This document shows positions 1 through 64,000 of a stretch of 64,000 nucleotides of DNA, one piece after another (within the stretch, counting starts at the first letter, position 1; every line of letters begins with the position of its first letter). The notes beneath the pieces were generated by a model. That model worked only from the letters and a program-made list of their open reading frames with translations. It ran no database searches and was not told the origin of the DNA. The position numbers and the translations under genes are program-made. The DNA is from Diacronema lutheri (taxonomy: Eukaryota > Haptophyta > Pavlovophyceae > Pavlovales > Pavlovaceae). The stretch is taken from NCBI GenBank assembly GCA_019448385.1, contig JAGTXO010000006.1, positions 744,001 through 808,000 on the forward strand, read 5' to 3'.

Positions 1-105
1 CTCTGCCCGCAGCCCGCGCTCAGCGCGCTGCGCCGCCGCTCGGGCTCGCGCAAGGCGGCGGCGGTCGCGTGCGGCTCGGGTGCGCCGATCGCGCGCTGCC
101 CAGTG

Positions 106-1182
106 ATGCGCGTGCTGCTGCTCGTCGGGATTCAGGCGGCGGGCGTGGCGGCGCTGCAAACGCCGCACCAGCGCGCCTCGCCGCACATGCGCCGTCTCGC
201 CTCGTCGCGCGCTTGGCCGCCAGCTGCGCTGCGCGCGGGTAGCGGCGGCGATTCGACGCGCGCACCAGACGGCGGCGAGCAGAGCGCCGGCGCGCGCGGC
301 CGGCGTGTGCTCATCCTCGGCGGCGGCTGGGTGGGCTCGCGCGCGGCCAACCACCTCGCCGAGCTCGGCGCCGACGTGACCGTCACCTACCGCGACCTCG
401 ACGGCATGTCGCGCAAGCAGGGGTATTTCCAGCCCGCACAGCTCTCGCCGGCCGTCGCGCGCACGCGCTTCGAGCTCGAGTGCGAGGCATCGTGGGCCAA
501 CCTGCCCCAGCCAGACGAGCTCTCCGACGTGCTCGTCACCTTCCCACTGACCAAGCTCGACGACGCGCTCGCCTTCCACGACGCCTACCTCTCGCGCGTG
601 CGCAACCGGCTCATATGCTCATCAACGTCCGTCTACCAGGTCGATGCGCCAAACACGCTCGTCACGGAGGAGACGCCGCTTAAGCCGGACACGGCGCGCG
701 GGCATGCGGAGGAGGCACTTCGCCTGCGCGGCGCCACGCTCCTCGCGCTCGGCGGCATCTTTGGCGATCAGGGCGTCGCGGACGCATCGCTGGACCCCAG
801 CCAGCGAACCGTCTGCGCGTGCTTTGCGATGCACACCGCGCACGCGCCCGTCTCGTCGGCCGGCAAGCTGATCAACATGGTGCACGTGGACGACATCCTC
901 GCGACGGTCGGCGCGTGCCTGCGCGCGCCGCAGCCCGGCGCGCGCGTCAACGTCGTCGGCTTCACCATAGCGCTCGGCGAACTGGCGGCACAGTGCGGCG
1001 TCGCCGGCGGCGCGCGCGTCGACCCGGCGCTGCCGCCGGACGCCACGTCCAAGCGGATTAGCAACGCCAAGCTTGCCGCGCTTCTTCCCCGCTCACATCG
1101 CTTCCGCACGCCGCTCGAGCCCGTGCTCGCCGGCGCTCGGGCCTCAGCGCCGTGCGCCATAGTCGTCGCGCCGGCCGCGTGA
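106..1182 (+). CDS. NAD(P)-binding epimerase/dehydratase-like protein (atypical SDR), probably organelle-targeted
   Basis: A 358-residue protein in one exon. The first 18 or so residues (MRVLLLVGIQAAGVAAL) form a hydrophobic leader followed by a basic, Arg/Ala-rich stretch to about residue 60, which suits a signal plus transit peptide for a secondary plastid. The Rossmann glycine motif LILGGGWVGS lies at about residues 68-77. An SSTSVYQ motif near residue 172 matches the Ser/Tyr catalytic region of the NAD-dependent epimerase family, but the usual YxxxK lysine is not evident. MVHVDDI near residue 260 also fits the family. The ATG at 106 is chosen because the in-frame GTG at 103 is not expected to start a eukaryotic protein. 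The substrate is unknown. It converges on the CinA-Nudix gene with about 66 bp between them. Confidence 0.75.
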   Translation: MRVLLLVGIQAAGVAALQTPHQRASPHMRRLASSRAWPPAALRAGSGGDSTRAPDGGEQSAGARGRRVLILGGGWVGSRAANHLAELGADVTVTYRDLDGMSRKQGYFQPAQLSPAVARTRFELECEASWANLPQPDELSDVLVTFPLTKLDDALAFHDAYLSRVRNRLICSSTSVYQVDAPNTLVTEETPLKPDTARGHAEEALRLRGATLLALGGIFGDQGVADASLDPSQRTVCACFAMHTAHAPVSSAGKLINMVHVDDILATVGACLRAPQPGARVNVVGFTIALGELAAQCGVAGGARVDPALPPDATSKRISNAKLAALLPRSHRFRTPLEPVLAGARASAPCAIVVAPAA

Positions 1183-1248
1183 GCCGCCCCGATTAAATAC
1201 GCGCACCGCGCGGCGATCAAAGTGCGGGCACGTAGCGTGAATCGATGC

Positions 1249-2688
1249 CTACGTGCCCGCTGTGTACAGCATCGTGGGCACTGGCCCGCGCGACGTGGGC
1301 AGCTCGGTGCCGACGATCAACCGCCCGTCGAGCGCGTTTGAGATCATCTTCAGGTTGCTGACGCTCACCTTGCCCGCGAGCGGCGCTGACGGGTCGCGCT
1401 CGACGAGCGCCTCGATGTGCGCGCGCGACATCCAACGCGCGTCGAGCAACTCGCCCTTGTCGACGGTGATCTCCTCGCCGCCGGCGGGCACGCGCAGCCG
1501 CACGACGACGTACACGTCGCCCTGGCCAAACCGGTAGTTGTGCGTATGTCTGAGCGAGACGATGCCTTCGAGCGTTGCTCTCACGCCGGTCTCTTCGTAC
1601 ACCTCGCGCGCAACGGTGTCTGCAAAGTGTTCGCCCGGATCGGCGAGCCCACCCGGCAGCTTCCACGAGTTCTGATGCAGCGGCATCGGCGCGACGCGCT
1701 CCTGCACCATCAGCACCTCGCCCGCCGCGTTGACCACGACGCCGCCGACGCCGATCTGCGTGAAGGCGTAGGCTGGGAGCGGGCTGGGCTGGTCGGTGGG
1801 CAGCCAGCGCGTGAGCTGGGCGTAGCCAGGCTGGGCGTGATGGTACACGAAGCCGCGCGCGATCGCCGGCGCGATGCACGCTGAGCATTCGACGGGCACG
1901 CGCAGCCAGAGGCCGCGCTTGCCCGCCGCCTGCCAACCGCCGAGCGCTGCCGCGAGCTCGCGCTCAAAGCGCGCGGCGGACACGATCGGAGCGGCGGAGG
2001 CGGGCACCTCGATCTCGACGCCACCGTACCGATCCTCTTTGACGCAGAGCAGCTCACCCGCCGCCTCGATCGAAACGCCGCCGCCCTCCTCCGCGGCGGG
2101 CGCTCCCGTGCCGCCGTCGTCGAGCGCGATCGCCTCGACAATGAGATCGAGCGCTGCTTTGGTGAACGCCCACATGTTCGGCTCGCGCTCAGCGTGGGCG
2201 GAGCGGAGGAGGATGCCGCGCTCAATGGGCCCTGAGATGAAGAGCGCGGTAAAGCCCGTCAGCAGTCCCGTGTGTTGGAACGTCGGGCCGCACGCGCCGC
2301 TCTCGGCGAGGCACCAAGTCGCGCCCGTCTCGAGTCGCTTCGCGCGCGCGAGGCCCTGGGTCCACGCCTGCTTGGACGCAACGTACGAGTCGGCGTCCGT
2401 GGCTTGGGGTAGCGAAAGGTCCGCGCCGAGCACCGGCGCGCCCTTGCGCGAGCTGTACGTAACCGCGCCGCACGTGGTGAACGCGGACGCGCCTGGCGCC
2501 GACTGGAGCGCCGCGTTCACGAGACCACCGGTGGTCGCCTCGAAGACGGCGATCGTGGCGCGCGAAGCGCGCAGCGCACCCGCCGCCTGCTCAGCGAGGG
2601 GCAGCAGAGGGCCGGGCGTCACCGTGGGTAGCGGCCCGCGCGTCGTCCACAGCGCAGCGTCGTGCACCCTCGGCAAAAATTGCACCAT
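1249..2688 (-). CDS. CinA-type nicotinamide-nucleotide amidase fused to a Nudix hydrolase
   Basis: A 479-residue protein in one exon, starting at the ATG whose complement is 2686-2688. Residues from about 10 to 180 resemble the CinA C-terminal (PncC) domain, which removes the amide of nicotinamide mononucleotide; VFEATTGGLVNAAL is the counterpart of the family's ESxTGG motif. About residues 215-290 look like the pre-Nudix segment of NUDT6-type proteins. The Nudix box follows at about residues 333-355: it opens GGLADPGEHFAD and ends AREVYEETG, so the REUXEEXGU core is intact. Nudix NADH pyrophosphatases release NMN and CinA acts on NMN, so the fusion suggests pyridine-nucleotide turnover or repair (inference). 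It diverges from the EF-hand gene with 42 bp between start codons. Confidence 0.82.
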   Translation of the reverse strand: MVQFLPRVHDAALWTTRGPLPTVTPGPLLPLAEQAAGALRASRATIAVFEATTGGLVNAALQSAPGASAFTTCGAVTYSSRKGAPVLGADLSLPQATDADSYVASKQAWTQGLARAKRLETGATWCLAESGACGPTFQHTGLLTGFTALFISGPIERGILLRSAHAEREPNMWAFTKAALDLIVEAIALDDGGTGAPAAEEGGGVSIEAAGELLCVKEDRYGGVEIEVPASAAPIVSAARFERELAAALGGWQAAGKRGLWLRVPVECSACIAPAIARGFVYHHAQPGYAQLTRWLPTDQPSPLPAYAFTQIGVGGVVVNAAGEVLMVQERVAPMPLHQNSWKLPGGLADPGEHFADTVAREVYEETGVRATLEGIVSLRHTHNYRFGQGDVYVVVRLRVPAGGEEITVDKGELLDARWMSRAHIEALVERDPSAPLAGKVSVSNLKMISNALDGRLIVGTELPTSRGPVPTMLYTAGT

Positions 2689-2730
2689 GGATGCTCTCGA
2701 GACTATCACCACACTCTCGCCGTAACGGCG

Positions 2731-4524
2731 ATGGAGCCGGGCGGTGAGGGGAACGAGGCGGAGGAGAACGAGGCGGAGGAGGCGCTCGCGCTCTTGGATG
2801 GCGCTGACGTGCAGTTTGTGAATGAACGATCCGTCGTGCGCTGGCTCGTTGCGCGCGGCAAGGCGGACGCCGTGCGCCGCCGGCTCTCGACGCGCAAGCA
2901 GAACGAGCTGCTCGCGAGCTTCCGGCTGCTTGCGGATACGCCGGTGGACGAGTCGCGCGCGGCTGATGGGAAGAAGCCGACGATCAGCGCGCACGAGCTG
3001 CGCAAGGCGCTTGAACTCCTTGGCGTCGACGCAGCAGACGACGAGCGCTCGTCGCGAGATGCCCGCGCGCTGCTGGGGCCAGCGCCGGCCGCGGCCGCCG
3101 AGGACGCGCCTGAGCGCGACGTGGGCTTCGACGAGTTCGTGCAAATGATGATGCAGCGGCAAAGCGCTTTGAGCTCGCAGCAGCGCGGCGCGCACGAGCA
3201 AAGCCATTCCGTCTTCGACGTCTTCCCGCTGATGGCCAAGGCGTACGAAGTGCGGCGGCTGGTCGACCGTGCGGGCGCGCCCGACGCGAAGAAACGCTCG
3301 CCGTCGCTGCCGAGCAAGGCAGTGACTGGCGCGGCGCGGCGGAGCAGGGATGACCGCGCGTCGCGGCACAGCAGAGACGATGCCGCCGCAGTGCACCACG
3401 TCGCCGCGCGCAAGCGGTCAAGCACGCGGAGCGAGCTGCCGTCCGCCCCGCGACGTGCGAGCAGCATGGCCGCGTTGCCGGCCGACGCGAGCGTGCCAGC
3501 GCTCAGCGCGGCGGAGATGCCATCGGGCGGCGCGGAGAACGGGATGATGACGCCGTCGTCCGCCACAACGCCGACCAACCCGGCCGACGGCGACCGGCGC
3601 AGCGGCATCTTTTGGGAGACATTCAATGCGACAAATTTGGCCTACTCGCAGTACAAACGCTTGCGCGACGAGTACGAGAGCCGTTGGCTCGGCAAGGGCG
3701 GCGAGGAGGGGGATGGCGGCGCGGGTGAGCCGGCGGTGCGCCAAACGGGCGAGGACGAGCTCGCAGACGTCTACCTCACCGTCAGCAGGCCGGAAGAGCT
3801 CGACGAGACGGACCTTGCGCCGCTCACCGACGGCATGCGGCATGAGGACGGCGGCGGCGGCCACGCGCGCAGGCGCGTCGTGGGCGGGCCGATGCCCAGA
3901 TCGCTCGCGCAGCTTGGCACCGCCGCGGCGATCAGCGCGGCGAGCCGCTCGGCGGATGGCGCGCCCACGGCCGGCGGCAGGGCCGGCGGGCGGATGCGCA
4001 TTTCGGCGAGCGCGCCCCTTCTCGCGGCCGGCACGCGCGGCCGCGCGCCGTCCGGCCAGATCGCCGCGCCCGGCGCGCGCGGAGGCGCGTTCGTCGAGCA
4101 GCGCGGCCTCGCGGCGTCTACGGCGTTGCTGCCCGGAAGCGAGGGCGGCTTTGCATCGAGCGCCTTCGAACGGCGCGAGCCGCTGCTGCCGACGCACGCA
4201 GCGCGGTACGCGGCAAGATCACGCGTGCTTCCCTCCCTCGAGCTGCCGGACGCTGGCGTCGCGCGGCGCGCACCGATGGGCGCGAGAGAGACGCCACCGC
4301 TCGCGCACGTCGAGCCCGCGCGCAACGCGCGCGCGGGAAGGGCGGCGATGGCGGCCAAGGTGCAGGCGTGGCACGACATGCGCGAGAGCACGCGCGAGAA
4401 CGGGCCGATCCGCGCGCAGACGCTGCAGATGGGCCGCTCGCTCCGCCTCCGCGAGCGTGTTTATCTCGGGTATACAAATCCGATGCCGATCGTCGACGAT
4501 GGCGTCTTCGAGTTCTTCTCGTGA
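2731..4524 (+). CDS. EF-hand-like protein with long disordered middle
   Basis: A 597-residue protein starting at ATG 2731; an in-frame reading upstream has no convincing start and overlaps the divergent CinA-Nudix gene. The N-terminal 150 residues look like a calmodulin-type EF-hand pair: a helix with NELLASFRLLADTP, then ISAHELRKALELLGVD, a degenerate second loop and VGFDEFVQMMM. The calcium loops lack several canonical acidic ligands, so binding is uncertain. Residues from about 190 to 560 are low-complexity and rich in Ser, Arg and Ala. The C-terminus is again conserved-looking, with LRERVYLGYTNPMP just before the end. No specific family could be named; a flagellar or cytoskeletal calcium-responsive role is only a guess. 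Confidence 0.7.
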   Translation: MEPGGEGNEAEENEAEEALALLDGADVQFVNERSVVRWLVARGKADAVRRRLSTRKQNELLASFRLLADTPVDESRAADGKKPTISAHELRKALELLGVDAADDERSSRDARALLGPAPAAAAEDAPERDVGFDEFVQMMMQRQSALSSQQRGAHEQSHSVFDVFPLMAKAYEVRRLVDRAGAPDAKKRSPSLPSKAVTGAARRSRDDRASRHSRDDAAAVHHVAARKRSSTRSELPSAPRRASSMAALPADASVPALSAAEMPSGGAENGMMTPSSATTPTNPADGDRRSGIFWETFNATNLAYSQYKRLRDEYESRWLGKGGEEGDGGAGEPAVRQTGEDELADVYLTVSRPEELDETDLAPLTDGMRHEDGGGGHARRRVVGGPMPRSLAQLGTAAAISAASRSADGAPTAGGRAGGRMRISASAPLLAAGTRGRAPSGQIAAPGARGGAFVEQRGLAASTALLPGSEGGFASSAFERREPLLPTHAARYAARSRVLPSLELPDAGVARRAPMGARETPPLAHVEPARNARAGRAAMAAKVQAWHDMRESTRENGPIRAQTLQMGRSLRLRERVYLGYTNPMPIVDDGVFEFFS

Positions 4525-4696
4525 GGGCGAGAGGCGCGCAGCGGCGCAGGACTGGTCCAGAACTTTCAACTTTGTGATTGTCACGTGACTGGTCCAACTC
4601 GACTGACAACCTTTTCAACCTTTTCAACCCTTTTGACCTAGTTGCTTTTCCTGGCGACCGCCATTCTGGCCGCTGGCCGCCGCAAACCGCAGCGCG

Positions 4697-4987
4697 ATGG
4701 CCGCGCGCCCGGCGGACGAGGAGGAGGTATTCCAGGGCACGTACGAGACGCCCAAGCTGCCCATGGAGGGCATGTCGGACTGCGCGTTCGTCACCTCGCT
4801 CGCGATCTTCATCTTTGGCTCGTTCGCGCTGGCCCTCACGTTTGCCATGCTGATCATCCACGGGCTGATCGACCCGGTGATGGACGAGTACACCAAGGCG
4901 CACAACATTACGCGCGGCGCTTCGACCAGCAAATTCTTCGACTTGCAACACCTGGGCTCGAACGGGATCGAAGCGCACCGCCACTAA
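4697..4987 (+). CDS. Small single-pass membrane protein, unknown function
   Basis: A 96-residue protein. It has an acidic N-terminus (ADEEEVFQGTYETPKLP), one clear transmembrane segment at about residues 33-54 (FVTSLAIFIFGSFALALTFA) and a short polar tail ending in HRH. Codon use is GC-rich at third positions as in neighbouring genes. The start ATG at 4697 is the first in frame. I do not recognise the family; the size and topology resemble small organelle-membrane subunits. A 31-nt G run begins 20 nt after the stop. Confidence 0.6.
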   Translation: MAARPADEEEVFQGTYETPKLPMEGMSDCAFVTSLAIFIFGSFALALTFAMLIIHGLIDPVMDEYTKAHNITRGASTSKFFDLQHLGSNGIEAHRH

Positions 4988-5004
4988 TGCGGCCCTTGGA
5001 AGGA

Positions 5005-5006
<2 letters not shown>

Positions 5007-5037
<31 letters not shown>
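5007..5037. repeat. 31-nt poly-G tract between convergent genes
   Basis: An uninterrupted run of 31 G on the plus strand lies between the stop of the small membrane protein (4987) and the stop of the UBA/PUB gene on the other strand (5131). Such a run can form G-quadruplexes. It could act at transcript ends, or its exact length could be a sequencing artefact. A poly-C tract sits in the same kind of place at 49823-49846. Confidence 0.9.
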
Positions 5038-5039
<2 letters not shown>

Positions 5040-5130
5040 AAGCACCCCGTCGGACAGTCAGGCTTCAGGTTGGCGGCCAGCGTTTGGAATGGCATGTGCG
5101 CTCCTCACTCAGCCGCCACTCACGTCGTCG

Positions 5131-6978
5131 TCACGCGGGACGGTTGTCCTCCGGATCCTCCTCCAAATTGAGCCGGTTGACCGCAAGCCCTCCGCCACCG
5201 GACGGCAGTTTGGACGCTTTGATCGCCTGCGATGGGCCCCTTGCGGAGATCTCACGCCGGTCCGCCTCCATGGCCGCGCGCAGCCGCTCCTTCTCTTCGC
5301 GCTTGGCGCGCATCGCCTGCGAGCGCCGCGCATGCGCGGCACAGCGACGCGGGCGCGGGCGCGGGCGCACGGTCGGCGCTGGCTCGGGCCGCACGTCGCG
5401 CCGCGAGCCGCGCGTCGCGCGTACCGCCTCGCGCTCGACGCGCAGCTTCTCGCGCTCCGCCTCGGCCCGCTCCTTCTTCGCGGCCTCCGCTTGCCTGCCC
5501 AGCTCGGCAACGGCGCTCGCCATCGCCTCGGCGCCCGTGCCTGCGGGCAAGGAGAGTGCGTCGCCCGCGCGCCGCCAGCCGCACGCGAGCATGAAGAGCT
5601 CGCCGCCGGTCGGCCGGATCAGCCGCTCGTGGATCTTGGGGTTGGACGTCTTCACGTGCCGGAACTTGTCCTGCAAGCACGGCGCGAGGAGGCGCGCGAC
5701 GCGCGGCGCGCAGAGGGTTCGTGCGCGGAGGGCGTGCGCGGGTGCGAGCAAAGGGGGCGGCACGTCAGGGCAAGCCGAGCGAGGGCGCGAGGGCGCGCGC
5801 GTCTAGCGGGCCAGAGGAGATGCGCGGCGCGGCTGCGCGCGCCGCGCATCGCGCCGCACCTCGTTCGGCTGCTTGACGACGTTGTCCGCGAGCTTGGCCG
5901 CGGTCTCGACAAACGTGTCGAGCATGAAGTCGCGGTTCGTGAGGAGCACCTTGAGCGCGTCGGGGATGGGCACGATTGGGATCTCAACGGGCACATGCAC
6001 GCGCGGCTCGGCCGGCGGCCGGGCGGGCGCGGGCGCGGCTGGCGCGGCTGGCGGCGGCGCGCTTGTCTTGGGCGCGTCGGTGGCGAGCGGCGGGAGGCCA
6101 GCCTTTTCGCGCGCGGCGCGGCGGTCGGCCCTGTCGATCTCGAGCTGCTCGCGCAGGTACTGGCGGTGGCGGATGTCATCCTCCTTCTCCTTCTTGCGCG
6201 CCTCGCGGTCGCGCTTGCGCTGCAGGTCCTCCATCTCCGCCTTGGTCTTGACCATCGTCTTGCCCGACTCGCGACGCGCCTTCTCACGAGCCTTCTCCTC
6301 CTCGCGCTCCGTCTCCTCGCGCTTGCGCTGCGCGGCCTCGACGGCGGCCTGCAGCTTGGCCTGCTTCTCCTCGAGCGTCAGGTGCGCGTTCGCGCTCTTC
6401 GTCGCCGCCGCCGCGTCGATGTCGGCCTGCGCGAGGATCGTCGGCGTCAGCTCGAGCGGCACATCGACGTCCGCATCGTCCGCGTGATCGCTCAGCCAGG
6501 TGATGGCGGCGTCGAGGCTGCCGTTCGACGTGCGCACGAGCGCCTTCTCGGCTCGCGGCTGCGGGAAGCCCATCTCGAGCAGCTGGTCGAGCGTCTCCTT
6601 GGAGATGTTCGGAGGGTCAGGCGCGGCGGCGGGCGCGCCATCCACGTCCATCGGCACGGCGCCTCCGTCGGCGCCGTCGGCGGCGGCTACGGCGGCGGGC
6701 TGCTGGCGGCGCGCGAGGTGGCGCTCCTTGAGGAACGCGATGGTCTTCTCCTCAAACGTCTTGGCCGTCGGGTCGCGCTTCTGGTACACGGTCTTCTCCG
6801 TCTCGGTGATGCAGACCTTGCCTGTCTCGACGCAGAACCACACCTTGTCGTCGGGCGAGACCTGCTCAAACTCGGCGAAGCCGGTGTCGTCGTTGTGCTG
6901 CTTGGCCTCGCGCTCGCTGAAAAGAAGCTTGCCCGTCTTCGCGCAGCGCAGGATCATCCCCGCGACCTCGGCGCTCAT
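5131..6978 (-). CDS. UBA and PUB domain protein (p97/VCP-cofactor-like)
   Basis: Two exons read on the minus strand: 6978-5860 and 5670-5131, joined in phase 0 by a GT-AG intron (GAG|GTGCGG ... TTGCAG|GACAAG). The product has about 552 residues. The N-terminus has paired TGK motifs (CAKTGKLLFS, VETGKVCIT). A UBA domain follows with LDQLLEMGFPQPRAEKAL. A charged coiled coil runs from about residue 190 to 290. A PUB domain is split by the intron (LLTNRDFMLDTFVETAAKLA, then KTSNPKIHERLIRPTGGELF). PUB domains bind the tail of p97/Cdc48 and UBA binds ubiquitin, so a role in ubiquitin-dependent segregase function is likely. No UBX domain is visible; the order resembles plant UBA/PUB proteins. Confidence 0.85.
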
Positions 6979-7138
6979 GGCGTCGAGCGACTGGCTGGAT
7001 GGCGTCGCGCCTCGACGCCACTTTCAACTTGGGAGTTGGGAGGGTCCGCGCGAGTGTACCAGAGGCGTCGTTGGGGCGTGCGTGCGGCCGGGCGGAGAGG
7101 GTGCTCGTGGGCGGCGCGCGAGCGCGCGAGAGCGGGCG

Positions 7139-8995
7139 ATGAGCTCGCGACCGATGGCGTTGGCTGGCGGTGCGTTCGTCCTCGTCGTGCTCGCGGCGAA
7201 CCTCGCCTACCGACCAACCGAGAACACGTGGCTCACGTCGGCCGTCGACCACGCGGCCGTCGCCGAGGCGGAGGCGCACGTCGGCTCGCACGACCTGCCG
7301 CTGCCGGCGGTGGCGCAGTCGGCAGCGGCGGCGCAGTGCGCGCTGCAGTGGCGCCCGGCGCTCGTCCCGCGCATCGCGCCCTCCAACCGCACCGCCTGGC
7401 TCGGCGCGTCCGGCGCGCAACGCCAACGGCTCGATCGCTTCTTTGCCAAGCTGCTGCGCGGCGAGAAGGTCGTGCTCTACTTTATCGGCGAGTCGGTGAC
7501 GCGCGGCTCGGGTGCGACGCACACGTGCATCACGTGCCGCGGCGCCGACGGCGCCATCCCCAAGGACGAGTCCGTGCACGACTGGGTCAACCGCTCGCGC
7601 GTCGGCACGTACCCGCCTTCGTGCGCCGTCGCCGACGGCGCCGACCCGTACAAGCGCTGCTCGCGTGTGGACGGCAGTGGCGACACGTGCCCGAGCAACT
7701 CGAGCGTGTGCTTCCCGCGCAACGCCTGGCGCTGCTACATGGTCCACTGGCTTGAGGCCGCGTTTCCCGGCCAGGTCGAATTCCGCATCTCCGCCAAGCC
7801 GCTCTTATTCATGGCGTCGTGCTTCGCGCGCTCGCTCGCGCACGTCGACATCGTCGTGCACGAGTACGCGGTGAACGGCGGCGGGCGGATGCTGTGCCTG
7901 CAGGAGCGGATCATCCGCGCCGCGCTGCTTGGCGCGATGCAGCCCGCCGTCCTCATGCTCTTGTGGCTGCCGAAACATTACCGCCCGGCGCCTCCCGACA
8001 CAATCATGACACAGGTCCAGGCCGGCTTGCGCGCGCTCGGCGAGCACTACGGGCTGCCGACGCTCGTGATGACCGACGCGTTCAGGCGACAGTGCAAGCC
8101 GGGCGAGGCGTGGTGCTACACGCGCGACACCGCACTCGGTGGCGAGGGCTTCTTGCACGCGGACATGTACCACCCGAACGCGGACGGCCACGCATTCTTC
8201 GCCGCGCACATCATCGAGCAGCTCGAGCGCTCGCTGGGCGAGGTGCTCTCGCGCGCGGTGCGCGTGCCGACGCACGTCGAGGCGACGCTGCCCAAGCCGC
8301 TGCACGAGTTGAATCGCGGCCTGGACAACTCGGCCGAGGGCGGGAAGAACCTCTGCCTGCCCGTGGAAGAAATGGAGGCGCTAGCGACCGCGAGCAACGG
8401 CTGGTCGGTCGTCACCGAGGTGACCAAGGCCAACGTGAAGCGGCTACCCGCGCTGCAGTCCGAGGGCGCGGGCTCGTCGATCGAGTGGGACCTCGACGTG
8501 CGCGGCGTGCTCTGGCTCATAGTCACCTACATGCAGAGTTACGCCGGTTTCGGAGCGATCGACGTGCAGTGCGTCTCCGGATGCAGCTGCAGGCTGCACG
8601 ACCGGCAGGCGTCCGCAGACGTCGACGGCGTCGACGCCGACGCGGCGAGCCTGCGCTCGGTGGATGGGCACAACGTGATCAACGCGACCAACGTCCTTGC
8701 AAAGACCTCTGAGCCGCAGTGGCGCATTCTCACGATGAGCGAGCAGTCTCGCGCGTGCAAGGTGCGGATCTCGACGACGTCGGCGGGCAAGTTCAAGCTG
8801 ATGCTCCTCTCGCTCATCCGCGTGGGCAACTTGGACGAGGGGCAGACAAGCACGGAGGACGCGCAGGCCGCACTCCTCTGCTTCGGCGTGCAGGATTCGC
8901 AGTCGAGAGGGCACGGGATGATCCGGACGGGCGAGCGGCTCAAGTGGGATCATTTCACGCTCGACGAGAGCACGACGTACACAAAGAATCACTGA
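7139..8995 (+). CDS. SGNH/GDSL-hydrolase-like type II membrane protein
   Basis: A 618-residue protein starting at ATG 7139 (MSSRPMALAGG). Residues 6-20 form a signal anchor. A block-I-like motif YFIGESVTRGSG sits near residue 117, replacing the common GDS with GES, and a block-V-like DMYHPNADGHAFF occurs near residue 343; together they suggest an SGNH hydrolase or an acyl- or sulfo-transferring relative. The middle is Cys-rich (HTCITCRGADG, CSRVDGSGDTCPSNSSVCF), suggesting disulfides and a lumenal or extracellular location. The C-terminal 200 residues look like a separate beta-rich domain with more cysteines (CVSGCSCRLHD). The family assignment is moderate. It diverges from the UBA/PUB gene with 160 bp between starts. 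Confidence 0.65.
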   Translation: MSSRPMALAGGAFVLVVLAANLAYRPTENTWLTSAVDHAAVAEAEAHVGSHDLPLPAVAQSAAAAQCALQWRPALVPRIAPSNRTAWLGASGAQRQRLDRFFAKLLRGEKVVLYFIGESVTRGSGATHTCITCRGADGAIPKDESVHDWVNRSRVGTYPPSCAVADGADPYKRCSRVDGSGDTCPSNSSVCFPRNAWRCYMVHWLEAAFPGQVEFRISAKPLLFMASCFARSLAHVDIVVHEYAVNGGGRMLCLQERIIRAALLGAMQPAVLMLLWLPKHYRPAPPDTIMTQVQAGLRALGEHYGLPTLVMTDAFRRQCKPGEAWCYTRDTALGGEGFLHADMYHPNADGHAFFAAHIIEQLERSLGEVLSRAVRVPTHVEATLPKPLHELNRGLDNSAEGGKNLCLPVEEMEALATASNGWSVVTEVTKANVKRLPALQSEGAGSSIEWDLDVRGVLWLIVTYMQSYAGFGAIDVQCVSGCSCRLHDRQASADVDGVDADAASLRSVDGHNVINATNVLAKTSEPQWRILTMSEQSRACKVRISTTSAGKFKLMLLSLIRVGNLDEGQTSTEDAQAALLCFGVQDSQSRGHGMIRTGERLKWDHFTLDESTTYTKNH

Positions 8996-9072
8996 ACCGC
9001 CCCAATTTCGATTCCTGCTAGGCCGATTCGTCTCAGTGGCCAATTCTGTCCACTGTCAACAGGCAAACCGGA

Positions 9073-10292
9073 TCAGAGCTCGTCCTTGGTCGCACCGATC
9101 TTCTCGAGCTCGTGGCAGACGCCGCACGACGACGGGCATGTCTTCAACATGAAGGGGCGCGCCGACTCCTTGTCGCACTCGCCCGAGATCGCCCACTGGT
9201 GGCACGACTCGTCGCGGTCGATGCAGACGGTCGTGCAGACGCCGCACGACGACGGGCACATCGGGATGACGACCTCGGGGTTGTTGTGGCACTCCGCCGC
9301 TTTGGCCCAAATGTCGCACTGCGTCGCGTTGAAGTCGTGGCACTCGTGGCGCTGGTTGGACTTGCACGCGTCGCACGAGTGCGGGCAGGTCATATACATG
9401 TGCGCAGCGTTCGAGTTGCACTCGCCGCTCGCTGTCCAGCCCGGGCTGCGAGGGTGGAGGGCGCGGGGCGCGCGCGAGGAAAAAGGAGAGGAGTCGCGGC
9501 GAAGACGGCGGGCTGAGGGCGCAGCGGGGATGGCGGGCTGATGGCGCACGCGCTGCGTCACCGCCTCAAGGGCTCGCCGGGTCGGCTGCCGTGGTGCTAC
9601 GGCTGTGCGCGGTACGCACGGCGCGCGCGCGCGCGCGGCGCGCGCGCGCTCACCAGTCAGCGTGCATATCCTTGCACGTCGACGTGCACGTGCTGCACGT
9701 GACCTGCAGGTGCACACGGGCCGCGACGAGCCGCGGAATGAGCGAGCGCGCGCCGGCGGCCGCGGTGCGCATGGGGCGCGACGCACGGCGCTTCGTCGGT
9801 CGGCACGCCGGACGCCCGCTTGCGCGGGCAGCGGCGGGCGAACCAGCGCAGCGTGTGCTTGCCACGCGGACGCACGGCGGGTAGCGCGCGCACTGGGCAG
9901 TTGCGAAGCATGAACTCCGGGTTGGTCGTGCACTGGTCGAACCGGATGTCGGTCGAGTGCCAGATCTTGCAGTCGGGCGAGACGTCCTTGCAGACGGGCG
10001 CGCAGATCCCGCAGCTCGTCGGGCAGAGGGAGAGCATCGACGCCTTGTTCTTCTCGCACTCGCCGAGCTTGGCCCACGACGGGCAGCTGTCGTCCTTATC
10101 CGCGCACTCGAACTGGCAGGTGCCGCACGAGATCGGGCAGTGCGAGAGCATGTACTCCTTGTTCTTGCCCGTGCAGTGGCCCTTTTTAGCCCAGTTGGCG
10201 CAGTCGCGGTGCAAGTCGTTGCACACGCCCTTGCCCTCGACGACGGCTGCGAGCGCCGCCACGATCGTCACGATCGCGAGCGTCTTGTCCAT
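9073..10292 (-). CDS. Five-repeat ShK (SXC) domain protein with C-terminal KDEL
   Basis: Three exons on the minus strand: 10292-9894, 9703-9654 and 9445-9073, giving about 273 residues. Junctions are CCA|GTGCGC...CTGCAG|GTC and TG|GTGAGC...TCGCAG|C; the middle 50-nt exon supplies the cysteines that complete repeat 3 and open repeat 4. Residues 1-20 form a signal peptide. Five ShK modules follow, each with the pattern C..D....C..WA..GEC..N...M...CP.SCG.C. The last four residues are KDEL, the ER-retrieval signal. So the protein probably enters the ER and is retained there. ShK modules also occur in secreted enzymes and in channel-blocking peptides of animals; nothing here indicates toxicity, and no enzymatic domain is attached. 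Confidence 0.88.
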
Positions 10293-10759
10293 GGCCCCGA
10301 GACTTGGCCTCCCCTCCTCCCGAAATACTTTCGGAAGGGGGGAAAGAAACCGTTGGAGACATGATCCACGGAGAAGCGAGATTTCGAGCTCAACTTTCTC
10401 AGCAGTTGCATCACGAGAGTCGTCTTTCATCACTGGGGCGCGAGCTTTGTAGAGTGGGAGCGAACCTCTGTCGTGCCGGGAAGCAAAGACGCTCCTGGGA
10501 CCAGTCCAGGAGGCGTCCACGGGACTCCACAGGAGATGCACCAGGCGGGCAAGTCAGGCGCCAGCGCGTGATGCTCTCTTTAGACTGCGGCGTGCGGCGT
10601 CGCGCGCCGCGAGCTGCCGTCCGCGCCCGGCTCGCCCGGCTCAGCGGCCGCGCTTGGCGTACGCGCTCGCCATCGCGCTCTTCGAGCTCAGCTTGCTTGC
10701 GGCGAGGGCGAGCGGCGTTCAATTCCAAATTTTCATACGCCGGCCGCGAAGACGGCAGC
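10293..10759. other. Intergenic region between divergent genes
   Basis: 467 bp between the ShK gene (minus) and the next plus-strand gene, presumably holding both promoters. A short inverted repeat sits near 10310-10340 (TCCCGAAATACTTTCGGAAGGGGGG region). No coding exon, RNA gene or known promoter element was recognised. Confidence 0.5.
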
Positions 10760-11489
10760 ATGGCGGTGCGCGTCGTTTCTGTCTTGTTGTGCGCGCAAGC
10801 GAGCGGTGGCGTGCCTGCGCCGACCGCGCTGCAGGCGGCCTTCTCGCGCCTTGACGCCCCGGGCCTCGCCGGCACCATCCCGCGGGACGAGCTGCCGGCG
10901 TTCATCGCGCTCGCGGCCGCCGTCGACGTGGCACCAAAGTCGAACGAGCAGCGCGTCGCCGTGGCTGAGGCGCTGCAGCGGCAGCTCGTGGCGGCGCATG
11001 GCGACGGGCCGTACACGATCGCGGACATCTTGCGAGCGGCTCACGCGCTTGCCAGCATGCCGCCGACGGAGGCGCTGCGAGCAGACGATGTGCGGCCCCT
11101 TCGCAACGCCCGCGCGCACGGCACGACGCGGCCGCGTGTTGCGGCGCGGCGCGGCGCGCTCGGCGCCGGCCACGCCGCGAGCGCGCGCCGCCAACGTGCG
11201 CGCGCCGCCGACGTGCGCGCGTCATCTTTGTCACCCTACGCGGCGCGTGCATTGGCAGATCGCCCCCAAATATGGCTCCAAGCAGCTGCGCCGGCTGCGC
11301 GAGCGGCTCGAGCGGAACCGCCTGACGATGCCGATGTTTGACACCAAAGGCTGGGTGCGCGACTTTGAAAAGTCGCTCAAGATCCAGTGGGAGATCTACG
11401 CGAGCGGACTTCAGCCGATGCACATCATCGTCGCCAGATCCGATCACCTGTACGGCGCCAGCGAGTTTGATCGCGACGTCAGTCAATGA
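10760..11489 (+). CDS. Small secreted protein; C-terminus resembles the end of O-GlcNAc-transferase-like proteins
   Basis: Two proposed exons, 10760-11089 and 11259-11489, join in phase 0 (GAT|GTGCGG ... TTGGCAG|ATC) to give 186 residues. The first 15 residues look like a signal peptide. Exon 1 has an EF-hand-like helical region (LQAAFSRLDAPGLAGTIPRD). Exon 2 reads APKYGSKQLRRLRERL, then MFDTKGWVRDFEKSL, which is the pattern seen at the extreme C-terminus of SPINDLY/OGT-type glycosyltransferases. The catalytic glycosyltransferase core is absent, so this may be a truncated derivative or an unrelated small protein. The 3' end is only 9 bp from the convergent chromodomain gene. Confidence 0.45.
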
Positions 11490-11498
11490 GCCTCTTCA

Positions 11499-12677
11499 TC
11501 AGGGTGGCTCGCCCTGCGCCGGCATCAGCTGACTCCGCATGGCCAGCGCCGGCTGCGGCTGGCGGTCGGCGGCGAGCTGGGGCGGAGGCTGTGGCCGCTG
11601 CGCCGACATCCAAGGCGGGTGTAGCAGCCAGCCAAGCGGCGCGCACTGCGGCTGGGCGAAGGTGCCTTGCAACGCTGAGTAGGCGGCCGAGCCCACGGGA
11701 GGGCAATGCTGCGGCAGCAGCTGCGTGGGCAGCGCGCTGCCGCACCCTGCCATGCCGCCCGCCGCCGCCCACATTTGCGCACTGCGCACGAGCGACGCCA
11801 ACGACGACGATGCCGGCTGCGCGCACGACGAGTATGCCGCACATGGGCCCGCGACGTGCTGCCAGTGCGCTGCGCCGCTCGCGAAGGCCGGCGCGACGGG
11901 CGCGAGAGGTGGCACGGCACCGCATGGGACGGTGTGGTGTGCGTCCCCTGCAAGAAATGGCGGCAGTGCGGGCGCGCGCGCGGGCGCGCGCAAAGGTGGC
12001 GTGCCGGCCGGTGGTTGCACCGCCGCACTGCGCCGTGGCTCGTCGCTCGCCGCCTGCGCGTCGTCGCGGGCCACCGCGTGCTGTCCAGCAGCGGCCGCGG
12101 CGGCCGCGGCGGCGCTCACGGCCGGCGCCGTCGCGTGGCTCGAACGGCGCGCGCTCGCAGCGCGAGCCGCGCGCCGTGCGCGCAGCTTGGGGTCGTCGGC
12201 GGCCGCCACGCGCTCGACCGTGCGGACCAGCCTGCCGATGGTCTCGAACACCTCCGCGGCGACGCGCGCGTTCGACGCGCGAACGGACGCTGCCACGTCC
12301 GCCGCCGCCCGCGCGCCGCGCGCCGCACGCGCAGCGTCGGCGCCGGTCGCCGGCGCGCTGCTCGGTGGAGGCGCGGGCGCGGGCGCGGGCGCGCGCTCCG
12401 CGCCCGCGTTGTCGGCCGGCGGCGCGCTGGGCGCCACGATGAGCTCGAGGCCCAGCGCGGCAAGCGCGTGCGCGAGCGCATGCGACGCGGGAACGGCGCG
12501 CACGAGCGCCGCGGCGCAGAGCGCGCAGACAGCACAGCCGGACTCGCCAGTTGTCCGGAGCACGGCAGGCACGAGGCGCGGCGGCTGCGCCGCTTCGCCG
12601 CGCGCGCCGTCGGGCCCTTGGCTCGCGCCGACGGGGTGGGCGGGCGGCGTCCAGTGCGCGGTGGGCGGTGCGCACAT

Positions 12678-12720
<43 letters not shown>

Positions 12721-13661
12721 GCGCATGCCATCGGGCCATCACAGAGCGCGCAGCGGCCGAGGCTTGCCGTTTGCAGATTGACGATGCCGGCGGGCAGCGC
12801 GCGCGCGGCAGGCGGGCCGCCCGCCCTCGCGCCTCCGCCGAGCGGGCTGAGCACGCCGTGTCCGCTCTCAAAGTCCTCGATCAGCGCGGCCGAAAGGTGC
12901 GTCCGAGGCTCCCACGTGTCCGCAGATTCGTCGTACCCGCACCAGCGCACGCGGTACTCGCGCACGCCCGCGCGCACGCGGCGCGCGATGATCGACTCGA
13001 CGGCCCACAGGCCGGGCAGGATGCGCGACCGGCGGCTGGAGGGCACGCCGTCGCCGCCCGCCGGCCGAGGCCCGCCCGCTGCGCCCTCCTCACTCGACGC
13101 GCACGCCGCCCCGGGCGATGCGGAGGGCGTCGGCACGTGCGCGCCGCCGGCGGGCGCGCGGTGCGGAACGGCGGCCGTCGGGCCGGGCACGCGCGCGTCG
13201 TTCGCGCCCGCCTCGCTCGACGCGCCCGTCGACCGCCGCCGCTTGGCCGGCTGCAGCCGATCGGCGCCGAGCCAGCACGCGCCGAGCGCGTTCGCACTCG
13301 TCCACGTCGCGCCGTACGTGGCGTCGAGCTGCACGCGGAAGCGGAGCGCGGCGGCCCCTTCGCCAAGGCCGATGCGCACGTCGAGCACCGAGCCGCTCAC
13401 CGACGTGCCCTCGCCGTCCGCTGGGCGCACGTGCACGCGCGCGCCGACGCGGAGGCCGTGCGGCACGAGATCGGCTGGCGCCGCGCTCAGGCGGGTGAGC
13501 GCGCGCGTAGAAAGTGAGATTGGCGGGACGGCGCGGCCGAGCGGCGCGAGTGTGACTGACTTGCCGTCCGCGTCCGCAAGCAGCACCGCTTCGACCGGTG
13601 GCGACAGCGCGAAGCGCGCGAGGACGAGCTCGCCGCGCAATGCGCCAAAAATTTCGGCCAT
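11499..13661 (-). CDS. Chromodomain protein with N-terminal Tudor-like region
   Basis: A 720-residue reading frame starting at the ATG complementary to 13659-13661. About residues 1-150 have a beta-strand pattern like Tudor/PWWP-type folds (GARVHVRPADGEG, RFRVQLDATYGATW). A chromodomain occurs at about residues 217-262: WAVESIIARRVRAGVREY, RVRWCGYDESADTWEP and the following helix ALIEDFE. The aromatic cage positions (W, W, W/Y) are kept, so binding of methylated lysine on histones is likely. The rest is Ala/Pro-rich with paired cysteines (CALCDGPMAC and CAVCALCAAAL) that might be zinc-binding. Unrecognised introns inside the low-complexity C-terminus cannot be excluded. The start is 29 bp from the SF3B2 start on the other strand. 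Confidence 0.75.
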
Positions 13662-13690
13662 CGTGCGCTACCGCTCGCACCCTTCGCAAG

Positions 13691-15785
13691 ATGGAGGGCG
13701 CGGTGGTGGCCGAACCGCAGCTGAACGGGACGGCGCACGCGTCGGCGCGACGCAAGGCGGAGGAGGCGCGCGCAGCGATGCGGAAGAGAAAGAAGCAACA
13801 TCGCAAGGAGGTGAAGCGTCAGCAGCGGACGGCTGGCGACGCCGCGCCCCCGACCGCCGACAGCACGCGCGCGCCTGCCGCCGACGCGGGCGAGCCCGAC
13901 GAGCCGGGCGGCAGCGAGCGCGAGGGCGTGAAGGTGGAGTACGTCTCGAAGCGTGACGAGGCGGCGACGGACCCGGCCTTTCACGAGCTTGCCAAGGTCT
14001 TCGAGCGCTTCGCGACCGCCGAGCAGCTCGTCGGCTCCGCGCCGGCGCCCGCGGGCGATGGCGCGGCCGCCGAGCACGCGGGCGCGGACGCTGGCGCCGG
14101 CGAGCGCGGAGAGGACGGGCTGGAGGAGGACGAGGAGAAAGCGTCGGCACGGAAGCTGCGCAAGGAGCTCCGACTCTCCGTCGCCGAGCTCAAGCGCTCG
14201 ACCGACCGACCGGAGGTTGTGGAGCAATGGGACGTGACCGCCGCCGACCCGAAGCTCCTCGTGCACCTCAAGGCGTACCGCAACGCCGTGCCCGTGCCGC
14301 GGCACTGGGCGCAGAAGCGCGCCTACCTGCAGGGCAAGCGCGGCATCGAAAAGAAACCATTCCAGCTGCCGGGTGCGCGCGCGCGCGCGCGCGCGCGCGC
14401 GGCGTGGGCGGCCTGCCGTCGCGTCGCGCGTCCGCTTACGGCCGCTGCGGGCGCGACTGCCCCGCCGCTCGCGCCGCTCGCGTCGCTCGCGCGCGCGCAG
14501 ACTTCATCGCGGCGACGGGTATTGAGAAGATCCGGCAGGTCGTCGCGGAGAAGGAGGAGGCGAAGAAGCTCAAGTCGAAGACGCGCGAGACGACGCGGCC
14601 GAAAATGCACCGGCTCGACCTCGACTACCAGGTGCTGCACGACGCCTTCTTTAAATACCAGACCAAGCCCAAGATGACGCGGCACGGCGAGGTGTACTGG
14701 GAGGGCAAGGAGAACGAGGTCCATTTGCGCGAGAAGCGCCCCGGCCAACTCTCCGCCGACCTGCGCCGCGCGCTCAGCATGGGCGACGACCCCCTCACGC
14801 CGCCGCCGTTTCTCGTCAACATGCAACGTTACGGCCCGCCGCCGTCCTACCCGCAGCTGCGCGTGCCCGGGCTGAACGCGCCACTGCCCGAGGGCGCGAG
14901 CTACGGCACGCACCCCGGCGGCTGGGGCAAGCCGCCCGTCGACGAGCTAGGCACCGCGCTCTACGGCAACCCCTTCGCGCCGCCCGTGCCGGCCGGCGGC
15001 GCGCGCGGCGGCGGCGCGGGCGCGGGCGCGGCAGCGGAGGGCGTGAGCGAGCAGCCGTGGGGCGAGCCCGACTCCGAGTCGGAAGCGGAGAGCGAGGAGG
15101 AGTACGACGACGACGCCGCCGCCGCTGGCGTGACGGACGACGAGATCGCGCGCGGCACGTCGTCGCTCGCGTCCGTGGAGACGGGCGGGACGGAGACGCC
15201 CAAGGCGCTCTCGCTTCGCAAGGAGCGGCTGGGTGTCGAGACGCCGAGCTCGGTGGCGGGCGCGGACACGCCCGTCGCGCCGGGCCTCGCCGAGCCGCCG
15301 CGCGCGCTCTACACGGTGCTCGAGCAGAAGGCCGTGTCCGTCGGCGCGGCTGCGTTCGGCTCGGCGCACACGTACGCCATGCCGCCAACGATGGCGGCCG
15401 CGGCCGAGGCGCAGTCGAGCGGGCAAGGCGGACGCCGGACCAAGGCGACAGCGGCGGGCGCCGTCGAGGTCGTGCTCGACCCCGCCGAGCTCGAGGACCT
15501 CGACGAGGAGCGGCTCAAGCAGAGGTACGAGTCACAGGTCGCGGCCAACAAGCGCGCGCACCGGAAGGAGGACCTCTCCGACCTCGTCGAGGAGCACGAG
15601 GCGCGCAAGCGGCGGAAGGTTCGCGCCGCCGCCGTGCGCGCCGCCGCGCCGCGCGCCGCCACGCCGCCGCGCCACGTGCCGCCGCGCAGCGCGCACCTCG
15701 CCCGACCCGAGCTCGCCTCTTACCATTTGCCGCTCGCTCCTGCCGCTCCGCGCGGCGCGTGCAGGCCTCGCAGCAAGGGCGATAA
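13691..15785 (+). CDS. SF3B2: Splicing factor 3B subunit 2 (SAP145)
   Basis: Three exons, 13691-14372, 14501-15618 and probably 15774-15785, sum to 603 codons with the frame kept. Intron 1 is phase 1 (CCGG|GTGCGC ... GCGCAG|AC) and restores LPDFIAATGIEKIR, a signature of SF3B2. Before it come AELKRSTDRPEVVEQWDVTA and AYRNAVPVPRHWAQKR, the DUF382 core; after it come PKMTRHGEVYWEGKE and the PSP Pro-rich region. The C-terminal segment (LYTVLEQKAVSVGAAAFGS, LEDLDEERLKQRYESQV) also matches. If the last intron is not used, the frame ends at 15828 instead. SF3B2 is part of the U2 snRNP SF3b complex that recognises the branch site. Intron 1 carries a (GC)n run. Confidence 0.93.
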
Positions 15786-15918
15786 TGCGCGGCGCGCTGG
15801 CCGTCGTGTGACGTACTCTTGTCGTTGACCCGTGCCAACGTGTTTGGCTACGCCCCGAATGTTTGGCTTAGCAGCGCGTCGGCGATGCTTAGCCAGCGCG
15901 GCGCGCTTAGCCGAATGT

Positions 15919-16782
15919 TTAGCATCGCAGCTCGGCGAGCTCCGCGACGGCCGGTGCCGTCGCCGCCTCAATGCGCTCGAGCATCTGCGCCGTCAAATGG
16001 TTGTGCGCGTCGCCCACCTGCCCGTTGCGCAGAAAGCGGAAGGCGCCGACGCCGCGGTCGACCCACCGCACCGTCCGCGGCTCGAACCGCGCTTCATGCC
16101 GCTTCATCCAATCAAAGCCGAGCCGCGGAAGCACGTGCGCGCGCAGCCGTTCCTCGTCCAGCGCGACGCCCAGGTGCGCGCAGATGCGCGCCACCTGCTC
16201 GGGCAGCGCGTGCACCAGGTCCTCGTACCGAACGACGAGGATGCGATCGTTTGTAACCGCCGCGCGCAGCCACGCCTCGACGTGCGGCCGCCATGCGCCG
16301 AAGGCGAGCGTGCCGGCGAGCCACGCGTCGACAAACTCGGCCAGCTCGCCGCCGAACCCGCCGTCATCGGGCGCCATGTGCGCAAAGTGGTGCCACTGCG
16401 ACGTGCACACGTCGGCCGGCGCGCGGGCGACGTAGATGACGCGCGCGGCGCCGGCGGGGAGCATCGACGGGAGCAAGTGCGTATTATACGCGCGCCAGCC
16501 CAGCTCACGGTGCAGCGAAGCCGCCGGCTCCGCCACACTCGCGCCGCCCGCGCCCCACGTGCGGTCGGCCTCGAGGAAGGGCGCAAAATCGGAGATGTGC
16601 CGCTCGCCCGTGTGGCCCGCACTCGCCGAGACGAGCTGGTAGACGATGTGCTGCATCCACGTCGTGCCGCTCTTCGGGAACGAGGCGACGAATATATCGC
16701 ACGGCCCGACCTCCATCCCTCGGATGCGCTCGAGCGTGAGAGCGGACGTCATCGGGAGGAGCGGGAGGGGCGCGCCGTCCAT
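15919..16782 (-). CDS. Sulfotransferase (cytosolic SULT type)
   Basis: A 287-residue protein in one exon starting at MDGAPLPLLPM; an in-frame GTG further upstream is not used. The 5'-phosphosulfate-binding loop FVASFPKSGTTWMQHI is at about residues 32-47, and the 3'-phosphate region is RAPADVCTSQWHHF, with the Arg and Ser that contact PAPS. A basic patch follows (RYEDLVHALPEQVARI). The C-terminal RxGxxGDxxxxF motif is present only in altered form (RNGQVGDAHNHL). The reaction is transfer of a sulfuryl group from PAPS to a hydroxyl or amine; the acceptor cannot be told. It lies in a minus-strand run with an FkbM methyltransferase and a nucleotide-sugar transporter, which suggests, but does not prove, glycan or lipid modification. 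Confidence 0.88.
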   Translation of the reverse strand: MDGAPLPLLPMTSALTLERIRGMEVGPCDIFVASFPKSGTTWMQHIVYQLVSASAGHTGERHISDFAPFLEADRTWGAGGASVAEPAASLHRELGWRAYNTHLLPSMLPAGAARVIYVARAPADVCTSQWHHFAHMAPDDGGFGGELAEFVDAWLAGTLAFGAWRPHVEAWLRAAVTNDRILVVRYEDLVHALPEQVARICAHLGVALDEERLRAHVLPRLGFDWMKRHEARFEPRTVRWVDRGVGAFRFLRNGQVGDAHNHLTAQMLERIEAATAPAVAELAELRC

Positions 16783-16857
16783 GCTGGACGGCGCAATTAC
16801 TTCCCCTAGCAAGGGCGCAAACTTCACCGTCGCTACCTTCGGTCTCGGCCCCAGGCG

Positions 16858-18108
16858 TCAGTGTCCTCGCCCGCGCTCGCGACGCCTGACTCGCCAGGCG
16901 CGTACGCGAGCGCGCCCGCCGCGCGCGCTGCGCCAATTCTTGGCGGGTCCCACGGGCGCTGGCGGGCCGCTTCGAGGCCGTCGTGGACTGGCCGAGGCCC
17001 GAAATGCGCAGGAGGCCGCGATGCACCCGGCCAGGTCGCTGGCGCGCAGGGCGCGCGCGCGGGAGTCCGAGCGCGCGTGAGCGGGCGCGACGGGCGCGCG
17101 CACGCGCCGCGTCCTCCCGAGATGCGAGTGCTCCACGCCACCGCCGCACCGTGCCGTCCGTGCGCGCGCGCTGCGCCGCGCCGCACCGGACAGCCGCTGC
17201 GCCGGGTGCTGCAAGAAAACGTCGTCACCCATCCTGCGAACCGGACGGTAGCCGATGTTCTCAAGCCACGCGTGACCGTCGAAGGCGGCAACGTCGGGCG
17301 GGATGCCCATCTCGCGCGCCAGCTCGGGCGAGCGCATCGCCGCCTGGAAACTTGCCGTGCTCTCCATGATGATTGTGGGCAGCTCGCGCAGGACAGTCCG
17401 GCGCGCGCCGTGCAGCACGAGGCTCTCGGCGCCCTGCACGTCGATCTTGATGAACGAGACGCCGGTGACATTGAGCGAGTCGAGCGTGATCATCCGCACT
17501 AGCTCGCCGCCCACGCCGAGCGACCGGCCGCCAAAATTGACGTGCGCGGATGGGTCGGCGAGCGCGTCTGCAAATCGCCGGCCTTGTGACGCGCCGTCGG
17601 GGATTGTCGCGCCCATCCGGACGAAGCCGTCCTTGAAGCCGAGCGCGACGTTGAACGCGTCAATATTGCGCAGCCCGCCGCCCATCGCGTTGGCGAACAG
17701 CACTTTGAAGATCATTGGCTGCGGCTCGAAGGCGAGCACGCGGCCGCGCGAGCCCGTCCAGTGCGAGAATTGCACCGCATAGGCGCCGAGGTTGCCGCCC
17801 GCGTCGATCACTGTCGAGCCCGGCGCGATATACGGGCGCATTGTCTCGACCACCGCGCGGTCAAAGTTGTGCGACGTGCAGATGTCGTGCCCGACAAACT
17901 CGTCGTTGCTCGGCACGACGAACGGGCGGTATATGCTCCCGCCGCCGACGTGGCGCATGTCGACGTGAAGCTCGCAAACGCGGAACAGCGCGGCGCGGAG
18001 CACTTCGACCGACGCCGACACCCGGCCGGCGGTCTGCAGCGCCTCGCTCGGGTAGGCCGCTGCCCAGCAGGTGAGCGTGCACACGATGAGCCGCCCGAGC
18101 GGGTGCAT
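16858..18108 (-). CDS. FkbM-family S-adenosylmethionine methyltransferase with signal peptide
   Basis: A 416-residue frame from the ATG complementary to 18106-18108. Residues 1-24 form a signal peptide or anchor. The SAM-binding motif VIDAGGNLGAYAVQFS is near residue 98, followed by GRVLAFEPQP and the FkbM signature VSFIKIDVQGAESLVLHGA near residue 218. FkbM enzymes O-methylate sugars, lipids or polyketides; the leader indicates a Golgi or secretory location. After about residue 305 the sequence turns Arg/Ala-rich, without family similarity, so the true C-terminus may come from an unrecognised splice or be shorter. The sulfotransferase follows about 75 bp downstream on the same strand. Confidence 0.85.
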   Translation of the reverse strand: MHPLGRLIVCTLTCWAAAYPSEALQTAGRVSASVEVLRAALFRVCELHVDMRHVGGGSIYRPFVVPSNDEFVGHDICTSHNFDRAVVETMRPYIAPGSTVIDAGGNLGAYAVQFSHWTGSRGRVLAFEPQPMIFKVLFANAMGGGLRNIDAFNVALGFKDGFVRMGATIPDGASQGRRFADALADPSAHVNFGGRSLGVGGELVRMITLDSLNVTGVSFIKIDVQGAESLVLHGARRTVLRELPTIIMESTASFQAAMRSPELAREMGIPPDVAAFDGHAWLENIGYRPVRRMGDDVFLQHPAQRLSGAARRSARARTARCGGGVEHSHLGRTRRVRAPVAPAHARSDSRARALRASDLAGCIAASCAFRASASPRRPRSGPPAPVGPAKNWRSARGGRARVRAWRVRRRERGRGH

Positions 18109-18258
18109 TGCAAACGCTCCCCGCGCGGGAAGTTTCAGCGACTTTCAGTCGCCCGCGAAAAACGACCATAACTCGACCGAGGTCGAGGGCGATGACGACG
18201 GCCGCCCCCACAAGCCCCCCTCCCCCGGTCCCCCCCCCGTCATCGGCCGTCATGGGTG

Positions 18259-19780
18259 TCATCGCGGCGCCGCCTGCCGCGGCGTGCGCCGAGGCGGCGC
18301 CGCCCGCCGCGCCGCGCCGGGCTCGCCGGCGGGGAAGCCGGCGTACAGCGCCATGCTCGCGACAATGAGCACCGCGGCGAGGGCCGTGTCGGGCGAGACG
18401 CGCTCGGCGCGGAGGGCGTGGGAGTAGAGCGCCGAGCAGACGACGCCGCCGACGAGCGCGTACCCCTTCCAGTCGCCGCCCGCGAGCGCCGTCACCTGCC
18501 CGACGAGCACGCCGCCACATGCCGACAGCACGCACGGCACAATGGTCGTAAACCGCCAGCCGCGCCACATGCCGCCCCATGCCTCCGCCGCCCACGCTGC
18601 GGTCGTCGCGCCGGCTGCCGAGCCCGCCGCCGCTTCGAAGCTGTCCGCACCGGCACCCGCCGCGCCGCGCGTGCGGCGGCCGCCGCCGAGCACCGCACCG
18701 ACGACGGCAAACGCCAGCTTGTACATCGCCATCTCGCGCGAGAAGGCGGTCGCCGCGCGGCGCTGCGCGACCGCGGACTCGGTCGCGCGCGCGGCTGGGG
18801 CCGCCGGCCCGCGCAGCGCGATCTCGGACGCCGCCTGGTTGCCGCCCGAGAGAAGCGCAGAGGCAGCCGTCGCCCAAATCCCGAGGGGCACGCCCAGCGG
18901 GTAGGCTGTAACGGCAGCCGCAGGCTGCGATGGCGGCGGCCGCGGGGTGTGCGCGTGCGGCGCGCGCGTCGCCGGCGCGGCGAGTGATGCGCCGTTCGCG
19001 CCGCCCGCCGCCTGGCCGAGCGCGGCCATGTAGGCGTGCGCCGGCTTGGTCGCAAGAATCGCGGAAGATGCGGACAGGATGGCGAGGGCGGCCCATTGCA
19101 CGCGCGAGCGCTTCATGCCGACGAGCGCGCGCATGAGGAGCGCGGCCCAGACCGTCTTGGTCTGGTTGAGCAGCTGGAAGAAGAGCGGGCTGCACCCGCT
19201 GCCAGGCCGCGCGGCGATGTCAACGCACCTTGAGCCGACGGGTGTGGCGTGCGCGCGCCGGTGGGGGATGGGCGGGGGGCTGAGCGCGGCGCGCGACTTG
19301 ACGCGCGATGTGCGAAAGCGCGTAACAGCGAGCAGCGTACCAGTCCTGAAGCGCGTACAGGAGTGAGATGCCCGCCATAATGCGCCACCGCCTGCCCGCG
19401 AGGCCGCCGTCGCCAGCGGACGGTGCAGCGTGCTCGGCGCCGCCGGGCCCGAGGGCGAGCATGAATGTGCACAGGGCAATCTTGAGTAGCTCGGTGATGA
19501 CGACCGCCGACATCGGGTTGTACGCCGCAGCTGGTCGCGCGCCCTCGCCGCCCGCGCCGCCGCCGTCCACGCGGTGCGAGAGCTCGCGAAAATGGGGCTC
19601 CGACGCAAACTGGAGCGCGAGGAGCGCGAGCGCGAGCTTGCCCGAAGCGGGAATCTCGCCAAAGCGCAGGGCACGTTTGGCGCGCGAGCTGGGCGCGGGA
19701 GCGCGCGGCGCGTCATTCGTCGCGTCCACGACGCGCTCCACGCGTCCACGCCGCCGTGCGCTCGTCGCGGCCGCCGGCAT
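18259..19780 (-). CDS. Nucleotide-sugar transporter, SLC35A type (UDP-galactose/CMP-sialate family)
   Basis: Two exons on the minus strand, 19780-19305 and 19189-18259, give 468 residues. The junction that best restores the family sequence (CYALSHIA then PLFFQLLNQTKTVWAALL) uses a GC-AG intron of 115 nt (ATCGC|GCGTCA ... GTGCAG|CCCG). The motif FQLLNQTKT is diagnostic of SLC35A transporters. About ten hydrophobic segments are visible, including AAVTAYPLGVPLGIWATAAS and FTTIVPCVLSACGGVLVGQV, and GGDWKGYALVGGVVCSALYS near the end. A Ser/Ala-rich loop is inserted between helices 5 and 8. It exchanges nucleotide sugars for NMP across the Golgi membrane. Which sugar cannot be decided. Confidence 0.85.
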
Positions 19781-19907
19781 CGATGTACTGTATGCGTGAA
19801 GAATGTCGAGTGTGATCAGTCAGATGCAGAGTCAGAAGTGTCAGGACGGACCGAGTCAGAATGTCAGAGTCAGGAGCCAGTGATGTCCGGAGCCAGCTTC
19901 CGAACGG

Positions 19908-22900
19908 TCAGAGCGCGCTCGCCGCGGCGTGCTCGCGCTCCGTGCCGGGCGGCGTGCGCGCGCCGCCCGCGGCCGCCGCGCCTGGGCTCACGCGCAGCGG
20001 CGCCGCGAGGGTCGAGGCGAGCCCGGGCGCGGGTACGTCGGCCGGCGTGGGCCGCGGCGCGGCGGAGGGCGGGCGCCCGCTTGGCCTGCAGCAGACGGCT
20101 CCGCCGGACGGCGAGCGCGAGACGCCCGCCGACGCCGCGCCGCCGCAGGTGGCGGCCGCCGCCGACGCCGCGCAGCCGCCGGAGTTGCGCAGGAGGAGAG
20201 GCGACGTCGATGTCGAACACGGCAGTGAGCCACACTCACTGAGCCAGTCACGCGGCGAAGCCTCGCCCAATCGCTGCTTGAGTTCGCCCAGCTTGAGCCG
20301 CGTCATCTGCTGCAGGTTGCCCAAGTGCACGAACGTGCCGAACTGCGCGAACAGCCGCTCCGCCTCCACCGCTCGCTCGACCCCGTCGCAGCCAGGCGCC
20401 TCGGCGTCCGCCTCGACCGTCGCGCGCGCGCGCGCGCCCGCCAATTCATCTCCGCTGCCGTCCGAGGCGGAGCGTGACTCGTCGCGCGGTGGGTCGGTGA
20501 AAGCTGGCTGCTGCTTGCGCCGCACGGCCTCGAGCCCGGGCATCTCGCCGCCGTGCTCACCGCCGCCGTGCTCACCGCCGCCGCGCACGCCGCCGCCGCG
20601 CACGCCGCCAGCCGCGCGCGGCGCAGCGGCGGGCGCGGCCGCCTCGGCCGGCGCCGCGCCGGCGCCGACGTGAAAGTCGGACGCGCAACGGTCCATCGAC
20701 GCGTGCTTGCGCATGCGCTCCGTAAAGTAGGACGTATCGAAGATATCGTCGAGCTGCGGCACGAATGGCGCGTGTGAGCGCTCGCGTCGGCGGAGGCCCT
20801 CCCAGTCGACGCCCGCGAAGAAAGGGTGCGCCTTGACCTCCTCAGCACCGTTGGCGCCAAGGCGTGCGTCCGGGTCGAGTGTGAGCAGTCCGGCGATGAG
20901 CGAGCGGACGTGCGGCGAGAGCGCGCGCTCGGCGCCATCAGGCCACTGCACGTTGCCGCGCAGAATGTTCTCGAAGACGCCCTGCGCCGTGTCCGCGTTG
21001 AATGGCGTCACGCCGACCACGAGCTCGAAGAGCACCACGCCGAGCGACCACCAGTCGACGCGCGCGTCGTGCCCCATCCCGAGCAGGATCTCGGGCGACA
21101 TGTAGTCCGGCGTACCCACCCGCCCGCCGCGCTGCGCGCCGAGCAGCTGCGCGACTTCGGGCGAATCGCGGCGCGAGCGCACGCCCATCGAACCGGGCGC
21201 CGAGCCGCCGCGCGGGAGCGCGGCCGTGCCCGCCCACGGCAGCGCGGCGCCGGCGCTGTGCGCTTCGTCGCTCGGGAGCGGCGAGTTGCGCGGCGACTCG
21301 TCGTGCGGCGTGCCGAGCCCCGTTGGCGTGCCGAGCCCGGCGGAGGAGGGCGACGACGACGAGGGAGCGCCGTCGGCGTGCTCGGCGGCCAGGCCGTCGG
21401 CCGACGCGCGCGCCGAGCGCGACGACGCGAGGCGCGCGGGCCGCTCGCGACTCATACGGCACGACGCGCGCTTTTCCGACGGTGGCGTGCCCGCCTCCGC
21501 CGGCGCGGCGCGCTCGGCGCACGGGCTCGGCACGCGCGCCGACTCTGCGCTCGCCCTGCGCGCGGCGTGCGGCGTGGCGCGACCGGCGGCGGCGGTTGCG
21601 GCGGCGGTTGCGGCGTCGGTCGCGGCGGCGGCGGCGGCGCGGCGCGACGCGTCGGCCGCCGCCGTCGCCGCAGCGAACGCGTCAGGCAGTCCTACGGACT
21701 GGTGCGCAGATGGACGCCTGCTCGCCGGCGAAGACCGCGCCGATGCGAACGCCGCGCGCACGTCCACGTTATCGGCGGACGCGCGAAGCGCGCGCGTGGT
21801 GGCGTCGGCGGCGCGCGTCGCGCCGGGCTCGCGACCGGGCGCAACGAGCGCGTCGCCCACGCCCATGTGTGAGAGGCCAAAGTCTGTGAGGACAATGTGT
21901 CCGGCGGCGTCAATCAGCACGTTGTCCGGCTTGAGGTCGCGGTGGACGACGCCAAGCTGCTCGTGCAGGTACTGCAGCGCGAGGCAGAGCTCGGCGACGT
22001 AGGCGCGCGCGCTCTGCTCCTCGAGCCGGCCGACGCCCTGCAGCAGCGAATAGAGATCGCCGCCGTTGACGAATTCCATGACGAGGTATAAATACCTTTT
22101 CGACGCGAACGAGTAGTAGAGCTTCACAACGAACGGGTTGTTCGCCTGCGCGAGGATCGACTGCTCGGCGGTCACGTTGGCAAGCTGGTTCTTGCGCAGC
22201 GTGTCCGCCTTGGACAGCACCTGCGCGAGCGGGCCGCCGGGCGGGCGACGACGACGGCGCGCGTGAGGCCGCCGCGCGCGGTGACGCGCGCGGCGGCGGG
22301 ACGCGCGGCGCGATGCGGCGTGCGCGCGCGCCTTGACGGCGTAGAGGTCGCCCGTCCGGCGCTTGATGGCGAGGAAGACACGGCCGTACGCGCCGCGCGA
22401 GATCGGCTTAATCATTTGGAACGAGTCGATCGAGATTGAAACCGTCGAGCGACCGTCTCGCCGATCGAGCAGCCGACGTGACGTGGGCGCGGATGCGGAC
22501 GCGCCGCACATGATGCCGTTGCCAAGGCTGAGCCGTGGCGCGGGCACCTTGCCGCGCGCGCCCGCCGCCGTGCCGGGCTGCAGCTGCGTCGGCTCGGCGC
22601 CACCGCCACATGCGCCGGGCTGCGCGCCACCCCACGCGGCGCGCGCGGGAAGCCCGAGTGACGCGCGACGCAGCATGCCTCCGCCTCCGCAGTAGCCGCC
22701 AACGCCGCCGCCGCCTCCACCGCCGCCTCCGCCGCCGCCTCCGCCTCCGCCGCCGCCGCCGGCGCCTCCGCCGCCACGGACGCCGCCGCCGCCGCCGATA
22801 CCGCTTGCGCCGCCGTGGAGCGGGCCCGGCTCGGGCGTGAGGACGCCGGGCGAATCGTCGCTGCGCGGCGGCGAGTCGGTGCGCAAGCCGCCGAGCGCCG

Positions 22901-23879
22901 ACATCGAGAGCGGGCTCGCGTTGCGCACCGTGCCCGCCGTGCACGCGAACGCCGGCGAGTCGCGGCCTGTGGGCGGACGGACGGCGACCGCGCCGGGTCG
23001 GAGGCCGCTCGGCGCGCGCGAGCGCAGCTGGGCGCCGGCGCGCGCGAGCACGAGGCTGCTCGTGGACTGGGTGAAGAGCGGCCCCGTGTGCTCCGAGTGC
23101 TCCGAGTCAGACGGCGGCCTCGACAAGCCCACAGGCTCGTCGGCCCCCGCGTCGACGGACGCGTATATGGAGCGCGCGATTGTGCCGGCGTTGCCGAGCG
23201 ACGCGGCGGGCGGCGCGCACGCCGTGGCGGCGGCGACGGCGGCGATGGTGGCTGCCGAGCGGTCGGCGGCGCCGCCACCCTCCTCATCCGCGCCATCGCC
23301 CTCCTCGCCTGCGTCGCCGTGCGGCGCGCCTATCTCGTCCAATTCGTGCACGGAGCTTACGCCATGGAGGTCGTCAAGCGACAGGGTGCGCCGCAGTCGG
23401 CTCGCCTTGGCCGCCTCCTGGAACACGTCGAAGAACTGGCCGGCGAGCTCGGCGAGCTGCGCGCCCTCGGTGCTCGCCTGCGCGGCGCAGCGGCGCGCGA
23501 CGGCGCGCGGCGGCGCGCGGCGGCGCGCGGCGGCGCGCGGCGGCGGCGGTGGCAGCGCGTAAGAGTCGCGGCGTGGCGCGGCGGGGCGCGCTGGCGGGCG
23601 GGCGCGGCGCACCTCGGTCGCCTCAATGACAAGGCGCATGACAGCGTGCGGCACGTGCTGGTTGCCGATTGCCTCGAGCTGGGCGAACTCAGACTGGACG
23701 AACGCGAGCGTCTCGGCCGTCGACGCGCAGCGCGGCGTCGAGCCGTCCGCGCGGTGCAGCATATCCAACGCGCGCTCGCAGTGCTCCGCGCAGCTCGCCA
23801 GGAGGGGCAGCGGCGTGCTGAGCGCCATCTCAGGCGGTACGCCGAGTCGCTCATCGAGCGTGTTGCCGCCGCCATTGTT

Positions 23880-23916
<37 letters not shown>

Positions 23917-24109
23917 CCGCGGTACGACGCGCGCTCAATACGGCTCACGTGCTGCTCGATGTGGCGCAGGACGCGGCGTAGCCGGCGCGCGGAGACGACG
24001 ACCATCATGTCGAGCATGCACATCGTCATGTGCTCCTCCATCTCGGCGGCGGCGACGGGCTGTTCGCACACGCGGCACATCAGCTGCTCCGACCCCGCCG
24101 CAACACCAC

Positions 24110-24143
<34 letters not shown>

Positions 24144-25090
24144 CTCTGCCGCCCTCCGCACGTGCGGCGTCGGCGCGCGCTCGTCGTCGCCGCTGCTCTC
24201 CGCGCGCAGATCGGCGGAGGCGGACGGCGCGTCGGCGCGCGGCGAGGTGGGCTGCGCATGCCCGGTCTGCGACGCGCGCCGCCTTCGGATCGTGTCCCAC
24301 TCGCGGTCGAGCTCCTTGGCCGTGCGAAGCTCGCCGAGGAAGGTGTGTTCTTGCCGCTCGTGCACGACCTGGACGGGCAGCGTTTTGGGCATCGGCGCGA
24401 GGAGGAGCTCAGAGTCGGTGAGCGTGCGGCGGAGCACGGGCGAGATGGAGTAGAGCAGTCGCGTTACCAGCGGCGAGAGCGTGCGCGCGCGCAGCTCCTG
24501 CAGCTCGGTGACAAACGCCTGCGCGGCGCGGGCGCGCGGCACGTGAGCGCGTGCGGGCGCGCGCGGCGCGCGGCGCGCGGCTGTTGCACCTTGCACACGG
24601 CGCGCGTGAGCGCGCCGACGGTGAGCACGATAAAGCGTTCGATCAGGCTGGATACTTGCTCCAGGTCGGTCGGCGAGAGCGCCTTTTCGAGCGGCAGCTC
24701 GCGCTGCAGCAGCCGCAGCTCGTTGTCCGCGCGCTGCTTGGCGACGCGCCGTTGCTCGCAAAAGTCGCGCATCGTGGCCATCGTGCTCGCAAACTCGTCG
24801 CGGTCGGCCAAGCCGAACGGCTGGTTCGTGCGCTGCGTGGGCGAGACCGCCTGCCAGTACTGGCACGCGCGCGGCGAGCGCATCGGCGAGCCCGTGCTCG
24901 ACTGACTGCTCGCGATCGGGCCGGCGCAGCCGCTGCACGCGCCCGCGCCGGCGAGCCGGGCGACGGACGGCTGGGGCGTAATCCCTGGCGAGTTGGGCGC
25001 GGTGCCCGCGCGCCCCGCCGGGGTCGTCATTCCCGGCGTGATCCCCGTCAGCCGCAGCCGCGCCGGCACGCGCTTCTGGTTGAACGACAT
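19908..25090 (-). CDS. IRE/MAST-like AGC protein kinase with C2H2-type zinc finger
   Basis: Four phase-0 exons: 25090-24590, 24518-23613, 23477-22332 and 22220-19908, giving 1621 residues. Introns 1 and 2 are GT-AG; intron 3 is GC-AG (GTCAAG|GCGCGC ... GCGCAG|GTGCTG). Exon 1 starts MSFNQKRVPARLRLTGITPG. A zinc finger (CRVCEQPVAAAEMEEHMTMC) in exon 2 is typical of plant IRE kinases. The kinase domain begins QMIKPISRGAYGRVFLAIK, with VVHRDLKPDNVLI and LTDFGLS, then a roughly 200-residue low-complexity insert before VGTPDYMSPEILLG. This split activation segment is the hallmark of the Greatwall/MAST/IRE group. The AGC C-tail follows (FFAGVDWEGLRRRE). Catalytic K, D and DFG are intact. The family acts in growth, cell-cycle and polarity control. 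Confidence 0.9.
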
Positions 25091-25821
25091 GATGGCCGCC
25101 CTCACAAGCCAAACCAAGGGGACTGGGTACAGTGATCTATCTGAGTACAAAAAAAGTTGCGAGGTATGGGGTAGTTTTGGCGCAAGATAACTACTAACGA
25201 CGCTTACAGGCGGGTCAGCAGGAGGGGCGCGCACGGGGCCGAGGCTGGACAAACGGAGCGAGCGAAAGGGCGCACGCAACATCAGGCCGAAATCAGGGCG
25301 TCGACCCTGTGCACGCCGGCAGCGCAAGATAACTGCCAAAAGTGACGCGTGTGCGTGAAGTCCGCATGGCCGATCCGCGCGAACTTCACGACCCCGGCGC
25401 AGTCGGCGCCGGCGCACTCGAAGGAGTGGTCGGGCGACGCTGGGATGTCTCACCGACACCAGTTTGAGGAAGTCGTAGCCGCGCGCGTGTGCGTGAAAAC
25501 CACTCCTTCGACTGCGGCGACGCGCATCAACATGGCCAAAAGTTGCACTTGCGCACGTCGAAGGTTCGCAGCGCCGACGCTGCGGAGTCTCGCTCATGCG
25601 CCTACGACGTAGCCCACACGGCTGGCTTACCGGCCCGGCGCGTGACGGGAGCGCCGCTTCGCCTGCCCGCCGAAACGGGCCCTACTCGCCAAAGGAAGTC
25701 AGTAGAAGGGGGGGGAGGACTTGCCTAAACTGTTTGTTGACTTTGTTCGACTGAAGAGGCCGGTAATTGCGTTACCTGGCCGAGGCGCGAGGGGTGGCCG
25801 GCGGGCGCGCGTTTTCTCTCG
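25091..25821. other. Intergenic region with dispersed repeat and inverted repeat
   Basis: 731 bp between the kinase (minus) and the nucleoside-hydrolase-like gene (plus). It contains repeat copy A (25192-25324), a 13-bp direct repeat on both sides of it (GCGCAAGATAACT at 25180-25192 and 25322-25334), an inverted repeat of 15 bp with one mismatch (25415-25429 versus 25500-25514), and paired near-copies of GTGTGCGTGAA and GCCAAAAGT. No coding exon is supported. The AT-richer last 100 bp probably carry the promoter of the plus-strand gene. Confidence 0.7.
25192..25324 (+). repeat. 133-bp dispersed repeat, copy A
   Basis: This segment matches 41588-41720 at 132 of 133 positions (only CCCTGT versus CCTTGT near the end differs). 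It begins TACTAACGACGCTTACAGG and ends GCACGCCGGCAGCG. A 13-bp direct repeat overlapping its ends looks like a target-site duplication. The start reads like a branch point plus a 3' splice site, but no exon follows. A short non-autonomous transposon (MITE) or an introner-type element are the likeliest identities. Confidence 0.8.
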
Positions 25822-28800
25822 ATGCGGGACTGGCGACTGGCCATCATTGTCCTTGGCGTGCTCGTGCTGCTGCTGCTCATTGTCCTAGCCTTTGCCCTCC
25901 GCCGCTATCGCGCGCTCCACGCCGAGCTGCGCGAGCCCGAGGTCCGCGACCTGCGCGAGCCGATCGTCATCATCTCCGACCCGGGCGAGGACCTGGACGA
26001 CGGTGGGACGCGCGCGCGCGCGCGCGCGAGCGCGCACCGTGCCGTGCCGCGCGCGCGTTCATGTGCCTTACCGCCCGCCCGCCGCTCGCCGCTTGCCGCC
26101 AACCCGCCTCGCCGCGCCGCACCGCGCCGAGCGCAGAGATGGCCATCATCATGGCGCGCTTTCTCGAGGACGAGGGCCTGATCGAGCTGCGCGCGGTGAT
26201 CGCCAACCTGCAGCCGGCGCACGCGCGCGCGCGGTTGATGCGTGCGACACTCGACCAGCTGCGCCTCAACCACGTCCCTGTTGGCTCGGGCACCGACGGC
26301 GGCGCGCCTTCGACGGTCGATTGCTTCTCGGAGACGGCGGACTACATGCCGCCCGTCGACTCGGAGCGAGCGCGCCAGATCGAGCCGGGGCGCGCACTGC
26401 TGCACCGCGTGCTGGCGACGTCCGAGCCGAACACGGTAACGCTGCTTTGCATCTCGTCGCTCAAGGACGCCGCGCTCTTTCTGCGCGACAATGGCGAGCT
26501 GTGCGCGAGTCGATTGAAGCGTGTCGTCGTCATGGGCGGCGTCGACGCGAGCACCTTTGAGCGCGCGGCCGCGCGCGCGCGCGTGCGCGCAAACTCGAAG
26601 GAGGAGGCGAGCCCGCGCGCCGGCGGCAGTGGCGGCGCGGACGGAGACTCGTCAGACGAAGAGGTGGAGTATGCAATCGTGCCCGACTCGGGTTCGCGCC
26701 ACGCGCGCCACGCGCGCCGCGCGCGCCGCGCGCGCGCGGGGTGATCGCCGCGGCCGCGTGCGCGCGCGCGCGCGCGCGCACGCGCCGAATTTGCGCGCGC
26801 CGATTTTTGCCGTCCCATTTTTGGCCTCCCGCCATTTCGGCCTCACGCCGCGCGCACGCGGCCCGCCGACCGCTGACCGCAGCACACAACAACGCCTTCG
26901 ACTTCAAGGCCGCGGCGTTCCTCTGCGCGGCGTGCCAGCACGCGGGAATTCCACTCACGGTCGTGACGCGCTTTGCCGCGTACGCCGCGCCCGTCCGGCG
27001 CGAGGTGTACGACCACTTGGCGCAGTCGGGCTCGCCGATTGGCTGGCGGCTGCGCAAGGTGCAGCGCGACTCGATCGAACGTCTCTGGCGCCGCGCGTGC
27101 GCGCCGCCCGGCTCGGCCGCGCGCCAGGGGCTGCCCGACCGTTGCGATCGCGAGTGGTTCTCGACGACATTCTGCCGCGGCCGGGTCGGCACGCGCGGCA
27201 CGGAAGACCCGGTGTGGGACCTGGTCGTCTCGTTCAACATGTACGACGTGCTCGCGCTGATCGCCTGCTCGCCGCCGCTCGCCGCCTCCTTCTTCGAGCC
27301 CGCAACGATCGTCGGCCAGCGCGGCGCGCGTCACGAGGTGATCGGCTTGAGCGCCGACGCGCCGGGCGTCTCGGCGCCGCGCGACCTGTCCATCTTCGTC
27401 TTGCAGGGGATCGCGCGCGCGATCGGCGCGCACGTGCGCACGCCCGACCGGCAGGCTATTCTACTCGTCTTGCACGACTCGCCCACGTCGCCAGCAGCGC
27501 CTGCGCTGCTGCTGCTGCGCGGGCTGCTCGAGGCGAACGCGGTGCACTGCGCGGCGCTTCTCATCTTCGAGGCGGCGAGCTCGTCGAGCGCGGCGCGGCC
27601 GTCGCTCATCGCGCTGTGCGACCAGGTGGGCCTCTCCGCGCAAACGCGCGTCGAGCGCTTTCGCGATGATTCGAACGGGTCCGACGGCGATCTCGAGCGC
27701 GTGAGCGCGGCCTTCTCGTCGATCCCGCACGGCGCGACGCTCGTCCTCGCGTGCGTGCCGCTGCTCATCGCGCAGCTCGCGCGGCAGCGGCCTCTGCTCT
27801 TCCGCGAGCACACGGAGGCCGTCCTCAGCATCGGCGCACTCACGCCCCCGCCCGCATCGCCCGCGTCGCCGGCCGCGCCGACGGCCGCCGCGGGCGCGGG
27901 CGTCGGCGCTGACGACGACGCGAGCAGCGATGGGGGCGAGCTCGTCTTCCGCCCGCGCTTCCTCTCGCAGCTCGCGGGCACGTGGATCGCCGCGACCGAG
28001 CCCTCCTTCGCCAAGCCCACGCATCGCGCGAGTGGTTGCCGGCGCGCGGCGGCGAGCGTCGGCGACGGCTCGGGCGGCGTGCGGCCGGTGCAGATCGCTG
28101 CGCGGCGCGCACACGCCGCGCAGCGCGCGGCGGCGAGCGTCGGCGACGGCTCGGGCGGCGTGCGGCCGGTGCAGACCGCAGCGGAGCGCGCGCACGCCGC
28201 GCAGCGCGCCGAGGCGGGCGGGGCGCGCGCGCGCGTCGACCTCGAAGCGGGGCGATCTGCCGACGCCGACGCCAACTCGCGCCCCGAGCTGAGCGCGCGC
28301 AAGGTGTCGATGGCGACGGACCGCGCGACGGTCGGGACGGGCGCGGACCCGGCGAGCGCCACGCACAATGTGCCGCCGCTCCGGCTCGTGGCCGACCCGA
28401 CCGCGCGGCTGCCGAGCGCACGCGAGGCGGCGGTGATGCTCGGCGCGCAGTGCCTCGCGTTGGGCGTGCCGCTCGTGCTGCTGCCCGCTGGCGCCGAGGC
28501 CGAGCTCGCGATCCCGGCCAACCTCCTGCGGCACATGGCGAACACCGGTGGACCAGTCGGCGCGGCCGTCGAAGCGCACGCACGCGCCGCGTTCGAGACA
28601 TGCTGGCGGCTCGCGCAGCTCGCACCTGCCAACGCGCGCGCCGCCGACTGGCCCGACGCGCACGACGCGCGTTGGTTCGGCGAGGAGTTTTGCGATGGCG
28701 GCGTGCCGCCACCACCCGGCCTCGCCAACGTGTGGTCAGTGGCCGCGCGCGTGCCCGCGCCGGGCTGCGCGCTGCTGTGCGCGGCGGCGGCGCGGCCGCG

Positions 28801-30007
28801 CGCCTACTATTATGAGACGCGCATCGAGGCCGCGCGTAACGGCACCGTTCATCTTGAGCTGTGCGCGCGCGCGCGCGCGGGCGCGGGCGAGGGCGAGGGC
28901 TCAGCCGACGGCAGCGGCCGCGGTCGAAGCGGCAGCGGCGGCGGCGGCGCGCCGCTCGAGCAGCGCGCGTTTGTCGCCCAGCTGATTTCAAAAGCGATCA
29001 CGTTGGACACGTCGCTCTTCGACGAGGCGATCATCGCCTCGCTCTCTACCAAGGTGCCCGCGCGCCACCGCTCGCGGCCGGCGCGCCAGTCACGGATGTC
29101 CTGGCGCGGCATTCAAGTATCCGGACTCGGAACCCTCTCGGTATCGGACGAGCTGCCGGAGCCGCTCCGCCCGCGCGCCGATGACCAGCCGGCCGCGCCC
29201 ACGCTCCGCTCGCAGCCGCGCGTGCGCCGGATGGGCTCGGGCGGGAGCATGATCAGCGCGCCGGGCGCCAAGGTTCCGCTCCCCGCGCGCGCGGCGGCGT
29301 TGATGGACGTCGAGTCACGCCTCTCGATCGCACGCGCGGCGCCGGCCGTCGGCGCGGCCGGCGGCAACGATGGCCGCAGCTCTCGCAGCGATGGCGGCAT
29401 CATGGTCTGCGGCGTGCGCGCCGATGACGCCTGCGACGACGCGTCGACGCACGTGACGCCGGCCGCTGAGCGCGCGCGCGAGCTCCGCCTTCTCGCGCAG
29501 TTGGAAGAGGAGCGGTTGGACGAGCTGCTCGAGACGGCCGTCGGCGCTGATCTGAGCGGCAACCGCTCGGCGACGCGCTCCGCGCGCACGTCCCTCGCGC
29601 CGCCTGGCGCGCGACCGCGCCGTGCGACGGCAGAATGCACTGGCCGCGGGAACGGCGGCGTTGTAGCTACGAGCACGTCCGCTCGCAGCTTTTCGACGCG
29701 CCCGCGCACGCGGCCGGGCAGCGCCGCGTCGGCCTGCGACGGCGGCGAGCAGGGTGGGATCGAGGGCGCGCGCGCCCGCACGATCGCTCTCATACGGCGC
29801 ATATCGCCGATGGGCCAGCACCGCTACCACCAGCCACAGCAGCGCCGAAGCGGCTCCGCGGGCTCCGCGGCGGCGGCGCGGCGCGTCTCGCCGTTAGCGC
29901 CCAATCGCCTGTCGTGCGGCACGGCCAGCTGCGCCGGGAGCAGCGCATGCGCCGGCACGCGCGGGTCGTGCGTGAGCAGCGTCAGGGTCAGCTTGTCCGA
30001 CGCGTGA
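25822..30007 (+). CDS. Large nucleoside-hydrolase-like (IUNH family) membrane protein with degenerate second domain
   Basis: Three exons, 25822-26002, 26137-26691 and 26883-30007, keep frame and give 1286 residues. Residues 4-26 are one membrane segment (IIVLGVLVLLLLIVLAFALR). Splicing exon 1 to 2 (GACG|GTGGGA ... GCGCAG|AG) rebuilds IVIISDPGEDLDDEMAIIMA, the calcium-binding Asp motif of inosine/uridine hydrolases. Exon 2 to 3 (TCGG|GTTCGC ... CCGCAG|CA) rebuilds PDSAHNNAFDFKAAAF, matching the family's NNAxD motif. A second region from about residue 750 (SAREAAVMLGAQCLALGVP, then NLLRHMANTGGPVGAAVEAH) repeats the layout of the first (AAAFLCAACQHAGIPL, YDHLAQSGSPIGWRL) but has lost the Asp motif. 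A 69-bp tandem repeat occurs near 28050-28200. The C-terminus is disordered. Hydrolysis of N-ribosides is plausible for the first domain only. Confidence 0.75.
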
Positions 30008-30029
30008 CGGGCGGCCCTTGGCCCCGACA

Positions 30030-30134
30030 AGCAACCTCACGTCTGTGAGTCAGACTTCTTTTGAAGAACAATCAAGAAAGGCCCGCGTCCACTCCAAACT
30101 CAGACCGCGTCGGACTCACAGACGTGAGGTTGCT
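30030..30134. repeat. Perfect 22-bp inverted repeat at a convergent gene junction
   Basis: Positions 30030-30051 and 30113-30134 are exact reverse complements, separated by 61 nt. The left arm lies 23 nt after the stop of the nucleoside-hydrolase-like gene and the right arm overlaps the last codons of the coiled-coil gene on the opposite strand, which ends at 30100. The transcripts of both genes could form the same hairpin, so a role in 3'-end formation is possible; a small transposon remnant is the alternative. Confidence 0.9.
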
Positions 30135-31948
30135 GTGGCTCGTTCACACCGCTCGGCGCGTCCCCGCCGTCGCGCTGTGCGCCCGCCGTGCCCTCCGCGT
30201 CATCATCCCGCTCGGCTTCCGCGCACGCAGCCAGCCCGTCGGCCGCGCCGAGCGCGTCGTGCGCGCGCGCGGCCGAGAGCTCGGCGGTGAGCGCTGCGAT
30301 CTCTGCCTGCATGTTGGCCATGCGCACGAAATGCGACGCGTGCAGCTGCTTGCTCGCCGGGATGACGCCCTGCGCGCGGCGCGGCGCGGCGCGGCACGCG
30401 CAAGCGGTATTACTCATGTGCCTAGCGGTGGGTGTGGAGCGCGCGGCGTGATGCAGCGCGGGGCGAAGCGGCGCGCGGTGCGGCACGCCACGCCACGCCA
30501 CGCACCTGCCGCCACGCGCCCCACTCAGGCACGAGCGTCTTCAGCTGGTCCTCTGCAAGCCGCAGCGCCGCGCGCATGGTGCTCGCTTCGCGCTCGGCCG
30601 CCAAGCGCGCGTTCGTCGCGTCCTCGCGCGCGCGGCTCGCGTCGAGGAGCCGTCGCTCGAGGTCGCGCGCGCGTGCCTCGGCCCTGGCGGCGGCGGTCTG
30701 GTCGAGGCGCACGGCCGAGTCGGCGCGCGCGAGGCCACCGCTGCCGCTCGCCGACGCCGCGGGCGCGGTCGCCGCCGCCGGCGGTAGCGGCGGCGCGCCC
30801 GAGCTTCGCCGACTGCCCGATGCACTGCTGCCGCCGCCCGCGCCGCCGCCCGCGGCGGCGGCGGCGGCGGCGGGCAGCGGGCGCGAGCCGCGCCGCGCCT
30901 CGGCGAGCTCGGCCGCCAGCCGCGTCGCGCGCGCGACCGCCGCCGCGCCTCGCTTGTCCGCCGCCGCGCGTTCAGCGGCTGCGGCGGCGAGCTCGTCGCG
31001 GTGCTGCCCTTGTAGCCGCGCGATCTCGGCGCGGTGGGCGGCCTTGAGACTGCTCGCGCCGCCGGGCGCGCCGGCGCCTCGCTCGACGGGCGTACGCGGC
31101 GGCGAGCGTGCACGCGCACCGCTACCAACAACGCCTGCACCGGCCGCGCTCGCGGCGGCGGTGTGCGCACGCAGCGCGTCGACATCTGCGCGCGCGGCCG
31201 CCTCGCCGCCGCGCGCCTCCGCCGCGTCGGCGCGCGCGGCGGCCGCGTCGGCGCGCGCATCGTCGGCGTCGCGCGCGGCGCGCTCGGCCGCCTGCTTCGC
31301 CTCCGCCGCCGCCCGCTCCGCCACGACCGCGCGGTGCTGCTCGGCGACAAGCGCCGCCTCCGCCTCGGCCGCATCGCCGCGCGCCGCGTCCGCCGCGGTC
31401 GCCGCCGCCTGCTCGGCGGCGCCGAGGCGCTTGGCGAGGGCGGCGCGCTCGCCGCGCGTCCGCTCGAGCTCCTCGCCCAACGCCACCTGAGCCGCCTCGC
31501 TCGCCACCAGCCGCTCGCGCAGCGCTTCGCGCTCGGCAGCCGCGCGTGCCGCCGCGTCGTCGGCGCGCCGCTCGGCGAGTGCGAGCGCGCCGTGCGACTG
31601 CGCGGCCTCAAGCTTCTCAAGCGCCTCGCGGAGCAGCGCCTCGAGGCTCTCCGCGCGCTGCCTGTGCGCCGCCGCCTCCGCGCGCAGCCGGCGCACGTCA
31701 TCCTCGAGCGACACGACGAGCGACGTGCGCACGTTGGTGAGCGCGACGCGGTCGAGATGCGACGCGACGTGCGGCGCGTCGGCGCCGGTGGGCAGGCGGC
31801 GCTCGTGCGCGAGGGCACGCGACGGCGAGCCGCGCAGTGCAGCCGGCGGTGCCGCCACCGCGCGCGCGCGCAGGCTGCGCAGCGCCGCGTCGTGCTGGTC
31901 GGGTGGCGTGCGTACGCTGGCGCGCAGGGCGTCCGTCGAGGCGCGCAT
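30100..31948 (-). CDS. Long coiled-coil protein
   Basis: Two exons, 31948-30506 and 30369-30100, join in phase 0 (GGCAG|GTGCGT ... CGCGCAG|GGC) to 570 residues. The start MRASTDALRASV is preferred; the frame is open upstream to 32158, but that part reads like untranslated sequence. From about residue 75 the protein is a continuous heptad-rich coiled coil (EDDVRRLRAEAAAHRQ, EALLREALEKLEAAQ), broken by a Ser/Pro/Gly stretch near residue 340. The last exon contributes another helix (MANMQAEIAALTAELSAAR). No specific family was recognised; Ala/Arg/Glu repeats make homology searches prone to false hits. Structural, centrosomal or cytoskeletal roles are possible. Confidence 0.65.
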
Positions 31949-32221
31949 GGCGGCTGCCAAACGGTTTTGCAGTCGAAATGGGGCGAGGCCGTCCCGCACT
32001 CCATTCAGCTGCAGGAGCGGCCGTCCCGCGTGCAGCTCTGCGCGCCCGTTTCGACGGGATTCCAATGCTGCCGCCGCCAGAGGGCGGCTTTGCACGCGCG
32101 GCCGTCCCGCAAACAGCCGCACTCCAAGTCGTCGAGCTCCATGTCGGCGGAGCCCCATGTCCTCATGCCTCCACCATTTGTTTTATAGATACGCTGATTT
32201 GAACCTAAGTTTCAAGCATCA
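31949..32221. other. Upstream region of coiled-coil gene
   Basis: 273 bp between the chosen start of the coiled-coil gene and the tRNA. The minus-strand frame stays open here, so an earlier start (32158) is possible, but the predicted residues lack the coiled-coil pattern. Nothing else was recognised. Confidence 0.4.
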
Positions 32222-32295
32222 GTTGCCGTGGTCTAGTTGGTTATGACGCGCCCTCCACACGGGCGAGGTCCGCAGTTCGATCCTGTGTGGCAATA
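32222..32295 (+). tRNA. tRNA-Val (anticodon CAC)
   Basis: A complete cloverleaf can be drawn. Acceptor stem 32222-32228 pairs with 32288-32294 (two G-U pairs); D arm GTC/GAC at 32231-32247 has the usual TAGTTGG loop; anticodon stem CGCCC/GGGCG at 32249-32253 and 32261-32265 has a 7-nt loop with CAC at 32256-32258; the T arm CGCAG-TTCGATC-CTGTG is at 32271-32287; the discriminator is A32295. There is no intron. A TTTT run at 32298-32301 fits a Pol III terminator. Position 33 is C instead of the nearly universal U, so function should be verified. The A-box and B-box (GTTCGATCC) regions are intact. Confidence 0.8.
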
Positions 32296-32595
32296 TGTTT
32301 TGCTTGCCCGCGCAGTTGCGCTTCCGCCGATGAGTATCGTCGGAGGAGGACGGTCGCACGCCAGAGCACATGCATGCTCTGGGCCTGGCGCAAGCCTCAC
32401 GGGCGCCCCTGTACAACGGTCGGCCTTCCCTCGCCGGCCGGCCCTCCTCAGCGGTGGGCCGGCCCTTCTCGGCTGTCGCCCTGATCTTCGCGCCACGCGT
32501 CGCGCAGCGGCGGACCGCGCGCCGCGTCCCTCCGCCACACGGCAACAGGTCGGCCCATCGCCGAATCGACGCGTGAAAACCCTACGGCAAGCAAA
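32296..32595. other. Intergenic region after the tRNA
   Basis: 300 bp between tRNA-Val and the next coding region. Short repeated Pro/Gly-like strings (CGGCCGGCCCTCC, GGGCCGGCCCTTC) occur near 32440-32470. No gene or RNA was recognised. Confidence 0.4.
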
Positions 32596-33429
32596 ATGGC
32601 GCCGCCCACCCCCGACGGGCCGACGCGCGTCTTCGGGCGCCGACTGCCTCCGCCTCGTATGCGCACCCTTGGCCGCGCGCTCCTCCTCGCCGTCACCTTC
32701 GCTGCCGCCACCAGCCTCGACGCGGGCGCGCCCGCGCCGCGCCGGGCCGCACCGCGCCGGCCGGCGCACGTGCGCCGCGCCGCGGCGCGGCTCGCGTTGT
32801 CGCCGCTCGGCGGCGCATCGGACGCGCTGCCGCCGGCGGGCGGGCTGATGAACGCGATGCTCGGCGGCGCTTGGGACAACCGCACCGCCGTCGACGCGTG
32901 CGACGCGCTCGACCGCCTCGCTCGCGGCTCGTCCTCACGGCTTGCCGCGCTCGGCTCGGGTGCGCCGCCGCCGCCGCCGCCGCCGGCGCGCGTGCGCTCG
33001 GCGCTTGACACGGCGGCGTTCGCGCCTGCCTCGGCTGCTGCCGCCGCCGCCGCCGATGCCGACGCTGACGCGCTCCTCGAGCGTGCGCGCCAGCGGCGCG
33101 CGGGCGAGCTCGAGGCCGAGAACGCAAAGGAGATTGCGACGACGCTCAAGATGGCGGCGCTGTGGCCGACGCCGACCGGCCGGCTGTCTGAGCTGCTGCG
33201 CATCGAGCCGCTCATGTCGCGCACCACATCGCTCGGCCGCCGCTACCACGCGCTGCTCGCTGACGCGTACGAGGCGCTCGGCCAGCGCGAGCGCGCTCGC
33301 GGCGTGCGCCGGCTCGCGGGCTTGGCAGTCGACGGGTCGGCACCGATGGTCGGTCTCGGCGAGATCGAGCCCGGCGCCAACCCGGAGATGTCCAAGCTCT
33401 TCAGCAGCGGCGGAGACCCTTTGAACTAG
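32596..33429 (+). CDS. Leader-bearing protein of unknown function
   Basis: A 277-residue frame. The first ATG is at 32596; a second ATG at 32659 (MRTLGRALLLAVTFAAATS) gives a clear signal peptide at the very N-terminus and may be the true start. The Arg/Ala/Pro-rich region after the leader fits a plastid transit segment, and GGGL-type turns follow. The C-terminal half is helical and looks conserved: LEAENAKEIATTLKMAALW, IEPLMSRTTSLGRRYHALL and YEALGQRERARGVRRLAGLA, reminiscent of a single TPR-like hairpin. The family was not recognised. An organelle location is inferred from the leader only. Confidence 0.6.
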   Translation: MAPPTPDGPTRVFGRRLPPPRMRTLGRALLLAVTFAAATSLDAGAPAPRRAAPRRPAHVRRAAARLALSPLGGASDALPPAGGLMNAMLGGAWDNRTAVDACDALDRLARGSSSRLAALGSGAPPPPPPPARVRSALDTAAFAPASAAAAAAADADADALLERARQRRAGELEAENAKEIATTLKMAALWPTPTGRLSELLRIEPLMSRTTSLGRRYHALLADAYEALGQRERARGVRRLAGLAVDGSAPMVGLGEIEPGANPEMSKLFSSGGDPLN

Positions 33430-33555
33430 ATCCGACACTGTCATGCCGTGACGCGAGTCCCGGATTTTTCCGAAGAAAAGGGTAGGGTCCTGCCTGCCCG
33501 GGCCGGAACTCGCTCTGATCAGTGGAGCGATCGCCCCCCTCGTCGGGCAGCAGAC

Positions 33556-34114
33556 ATGGGCGTCGTCGTGACGGGGACCGCGCTCTTCTACGGGCTCGGG
33601 TTGCTGGCGATGCTTATCACATACTTCATGCCCTCCAACAAGGACAAGGGGTGCGGCGCGCACGTTGCGCACCGCGCTTCCCACGCCGCTCGCCGCTCGC
33701 GCCGGCCTCCAGCCGCACGCGCGCTCGCCTCGCGCGCCGCGCGCTCGGGCTCGGGGCCGATCGCCTCGCCCGCCGCGCTGGCCCGCCGCTCGCCGTACAG
33801 GTTGACGGCGACGCTCGTGGTGCTCACCACCGTCTGCACCTGGCTCTTGTGCGCGCGCGCGGCAGCGCGCGCGCGGCTGCGCGCGCGCGGCGCGACGATC
33901 GCCACCACCGCAAGCTGCCGCCGCCGCCGTTGCTGCGTCCGTTGTGGCGCGTGCGTCGATGCCCTTCGTCGCCTTCGGCGCTCACGCGCGCGCGTACTGC
34001 TCGCTGCCCGCCCGCACGCTCCTCAACGTGCGCAGGTGGCTCATCACCTTCATGGTGCAGGTGAACCCGCTCATTTACCCGATCATGCCCGTCGCGGAGG
34101 TGGCCGTCGAGTAG
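33556..34114 (+). CDS. V-type proton ATPase subunit e
   Basis: Three small exons, 33556-33650, 33801-33848 and 34036-34114, sum to exactly 74 codons including the stop (73 residues; the family is about 70-80). Junctions are AAGGG|GTGCGG ... TACAG|G and CTCTT|GTGCGC ... GCGCAG|G. The spliced product has two transmembrane helices: VVVTGTALFYGLGLLAMLIT and LTATLVVLTTVCTWLLWLIT. The ending FMVQVNPLIYPIMPVAE is the family signature (NPLI.P). Subunit e sits in the membrane V0 sector. Most of the locus is intron, and the middle exon is only 48 nt, so it would be missed without splicing. Confidence 0.88.
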
Positions 34115-34939
34115 CGGCGCGCCTCCGCCTCGCCTCGCCCGCCGTGGTTGGCGTGGACCTACCCCAACCCACTCGCCGTGCGAGTGGCGGGATGGTGGCG
34201 TGCCAGCGACGCTGCCACGCCTGTGACGCACCGGGGCGCAAAGAGGGTCGAGCACACGCGCGCGAGCGGGTCAAAGTTCGCGTTCCAGCACGTTGCCACG
34301 TCAGCCGGCGGCAACCGTGCCGACTTCTCATGCCGTCCAGCTGCCTGCCGTAATTTGACGAGAGCATGAGCTTGCCGATGTGCGCGCGCGCCATGTGGAT
34401 CCGCTTGCGACCCTCGGCGTTGAGGTGCGCGTTCCTCGTCTGCTTTCTCGCCGTCAATCTGCGCCTGCGTTCAGGAGCTGTTGTTTCTGGGCGGGAAAGG
34501 CCACGAGGATGGCGGCCGCCGGCGCCGGAGGCCAAGACGACGCGGGGCGTGAAGTGCGGGCGTACGCGCTGCGACACCGTGGCACGCTTGAGGGCGTGCC
34601 GCCTCCTCAACGTCTACACACCGACGAGCAGGGAGGACGGTGGTGGGGTCGGGATGGCGCTGGCCGATCCGGCCACGTCCCGTGTAGTTCCGCCGAGGGC
34701 CCGAGCTTGCACAGCGTCGCGTGCGGCCTCAGCCCGAAGCATTGCCAGCTCGGCACGGCGACCATCCAGGCCATGCACGTCCAGCTCTATGCCTTTGCCA
34801 CGGCGAACATCGGAAACGGCATCGTCCGTGGGTCGACCCTAGGACGGGTGAGATGAAGCTCATCAAGCTGGGCGTCTCGCTCTTCACCGGCGGGCACACC
34901 AATGGGCGCATCGCAAAGCGCATACACCGGTGCCCACGA
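34115..34939. other. Intergenic region upstream of the first Fanzor locus
   Basis: 825 bp without a supported gene. Short open frames on both strands (for example GRKRIHMARAHIGKLML on the minus strand near 34400) look partly protein-like but have no start, splice pattern or recognised family. They could be fossil coding sequence carried by, or disrupted by, the adjacent element. Confidence 0.4.
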
Positions 34940-35344
34940 GTTCGGCCTGCGTCTGGGCCCGGACATTGCCCCGTCCAAACTCCTGGGCCCAGACGCAATG
35001 TTCGGCCTGCGTCTGGGCCCGGACATTGCCCCGTCCGGCTAACGTACGACTCGGGCGCGGCCGCACACTCGTACGAGTGTGCGTCCACGCCCGAGTCGGT
35101 TGGCAGCACTGAGACCATGCCCGGGCGCTCGGCGCGCGTGCGCGGTCGACCGCATCGTGAGTATCGCCGCGCGGACGCGCTTTCGGCAAGCGGGGCGGCG
35201 GCACGCTCCACTGTTCCGACTCGACGCACACTCGAACCGGCCTCGTACATCCGCCGGACGCACACTCAAACCGTCCGGACTTGCGGCGCGCTGTGTGTTC
35301 GACCCGCCGCCGCCGCCATCCACCCAGTTCGGCGGCGCTCGACC
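34940..35344. repeat. Direct repeat and palindromes upstream of Fanzor gene 1
   Basis: A 37-bp direct repeat occurs at 34940-34976 and 35000-35036. Between the copies, 34985-34997 (GGGCCCAGACGCA) is the reverse complement of a part of each copy, so a hairpin can form with either. At 35048-35097 lies a 50-bp palindrome: outer arms GACTCGGGCG/CGCCCGAGTC and a perfect 20-bp inner palindrome at 35063-35082. Near 35223-35273 the string GACGCACACTC recurs. The cluster sits directly before the Fanzor start codon and may be the left end of the mobile element, a promoter, or both. Confidence 0.75.
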
Positions 35345-38300
35345 ATGACGGCGCGGCTCCTGCCCGTCACGCTCGCCATCGCCGCCTGCTTTGGCGCGGC
35401 GCGCGGCACAGGGCTGCTCGACACCGCGCCGCTCGCCCTCTCCGCGTCTTCGTCTTCGGCCTCGCCTCTCGCCGACGCCGTCTCAGCCGTCGCGCTGCGG
35501 CCCGCCGACATGCTCGCCGGCGGCACCGTCGTTCCGAGCCTGCGCAACGTCGGCGGCATCGTGGCGCGATCCGCATCCTCCGCTCTGCTCGCCGACGCCA
35601 AGGACGGCCGCCCGTACGCGCCGCCCGACGGCGGCGCGCGCCGCACGGCGCAGGCGTCGCGGCCGCCGCCGTCGCCGTTCGCGTCGATCGTGCACGAGCG
35701 CCGACGCAGCCGGCGGGAGCGCCGGCAGGAGGCGCTCGCAGCGCGGCGGCGGGCGAGGCGGCTCTGCCACCGCCGGCTCTGCACGAGCGCGCGCGTGCCG
35801 CTGCGCGCGCGAGCGGCGCGCGGCGCGCGCGCTGCTGCGCTCGCGCTGTGCTGCGCAGGCCTGGCGTGCTCAACCGCGTGCATGGCCGGCGGCTGCGCGA
35901 CCGTCGCGCTCCCGCCAATCGCCGCCGAGCTCGCCTTGCTTGCCAAGCTGAGCGCGCGCGCCGCGTGCGAGTGGGCGCTCGCCGGAGGCGTTTTACGCGA
36001 CGGCGCGATCGCGGCTGCCAGCGCGTTGGCGCAGGTGTGGGCGACGACGCGGCTGCACACCGCCGCCCTCGCGATGCTCGGCGGCGGCCGCCGCCGCCGC
36101 CACGAGCCTGCGCGCGGCGCGCGCGCTACAGCGCTCGCGCTGTGCCGCGCAGGCCTGGCGTGCTCAAGCGCGTGCATGGCCGGCCGCTGCGCGGCCGTCG
36201 CGCTCCCGCCAATCGCCGCCGGGCTCGCCGTGCTTGCCAAGCTGAGCGCGCGCGCCGCGTGCGAGTGGGCGCTCGCTGGAGGCGTTTCACGCGACGGCGC
36301 GATCGCGGCTGCCAGCGCGTTGGCGCAGGTGTGGGCGACGACGCGGCTGCACACCGCCGCCCACGCGATGCTCGGCGGCGGCCGCCGCCGCCACGAGCCT
36401 GCGCGCGGCGCGGACGCTTGCGCGCGAGCGAGCGACGAGGCGTCCGCGCCCGCGCCCGAGCCGTGCGCGCAGTACGGCGCGTGCGAGCCTCCACACGCCG
36501 CCGGCGAACGCGGGTCGCGCTGCGATTCGCGCTCGCGCGTGCCGCCGCGCGAGCAACCGCCGCGCGTTTGGCCGCCGTTCCTCCTCTCCGAGCCGCGATG
36601 CGACTTTCGGCGCTACCTCTACCAAGGCGGGATCGAGCGGCTGGAGCATTACGTCGGCGCGCACAGGACCGACATGGTGATGGCCCACCTCGCCGAGCAG
36701 GACAAGTTGTACGCCAAGAACTGCGACGAGATGGGCCAGCCACGCATGCGCACTGCCGTGCAGCTCGCGGCGGCGGCGGCTGCGCGCGCTTCCGACGCTG
36801 CGCGCAGCGCCGCCGCCGCGCTGCCCGCGCCCGCCGCGCCGCTGCCGGCCGCCGCGCCGCCTGCCGCCGAGCCCGCGCCGCACGCCGAGGCCGAAGTGTG
36901 TGGCGAGTGCGAGCCGGGCGCGCCACGAGCGTGCGCCGATGGCGGCGAGGCGGAGGCGCGCGCCGGCGCAGCTCGCGCCGACCGCTCGCCGCTGCCGCCC
37001 GCCGCTGCTGCCGACGCACGCGCAACGGCGGGCGCGCGTGCGCCGCGCATGCCGTCGCGCCGCGCGTGCGGTGCGCGCTGCGCGCACGGCTGCGCTGCCA
37101 CGGGCGGCGATGAGCGCGCGAGCCGTGCAGCCACCGGTGCGACCAGCTGCGCTGACGCCTCCTCTGACGCCTCCTCCTCGGGCGAATCCCTCTACGCGGG
37201 CTCGGACTCTGACTCCGACAGCGGCGACGGCGGTGGCGGGCGCGGCGGCGGGCGCGGCGGCGGGCGCGGTGGGCGCGGCGGGCGTGGCGGACGCGGCGGA
37301 CGCGGCGGACGCGGCGGACGCGGCGGACGCGGCGGACGCGGCGGACGCGGCGCCGGTGGCGGCGGTGGCGGCGGTGGCGGCGCCGGCGGCGGCGGTGGCG
37401 GGCGTGGTGGCGGGCCACCGCGGAAGCGGCGGCGGCACGTGCGCGCCACGCAGCGGACGAACGCGCTCGACGACGCGGACCGCGCCCAGTCCATCAAGCT
37501 GCAGCTGAAGACCATCGTGCGCCCCGCCTACCTACAGCGCCTGCAGGACTTTGCGGTCAAATTTGACCGCATCGCCGCGCTCGCGATCGAGGTCGGCGTC
37601 GACTTTGCCGAGCGCGCGCTGCGCTCCGGCGAGGAGCTGCCCGCCGTGTGGACGGAGTCCTACTGGAGGGCGGTCATCTGGGCCGTGACGCGGAGGGCAA
37701 ACGCGACAGGCGCGCCTCCGCAGCACGGCCAGCTCGGCGCTGACCTCGCGGACTTTGCCGGCGCGCACCACGCCGTGCTCGCGGCGGGCGGGCCGATCGA
37801 GGTCGCGTACATGAGCGAGCCGCTTGGCTTCCTCGCCGCGCAGCTCACGACCAACTACGTGAACCACGTGCGCACGTCGGGCCTGTACGGCGCGCTCGAG
37901 GCGCTCGTCAAGGTGCACCTCGCGAGGGCCACGCGCGCCGAGCAGGTTGCTGCGGCTGGGCTCGCCGCGCCGCCGGCCGGCAACGGCGCGCTGTCCGCAC
38001 AGACGATGCGGCACGCGCGCCGCCGCTGCACGCGGCTCATCTGGCGCGGCCAGATCGACGACGCGTCGCTGCCCGCGGCGCTGCGCGACGACGACGACCT
38101 GCTGCGCGAAGTGCTGCCCGCTTGGGAGCTCTTTGACGCCGACTACGATGGCGACCACAACATGGGTTGGTACCTCAATCGCCCGCCGGGCGAGAGCAAC
38201 AACGTGGGCGACGGGTACAGGGCGATGCTCCGCGTGCTCGACGCCGCGCGGCAGGCCAACGGCGACAAGCCGATCGGCCCGAAGCGCCTTCCGGGCAAGA

Positions 38301-39442
38301 AGAGCCTCATCGTCGGCCACTTCCTCCGCATCGACGCCGAATTCCTGCAGCAGTGGCTGCGCTGCACCGAGGACTTTGTGCGGGCGTTTGGCAGAGGCTG
38401 CGACGCGGGGAGGCCGATCACCGCAGGCAGCAACCGCACGCGCATCTTCAACGTGGTGTTCAAGATGGACGTGTCGCGCGCGCTCCGGCGCGCCAACCGC
38501 GCGGGTGGCCACGTCTCGTCGATCCAGACGGACGGCAAGGCCGCGTCCGTCCTGCGCACGTGCGACGCGCCGCTCGCGAGTCGCCTTGGCGGGCGCGACG
38601 AGCTCGGGCGCACCGACTACCTCGACCGCGAGACGCTGCGCCGCTACACGCCCGAGCACATCGTCGTGTTCGACCCGGGCAAGAACAAGCTCTTCTTCGC
38701 GTGGGCGTGCGCGCTGTTCGGCGCGACGCGTCCGCGCACGCTCAGCTGGTCGGCGGCGCGGCACCGGCGGCTCGCCGGCGAGCGCCGCGCGACGGAGCAG
38801 ATGCTGCGGCGCAAGAAGATGACGGTCGTGCGCGGCGACCCGCAGCGCCGCTCGATCGCGCAGCTCGAGGAGGCGCTCGCGGGCCGCGACGGCCACAGCG
38901 CGCCGCTGCTCAACGAGGACGAGCGCCGCGAGGCGCGCGAGCTGCTGCGAGGCGCGTACGGGCACGAGTGGTTCCGCACGCACCGCATGCACGCCTACTC
39001 CAACCACCAGCGCGCGCACAGCAGGATGGTCGACGCGTTCGCGGCGACGTACGGCGGGCTGGGCGAGGTCGTGATCGCGGTCGGCGACTGGAGTCTGCAG
39101 CTGCACTACCCCAAGTTTGGCAAGTGGCACGAGCGCGGCAAGATGCCGTCGCAGACGATGGGCATCGTCGACGCCTTCCGCGCGCGCGGCTACACGATCG
39201 GCTTCATCGACGAGAGCTACACGTCGCAGGACTGCAGCAAGTGCGACGGCAAGAGCTGCTGCGACTTCTTCACCAAGACGCGCCGGCAGGTCCGCGTGCG
39301 CAAGCACGACCCGTCGAGCCCGATGACCAACCGCGTCGTCAAGACGCTCGTGCGCTGCGCGTGGTGCCGAACCATCTTTGACCGTGACTTCAACGCCGCG
39401 CGCAACATCTACAAGAAGGCGCTCGAGCTGCGCGGGCCGTGA
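35345..39442 (+). CDS. Fanzor (eukaryotic TnpB-like RNA-guided DNA endonuclease), long form with RGG tract
   Basis: A 1365-residue frame from ATG 35345 without introns. The C-terminal ~630 residues carry the nuclease. RuvC-I is IVVFDPGKNKLFFAW with D1110. The RuvC-II strand is VVIAVGDWSLQLH, where the glutamate of bacterial TnpB is replaced (Gly, then D1248); E1290 in GFIDESYTSQ, 42 residues later, is the likely substitute seen in Fanzors. The zinc ribbon has C1297/C1300 and C1338/C1341. RuvC-III is FDRDFNAARNIYKKAL with D1348. Before the core lie a duplicated Ala/Leu-rich module (residues ~160-355), a segment CDFRRYLYQGGIERLEHYV, an acidic Ser stretch, an RGG-rich tract (about residues 623-692) and a basic PPRKRRRHVR, a probable NLS. 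The true start could be downstream. The family cuts DNA using a guide RNA encoded nearby. Confidence 0.9.
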   Translation: MTARLLPVTLAIAACFGAARGTGLLDTAPLALSASSSSASPLADAVSAVALRPADMLAGGTVVPSLRNVGGIVARSASSALLADAKDGRPYAPPDGGARRTAQASRPPPSPFASIVHERRRSRRERRQEALAARRRARRLCHRRLCTSARVPLRARAARGARAAALALCCAGLACSTACMAGGCATVALPPIAAELALLAKLSARAACEWALAGGVLRDGAIAAASALAQVWATTRLHTAALAMLGGGRRRRHEPARGARATALALCRAGLACSSACMAGRCAAVALPPIAAGLAVLAKLSARAACEWALAGGVSRDGAIAAASALAQVWATTRLHTAAHAMLGGGRRRHEPARGADACARASDEASAPAPEPCAQYGACEPPHAAGERGSRCDSRSRVPPREQPPRVWPPFLLSEPRCDFRRYLYQGGIERLEHYVGAHRTDMVMAHLAEQDKLYAKNCDEMGQPRMRTAVQLAAAAAARASDAARSAAAALPAPAAPLPAAAPPAAEPAPHAEAEVCGECEPGAPRACADGGEAEARAGAARADRSPLPPAAAADARATAGARAPRMPSRRACGARCAHGCAATGGDERASRAATGATSCADASSDASSSGESLYAGSDSDSDSGDGGGGRGGGRGGGRGGRGGRGGRGGRGGRGGRGGRGGRGGRGAGGGGGGGGGAGGGGGGRGGGPPRKRRRHVRATQRTNALDDADRAQSIKLQLKTIVRPAYLQRLQDFAVKFDRIAALAIEVGVDFAERALRSGEELPAVWTESYWRAVIWAVTRRANATGAPPQHGQLGADLADFAGAHHAVLAAGGPIEVAYMSEPLGFLAAQLTTNYVNHVRTSGLYGALEALVKVHLARATRAEQVAAAGLAAPPAGNGALSAQTMRHARRRCTRLIWRGQIDDASLPAALRDDDDLLREVLPAWELFDADYDGDHNMGWYLNRPPGESNNVGDGYRAMLRVLDAARQANGDKPIGPKRLPGKKSLIVGHFLRIDAEFLQQWLRCTEDFVRAFGRGCDAGRPITAGSNRTRIFNVVFKMDVSRALRRANRAGGHVSSIQTDGKAASVLRTCDAPLASRLGGRDELGRTDYLDRETLRRYTPEHIVVFDPGKNKLFFAWACALFGATRPRTLSWSAARHRRLAGERRATEQMLRRKKMTVVRGDPQRRSIAQLEEALAGRDGHSAPLLNEDERREARELLRGAYGHEWFRTHRMHAYSNHQRAHSRMVDAFAATYGGLGEVVIAVGDWSLQLHYPKFGKWHERGKMPSQTMGIVDAFRARGYTIGFIDESYTSQDCSKCDGKSCCDFFTKTRRQVRVRKHDPSSPMTNRVVKTLVRCAWCRTIFDRDFNAARNIYKKALELRGP
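35821..36411 (+). repeat. Tandem 294-bp duplication inside Fanzor gene 1
   Basis: Two copies, about 35821-36114 and 36115-36411, keep the reading frame and differ at scattered positions (for example ACSTACMAGGCATVALPP versus ACSSACMAGRCAAVALPP). Each encodes about 98 residues ending LGGGRRR(R)HEPARGA. The divergence is low, so the duplication is recent. The segment is moderately hydrophobic, which is odd for a nuclease. Confidence 0.9.
37211..37422 (+). repeat. Gly/Arg-coding low-complexity tract in Fanzor gene 1
   Basis: Short GGCGGACGC-type units repeat in tandem and encode GGRGGRGG modules followed by poly-Gly with Arg. Such RGG boxes bind RNA and promote condensates. The same bases could also form G-rich DNA structures. 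A basic cluster KRRRHVR follows at once. Confidence 0.9.
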
Positions 39443-39447
39443 GCGAC

Positions 39448-40105
39448 GGGGCTGCCGCCGGACACGAGCGCGCGCGCGCGCGCACCGCGCGCTCGTGTCC
39501 GGCGGCGCAGCCCCCTCGCCGCTCGCTCGCGCCCGAGCTGACGCGCGCGGCCGCGCGCGTGGCGAGCTCCTCCGCTCGCCACGCACGCGGTTGCCGACGC
39601 GCGCTCGCGCAAGCACCACCACCACGCCGCAAGGCGCACAGACCTGCACGCTCCGTACGGCGGCGCTGCTGTCGGAGGCAAGTTGCTTGCCCCCAGCAGC
39701 AGGCCGTCGGGCCGATCCGCCCCGTGCATGTGCACGGGGCGGTCGGGCACTTGGGTTACCGCGTCCGCGGATCGCGCGCGCACAGGCGCGCGCGGCTGCG
39801 TTCGCGCACAGGCCGCTACTAGGTGTGCGGTCCCCTCTGCTCGGAGTTTGCGCCGATGGCACAGGCCGCCGGCGTCACGCAAACGAGGTCACATCGTCTG
39901 CCGCAGTTTGGGCTCGCCCATTTTGGGCGAGCCCAGCTGTGGGCCCCCGGCCGCGCTGGCCGGGGGCGCGTTGCTTTCTGGATGCGGCGGCCCCAGAGAG
40001 CGCGCCCCTGCCCCTGCGGTCGGCGCGCGTGCGCGCGCCGACCGCAGGGGCCAGGGTTGCGATCATGTATGGGGCGCACAGGCGCCCTATATATGCGTAG
40101 GGCGC
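39448..40105 (+). other. Array of inverted repeats downstream of Fanzor gene 1; candidate guide-RNA (fRNA/omegaRNA) and element end
   Basis: Starting 6 nt after the stop codon, at least nine hairpins follow one another: 39448-39514 (8 bp, GC bulge, about 19 bp); 39541-39560 (perfect 20-bp palindrome); 39558-39583 (10-bp arms); 39665-39700 (7 + 6 bp); 39712-39747 (core 12-bp arms, 2-nt loop); 39909-39935 (12-bp arms, TTT loop); 39943-39967 (10-bp arms); 40011-40050 (19-bp arms, 2-nt loop, extendable to 40006-40056 with one mismatch); 40082-40105 (8-bp arms). No protein-coding exon is supported here. In TnpB and Fanzor elements the guide RNA is transcribed from this 3' non-coding side, so some of these stems may be its scaffold; the outermost may mark the transposon end. 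This role is inference. Confidence 0.55.
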
Positions 40106-40272
40106 GTCAAGGCTGCTCGCCTCGCGCGCTGCGCCCGCGCCCGTGCGTGGGCGTCGAGTCCCCTGGGCGTGCGGTCGCGCGTCCGACTCAACACGGCGCA
40201 GCGGTTCGTACGTATGCCTGCTGACTGAAATAGCTGGAGGGGGCAGCCGGCAGCGCCTGCGTGGGCAGCCTG

Positions 40273-41511
40273 TCAGAACGGATTCACCCAACGCGCGAGG
40301 TGCAGCACGGCGCCTGGGAGTACGAGCGCGCCCGGCAGTCCGACGCACGCCTCTTCCTCGCCCCCTTCCTCACCCGTGCTTTTTGCGCGCGCCGGCCGCT
40401 GCGCGCGGACGAGCGCGAGCAGCCGCGCACCGAGCGCATCGTCGCCCGACATGGGCCCCTCGAGGATTGGGTCGGTGTGCGACTTGCCCTGGTACAGCTC
40501 GACACGCACGCATACGCCAGCAGCGCGCAGCACGGCGGCAAAGTCGGCAGTCTGCGCCCATGGCACTGTCGCGTCCGCCGTGCCGTGCGCGAGCAGGCAC
40601 GGCAGCCGCGCAAGCGCGGCGCGGCCGCCGGCGCCGAGCGCCTCGACGCGCGCTAACGGCGAGAGCACGGCCGGGTTGGGGAAGAGGCGCGAAAGGAGCC
40701 GGCGGTCAAGGCCGCGCGCGTGCAGCGTCTCGACGAATGGCGCGAGGCTGAACGGGCCCGAGACCCCCACCCACGAGCGCAGTTGCTCCAGTCGCCATGC
40801 GCGGCGTGCACGTTTGCACGGGGCGCCGCCCGTGGGGCGTGCGGCCTGCGCCGCGGCGCGCTCGGCGAGGACGAGCGCGACGAGGTGCGCGCCGGCCGAC
40901 TGGCCGACGAGTGTCACGTTGCGCGCGTCGCCGCGCAGCCGGCGCACGTTGCGCAGCGTCCACGCGATGGCCGCATCGACATCGTCAGCCATGCCGGGGA
41001 TCGCCGCGTGCGGAAAGTTGCGGTAGTCGGGGCAGACGACGAGCACGCCGTTCGCCTGGAGGAAGAGCGCTTGCAGGTACGGCCACGCCTTATACCCGAT
41101 AATCCAAGCGCCGCCCGACACGAAGATGACCACTGGGTGCGGCGCGCCGTCGCGCGCGGGCGGCGGCGCGTACACGTCGAGCTGGTGCCGGACCGAAGGG
41201 CCGTAAGGCACGTTCTTGAACACGCGGCGGTGGAGGAGATAGCGGCAAAACTGTGGGCCGAGCACGGGCAGCGTGAGCGCGACGAACGCCGCGAGCCGGG
41301 CGAGCTGCAGCAGCCACAGGCCAGGCAGGCCGACGAGCGGCTGCAGGCTCGCCCACATCTGGCCGCACCAGACGAGCGTGCCGAGCGCACCGCGGTCCCG
41401 GCGGATCGGATTGGCCGACGACGCGGCGCGGAGAGGCGCATCTTCGCCAACCCGCGCCTCGCGCCTTGTGGGATGTGCCTCGCGCCTCGCGGAATGCGCC
41501 TCGTTGCACAT
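40273..41511 (-). CDS. Alpha/beta hydrolase, isoprenylcysteine alpha-carbonyl methylesterase (ICME)-like
   Basis: About 412 residues from the ATG complementary to 41509-41511 (MCNEAHSARR); an internal ATG at 41358 (MWASLQPLVG) is an alternative. A membrane helix GLWLLQLARLAAFVALTLP precedes the catalytic domain. The oxyanion motif VSGGAWIIGYKAW, the substrate motif PDYRNFPHAAIPGM and the nucleophile VGQSAGAHLVALVL are all in the ICME order. The acid and base are in HGTADATVPW and YQGKSHTDPI. In plants ICME removes the methyl group from carboxyl-methylated prenyl proteins in the ER/Golgi. A copy of the dispersed repeat begins 77 bp upstream of this gene's start. Confidence 0.85.
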   Translation of the reverse strand: MCNEAHSARREAHPTRREARVGEDAPLRAASSANPIRRDRGALGTLVWCGQMWASLQPLVGLPGLWLLQLARLAAFVALTLPVLGPQFCRYLLHRRVFKNVPYGPSVRHQLDVYAPPPARDGAPHPVVIFVSGGAWIIGYKAWPYLQALFLQANGVLVVCPDYRNFPHAAIPGMADDVDAAIAWTLRNVRRLRGDARNVTLVGQSAGAHLVALVLAERAAAQAARPTGGAPCKRARRAWRLEQLRSWVGVSGPFSLAPFVETLHARGLDRRLLSRLFPNPAVLSPLARVEALGAGGRAALARLPCLLAHGTADATVPWAQTADFAAVLRAAGVCVRVELYQGKSHTDPILEGPMSGDDALGARLLALVRAQRPARAKSTGEEGGEEEACVGLPGALVLPGAVLHLARWVNPF

Positions 41512-42126
41512 CGGCCGCGCGAGCCGCCGGCGCCGCCCGGCCCAAAAATGTTTTTGAGTGGCGGCAGGGGCGCTCACATTTTGAAAATACTAACGACGCT
41601 TACAGGCGGGTCAGCAGGAGGGGCGCGCACGGGGCCGAGGCTGGACAAACGGAGCGAGCGAAAGGGCGCACGCAACATCAGGCCGAAATCAGGGCGTCGA
41701 CCTTGTGCACGCCGGCAGCGGGAACGGCCGGGACGGCAAGGACGTGGCATTTTGAAAATACTAACGGCGCTTACGTCAGGACAGCGGGGTCAGCACCAGC
41801 TGCGGGGGAATCGAGTAGCCACCGATGTCGTCGATCCCCGCGCATCCCGGTCACCAGCGAGCGGGCAGCGAGGCCCGACGGGCCCAAAGGGCCCGCACGT
41901 GCCTAACCGCCGCGCGCTGCCGGTCGCGTGCCGCCGCCCGCGTGCAGGCGATACACGCCGTCCAAACCACCGCACGCGTCAGCGCCCGCTTCCGCCGCCT
42001 GGTCGGCCGCACGACGCGGCGCCGCCCCCGCGCGCACCATGCGCGCGCGCGCGAGCAGCAGCTGCGCGTGCCCGCACACCACGCACGCGGCGAGCTGGTG
42101 GCGCATGACGCGCTCGAGCGACGCCT
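41512..42126. other. Repeat-rich intergenic region
   Basis: 615 bp between the ICME-like gene and the IQ protein gene. It holds dispersed-repeat copy B and two of three copies of a 14-bp motif. On the minus strand a stretch reading ASLERVMRHQLAACVVCGHAQ (near 42045-42120) looks coding and might be a further exon of the IQ protein, but no convincing splice junction was found. Confidence 0.5.
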
Positions 42127-42143
42127 TTACATTTTGAAAATAC
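41577..42143. repeat. Three copies of CATTTTGAAAATAC
   Basis: The 14-mer occurs at 41577-41590, 41748-41761 and 42130-42143, all in the same orientation; the first two are followed by TAACG. It contains the inverted repeat ATTTT-G-AAAAT and is AT-rich in a very GC-rich setting. The first two copies bracket dispersed-repeat copy B. The third overlaps the stop region of the IQ protein gene. Confidence 0.85.
41588..41720 (+). repeat. 133-bp dispersed repeat, copy B
   Basis: 132 of 133 bases equal copy A at 25192-25324, same strand. It is flanked by CATTTTGAAAATACTAACG-like direct repeats (41577-41595 and 41748-41766), different from the flanks of copy A, as expected for independent insertions. 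In both places it lies upstream of a minus-strand gene. Confidence 0.85.
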
Positions 42144-43074
42144 ATCTATCGCGCTCCCGTTCACGTGGCCGCACGACGGCACGAGCGACGGCCGCCGCGC
42201 CGTCCGCGCCGACGGCCGCGCGCAGCCAAGCGACCGGATCGGATGCCGCGATGCGCACGTCGCCGCCACCACCGCCGCCGAGCGCGACGGGCGCGAGCTC
42301 GAACTGAAGCGTCGGCTCGGACGCGATTGGGCCGCCCGCTGTGCCACCAATGGTGCCACCCACGCGCGCGCGCAGCGCGCGCGGCGCGCGCGACGAAGTC
42401 GGCGAAGTCGGCTCGCGCATCGAAGCCGACGCACCAACGGCCGTTGCGCGCGCGGCTCCTGCACGGTCGAGCGCCTCGCCGATCAACGCGTCAAGCGTGT
42501 TGCCCGACGGCGCGTGCGCCGGCGGACTCGGCGGCAGCCGCGCGCTCGCGTACGGCAGATTCTGCCACGCGCGCTCCGCCGACGGAGGTGACGGTGGCGG
42601 CAGCCGGCGCGCGATCGCGGCCGACGCAGCCGCCGCCGCGCCGAGCGCCGCCGCGCACGCGTCCGCCGCGCGCGCGCGCGCGTCGAGCGCGCCGAGCGCC
42701 AGCTGCACGCGCGTGGCCGCACGGGTCTCACTTGAGCCCGCGCGGCGCGACGCGCGGAAGCGGCGCTGGATGCGGCGCGCGGCGCGGCGCGGCGAGACAC
42801 GCTCGGCCGCGTGCGCAAGCGCGAGAGCCTCCCACCGATCACGCTGCGATGACTCGGCCGTCTCAGACGCGGCACGCTGCGCGCTCGCCGCCTGACGTGA
42901 GATCGCAATGGCGAGGCCCAGCTCCGACGCCCCGACCCACCGGCTGAGGACTTGCCGCCGGCGCGCGAGCGCCCACCGGTCACGCTTGGCCGCGGCGCCG
43001 TCGCCACCGCCCGCGCCGCTCCGCCGCCCCTCGCTTGAGCCAGCCGAGCGCGCGGGCGAGGGTGCGCGACGCAC

Positions 43075-43122
<48 letters not shown>

Positions 43123-43443
43123 CACCGAGCGGCGCAGCGGCGCGCGCGCCGGCCGCGCGGGCGGGCGCGGCTTGCGCACGATCTGCGGGTGCGCCTCGGG
43201 CGACGCGCGCCGCACGGCGGAGGAAGCGGCGGCGGCGGCCGCCGCCGCCGCCGCGTGGCGCGGCGCGCGCGCGCGCTCGGGCGAGTGCACGCCCGCGGCC
43301 CAGGCGGCGCCGGACGCGGGTGGCGCTGAGCGCACAAGCGAGCGATCGGGCGTCGCCACCGACACCGCCGCCGCTGCCGCCGCCACCGGCCGCACAGCCG
43401 CCTTGACTGGCTGGTGCGACGTCGGCATCGCTCCAGCGGCCAT
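42127..43443 (-). CDS. IQ-motif, proline-rich disordered protein
   Basis: A 438-residue frame from the ATG complementary to 43441-43443 (MAAGAMPTSHQPVK). It has long Ala and Pro runs encoded by a trinucleotide repeat near 43080-43120. Two basic helices resemble calmodulin-binding IQ motifs: RRAARRIQRRFRASRRAG and a weaker one upstream. A later segment, AWQNLPYASARLPPSPP, is followed by Ser/Ala-rich sequence and LQFELAPVALGGGGG. No enzymatic domain was recognised. The last residues CIFKM come from the 14-bp repeat motif, so the frame may really continue into another exon. The start is only 15 bp from the divergent coiled-coil gene. Confidence 0.55.
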
Positions 43444-43458
43444 TTCAAACGGCGCGCG

Positions 43459-44850
43459 ATGGACGATGCGGAGCTCCGCCGGCTGCTCGCCGAGCGCGAT
43501 GCGGACGCGGAGGTGATGCTCGACCGAATGGACGAGCTCGAGGCGCAGCTGGCGGAGCGCGACGACGACCTGCGCCGGCTCGACGCGGACAACGCCCGAC
43601 TGAGCGCCGCGCTCGCCGACACGGAGCGCGGCTGCCTCGACGAGCTCGGCGCGCTGCGCGCGCTCGTACGCGCCGTCGCGCCCGACGCGCGACGGGAAGG
43701 CGAGGAGGCGCGCGCGCGCGCTCTGCGCGCCGAGCTGCGTGCCGCCGAGGAGACCGCCGCCCGCGCGTCGCTCGCCGGCGAGCGCCGGCTGCGCGCGCGC
43801 GACGCGGAGGCCGCCGTCGCGCTCGCCGCGCTGCGCGGCGAGCTTGCCGACGCAGAGAGCGAGGCGGTGTGCGCAGTGATGGACGCGGCTGAGGCCGCGC
43901 TCGACGCGCATGACGCGCACGCCGTCGCGAACGCGCTCCGCGCGCGCGCCGACGGCGGCGCGCTCGACGAGCTGCGCGGCGCGCACGCGCTCCTTTTTGA
44001 GGATCGACGGCTGCTCGTGCTCGAGCTCGACGAGCTGCGCGTGACGCTCGCCGACGAGCGCGCAGCGGCCGCGGCGGCCATTGGCGCGGCGGACGCGCGC
44101 GCCGACGCCGCCGAGCGGCTCGCTGAGCGCGCGCGCGTGCGCGCCGCGCGCGGCGACTCCGAGGTCTCGCCGCCCAGGGCGTTTGACGAGCGCGCGCGCG
44201 ACGCGGCGGCGCTCGTCGGCGAGGCCAACCGGCGCGCGGCACGCGCGAACGGCGCGGCGGGCAGCCCGGTGCGCGAGCAGCGCTGCGCGATGAGCCCACC
44301 CGCTGGCGCGCCCGACCTGCGCACGGCCGCGCCGACGCCAACGGGTGGCCGCCGACTCGCTGTTGAGCGTGGGCTGCGTGCGCAAACGCACTGGCGCTCC
44401 GAGCTGGCGGCAGGCCCGGGCGTGCACGCGGAGGCGCGCGCGGCGCGCGCGTGGGCCGAGGAGGGCAACGAGCGCGCGCCCGCGGCGCTCTTCGCCTCGC
44501 CCGAGCGCAAGCGGTGGCAGGCCGAGGCGCGCGCCGCGCAGCCGCACCGCCTTGCCGCGCTGCGCTGCCGCACTGCGCAGCGGCGTGTGCGTGCTCACCG
44601 TGCGCGCCGCGTCCTTTCTTGGCCCCGTGCGCAGGTCGCCGCGTTCAATCAGCGACTGAGCGCGCGCCTAGGCGCGGAGCGCGCCCGCGCCGGCGCTGGC
44701 GTGCGCGTGCGGTGCGACGCAGCGGCCGAGCTGTCCGCGCAGTCGCGCGCCGCGCCGCGGCCGATTGAGCCCAGCCGTCCGGCCGACGATCCGGGCCGGG
44801 CGCGACGGAGCATGCTCGCCGCGGCCGGCGCCACCAGCAAGGCGTTCTGA
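43459..44850 (+). CDS. Coiled-coil protein
   Basis: A 463-residue frame beginning MDDAELRRLLAERDADAEV. Residues 1-75 and 90-260 are strongly heptad-patterned (DELEAQLAERDDDLRRLDAD, LLVLELDELRVTLADE). The C-terminal part has short conserved-looking pieces (THWRSELAAGPG, FASPERKRWQAEA, VAAFNQRLSARLG). A short intron is likely near 44590-44638, because the intervening sequence is Arg-rich and ends in GTGCGCAG just before GTCGCCGCG; the frame is open with or without it. The function is unknown; divergence from an IQ protein gene suggests both may serve the cytoskeleton. Confidence 0.6.
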   Translation: MDDAELRRLLAERDADAEVMLDRMDELEAQLAERDDDLRRLDADNARLSAALADTERGCLDELGALRALVRAVAPDARREGEEARARALRAELRAAEETAARASLAGERRLRARDAEAAVALAALRGELADAESEAVCAVMDAAEAALDAHDAHAVANALRARADGGALDELRGAHALLFEDRRLLVLELDELRVTLADERAAAAAAIGAADARADAAERLAERARVRAARGDSEVSPPRAFDERARDAAALVGEANRRAARANGAAGSPVREQRCAMSPPAGAPDLRTAAPTPTGGRRLAVERGLRAQTHWRSELAAGPGVHAEARAARAWAEEGNERAPAALFASPERKRWQAEARAAQPHRLAALRCRTAQRRVRAHRARRVLSWPRAQVAAFNQRLSARLGAERARAGAGVRVRCDAAAELSAQSRAAPRPIEPSRPADDPGRARRSMLAAAGATSKAF

Positions 44851-44981
44851 ACTAGGGGCGCAAATTCGCGCCCCCGACGCTAATAAACACGCCACGAAAC
44901 ACGTCTGGCTCAAGCTCCCACGGGGGCTGCGTAGGGTTCCGAAGAACCCTATAGTCCCATATTTACTAGACGCGCAGACCG

Positions 44982-45920
44982 CTACGGGGCGGCGGTCGTG
45001 CTCACGTATGCGCGCGCGCGCCCAAACGGGCCCGTGCCCGCAACGCCCGCCGGGCCAAAGGACTTGGCACCGGCGCGCCGACCGTTGACCGGCGCCTGTC
45101 GCTGCGCCGCCTCGCTGGGCCCCGCCGCGCCCGCCGGCACGTCGCTTCGGTACGCCGGGTAGGCGCCGACGCCAGCGGCGAGGACGGTCCGGCCGGACGG
45201 CGACGGCTTCCATTCGGGTCCGAGCCGCGCGAACCCGCCGGCCGCGACGCTCGGCGGCGGCGGCGGCGCGGCGTCGCGCGCACCCGCCACGACGGTCGCT
45301 CGTCGCTGCGCCGCCGCCGGCGGGCGGAACGCGTCCATGCTGTAGACATTCGCGTCGGCGGCAGCGGCGGCGCGCGGCCGGCCGGCGACAAACCCGCGCG
45401 GTTCGGCGGCGCGGTGCGGCGCGCGCGGCTCGGTCGGAGGCGGCGCATCGCTCATATACGGGTAGGCGCTCATCTCGCGTCCGGCCGTTCCCGGCCCGCC
45501 CGTGCTCGGCGCGCGCGAGAGCATCTGCGGCGGGTTGTGCAGCAGCCTTGGCGGCGGCCCGCGCGTCTCAACCTCGGGCGCAATGTACTTGTACGGTCGG
45601 CCGCGGAACGTGCCCTCAAACGAGCCCGGGCCAGATGGCCGGCGGCTCGGGTTGGTTGGCACCCACCTCGGCGGCTCGTGCGCGCCCGCGCGCCGCGCTG
45701 CCGCGCCGCGCAGCGCGCTGCGCGCCGCGCCGTCGCCGAGCGCGTTGAGCGGCGCCTCTGCGCGTTGACGGTCGTCGACCGAAGACCAGTTGGAGCCCGT
45801 CTGGCCCGTGCGCGGCACGGCCATGCCAAATTGCTTACCGCGCGCGCGCGAGCTCTCGCCCGCACTCCGCACCTCGGTCACGTACTCGGCTTCCGAGAAG
45901 AGCCATGGCGCGCCCGGCAT
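44982..45920 (-). CDS. Proline/glycine-rich protein, possibly cilia-associated (CFAP96/DUF4586-like)
   Basis: A 312-residue protein in one exon starting MPGAPWLFSEAEYVTEV. Scattered motifs such as GSFEGTFRGRPYKYIAPE, GFARLGPEWKPSPSGRT and GVGAYPAYRSD resemble the short repeated motifs of axonemal microtubule-associated proteins such as CFAP96 (C4orf47). Overall composition is Pro/Ala/Arg-rich with no globular domain. The assignment is tentative. It diverges from the IQ/PH-like gene with 156 bp between starts. Confidence 0.5.
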   Translation of the reverse strand: MPGAPWLFSEAEYVTEVRSAGESSRARGKQFGMAVPRTGQTGSNWSSVDDRQRAEAPLNALGDGAARSALRGAAARRAGAHEPPRWVPTNPSRRPSGPGSFEGTFRGRPYKYIAPEVETRGPPPRLLHNPPQMLSRAPSTGGPGTAGREMSAYPYMSDAPPPTEPRAPHRAAEPRGFVAGRPRAAAAADANVYSMDAFRPPAAAQRRATVVAGARDAAPPPPPSVAAGGFARLGPEWKPSPSGRTVLAAGVGAYPAYRSDVPAGAAGPSEAAQRQAPVNGRRAGAKSFGPAGVAGTGPFGRARAYVSTTAAP

Positions 45921-46076
45921 CGTGAAACGGCGAAAAAAACCTCAAGGACAGAGGAGGCCCAGATGAGAAACGGTCGCTGTCCTGTGAAAACGCTAATAAA
46001 CCGATACTGTCCACGCACGAACGCGGCGGTACCACATTTGCGGCGCATACCCCCGATCTCTCCCACACGCGCCGCG

Positions 46077-46508
46077 ATGAGCTGCTTCAAGTGCTTCGGC
46101 ATGGGCGGCTCGGTCGACCAGGCGGCCACGACCATTGGTCGCTACTACCGCGGCAACGCTGCGCGCGGCGAGCGCAAGCGCCTCGAGGCGAGGAAGCACC
46201 TGCAGATCACGATCAACAAGGTGACCGTGTTCCAGGTGAAGCCGCGCGCATTCAAGGTGACGGACGACGAGCTCGGCATGTTCTACAGCAAGCCGGGGAC
46301 GGGTAAGGAGCCACAGATAATCCTCTTTGCCGACATGACGTCGATTGCGCTCTCGGGCGCGCAGGTCGTCATCGCGCTCAAGGGGGGCAAGACGTACACT
46401 TTCCAGACGGACACCGTCGACCGGGCAAAGAACTTCTACACCGGGCTTGCGGCCTTCGTCGACGCGAAAATTATGCGCACGCCGATCCCCACGCCCAAGA
46501 AGGCGTGA
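46077..46508 (+). CDS. Small IQ-motif protein with a possible PH-like domain
   Basis: A 143-residue protein starting MSCFKCFGMGGSVDQ. The N-terminal cysteines could be palmitoylated. An IQ-like helix AATTIGRYYRGNAARGERKR is at about residues 17-36. The remaining 100 residues alternate beta strands (LQITINKVTVFQVKPRAFKV, IILFADMTSIALSGAQVVIA) with a final helix (VDRAKNFYTGLAAFVDAKI), the layout of a PH-type fold. The family was not recognised. A membrane-proximal, calmodulin-regulated adaptor is a reasonable guess. Confidence 0.6.
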   Translation: MSCFKCFGMGGSVDQAATTIGRYYRGNAARGERKRLEARKHLQITINKVTVFQVKPRAFKVTDDELGMFYSKPGTGKEPQIILFADMTSIALSGAQVVIALKGGKTYTFQTDTVDRAKNFYTGLAAFVDAKIMRTPIPTPKKA

Positions 46509-46716
46509 TGGCTGCGCCGCCTAGCGTGCCGGTCCGTCGAGCAGCTATGTGCGAGCCTACTTGCGTCGTTCGGATGCGAGCAGGCGCGCGACACGCGGCG
46601 CTTCGCGGGCTGTGTCCAGACTCCAACTGCTGAATCAAACACAGCGACGTCACTGGCTCTGTTCGCCTTCGCCGGCGCGGACTCGGCGGATTCGGACAAA
46701 TCGTATATACTCTCCC

Positions 46717-47603
46717 CTACGCGGCGAGCTTCCGGCGGCGCTTGGGCCCGGTCTTGGGTTTGTGCTTGTCGCAATAGGTCGAAAACTCGACCCAATCGTC
46801 GTGCTCCTTCTCGGCCATGTGCAACCCGTGCTCGCGCGCGCACGTGACGTGGAACGCACGCATGCACTTGCGCTCCTTGCACTGAATGCACGCGCCCTTC
46901 TGCTGCCCACAGAGCGAGCACGTCAGGCCAAAGCGCCGCTCGTCCATCCCGGAAAGGTCGATCGCGTCGCGCGACTCCGGGTCGGCAAAGCTCACGTTGG
47001 GCAGCCAGAGCGCGCACACGACGTGCGCCCAACGCCAGTCGGTCGTGCGCTTCATCGCGCCGCCATTGGCGGGGCAGAGGCAGCAATCCTGCGAGTGGCG
47101 GCGGCGAGAGCGCGCGCGCGCGCGCGCGCCGACCACTCGGTGCACCGCGGCGCGCAGTACGCGCGCGGCGCGCGCGCGGCGCGCGCGAGCGCGCACCGCC
47201 GGCCCGGCCCAGCGCGCCGGATCGCACCGGTCGCAGTACCACGGGCCGTCGGGAATGGCGACGGCGCCGCCACCGTAGCAAACCTGATGCACGGCCAAAT
47301 TGCACCCGTCGCAGAAGAGGATGACGTTGTCCTCCTCCGATTCGCCGTCGCCGCAGATCGTGCAGAGCGCGACGTCCTCGTACCTGCGCCGCGAGCACGG
47401 GCTGAGCGGTCGGCCGGGCGGCGAGGCGCGCGCGCATGGCGGCGCGCGCACACACACCGGTTGTCCGGCGACCTCGCCGCCGCGACCTCGTGGCAGAGGA
47501 CGTGGTGTTGGACCTGCTGCGCGCAAACGGCCGACATCGTGTGCTTCGCGCCAAAACCGTGGAAAGTGAAAACGGAAAGCGAGTTGTTGAGGGTTGAAAG
47601 CAT
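46717..47603 (-). CDS. PHD and extended-PHD zinc-finger chromatin protein
   Basis: Three exons, 47603-47473, 47383-47197 and 47088-46717, total 229 residues with frame kept. Junctions are GCGAG|GTCGCC ... GCGCAG|GTACGAG and CCGGCG|GTGCGC ... TCGCAG|GATTGC. The PHD finger is CTICGDGESEEDNVILFCDG then CNLAVHQVCYG and WYCDRC. A zinc knuckle follows (CCLCPANGGAMKRT), then an ePHD (WRWAHVVCALWLPNVSF, CSLCGQQKGACIQC, AFHVTCAREHG). This PHD-knuckle-ePHD cassette is shared by BRPF, JADE and AF10/AF17 proteins, which read histone H3 tails. A basic tail PKRRRK ends the protein. It is much shorter than those relatives. Confidence 0.88.
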
Positions 47604-47669
47604 GGAGCCAGGCCGCACCGCCAAAACCTCGACTGAAGAGCCGTCGCTTGGACGCCGAAGGCGCGCCCT

Positions 47670-48827
47670 TCACGAGCCGCCGGCACGCGCGCTTTTCCCC
47701 GAGGCGGCACCGGCGCGTCCAGTGCCCTCGCCGCCGGCCGCCGCGCCGCCCAGCGCGGGCCGCTTGTGCCCGCGCACCGCCGCCGCGTTCGCCGCGCCCG
47801 CCGCGGGCTTGCCCGGCTCCGGCGCGTCGGCAAGGTTGTGCAGCGTCGGGAAGGTGGGCAAGAGGGCGCGCGCCTTGGCGGGCGGTGCCTCGGCGAAGAA
47901 CGCGTGTCCGAGCGCAGCGCGCGCGCCGCACCGCCTGCGCGGATCGTACGTGAGCAGCGCATTGAGCAGCGCGAGCGCGCCGCGCGAGAGCTCGCGCGTG
48001 CCGCGAAAGCGCGTTTCGAGCTCGTTGTATGGCTGCGTGGGCAGCGCGACCGAGCGCGCGTGCGGCAGCGCACCGAGCCCTGGCCAGATACGCTCGGACG
48101 GCGAGCCGAGTAATTCACACATGAGGCGTAGCTGGTCCGGCTCGCTCGCGCCCGGCATGAGCGGCCGGTGCAGGAGCAGCTCGCCGAGGATGCAGCCGAG
48201 CGCCCAGTCGTCGATGGCCGACGTGTACGCGCGCTCGCCGAGCAGCAGCTCCGGCGCGCGGTACCACAGGGTGACCACCTTGGCCGTCAGCGGCTGCGGT
48301 GCGGCGGACGCGGGCGCGGCGAGCGGGCGCGCGAGCCCGAAGTCGCACAGCTTGAGGACGCCACCAGCGGTGAGGAGGAGGTTGGAGAGTTTGAGGTCGC
48401 GGTGAATCACGTGGTGCTCGTGCAGGTGCGCCACAGCCTCGAAGAGCTGCAGCATCAGGCATTTGACCTCGGACGTCGAGAACGGCGTGCGCATCCAATC
48501 GAGCAGCCGCGCGACGTCGTGCTCACAGTACTCGAAGACGAGGAAGATGGCATCCATTCGCGAGCCGACGGCCACCTCGTGCAGCCGCACCACATTCTCG
48601 TGCGCGGGCAGGCTGCGCAGCAGCCCGATCTCGCGCAGCGCGGTTGTCGGCATGCCCTCTCGCTCAAAGCCGCTCGTCCGGATCTTCACGCGCTTCAGCG
48701 CGACCAAGCGCGCCGAAGCGCGGTCACGCGCCATGAAGACCGAGCCGTACGTGCCCTCGCCGATCTTGCGCAGCTTCTCGAACTGTGCGATCGAGCGGCA
48801 CGCGCCCGGTGGCATGGGCGCCTCCAT
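47670..48827 (-). CDS. CDK10: Cyclin-dependent kinase, CDK10 type
   Basis: A 385-residue kinase in one exon, starting at the ATG complementary to 48825-48827. The Gly loop is KIGEGTYGSVFMARDRA, the catalytic Lys is in VALKRVKI, the cyclin-binding helix is GMPTTALREIGLLRSL (PISSLRE-like), the catalytic loop is VIHRDLKLSNLLL, and DFG is CDFGLARPL. The activation segment ends TAKVVTLWYRAPELLLG. Late features match CDK10: GCILGELLLHRPLMPG, LLGSPSERIWPGLG, QPYNELETRF and ALLPTFPTLHN. The C-terminal 60 residues are disordered. CDK10 with cyclin M regulates transcription and ciliogenesis. The start is 41 bp from the divergent sirtuin. Confidence 0.88.
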   Translation of the reverse strand: MEAPMPPGACRSIAQFEKLRKIGEGTYGSVFMARDRASARLVALKRVKIRTSGFEREGMPTTALREIGLLRSLPAHENVVRLHEVAVGSRMDAIFLVFEYCEHDVARLLDWMRTPFSTSEVKCLMLQLFEAVAHLHEHHVIHRDLKLSNLLLTAGGVLKLCDFGLARPLAAPASAAPQPLTAKVVTLWYRAPELLLGERAYTSAIDDWALGCILGELLLHRPLMPGASEPDQLRLMCELLGSPSERIWPGLGALPHARSVALPTQPYNELETRFRGTRELSRGALALLNALLTYDPRRRCGARAALGHAFFAEAPPAKARALLPTFPTLHNLADAPEPGKPAAGAANAAAVRGHKRPALGGAAAGGEGTGRAGAASGKSARAGGS

Positions 48828-48868
48828 CGTGCGCGAGACCGTGCGGAAGTGGACGGTCCTCGAGCGCG

Positions 48869-49742
48869 ATGAAGGCGCCGCGCCTTGTCGCCAACTCGCG
48901 CGAGGGCGTGGCGGGCTTCCTGCGCTCGGAGGCGTGCGCGAACGTCGGCGTGCTCGCCGGCGCGGGAGTCTCGGTCGCCGCCGGCATCCCCGACTTCCGC
49001 TCGCCGACGGGCTTGTACGCCACGCTGCCCGTCGACCGCATCAGCGCGACCGCGGCGCAGCGCGAGCTGATCCGGCGCGAGCCGACGTACGTGGTCGAGC
49101 GGGGCATGTTCTTGCAGACCGCGCTGCCATACCTCGAGGTGCGCCGGCCATTCATCCTCGGCACGCACGAGGGCAGGTGGCGGCCGACGGCCGCGCACCG
49201 CCTCTTCGAGGCACTCGACGCTCAGCGCAAGCTGGCGCGCGTTTACACGCAGAACATCGACGGGCTCGACCTGATGACGAGCATCGCGCGCGAGCGCATC
49301 GTGTGCGTGCACGGCACGCTCGGCCGCGCGGCCTGCGAGGCGTGCGGCCACGAAGCAGACTTTGATGACTTTGCGCGCCGCGTGCGCGCCGGCATCAAGG
49401 TTGCGCGCGCGCGCGCGCGCGCGCGGTCACAACGATGCGCGCACGCGCGCCGCCTACGCTTCCACCGCTCGCAACGGCCGCGGGCAACCCCGGCAGGACA
49501 TCTACGACGTCGACCCGTCCGCGCCCGCCGCGTCGTCGCCCGTCGCGTGCGCGTGCTGTGGTGCGCTCTCCGTCAAGCCGATGACCGTCTTGTTCGGCGG
49601 CGCGCTGCCCGCCGACGTTTTCGCGCGAGAATGGGCGAGGATCTGCCCACTTTCGACCTGCTCATCACTGCGGGCACGTCGCGATCTGCCCGCCCACCCT
49701 CGAGCTCGCACGCCGCGCGCGCTGCGCACGCGTCGTTATTAA
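48869..49742 (+). CDS. Sirtuin (NAD-dependent protein deacylase), frame broken near the C-terminus
   Basis: Exon 1 is 48869-49399 and exon 2 starts at 49497 (ATCAAG|GTTGCG ... GGCAG|GACATC, phase 0). Exon 1 has the NAD motif GVLAGAGVSVAAGIPDFRSP, then VYTQNIDGLDLM and VCVHGTLGRAACEACG, covering the catalytic His and the first zinc Cys pair. Exon 2 supplies the second Cys pair (CACCGAL) and KPMTVLFGGALPADVFAR. After about 49630 this frame turns nonsensical and stops at 49742, while the next frame reads EDLPTFDLLITAGTS and later GELARDVGWG, the expected sirtuin ending. A third frame reads CARVVINREP at 49728-49757. So at least one frameshift, perhaps more, breaks the gene, or there are sequence errors. 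Confidence 0.8.
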
Positions 49743-49822
49743 TCGCGAGCCGCGAGCTCGGCATCTCGTACAGCGCGCGCGCGGGCGAGCTCGCGCGTGA
49801 CGTTGGGTGGGGTTCCTCCCCT

Positions 49823-49846
49823 CCCCCCCCCCCCCCCCCCCCCCCC
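49823..49846. repeat. 24-nt poly-C tract between convergent genes
   Basis: A run of 24 C on the plus strand (G on the minus) within a longer C/T-rich stretch from 49814 to 49859. It lies between the sirtuin end and the FKBP end, which converge, as with the poly-G tract at 5007-5037. Confidence 0.9.
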
Positions 49847-49920
49847 TCCCCTTCCCATTCGTCGCACTCAAGAGTACATTGCTCGTGGCCACCCGCACGT
49901 CCGAACCCCGCGTGCGCCCG

Positions 49921-50889
49921 TCAAAAAATGGGCACCTCCACCTCGCCGGGCACGCCAAACTTGAGAGCGCCCGTCTGCTTGACGAGGATGAGGCCGACGC
50001 CGACAAAGGCGAACATGCCGGGAAAGGTGATGAGCGGGTTGAGGTACCACGGCGCCTTCTCGCCAGTCTGCGAGTCGAACAGGCCGAAGATGTACGCCGT
50101 GCGGAAGCGCTCGATGATCGCACCGAGCAGGTTGACGTCGGGCGCACCGCTGGCGGGCGCTGCCGCTTTGCGGTCCGCGAGCCGCGCCTCATACTGGGCC
50201 GCGATCTCGGCAGGGCTGCGCGCAATGTCCGGGCGCGCGAGGTCGGCGTACGATTGCCGCTGCGGGATCGAGCTCGCCGAGCTGAAGCCACCCGTCGCCG
50301 CGTCGGCGGCGGTCGACGCCGCGGACGCCATCGCGAGTGGCGCGGGTGTGGGCGCGCCCGGTGACGCGGCGGCGGCGGCGGCGGCAGCATCAACGACGGC
50401 GGAGAGCGTGAGCTCGTACTCGATCGTCGCGCCGGGCGGGATCGAGGGAGCGAGGCCTACATCGCCGTACGCGTACGCCGGTGCGCACGTGATGCGCGCG
50501 ACCTCGCCCACCTGCATCGCGCTCACCGCCACCTCCCAGCCAGTGATGACATCGCCCTGGCCGAGCGTGAAGCGGAAGGCGTCGGACTGGTCGACCATCT
50601 CGCCCGTTTCACTCAGGCGCGCAACGTACGCCACCTCCACCGTGGCAGACCGGCGCGGCGGCGGGCGCGCGCCGGCGACGAGCACCGCCTTGAGCACGCC
50701 GGCGTCGCCCGTGAGGTCGCGCGGGGGCGCGTCAGCGGCGTCAGCGGGGGCGGCGTCGCTCGCAAGCACGAACGATGCGCGCGCGCGGCTCGCGCCAGCG
50801 CGGGCATGCCTGCCGAGCGTCGGCGCACGCTCGAACGCGGCGCCGCCGCGCGCGCAGAGCACCGCCACGATGGCGACGAGGGCGCGCAT
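49921..50889 (-). CDS. FKBP-type peptidyl-prolyl isomerase, probably plastid/thylakoid, membrane-anchored
   Basis: A 322-residue protein. The leader [20 protein letters not shown] is a signal peptide with Phe right after the likely cleavage point, the pattern of secondary red plastid targeting, followed by an Arg/Ala-rich transit-like stretch. The FKBP fold at about residues 80-170 includes [36 protein letters not shown] and [15 protein letters not shown], keeping most ligand-pocket residues. A C-terminal domain carries one transmembrane helix ([15 protein letters not shown]) and ends GEVEVPIF. It probably assists folding of plastid membrane proteins. It shares a 93-bp promoter region with psaE. 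Confidence 0.85.
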
Positions 50890-50982
50890 TTTCTTTTCTT
50901 GGCAGAATAAAATCGCATTTCCCCGATTTTCGCATAATTAACTTTTTGAGAACGATCGCCTCGGCCAGCTCGAACGCGCGTC
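50890..50982. promoter_or_regulatory. AT-rich bidirectional promoter of FKBP and psaE
   Basis: The 93 bp between the divergent start codons contain an AT-rich island (CAGAATAAAATCGC, TTTTCGCATAATTAAC) that contrasts sharply with the GC-rich surroundings. Both flanking genes are plastid-related, so light- or plastid-linked co-expression is plausible. No defined TATA box is claimed. Confidence 0.5.
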
Positions 50983-51467
50983 ATGCCTCGTTTCCTCACC
51001 CTCCTGGCGGCGCTGGTCGTGGGGTGCAGCGCCATGGCTCCGAGCCGTCTGGCGGGCAGCGCGATCGTCCGTTCGACGGCGATGCAGGTGATCGCGCTCG
51101 CCCGCTCGCCGCCTCCGCCGCCCGCCCAGCGTGGGCTCGGCCGCGCGCGGGTGGCGCGCTCACCCTGCTCGGCGGCCTGCGCCCGCCTGCCGCCCGCCGC
51201 GCTTGCGTGCGCGCGCAGTCGTCCATTAGCATGATCGAGCGGGGCTCGAAGGTGAAGGTCATGCGCCCTGAGTCGTACTGGTATCAAGAGGTCGGCAGCG
51301 TGGCGACGGTGGACACGAGCGGCATCCGCTACCCTGTTGTCGTGCGCTTCGAGAAGGTCAACTACGCGGGTGTCAACACCAACAACTTCGCGATCGACGA
51401 GCTCGTTGAGGTGGAGAAGCCGCCGCCGTCGAAGGCGTCCAAGCCTGAGCCGGCCGAGGCGGCCTGA
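50983..51467 (+). CDS. psaE: Photosystem I reaction centre subunit IV (PsaE), nucleus-encoded
   Basis: Exons 50983-51087 and 51219-51467 join in phase 0 (ATGCAG|GTGATC ... GCGCAG|TCGTCC) to 117 residues. The leader [20 protein letters not shown] has a signal peptide and a plastid-cleavage-like site. The mature protein starts near [20 protein letters not shown] and continues [20 protein letters not shown] and DELVEVEK, which is almost the textbook PsaE sequence (SH3-like fold, about 70 residues). A Pro/Lys/Ala tail ends it. PsaE sits on the stromal side of PSI and helps dock ferredoxin. In most red-lineage algae psaE is on the plastid genome, so a spliced nuclear copy is notable. Confidence 0.95.
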
Positions 51468-51638
51468 GCGGCCAACGCGGGTCAAAAACCTCCCTGGACT
51501 GACTTCAGGCACGGGATGCGGCCGCCGGCGCGTGCGAGCTGGCTGGCGCGGGGCATCGCCGCGCGAGCCCCGACGGGCGCGCGCGGTCGTGAGGGCAGCG
51601 AGTATGCTCGTCGTCAGCATATCAGAGTGTACGGGCCT

Positions 51639-53383
51639 TCAATCGCTCCCGGCCGGAGTTCTACGCTCGCTCAGCGCGCCAAGGCCGAGCGCGCGCGAAC
51701 CCACGCCGGCGTCGGCGAAGCCATGCCATGGCGTGCCGTCCGAAGTGGCGGCACGGCCACGCGCGAGCGTGCGCAGCCGCTCCGCGCGCGACTGCGAGGG
51801 CGAGTCGCCGCCGGGCGCAAACGTGCTGGCCGCCGGTGTGAATCTGCTCGTTGGTGTGATGCCAAGCATGCACCGGTTGATCTCGTCGGGCGGGAGCGGG
51901 TGTGAGCCGCCCATCTGCCCGACGGCCGCCGCGCCGCACGCGCACCCAAAGATGAGCCCGAGCCGCACGTCCTCCGCCTGGCACCAGCCGTACAAAAAGC
52001 CGGCCGCAAACGCGTCGCCCGCGCCGGTCGTATCAACGACCTGCCGCGCCATCGTCGGTTGCTCCCAGCGCTCCTCGCGTGAGACGGCGATCGCGCCCTC
52101 CTTGCCACGCGTCACAACAATTAGCTTGCACCGCTTCTGGAGCAGGATCTGGAAGGCCGCGTCGACCGAGTCCGGGTCGCCCTGCGGCTGGTGCGTCATA
52201 CGCGTAAGTTCCTCCTGGTTGCAAATGAGTACATCGACAAGATGGAGGAGGTCCTGGGTGTCGCGCGCGCGCGAACGCGGCCGCGGTAAGGCGCGGTAAG
52301 GCGCGGTGCAATGAGCGGGCGCCCGCGCCGCACCGGCGCGGTGAGCGACGAGCGCGTCCGCGCTCGCGCGCGCGGCCGCTCGCCTGAAGCTCCGTCCGCC
52401 ACTCGCCGGACTGGTCCGATTGCGGGACAAGCGAGATGGTCGCGCCTGTGAACGGCCGCGACGCAACCGCGCGAGCACGCGCGCACACCGGGGCGGCGCG
52501 TCGAGATCGCGACAAGCAGAGCGCGGCGCGGCGCGGCGCGGCGCGGCGCGGCGCGGCGCGGCGCGGTGCGGCGCGGCGCGGCACGGCGCACGGCGCGCGG
52601 CGCGCGGCGCGCGGCGCGCGGCGCGCGGCGCGGCGGACGGCGCGGCGCACGGCGCACCCATCGCGCGAGCCTCCATCATCAGCGCGGGCATGGAGCGCTG
52701 CAGGCCGGTGCAATCGTAATACGCGGCGAAGTGCACGTGGCCCGTCCGCTCCGAGATGAGCACCGAGCGGTCGATGTCGCGCTCGCACAGCCGCTCGACC
52801 GTGCCCCTGTACGAGACGAACGCGCGGTCGGTCGGCCCGCTCAGGCAGATGCACACGCCCTGCCCGCCGACGGCGGGCGCGGAGAGCTCGACGCCGGTCT
52901 CCTTGACGCGCTCGGTGACGAGCTGGCCGTACACGTCGTCCCCCACTAGCGAGTGCAGCACGCAGCGCTCAAACTTGTTGCACAGCTTCTTCTCGCGCCA
53001 GCGCGTGTTGATGAGCGATGCGATCTGCACGGCCGTGTTGAGCGCCGAGCCGCCGGGGTGCGTCTCAATGGGCATCTCGATGAGCGTGTCGCCGTCCCAC
53101 GCGGGAAGCTTGCTCACCTTTGCAATCATGTCGAGGTAGACGTCGCCTGCGGGGGGCGCACGGCGCGTCGGCGCGCATGGGTCACGCGGCGCGGCGCGCT
53201 GCGTGCCGCGCCACGCGGCGCCCCACGCGCACCGATGACGTGGATTGTTTTCAACTCGGGGCGCGGCACGCGACCCTGTCGCTTCTCGCGCGCCGCCAGC
53301 CACCAGCTCGCCGCCACGCCCAGCGCGACGCCGGCCGAGAGCAGAGCGACGTCGCGCGACGCGCCGTGGCCGGCCTCCACCAT
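51639..53383 (-). CDS. PfkB-family carbohydrate/nucleoside kinase, membrane-anchored
   Basis: Four exons, 53383-53233, 53146-52658, 52445-52384 and 52253-51639, give 438 residues with every phase consistent. Introns 1 and 2 are GT-AG; intron 3 is GC-AG (CTTCAG|GCGAGC ... ACCCAG|GACCTC). The N-terminus carries a helix (VALLSAGVALGVAASWWLAA). The ribokinase-family signature I is THPGGSALNTAVQIASL, and signature II is VVDTTGAGDAFAAGFLYGW with the catalytic Asp. ICNQEELTRM and CKLIVVTRGKEGA also fit the fold. The substrate (sugar, adenosine or other) cannot be decided. Intron 2 (52446-52657) contains a (GCGCG)n run. The extreme C-terminus after GSHPLPPDEINRCML is unusual and might be mispredicted. 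Confidence 0.87.
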
Positions 53384-53428
53384 CGTTGACCGCTCCACAG
53401 CTGCTACTTTTTTGGGGGAAAAAGACTT

Positions 53429-53764
53429 TTACAAAATGGATTTTGCATTTTTGCTGCCAAAGGCCCCAAAACGCGCCAAACTCGGGGGCGACGGCGGGCG
53501 ACGAGTGCGCGCGTTCAAGCCCCGTGTCGTCGTGCTGCACGTTTTGCACGCGTGCGCCTTCGACGATGAGGACAGGACGTACATGTTGACGCGGCGCGGC
53601 GGCTCATCTTGACCCGCCGGTACACGCTTGGCACGGGGCTCAACAACGATCTCAACGCCTTTTGCGACGAAACAGCGAGCAGCTTCTGTGGTGCGGCGCT
53701 TGACGCGGGCGCGGAACGGGGCGGCGGACAGCGTGGCAAGGATGTTTCTGTGCGAGTTGGACAT
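53429..53764 (-). CDS. Possible small protein, unknown
   Basis: A 111-residue minus-strand frame from the ATG complementary to 53762-53764 (MSNSHRNILATLSAAPFR). It is basic, with a CKTC pair, and its less extreme GC content differs from shadow frames. No homology was recognised, and the 3' end runs into the T-rich stretch upstream of the PfkB gene. It may be an untranslated region instead. Around 53925-54060 two imperfect copies of a sequence containing TTCTGCCTCACACT / TTTTGCCTCACATT follow. Confidence 0.3.
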   Translation of the reverse strand: MSNSHRNILATLSAAPFRARVKRRTTEAARCFVAKGVEIVVEPRAKRVPAGQDEPPRRVNMYVLSSSSKAHACKTCSTTTRGLNARTRRPPSPPSLARFGAFGSKNAKSIL

Positions 53765-54059
53765 CTCAGGCGGCCCACCGCTCGGCGAGAACGGCGGGCA
53801 CGAGCCAGGTGGCGTGCTGCTCAAGCTCGCAGTCGCCGAGCGCCGCAACGACGGCGCACCGCGCCGCGCGCTCGACGGCACGTCGGCCACGGCGCTCGAG
53901 GCAGAGAGCGGCGCGGCGAAGGTGCGCGCCGGGCGATTCTGCCTCACACTAGCATTTGAAGGGGCGTCCTTTCGAAGGGGCGTGCTGCACTCTGTGCCTC
54001 AAATTCGGCACTTCGAAGCGGCGCGGCGTAGGCGCGCGCCGAGCGCTTTTGCCTCACAT

Positions 54060-54658
54060 TCAGCGGGGCGCCGAGAGGGCGGTTCCCTCCCAGCCTCCAC
54101 CTCCGCCGGCCCACGCCGCGCGCGCGGTGAGAGCAGCCGAAAGCGCCAGCGCGACGGCCACGACGACCGAGCGCGCGCCCCCGCAGCGCTCGCCCACGCA
54201 CCCCTCGTCGTCGTCGCCATCGTTCAAGCCGCCGCCGCCGGCGCGCGCGACGATGTGCGGATCGGTGAGCTCAACAGGCGGCACCGGCCCGCCGGCCATC
54301 GCTGCGATTCCCGGGTACGCCCAATACCAGTCCGGTGGGTGGCCGCGGAACATGCCGCCCTGTTTGCGCCACGTCTCGCCCGGGTACGCTCTCGCCCACA
54401 GCTCCTCCGTCGCGCTCGCGCCGGTGGCGAGCCGCGAGCCGACCGAGCGGTCCGTCACCGAGTCGTCGTGATCGATCGGCCGGCCGCAGATCCGGAAGCA
54501 GTCGGCGGCGTAGGCGAGAGGGTGGCTCATGTGCGCGTGCCACATGAGGTCCTGGTCGTACGTGGGCACGAGGAACGCGCGGCTCGCCGCCCACAGCGAG
54601 AGCAGCTGCACGTACCGATCGCGCGCGCCGATGAGGAAGTCGCGCTCATCGGCCCGCC
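54060..54658 (-). CDS. DUF1399 / glycine-rich domain-containing protein (GRDP)-like, C-terminal part
   Basis: About 199 residues from a candidate 3' splice site (GGACAG| at 54659) to the stop at 54060. The core is unmistakable for DUF1399: RDRYVQLLSLWAASRAF, VPTYDQDLMWHAHMSHPLAY, IDHDDSVTDRSVGSRLATGA, ELWARAYPGETWRKQGGMFR. A membrane helix follows (ARSVVVAVALALSAALTARA). Plant GRDPs are longer, with an N-terminal half and glycine-rich tail; no matching upstream exon was found, so this is either a truncated gene or its first exons lie unrecognised in the low-complexity sequence to the right. GRDPs are linked to stress and development in plants. Confidence 0.65.
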
Positions 54659-55098
54659 CTGTCCAGTCGGCGCCCCGGCCGCCATCGTACCGGCCGCCAT
54701 CGTACCCGCCGTCGGGTGGTACGGGCCGCCGGCGCGAGGGCGCGGGCGCGGGCGCGAGCGGAGGTGGGGACGAGCGCGCGCGCGCGCGGCGGGCCGACGG
54801 CGGATCGGACAGCGACGGCGTCGGCAGCGGCGCCGACGCGCGCGCTGCTTCGGCCGCGCGCGCCGAGCAACCGCGCGGCGGCGACTTGACGGCCGAAGCG
54901 CCGACACGCTCGCCTTTTGCGCAGGCCGCGGCCGAGGCTGGTGGGCGCGAGCGCGATGGAGCGGCGGGGCGTGCCTCGCGCGCCGACACGTTCGCGGAGG
55001 CGCCGGCATCGGCGGCACGCGAGCGCGGCGTGGGCTGGGCGGCATGCGGCGAGCAGCTGCGCCGGGCGATCGCGCAACTGAGCTCGCGCGAGGCCGCG

Positions 55099-55506
55099 AT
55101 GGAGGGCGACGGCGACGGTGAGGGCGATGCGCAGGCGGAGGCGGAGGCTGAGTTTGGCAACGAGGCGGAGGCGCGCGCAGACCGCCGGTGGGAGCCGTGT
55201 GCGCTCGCGCTGCGCGGCTCGATCGACGCGACGGCCGCAGCGGCGTCGCGCGCGCTCGCGGCCGGCCACGGGCTCGCGCGGCCGGTAGCGAGCGGCGCGG
55301 CGGGCGCCGTCGCGGTGGTGACGCGCGGGCTGCGACTGCCGAGCGGCGCGGCGCGCGTGGCGCGCGGCGCGCGTCGCTGGCTCGCGCGCGTGGCGCGCGC
55401 GGCGGCGCGTGCGGCGAGCGGCGTCGCGGCGGCACTCGACGACAGCGCGCGCGGCGCGGCGGGCGACGGTGGCGATGGCGGTGGTGGTGGCGGCTGGGAC
55501 GGCAGA

Positions 55507-55560
<54 letters not shown>

Positions 55561-57256
55561 GGTGCGGACGACGACGGCAATGGCGTCGGTGACGAAACGG
55601 ACGAAACGGACGAAACGGACGAAACGGACGTTTTCAGCACTGCGCGTGTGGAAGTGATGGCGGAGGCGGGAGCGGCGGCGGAGACGGCGGCGGCGGACGC
55701 GGCGGTGGTTGAGGCGGAGGCGGTTGCGCAGGCGGCGGCACGGGCGCGGGCACACGCAGAGGCTCCGGCCGCGCGTGCAGCCGCTCCTCGCAACGCCGCC
55801 GCGCACCGGCGAGCCGCCGCGGCACAGGCGGCGGAGGCGGGGGCGGCAGACGCGGCCGCCACCACGGCTGCGGCCGCGCGCGTCGCCGAGCCGGCGAACG
55901 CGTCGGCGCTGCCGCCCGCCGCCATCGTGGCGGTGGGTGGCCCCGCCGCCATCGTGGCGCAGGGTGGCCCCGCCGCCATCGTGGCGGTGGGTGGCCCCGC
56001 CAAGCGCGCAGACGGCGACGGCGATGGCGATCGCGATGGCGATGGCGGCGGCGATGGCGGCGGCGATGGCGGCGGCGATGGCGGCGGCGATGGCGGCGGC
56101 GATGGCGGCGGCGATGGCGGCGGCGATGGCGGCGGCGATGGCGGCGGCGATGGCGGCGGCGATGGCGGCGGCGATGGCGGCGGCGATGGCGGCGGCGATG
56201 GCGCGGATGACCAGCGCGCGGCCGCGTCGCCCGCCCACGTCGTCGACGCAGAGGGCGCGCGTGTAGAAGGCGCGGGCGCGGGCGCGGAGGGCGCGAACGT
56301 GCGCGAGGGTGGAGCGGCGGCGGCGGCGGCGGAGGGGACGGCGGAGGCGGAGGGGACGGCGGAGGCGGAGGGGACGGCGGAGGCGGAGGCGACGGCGGAG
56401 GCGGAGGGGACGGCGGAGGCGGAGGGGACGGCGGAGGCGGAGGAGACGGCGGAGGAGGAGGCGACGGCGGAGGCAAAGGGCGAGGACGCTGCGCTCGCGT
56501 CGCTCTTGCGCATGGCCGAGCGCTCCCTCGCCGGCCTCGACGACGACGACGACGACGACGACAGCGGCGAGCACGCGCTGGGCGCTGGCACGATGGCTGC
56601 CGGCGCGGATTTGTATCAAGTGAGCAACGCGGTGCAGCGCGCCGCCCTGCAGCCGCGATCGAGCGCTCGGAACGCCGCGCGCGCCGTGCGCTGCGCGTGC
56701 CGTGTGCGCGTCCGGCGCCGCCTTGCCGCCCGCGCCGCCGCCCACGCGCCGCCCCTGCCGCCCGCCCGCCCGCGCCGCCGCCCGCCGCGCTCGTCGCCAA
56801 CCGGCCCTCGGCGTGGGCTCGTCCGCCAGCCGTGAGAGCATCCGACGCGCCTTCCGCCGGATCGCCCTCCTCCTCCACCCGGACAAAACGCGCGCGCCTT
56901 CCGACGACGTCCGGACACGCGCGTTCCTCATCGCGCAGACGGCGCTTGCCACACTGAGCGATGGCCGCGCGCGCGCCGAGTACGACGCGCGTCGGCTGCT
57001 GCGCGAGCAGGGCAGGGCAGCGCGCGCGCCACGCCGCGCGCGCGCCGGCGGCTGGGCCGGCGGATGGACGGCGCCAGCGGCCGCGGCCGATCGCGCGAGC
57101 TTTGCCGAGCTCTTCGAGGCCGAGTTCGGCAGAGGCGCATACCGTTACGCGTACCGTGATGCTGAGGGCGGGGGCCGCGACGAGAGCGGCGACGAGCCAG
57201 AGGCGCCGCTGTCGTCATCCGAGGTCGCCGATCTGCTCGCCAAGTTTGGGGCGTGA
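55099..57256 (+). CDS. J-domain (DnaJ-like) protein with long repetitive acidic region
   Basis: Exon 1 runs from a tentative ATG at 55099 to about 56619; the frame is open further left (to about 54700) with coding-like composition (GVGWAACGEQLRRAIAQL). Exon 1 is dominated by Asp/Gly, Ala/Glu and Ala repeats and ends SLLRMAERSLAGLDDDDDDD then GADLYQ before a strong donor GTGAGC. The J domain resumes at about 56802 in another frame: ALGVGSSASRESIRRAFRRI, LLLHPDKTRAPSDDVRTRAF, LSDGRARAEYDARRLL. HPD is intact, so it should stimulate an HSP70. Joining DLYQ to ALGV needs an acceptor ending CG instead of AG, which is unexplained. The C-terminus ends ASFAELFEAEFGRGAYRYAY...DLLAKFGA. Confidence 0.65.
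55505..56475 (+). repeat. Cluster of coding minisatellites in the J-domain gene
   Basis: Several in-frame tandem repeats follow each other: a GACGGC hexamer at about 55510-55558 (DG), a GACGAAACG 9-mer at about 55593-55628 (DET), a 30-bp GCCGCCATCGTGGCG unit at about 55918-56000 (three copies), a 12-mer GATGGCGGCGGC at about 56039-56198 (DGGG, over a dozen copies), and an 18-bp GCGGAGGCGGAGGGGACG unit at about 56330-56470 (AEAEGT). All are multiples of three, so length changes keep the frame. Confidence 0.85.
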
Positions 57257-57668
57257 GCTTCCACTCACCGGGCGATCCGCTTTGCTCTCACTGTGAGAGC
57301 TGCTCTTACTGTGAGAGCAGTGGTGTGTCAGTGTGTCCGAAACTGTGGCCCAGCGTGGGTCACCGACACGTTCGTGACTTTGAGCGGACGCAGGGTCCGA
57401 GCTGGACCTCGGCCAGCCCGCGCCCCGCAGCCGTTGGGCCTGCGCCAGCCCGAACGGCGGTCGCGAGTCGATCGCGTGACGAGTCCGCAAGGCGATGCGC
57501 GCGCCCGCCGGCAAGCTCGCGGGAGCAGGGCCCTCGCGTCACGCCTTCCTTCAGTTCCTTGCGAGCGCTCTCGATTCGTTGGACCCAGGCAACCGTCTCG
57601 CGTGTGTTCGCGAGAGCCCGCGATACGGAAACGACACCTTCTCACACGCGCCCGCAGCGGGCGCGGAC
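57257..57668. other. Intergenic region between J-domain gene and SLC4 gene
   Basis: 412 bp. Two near-identical palindromes, 57284-57300 (GCTCTCACTGTGAGAGC) and 57302-57318 (GCTCTTACTGTGAGAGC), lie 27 bp after the J-domain stop and could form stems in its 3' UTR. The rest should hold the SLC4 promoter; no element was recognised. Confidence 0.6.
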
Positions 57669-59655
57669 ATGCCGGGCGACGTGGACCCGGCGGCGGCCAC
57701 GCTGGCGGAGCTGCAGCGCAACGCGCCCAACGGCGTGCACGCGCGCATCGGTGCGCCCGTCCGCAACAATCAGCTCTTCTCGAGCCAGGTGCTCGGGCCG
57801 ATCTCGACGAGGGAGACGATCCAGCGCACGGCGCCGACGCAGATGTCGCGGCGCGAGTTCTCGATCCGCGGCATGCCGCTCGACCACGCGACGCCGGCGA
57901 CGCCGCACGGCGACGATTTTGCTGATGCCGAGAAGGGCGCGCAGCCCGTCGCCGAGGACGTCGCGGACGTGCCGGCCGTCGGCACGGAGGACCTCGGCGG
58001 CGCGGTGCCGTCGGACGGGCTGCCGGCGCCGCTGCAGTACCACAAGCGCTTCTACACGGGGCTGATCGTCGACATTCGGCGCAAGGCGCGCTACTACCGC
58101 ACCGACTGGACCGACGCCTTCCTCTCCGAGAACTTGTCGATCGTCATCTCGACCATCCTCTTCATCTTCTTCGCGTGCCTCGCGCCCGCGCTCGCGTTCG
58201 GCGCCATCTACGACTCGGCGACGGGGGGGGGCAGATCGGCATCATGGAGACGCTGCTCGCGACGGGCATCTCGGGCATCATCAACGCCGTCCTCTCCGGC
58301 CAGGCAATGACCATCCAGGGCCCGACCGGCCCCGAGCTCGCCTACATTCAGATGCTCGTCGCGCTGTGCACGACGCTCAAAATCGAGTTCATGCCGGCCA
58401 AGTTTTGGGCGGGGCTGTGGACGTCGCTGATGACGATCACGTACACGCTGCTGCAGTGGTGCTGCCTGATCAACAAGGTGACGCGCTTCACGGAGGAGAT
58501 CTTCTCGGCGATGATCTCGCTCATCGAGATCGTCGCGGCGGGGACCAACATTGTGCGCGTCTTCATCCGGCCCGATCCGGCGATCTGCGCGGCGAACCAG
58601 ACGTCGGGCTGCATGTCGATGCAGGGCAAGCTGTACACGCTGCTCATCGTCATCCTCACGTACTCCTTTGCCGTCAAGTTCCGACAGCTTCGCTCGTCTG
58701 ATTGGCTCAACTCGGGCCTGCGCAAGCAGCTCGCAAACTATGGCGTCTCCATCGTGATCATCGCCCTGACCATCGTCTCGTCGCTCATCACGCCCGTGCT
58801 CGGCATCACCGACATCGTCTACCTCAACGTGCCCGACGTGATCCAACCAACGATGGTCGACCCCGTGACGAAGGCGCGGCGCGGCTGGCTCGTGAAGCCC
58901 TTTGGCTACTCGAACGACCCAAGCAAGCAGTTCCCCACGTGGGCCATCTTCCTGATGATCCTGCCCGCGATCGGCGGCTGCCTCCTCGGCTACCTCGACC
59001 AGAACCTGACCGAGGTGCTCGTCAACCGCAAGGACCGCATGTTCAAAAAGCTGCCCGCCTACCACCTGAGCAACATGGTGCGCGGCGTGCGTGTGGCGCC
59101 AGCGGGCGCGCGAAACGACCGCGCGGCACGCGGCGCGCGGCACGCGGCGCGTGCGGCGTGCCCAACGCGTCGGCGCTTGCTCGCGCCACCCGCCCGCTCG
59201 CAGGTCGTTGGCTGCCTGCTCTACCCGATCTGCGCGCTGCTCGGCCTGCCGGCATGCCACCCGGCCACCGTCCGCTCGCTCGCGCACGTGATGGCGCTCA
59301 CGTCGACCGAGGTCGTGCCGCTGCCGGACGGCAAGGGCGCGACCGTCCGGATTGTCGGCGTCGCCGAGCAGCGCGTGACGCACCTCGTGATCCATATCCT
59401 CATCCTCGTCGCGCTCGCCGCGGGGCCCGTGCTCAAATACGTGCGCGCGACGCGGCCTGGGGCCCGCCGAGCGCGACGCCGCCCGCACGCCGCGCCGCGC
59501 TGAGCTGACGCGCCCGCGCGCCGCGCGCACACGCCGTCTCGCGCGCCGCGCACACCGCAGGTGCCGCAGCCCATCATCATCGGCATCTTCCTCTACCTCG
59601 GCATCTCGTCCATTCAGGGCAACCAGATGTTCGACCGCGCCTTCGTCCTGCTCGG
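57669..59655 (+). CDS. SLC4-family anion (bicarbonate) transporter, 3' part missing from the window
   Basis: Starts MPGDVDPAAATLAEL. Exons end/start at 59077/59204 (AACATG|GTGCGC ... TCGCAG|GTCGTT) and 59440/59561 (AAATAC|GTGCGC ... CCGCAG|GTGCCG). The membrane domain shows ADDRESS-like SLC4 landmarks: RYYRTDWTDAFLSENLS, QIGIMETLLATGISGIINAV, LSGQAMTIQGPTGPELAY, PFGYSNDPSKQFPTWAIF and PIIIGIFLYLGISSIQGNQM. A run of nine G at 58223-58231 breaks the frame: ATGGG on the left and GGQIGIMETL on the right are out of register by one base, so a G-count error or mutation is present. The readable sequence ends at LLG (59655) at a possible donor GTATAC; the remaining transmembrane segments are not in the next 4.3 kb. 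Such transporters supply bicarbonate to algal plastids or calcification. Confidence 0.85.
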
Positions 59656-59717
59656 GTATACGGGGGGGCCGCGATGGCCGGTATATACGGGGGGGCCGCG
59701 ACGGGGGGCCGCGGGCC
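59655..59717. repeat. Tandem GTATAC/G-run repeats at the SLC4-Fanzor boundary
   Basis: Unit 1 (59655-59679) reads GGTATACGGGGGGGCCGCGA followed by TGGCC; unit 2 (59680-59704) is the same with one extra TA; a third partial unit (GGGGGGCCGCGGGCC) follows at about 59703-59717. The repeats start exactly where SLC4 similarity stops and lie on the 3' side of the Fanzor gene. They may be the terminal repeats of the inserted element. Confidence 0.75.
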
Positions 59718-59815
59718 GCCCGTGCGACCGACGCGCACGCCGAACGTTACGAAAATGGTTGCGGTGGACACTGGACAGTCATGCAAGAGGGAGCGTTGGC
59801 CTGTATATACGACCC

Positions 59816-62800
59816 TTACGGGGCGTGCGAAGCCGCAAGCAGCTCGTGCTGAGGCTGAAGATCGCCATGAAGCGTCGTTCCCAGCAGAATGTGGCAGGCG
59901 CGCTTCGTCGCGCCACCGGCTGCGCCGCCGCGCGGCGCCGCCACGCGCGGCGCCGCGTGCGCGCGCGCGCGCACGGCGGCGGCCGCGTCCTGTGCGCCAC
60001 TGCGGCTCGCCCGTGCCCGCTTCGGGCCCGGGGGCGTGGCGCGCGTGCTCGGGCTGGCCGAGCCGCCCCGCCGCAAGGTCGCAGCCGACCGGCGAGGGGC
60101 TGCGCCGTTCGCGGCTGCCGTGCTGACGCGACGCTGGCGCTTCGCCTCCGGCGCCGCGTCGCGTGCGGACGCGAGCGATCCTCGAGCGTTGCCGCCGGTC
60201 GTGCCGGTGCCGGCAGCGGCAGCGGCGGCGGCGGCAGCGGCGGCGGCACCGTCGGCGGCGCCGGCAGCACCAGCACTGCCGCTGCGGCCGCGGCCGCGGC
60301 CGCGTCCGCCGCCGCGTCCGCCGCCGAGGACGCCAACGCCGCTGCCGCTGGCGCCGCCGCCGGCGCCGCCGCCGGCGCCGCCGCCGCCGCCGCGGCTGCC
60401 GGCACCGCCGCCGCCGGCACCGCCGCCGCGGCTGCCGGCACCGCCGCCGCCACCGCCGCCGCCGGAACCGCCGCCGCCGCCGCCGCCGCCGCCGCCCGCC
60501 TCGTCTTCGTCCACCTGCAGCACGCCCTCGTCGTGCTCTCTCTCGCGACCGAGGGCGCGCTGCCAAAAGGCCTTGACGCGCTTGAAGCGGCCGGGCTCGG
60601 ACGTGATGCGCTCAGTCCTGCCGAGGTGGTCGGCGACCATGTCGAGCACATCGTGGTAGATGCAGCGCGCCGCCGTCCAGTCGCGGTGGTAGATGATGCC
60701 GCACGCGTCGCACCGCGTCGCCCGCCACGCGCCGCGGCCGCTCGGCGAGCTGCGCGCGTACGGGTGCAGCGTGCCTCCGCATCGCTGCAGCGGCCGCGGC
60801 TGCCCCGCCGCCTCGTCCGCCGTCGTCGGCGCGCCGTCGTCGGCGGGAGCGCCTGCGCCGGCGTCGGCGGCCGGCGCCGCGCTCGCAGCGGGCGCGCCCG
60901 GCACCTCGCGCAGCTGCGAGCAGCACTTGGAGCTGAGCGGCTCGGGCACGAGCGTCGCCGCGACGCCGCGCCGGCGCAGCGCGCACAGCAGGCCGACGCC
61001 GAGCGCCGGCGCCTTGCCGCGCACGCAGCCGCCGCCGCGCGACCGGTGGAGCCAATCGCCGAAGAGCACGAGCAGCTGGTCTGGCCGCAGCCCTCGGTCG
61101 GTCGCGTGCGCGCGCACGATCCGCGCCGCCGCGCGCGCGCACTCGCGCCGGTTCGCGCCGCCGCGCCGCTTGCGCGCGCGCAGCCGCGCGCGCGCGCCGT
61201 ACACGGGCAGCGTAGCCCGTCGCACGCGCTCGTGCGCGCGCGCGTAGGCGGCCTGGTCGTTCGCGCCGAGCGCGGTGCGCCCGCCGTGCGCCGCGCCGAG
61301 CTCCGCCTCGAGCGCGGCCGCCGTCGGCGGAGCACGCGGCGCGCGCGGCCGCGCGCCGCCCGGCCCCGACGGGCCGGCGCGCGCGCCCGGCTCGACGAGC
61401 GGCCGTTGCCGCGCGCCCTCGAGCTTGCTGCGCTCGCGCGCGTGCCCCGCGCGCGCGGCGCGCTCGCGCTGCGTGAGGCGAACCGAGGTGGGCTCGAGCC
61501 CGTGTCCGTTCGGCGCGTACGTCACGAAGCCGTCGGAGCCGGGGTCCACCGTGGCCGTCTTGAGGCCGTGCACCTCGATCGCCTCGGCCAGCTGCTCGGG
61601 CGTCGCCTCGTCGAACGTGCCGTTGGGATCGCGCCAATCGTCGAGGAAGGACTTGCTGCCGCCGGGCGGCGGCGGCTTGAACACCGGCACGACCACCTGC
61701 CAGGCGTGGCCGTTGTGGCGCAGGTACACCGGCGGCTGCGGTCCGGCGGACGCGGTCGCGGGTGGGACGGCGGTGCCGACATACGTGGGCCGCTGCTCCG
61801 CCGTCACGTCGCTGCCGGGCAGCTGCTGGCCCGTCCACCGCATCGCCCGCTCGTCGAGGCTGACGAAGTGGGAGAAGATCATGTTTCTGACGCGCGGGTC
61901 GCTGGTCGCGTTGCGCGGCTCGCCGTGCGGCACGCCGTCGGCCGTCTGCAGCTTGCGCGCCCACTCGCGGACGAAGGCCGTGTCGTCCTCGTCGAGCAGG
62001 AGGTACAGGTCCTGCGCGGACAGGTCGACAAAGCGCTTCTGCATGCTCCCGCGCCGGGGGCAGAGCGCGTACGGCGGCGGCTCGCCGGTGACGTGCGTGT
62101 AGAGCATCGCGAGGCGCGCGAGCAGCGACGCGCCCATCGCCGCCTTATCCGGCTGCGCGGCGCACGCAAGGGAAGGAAGGGGGGGAGGGGGGGGGGGTGG
62201 AGGTCGGGGAGCACGCCATCAGCGCCGTCGAGCGCTCCGCGCGCCGTGGCCCTGCTGCGCGCGCGCGCGGCACGTCGTCCGCGCGGCGCGCGCCCGTCCA
62301 TGCCCGGCCGCGGCGCCGCGCCGCGGAGCGCGCGCGCGCGGGGCGCGCCGCGGCACGCGCGCGCGCCGCGCGGACGGCGCGGCCACCGTCGCGCGGCCGG
62401 CCCGTGCGTAGCCCCCTCCGTCCCCGCGCGCGCCGCGCGGCGCGCGCGCGCGCGCGTGCGCGCGCGCGCACCGTCAGGAAGTAGTTGGTCGTGTGCCTGA
62501 CCTTGGGGTCATCCGTGCTGTAGTCGCATGGGAGCACGAGCCAGTCGGCGTGCTGCGCGAGCGCGGGCGGCAGCCGCGGCGCCGCGCCGGCCGTGTCGCC
62601 GGACCACAGCAGCTTGAGCAGCGTCGCGACGTCCGCGTCGCGCTGCTCATTCGACGCGCGCGCGCCGCGCGGCTTGGCGGCCTCGCCCGCGTCGATCGCC
62701 GCGCGCAGCAGCTTGCGCAGCAGCTTGTACGCGACGCGGCGCGGGTGCATCTTGTACGCGGTGAAGATCTTCTCCGCCTCGGCGTCGACGCAGCCTTTTA

Positions 62801-64000
62801 GCGAAGGGTGCGAGCGCGCCGTCGGCGCGTCGCCCTGCGACAGCCGGTCAATGTGCCGCTGGTTGCGCGCCCGCTGCGCCGCGTTGGCCTCGCCGAGCGG
62901 ATGGCCGCCCTTCTGGTCGGGCGGCAGCTCGATCTGGCGGATCAGGTTGTCCACGTCGTCCTCGCCCTTGGGGTAGCCCTTCAGCTCGTCGTCTGGGCGC
63001 TGCAGCTCGTCGCCGGGCGAGCACTGCCCGGCGTTCGGCAGCGATGTGTGCGCGCGGTCGTTGAGCACGTTGTACGTCATGCGCGTGCTGGCGTTCGCCT
63101 CGTCCACGACGTGCATCAGCTTGACGCCGTACTTTGCCCGCCCGCGAAAGGCGCCGTCGCTGAGCTCCAGGGTCCGGTACTCCGTGTGCCAGCCCTTCGG
63201 CTTCTGCAGGCAAGCGATGCGCTCGCCCGTCGCGTCCGGCGGCTCGGCCGGCGGCTCGGTGCTCGCGCAGCACGCGCAGGCGGACGCGTTGGCCGCGCCG
63301 GCCGCCGGCGCGGCCGTCCGCGCGGCGCGGCGCGGCGTCGCGGCCGGCTCCGCGCACTCGCCGCACGCGAGCACGCCCCCGCCGACCGCGCCGCCCGCGC
63401 GCGGCCGCGCCGCCGCCGCGCCGCGCCCGGACGCCGGCGCGGTGCTCACCGGCGACTTGAGGAGAGCGGCCTCGCGCTTGGCCTCCGCGCGCAGCCACGC
63501 CTCGAGCAGCCAGCCGGCCGCCTGCGCGTCGCGCTCGCGCGGCCACACGCGCCCGGCGTTGCCCAGCAGGCCGCCGCGCTCCACGCGCAGCACGCACAGC
63601 GCGAGCGCGAGCGCCCACACGCCCGCGCGGCCGGCGGGCGGCACGTACGCACGCGAGCGCTCCGACCGGCGCAGCTGCTCGAGCGTCGCGTCGCGGCCGA
63701 ACAAACGCGCGACGAGCCCGCCCGCCCAGCTTGTCGCCGCCGCGCCCGCCGCGCCATCGCGCGGCGCGCGCTCGAGCAGGAGGAACCGGCGCCAGCGGCC
63801 GCTCGGACCTGCGCCGTGCTCGTCGGCGGCGAGCAGGAGGAGGAGCTGCGGGTCGGCGCCGTCGCTCGGCGAGTGGACGAGCAGCAGCGCGTCGCAGTCG
63901 GTACCGTCGAGACGCTCGCGCAGCCGCTCTTGCGCGGCCTCGTGCCGTGCGTCGCGCGCGTCGAGCAGCGCGCGCGTCTCGCCCGGGCCGAAGAAGGCGC
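59816..64000 (-). CDS. Second Fanzor (TnpB-like) gene, antisense to SLC4, 5' end beyond the window
   Basis: Minus strand, at least two exons. The distal exon ends at 62472 (CTGACG|GTGCGC), a 319-nt C-rich intron follows, and the last exon is 62152-59816 (GCGCAG|CCGGAT). The joined frame reads TTNYFLT-PDKAAMGASLL. RuvC-I is TATVDPGSDGFVTYAPNG (D codon 61544-61546). The RuvC-II strand is LLVLFGDWLHRS (D codon 61055-61057) with no TnpB-type Glu; a Glu 38 residues on (LVPEPLSSKCC, codon 60941-60943) is the likely replacement. The zinc ribbon is irregular: KCCSQL, then RCGG and RCDACG. RuvC-III is IIYHRDWTAARCIYH (D codon 60680-60682) instead of DxNAARN. A C-terminal Gly/Ser/Arg-rich tract carries KRQRR and PKRAR clusters. 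Upstream of 63704 coding continues to the edge (AFFGPGETRALLDARDARHE), but in a different frame from the next part, so a further intron or indel near 63740 is needed. Confidence 0.85.
62153..62471 (-). other. Intron of the second Fanzor gene
   Basis: 319 nt with donor GTGCGCGCGCG and acceptor CCGCGCAG after a long pyrimidine stretch (the plus strand shows G runs at 62168-62205). It contains alternating CG runs. Its presence supports a resident eukaryotic gene instead of a recent bacterial contaminant. Confidence 0.7.

Follow-up and report, generated by a model that had tools for sequence, protein, structure and literature searches.

A Fanzor1 gene with an intact catalytic set on a putative mobile element with a common 3' hairpin end in the haptophyte Diacronema lutheri

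A 64,000-nucleotide stretch of Diacronema lutheri DNA (contig JAGTXO010000006.1; hereafter the window) carries a Fanzor1 gene whose product has the RuvC/zinc-ribbon core of this group, with the D-E-D set intact. The gene lies on an element whose copies share a 3' hairpin end but differ at the 5' end, and target-site duplications are not visible. Fanzors are programmable eukaryotic nucleases, relatives of the CRISPR-type RNA-guided DNA cutters. We consider it probable, with some room for doubt, that the window holds a Fanzor1 on a recently multiplied mobile element, whose 3' end would provide an omega RNA with a guide from the flank, which would cut element-free sites and which would move in a one-ended fashion. 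Judged by homology among the copies, the locus is a 5'-truncated member of a multicopy mobile family, a wider view than that of the first-pass annotation, which had described an intact-looking Fanzor locus. The features of the locus are listed in Table 1.

Table 1. Features of the Fanzor1 locus in the window, with positions counted from the first base of the window
Feature	Position	Strand	Basis
Window copy of the mobile element, shortened at the 5' side compared with longer copies and sharing the common 3' end	34149..40095	+	homology limits among copies
Fanzor1 gene, 1365 residues, presumed start codon	35345..39442	+	ORF, Pfam; codon-position GC rise at about 35288
Two near-identical Ala/Arg-rich repeats of 283 nt, 294 nt apart (98 codons), in the N-terminal extension	35816..36392	+	repeat analysis
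Gly/Arg-rich linker	37222..37414	+	repeat family D1, translation
Basic stretch PPRKRRRHV, possible nuclear localisation signal	37415..37441	+	translation; function presumed
Conserved Fanzor core, 666 residues	37442..39439	+	44% identity to L028; 13 full-length genome matches
RuvC-I aspartate D1110, DPG motif	38672..38674	+	translation, L028 alignment; pairs with D of SpuFz1 DPN
Gly-Asp-Trp (1247-1249) at the place of the canonical TnpB glutamate	39083..39091	+	translation, alignment
Alternative RuvC-II glutamate E1290	39212..39214	+	alignments; pairs with glutamate of SpuFz1 DEYKTS
Zinc ribbon C1297-x2-C1300 ... C1338-x2-C1341	39233..39367	+	translation, Pfam, alignment
RuvC-III aspartate D1348	39386..39388	+	translation; at least 90% of 11 aligned rows
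3' non-coding region with long hairpins in series	39443..40095	+	fold -475 kcal/mol, z -15.0
Candidate omega-RNA scaffold, RNA nature presumed	39900..40095	+	folding z, pairing over 21 copies
Terminal hairpin, 14-bp stem (with G-U pairs), ACAG loop, closing at the element boundary	40064..40095	+	copy comparison
Flanking host DNA, would-be guide	40096..40115	+	inference from known Fanzors; 31 ends, 30 distinct flanks

Yoon and colleagues define Fanzors by DPG at RuvC-I, a glutamate shifted to six residues before the zinc ribbon and, four to eight residues beyond the ribbon, an aspartate (PMC10711439). In the window protein, D1110-P-G spans 38672-38680, E1290 lies six residues ahead of the first CxxC (E1290-SYTSQD-C1297), and D1348 follows C1341 by seven residues. 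The canonical TnpB glutamate, expected about 50 residues before the zinc ribbon, is lacking, and Gly-Asp-Trp stands in its place. The first-pass annotation had located RuvC-I at D1110 (38672), the CxxC pairs at 1297/1300 and 1338/1341 and RuvC-III at D1348 (39386), and all of them are found there; the RuvC-II region that it named is present as well, but with its glutamate at the alternative Fanzor position rather than the canonical one. The Fanzor1 motif of Bao and Jurka, D-X(125,275)-[TS][TS]-xx-C4-X(5,50)-RD, also matches, with 182 residues between D1110 and T1293 and five between C1341 and R1347. An alignment of the window protein with six sequences from other Fanzor families of the same genome keeps E1290 and the four cysteines in all seven rows. 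The same holds for 11 of 11 rows of an enlarged alignment that includes four copies of the window family, in which D1110 and D1348 are each present in at least 90% of the rows.

Pfam detects the Cas12f1-like TNB domain (PF07282) in the window protein at E 1.4e-9 (38.4 bits; cut-off 26.3). When a two-family profile, which combined the window protein with the relative 44% identical to it, was compared with the PDB, the best match was SpuFz1 (whole-sequence E 7.8e-4), through two stretches with separate E values of 0.047 and 20, neither significant alone, and with the catalytic residues kept in register. If the D and N of the SpuFz1 DPN motif are the D383 and N385 of PMC10432273, this alignment would pair D1110 with D383 and E1290 with the catalytic E541 reported there. 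A single-sequence phmmer search of the PDB was dominated by Gly-rich matches, and SpuFz1 reached E 0.43 only. With the predicted structure, Fanzor1 entries fill Foldseek ranks 1-7 and VIA ranks 1-7, the prediction for the whole core being poor (pLDDT 48.6). The first-pass annotation had named a prediction without a RuvC fold as one outcome that would refute it; this outcome did not occur. The assignment to Fanzor1 is supported by the agreement of sequence hallmarks, Pfam, profile match and fold.

The region has a GC content of 71-79%, in a species whose published assembly (strain NIVA-4/92) has 73.25% (PMC8379373). The single uninterrupted frame described earlier was confirmed, being open from 34688 to 39442 (1584 codons in the ORF listing of the window), but frame openness is little evidence here because GC-rich DNA yields long chance frames, and overlapping alternative frames of 400-780 codons are present. 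Codon-position GC in 300-nt windows has the signature of a true gene over 37388-39187 (GC2 0.46-0.55, GC3 0.91-0.99), a weaker yet compatible signal over 35288-36787, and no gene signal over either the low-complexity 36788-37387 or 34688-35287. This profile fits a start near ATG 35345, as first proposed, from which translation gives 1365 residues. Support beyond chance comes from the PF07282 match, the codon-position GC and the Fanzor1 fold.

From the ATG, an extension of about 700 residues with abundant Ala, Arg and Gly leads up to the core. Open frames vary in length among the copies: those of 1484, 1584, 1681 (in two copies) and 1779 codons are spaced by approximately one repeat unit, while frames of 1632, 1518, 1329, 1134, 1038, 983, 793 and 791 codons fall outside these steps, some of them because the copies are truncated or broken. 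Over the 1010 nt preceding the core, comparison of 10 copies gives 14 gap runs, 12 of them with lengths divisible by three, the repeat units there having such lengths anyway, and some copies have shorter frames upstream of the core. Just ahead of the core, PPRKRRRHV could conceivably serve in nuclear import.

The core has 47 matches in the 43.5-Mb assembly (103 contigs), a count that includes fragments of single copies and distant relatives. Thirteen of the matches span all 666 core residues at 93-100% identity; 11 of these are stop-free and the remaining two have one stop each. The copies are dispersed and share their 3' end, the pattern looked for in a Fanzor1 mobile element. Homology to other copies sets the limits of the window copy at 34149 and about 40095, so the locus end at 40105 in the first-pass annotation does not hold. 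E11 and E20 share a block of about 9.8 kb that reaches farther upstream than the window copy, a further 1 kb or so is common to E20 and three other copies, and those three extend still further, into sequence common to two other dispersed places. A common 5' end placed at L029:4856 was therefore rejected as an artefact of a one-copy comparison, and comparison of the long copies found no true 5' terminus. Because the homologous blocks run further upstream, the window copy lacks about 5 kb of the long copies; it keeps the whole gene, 1.2 kb 5' of the gene and the full 3' region. Upstream, the long copies also contain another gene, which is disrupted in E11 and stays open across 650 codons in L062. 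Along 329 residues this gene is 44% identical to a frame of 2002 codons found in L063, and its DNA match recurs at six places, L063 among them. In the upstream-gene frames scanned with Pfam, no family was found above cut-off. For the relative of this gene, DUF6729 was considered and set aside (E 0.24, below cut-off), a candidate presumably resembling DDE transposases.

One alternative, which we doubt but take seriously, is that the window holds a dead or drifting passenger copy, truncated at its 5' end and open in frame merely through youth. Fourteen copies were examined and the 12 with a 2001-nt core were used, L024 and L026 being left out for their other core length. The 84 base variants in these cores give a pooled pN/pS of 1.04 (66 pairs), or 0.76 by distinct variants, so the copies look young and appear to have drifted after insertion, as is usual for mobile elements. 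As evidence of function, dN/dS thus came out against, with no clear sign among the 12 copies that individual copies are maintained. The absence of indels from these 12 cores was discounted, as it is uninformative once L024 and L026 have been dropped beforehand. The passenger reading also gains from the missing upstream part and from the shorter frames 5' of the core in some copies. Against it, the core frame and catalytic residues of the window copy are intact, most full-length cores are stop-free, and the gene, the DNA just before it and the full 3' end have been retained. Conservation of the protein between families points to long-term function of the lineage, not of the window copy.

The 653 bases past the stop codon fold at a predicted -475 kcal/mol, compared with a mean of -370 for shuffled sequences (20 shuffles), and 39900-40115 gives a z of -10.4 (200 shuffles). 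In a consensus structure over 21 copies, 96.9% of cells are paired, versus 30-52% with slid partners; the shuffles average 96.2%, and none of 500 reaches 96.9%. Changes on both sides affect 5 of 69 pairs, a count that 30 of the 500 shuffles attain, and 13 cells, a count attained by none of them, while the count of pair types is not above that of the shuffles (390 of 500 reach it). On these counts, covariation is modest. The hairpin at 39910-39934 of the window copy is missing from many copies, and Rfam gave no match at gathering scores for the 3' region.

The element closes with the terminal hairpin CATGTATGGGGCGC-ACAG-GCGCCCTATATATG. The last 196 bases are matched by 33 of 35 loci; two of these 33, L021 and L056, stop short, and 31 reach the end, with a different last base in L027, L047, L049 and L060; the end of L025 was placed by extrapolation because its last eight bases are not alignable. 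These 31 full 3' ends carry 30 different flanks. Allowing up to two mismatches, a genome search with the final 24 nt gives 27 occurrences (reversed control, 0). Ten distinct loci have only the last 39 to about 290 bases and lack the nuclease gene within the stretches fetched (L054 and L055, with one shared flank, being counted as one). No target-adjacent motif was readable, as the 5' ends vary and the 30 distinct 3' flanks have no clear consensus. T at flank position 2 is seen in 0 of 30.

In known Fanzors, the omega RNA comes from the transposon end and its guide from the 3' flank (PMC10432273), and Fz1 omega RNAs are 75-150 nt long with several stems (PMC11423790). The strong predicted structure of the 3' region and the boundary drawn by copy comparison would fit an omega RNA with a flank guide. 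The hairpin-rich region would be transcribed as omega RNA, with flanking host DNA past 40095 forming its final 15-20 nucleotides, so that each copy would bear a guide to its own insertion site. The nuclease would cut element-free versions of this site, which would favour the spread or retention of the element, and copies consisting of the 3' end only may provide guides in trans, as in the case of the SpuFz1 ghost loci. It is thus possible, as was first suggested, that the locus encodes an active nuclease with RNA from its 3' side.

In another reading, which we judge unlikely, the 3' structure would serve as DNA, marking the element for one-ended transposition of the rolling-circle type, and would not be a guide RNA; the Fanzor would then be inactive or use RNA from elsewhere. 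The hairpin coincides exactly with the end of the element, and 3'-only copies can be as short as 39-46 bp, so the terminus alone seems sufficient as an end mark; 3' hairpins and 5' truncation are also described for Helitron2 (Bao and Jurka 2013, PMC3627910). However, the folding covers 650 nt, well past the terminal hairpin, G-U pairs in the stem are retained in most of the 21 copies, and the Fz1 omega RNAs described are themselves transposon-end RNAs with several stems. It seems quite improbable that the carrier is a non-LTR retrotransposon or was moved by one, although the variable 5' truncation and common 3' stem would suit it. The 5' junction lies within the DNA compared in 8 of 15 rows and none has a target-site duplication adjoining the ends: in four, matches of 4-6 nt lie away from the junction and are no longer than chance would give, and the other four have none, L020 being no valid test since its break is not a true 5' end. 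Moreover, the 3' tail is not variable, and reverse transcriptase is absent from the frames scanned, a subset of all frames. A bacterial TnpB or Cas12f, acquired through contamination or recent transfer, is hardly credible: NCBIfam TnpB/Cas12f matches exist but are weak and far under cut-off, and against this origin stand the alternative glutamate and DPG, the top-ranked Fanzor1 structures, the dispersal of copies through a eukaryotic assembly and the absence of related proteins at E <=0.001 among 7997 scored candidates from a search of 5.8 billion protein sequences. Among viral contigs, 162 stretches fit a pattern and tblastn confirmed none.

A Pfam scan of the genome for the TNB domain gave at least 148 matches, among 150 of 306 candidates scored, and 109 of them have an identical score of 31.3 bits. 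In L069, the coding signal extends in frame 1 as far as about 2080 and resumes in frame 3 at about 2160; the first frame has a Chromo domain (PF00385, E 8.1e-13) and the second a TNB domain (27.3 bits; cut-off 26.3) with the residues DPN, PEPYTSMHC and RD. We read L069 as a single intron-containing gene and a candidate chromodomain-Fanzor fusion. A 40-base tag from the chromodomain exon occurs 208 times in the genome and one from the RuvC exon 230 times, at up to two mismatches (control 0 for both), and for each tag the first 100 or so places listed are mismatch-free. Seven tag pairs, matched by eye on the same strand, are spaced at 2450 bp (five pairs, on C4, C5, C7, C9 and C46), 2452 bp (C2) and 2453 bp (C4). 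Over 1401 bases, 36 of the best 40 of 874 candidates score full, L069's own place included. No description of a chromodomain-Fanzor fusion was found in the non-subscription literature searched, which also gave no paper on Fanzor and Diacronema together, one review for Fanzor and haptophytes, and four papers for Fanzor and Helitron.

We lean slightly towards a picture in which this one alga holds several Fanzor1 families at differing stages of amplification. The largest would be the chromodomain-Fanzor fusion, with about 200 or more copies, and the window family would represent another type, one-ended, its hairpin terminus acting as guide-RNA scaffold and its gene-less 3' ends as trans guide loci. 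If this is true, Fanzors would be able to drive genome invasion today, and the fusion would join a chromatin reader to an RNA-guided nuclease, leading to chromatin-targeted Fanzors. A young haptophyte family with about 30 defined 3' ends and their own flanks would make the guide-from-flank model testable in the native host, and the gene-less 3' ends would permit a test of guides supplied in trans. Many natural guide-like flanks in a young family, together with a chromodomain relative in the same genome, place the locus above the routine.

Among known systems, SpuFz1 of Spizellomyces punctatus (PDB 8gkh, 9ceu-9cez) is described as having inverted repeats at both ends and a protein of 633 residues, whereas in the window family only a 3' hairpin end was found and the protein has the N-terminal extension that SpuFz1 lacks. 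GtFz1 (Guillardia theta) and PpFz1 (Parasitella parasitica) show about 21% identity to the window protein in structural alignment. The L028 family of the same genome has 44% core identity and, like the window family, Ala/Arg-rich repeats and a Gly-rich linker upstream; it has one long copy with a 1412-codon frame, its other matches being fragments, and no DNA match to the 3' region of the window.

CRe-1, CRe-2 and CRe-3 of Chlamydomonas reinhardtii, in the Helitron2 group, resemble the window family in algal host, 5'-truncated copies, over-abundance of 3' ends, 3' hairpin and internal deletions (PMC3627910). The CRe elements have target-site duplications and T-rich targets (PMC3627910), neither of which was found in the window family, the ends being set side by side by description, and their Fanzor1 genes have five or ten exons (PMC3627910), whereas the window core is uninterrupted. 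The 3' terminal hairpin of Helitron2 is present in the window element. For a RepHel protein, the single genome match to PF14214 lies on contig C63, and none of the 55 places that match the 3' end is on that contig; a comparison of the termini gave no asymmetric terminal repeats of 8 nt or more, the 5' position used having later proved not to be the end. By analogy with the Chlamydomonas Fanzor1 Helitron2 elements, movement is most likely one-ended, from the 3' hairpin. We thus regard the window element as moving like the CRe elements but do not file it under Helitron2, because target-site duplications and T-rich targets were not found. As far as its sequence can tell, it is a new member of the known Fanzor family and a genuine Fanzor1 locus.

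One of the further Fanzor genes in the Diacronema lutheri assembly (G000), represented by locus L069, is probably a chromodomain-Fanzor fusion. When 40-base tags, one per exon, were counted in the genome with up to two mismatches, the chromodomain exon tag gave 208 matches and the RuvC exon tag 230. At L069 the Chromo domain lies in one frame and the Fanzor RuvC/TNB in another, and an intron near positions 2080-2170 of that locus likely joins the two putative coding parts. No copy of this family was found within the 64-kb window. Among the TNB (PF07282) matches listed, six contigs terminate about 850-860 bases beyond a chromodomain-Fanzor TNB domain, close to the inferred 3' end of the element; this may mean that the assembly broke at identical repeats, or that there is a positional preference.

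Features of the Fanzor families and of the window element's surroundings (C, contig and L, locus of G000)
Feature	Location	Strand	Remark
Probable chromodomain-Fanzor locus L069	G000:C9:1154300-1158300		about 200 more places in G000
Contigs bounded near a TNB of this family	C1, C6, C12, C26, C29 (starts); C14 (end)
Repeat TTTTGAAAATACTAACG(A/G)CGCTTAC	window 41579-41603, 41750-41774		171 bases apart
Alpha/beta hydrolase frame	window 40276-41586	minus	BD-FAE match, E 1.8e-22
2002-codon frame	L063 331-6339		read in L063
Second Fanzor family, 1412-codon frame	L028 3237-7475	minus	with L035, L039, L040

The long copies of the window's Fanzor carry as their second gene a relative of the L063 frame, whose DNA matches with equal score at five further places (on C95, C94, C66, C37 and C33) and for which the Pfam scan returned only a weak DUF6729 match, under the cut-off. 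Downstream, the window element is adjoined on the opposite strand by the hydrolase frame, whose stop lies about 180 bases past the element end. The tabulated repeat has no exact match elsewhere in the genome. At L019, another copy of the window family, the 5' end is flanked by an inverse sequence resembling this repeat.

Sequence common to the L028 family breaks off in L039 at a long hairpin, which suggests that this element, too, has a hairpin 3' end; in L028 and L035, however, the common sequence runs on past the hairpin where L039 diverges. The L028-family Fanzor is 44% identical to the window core.
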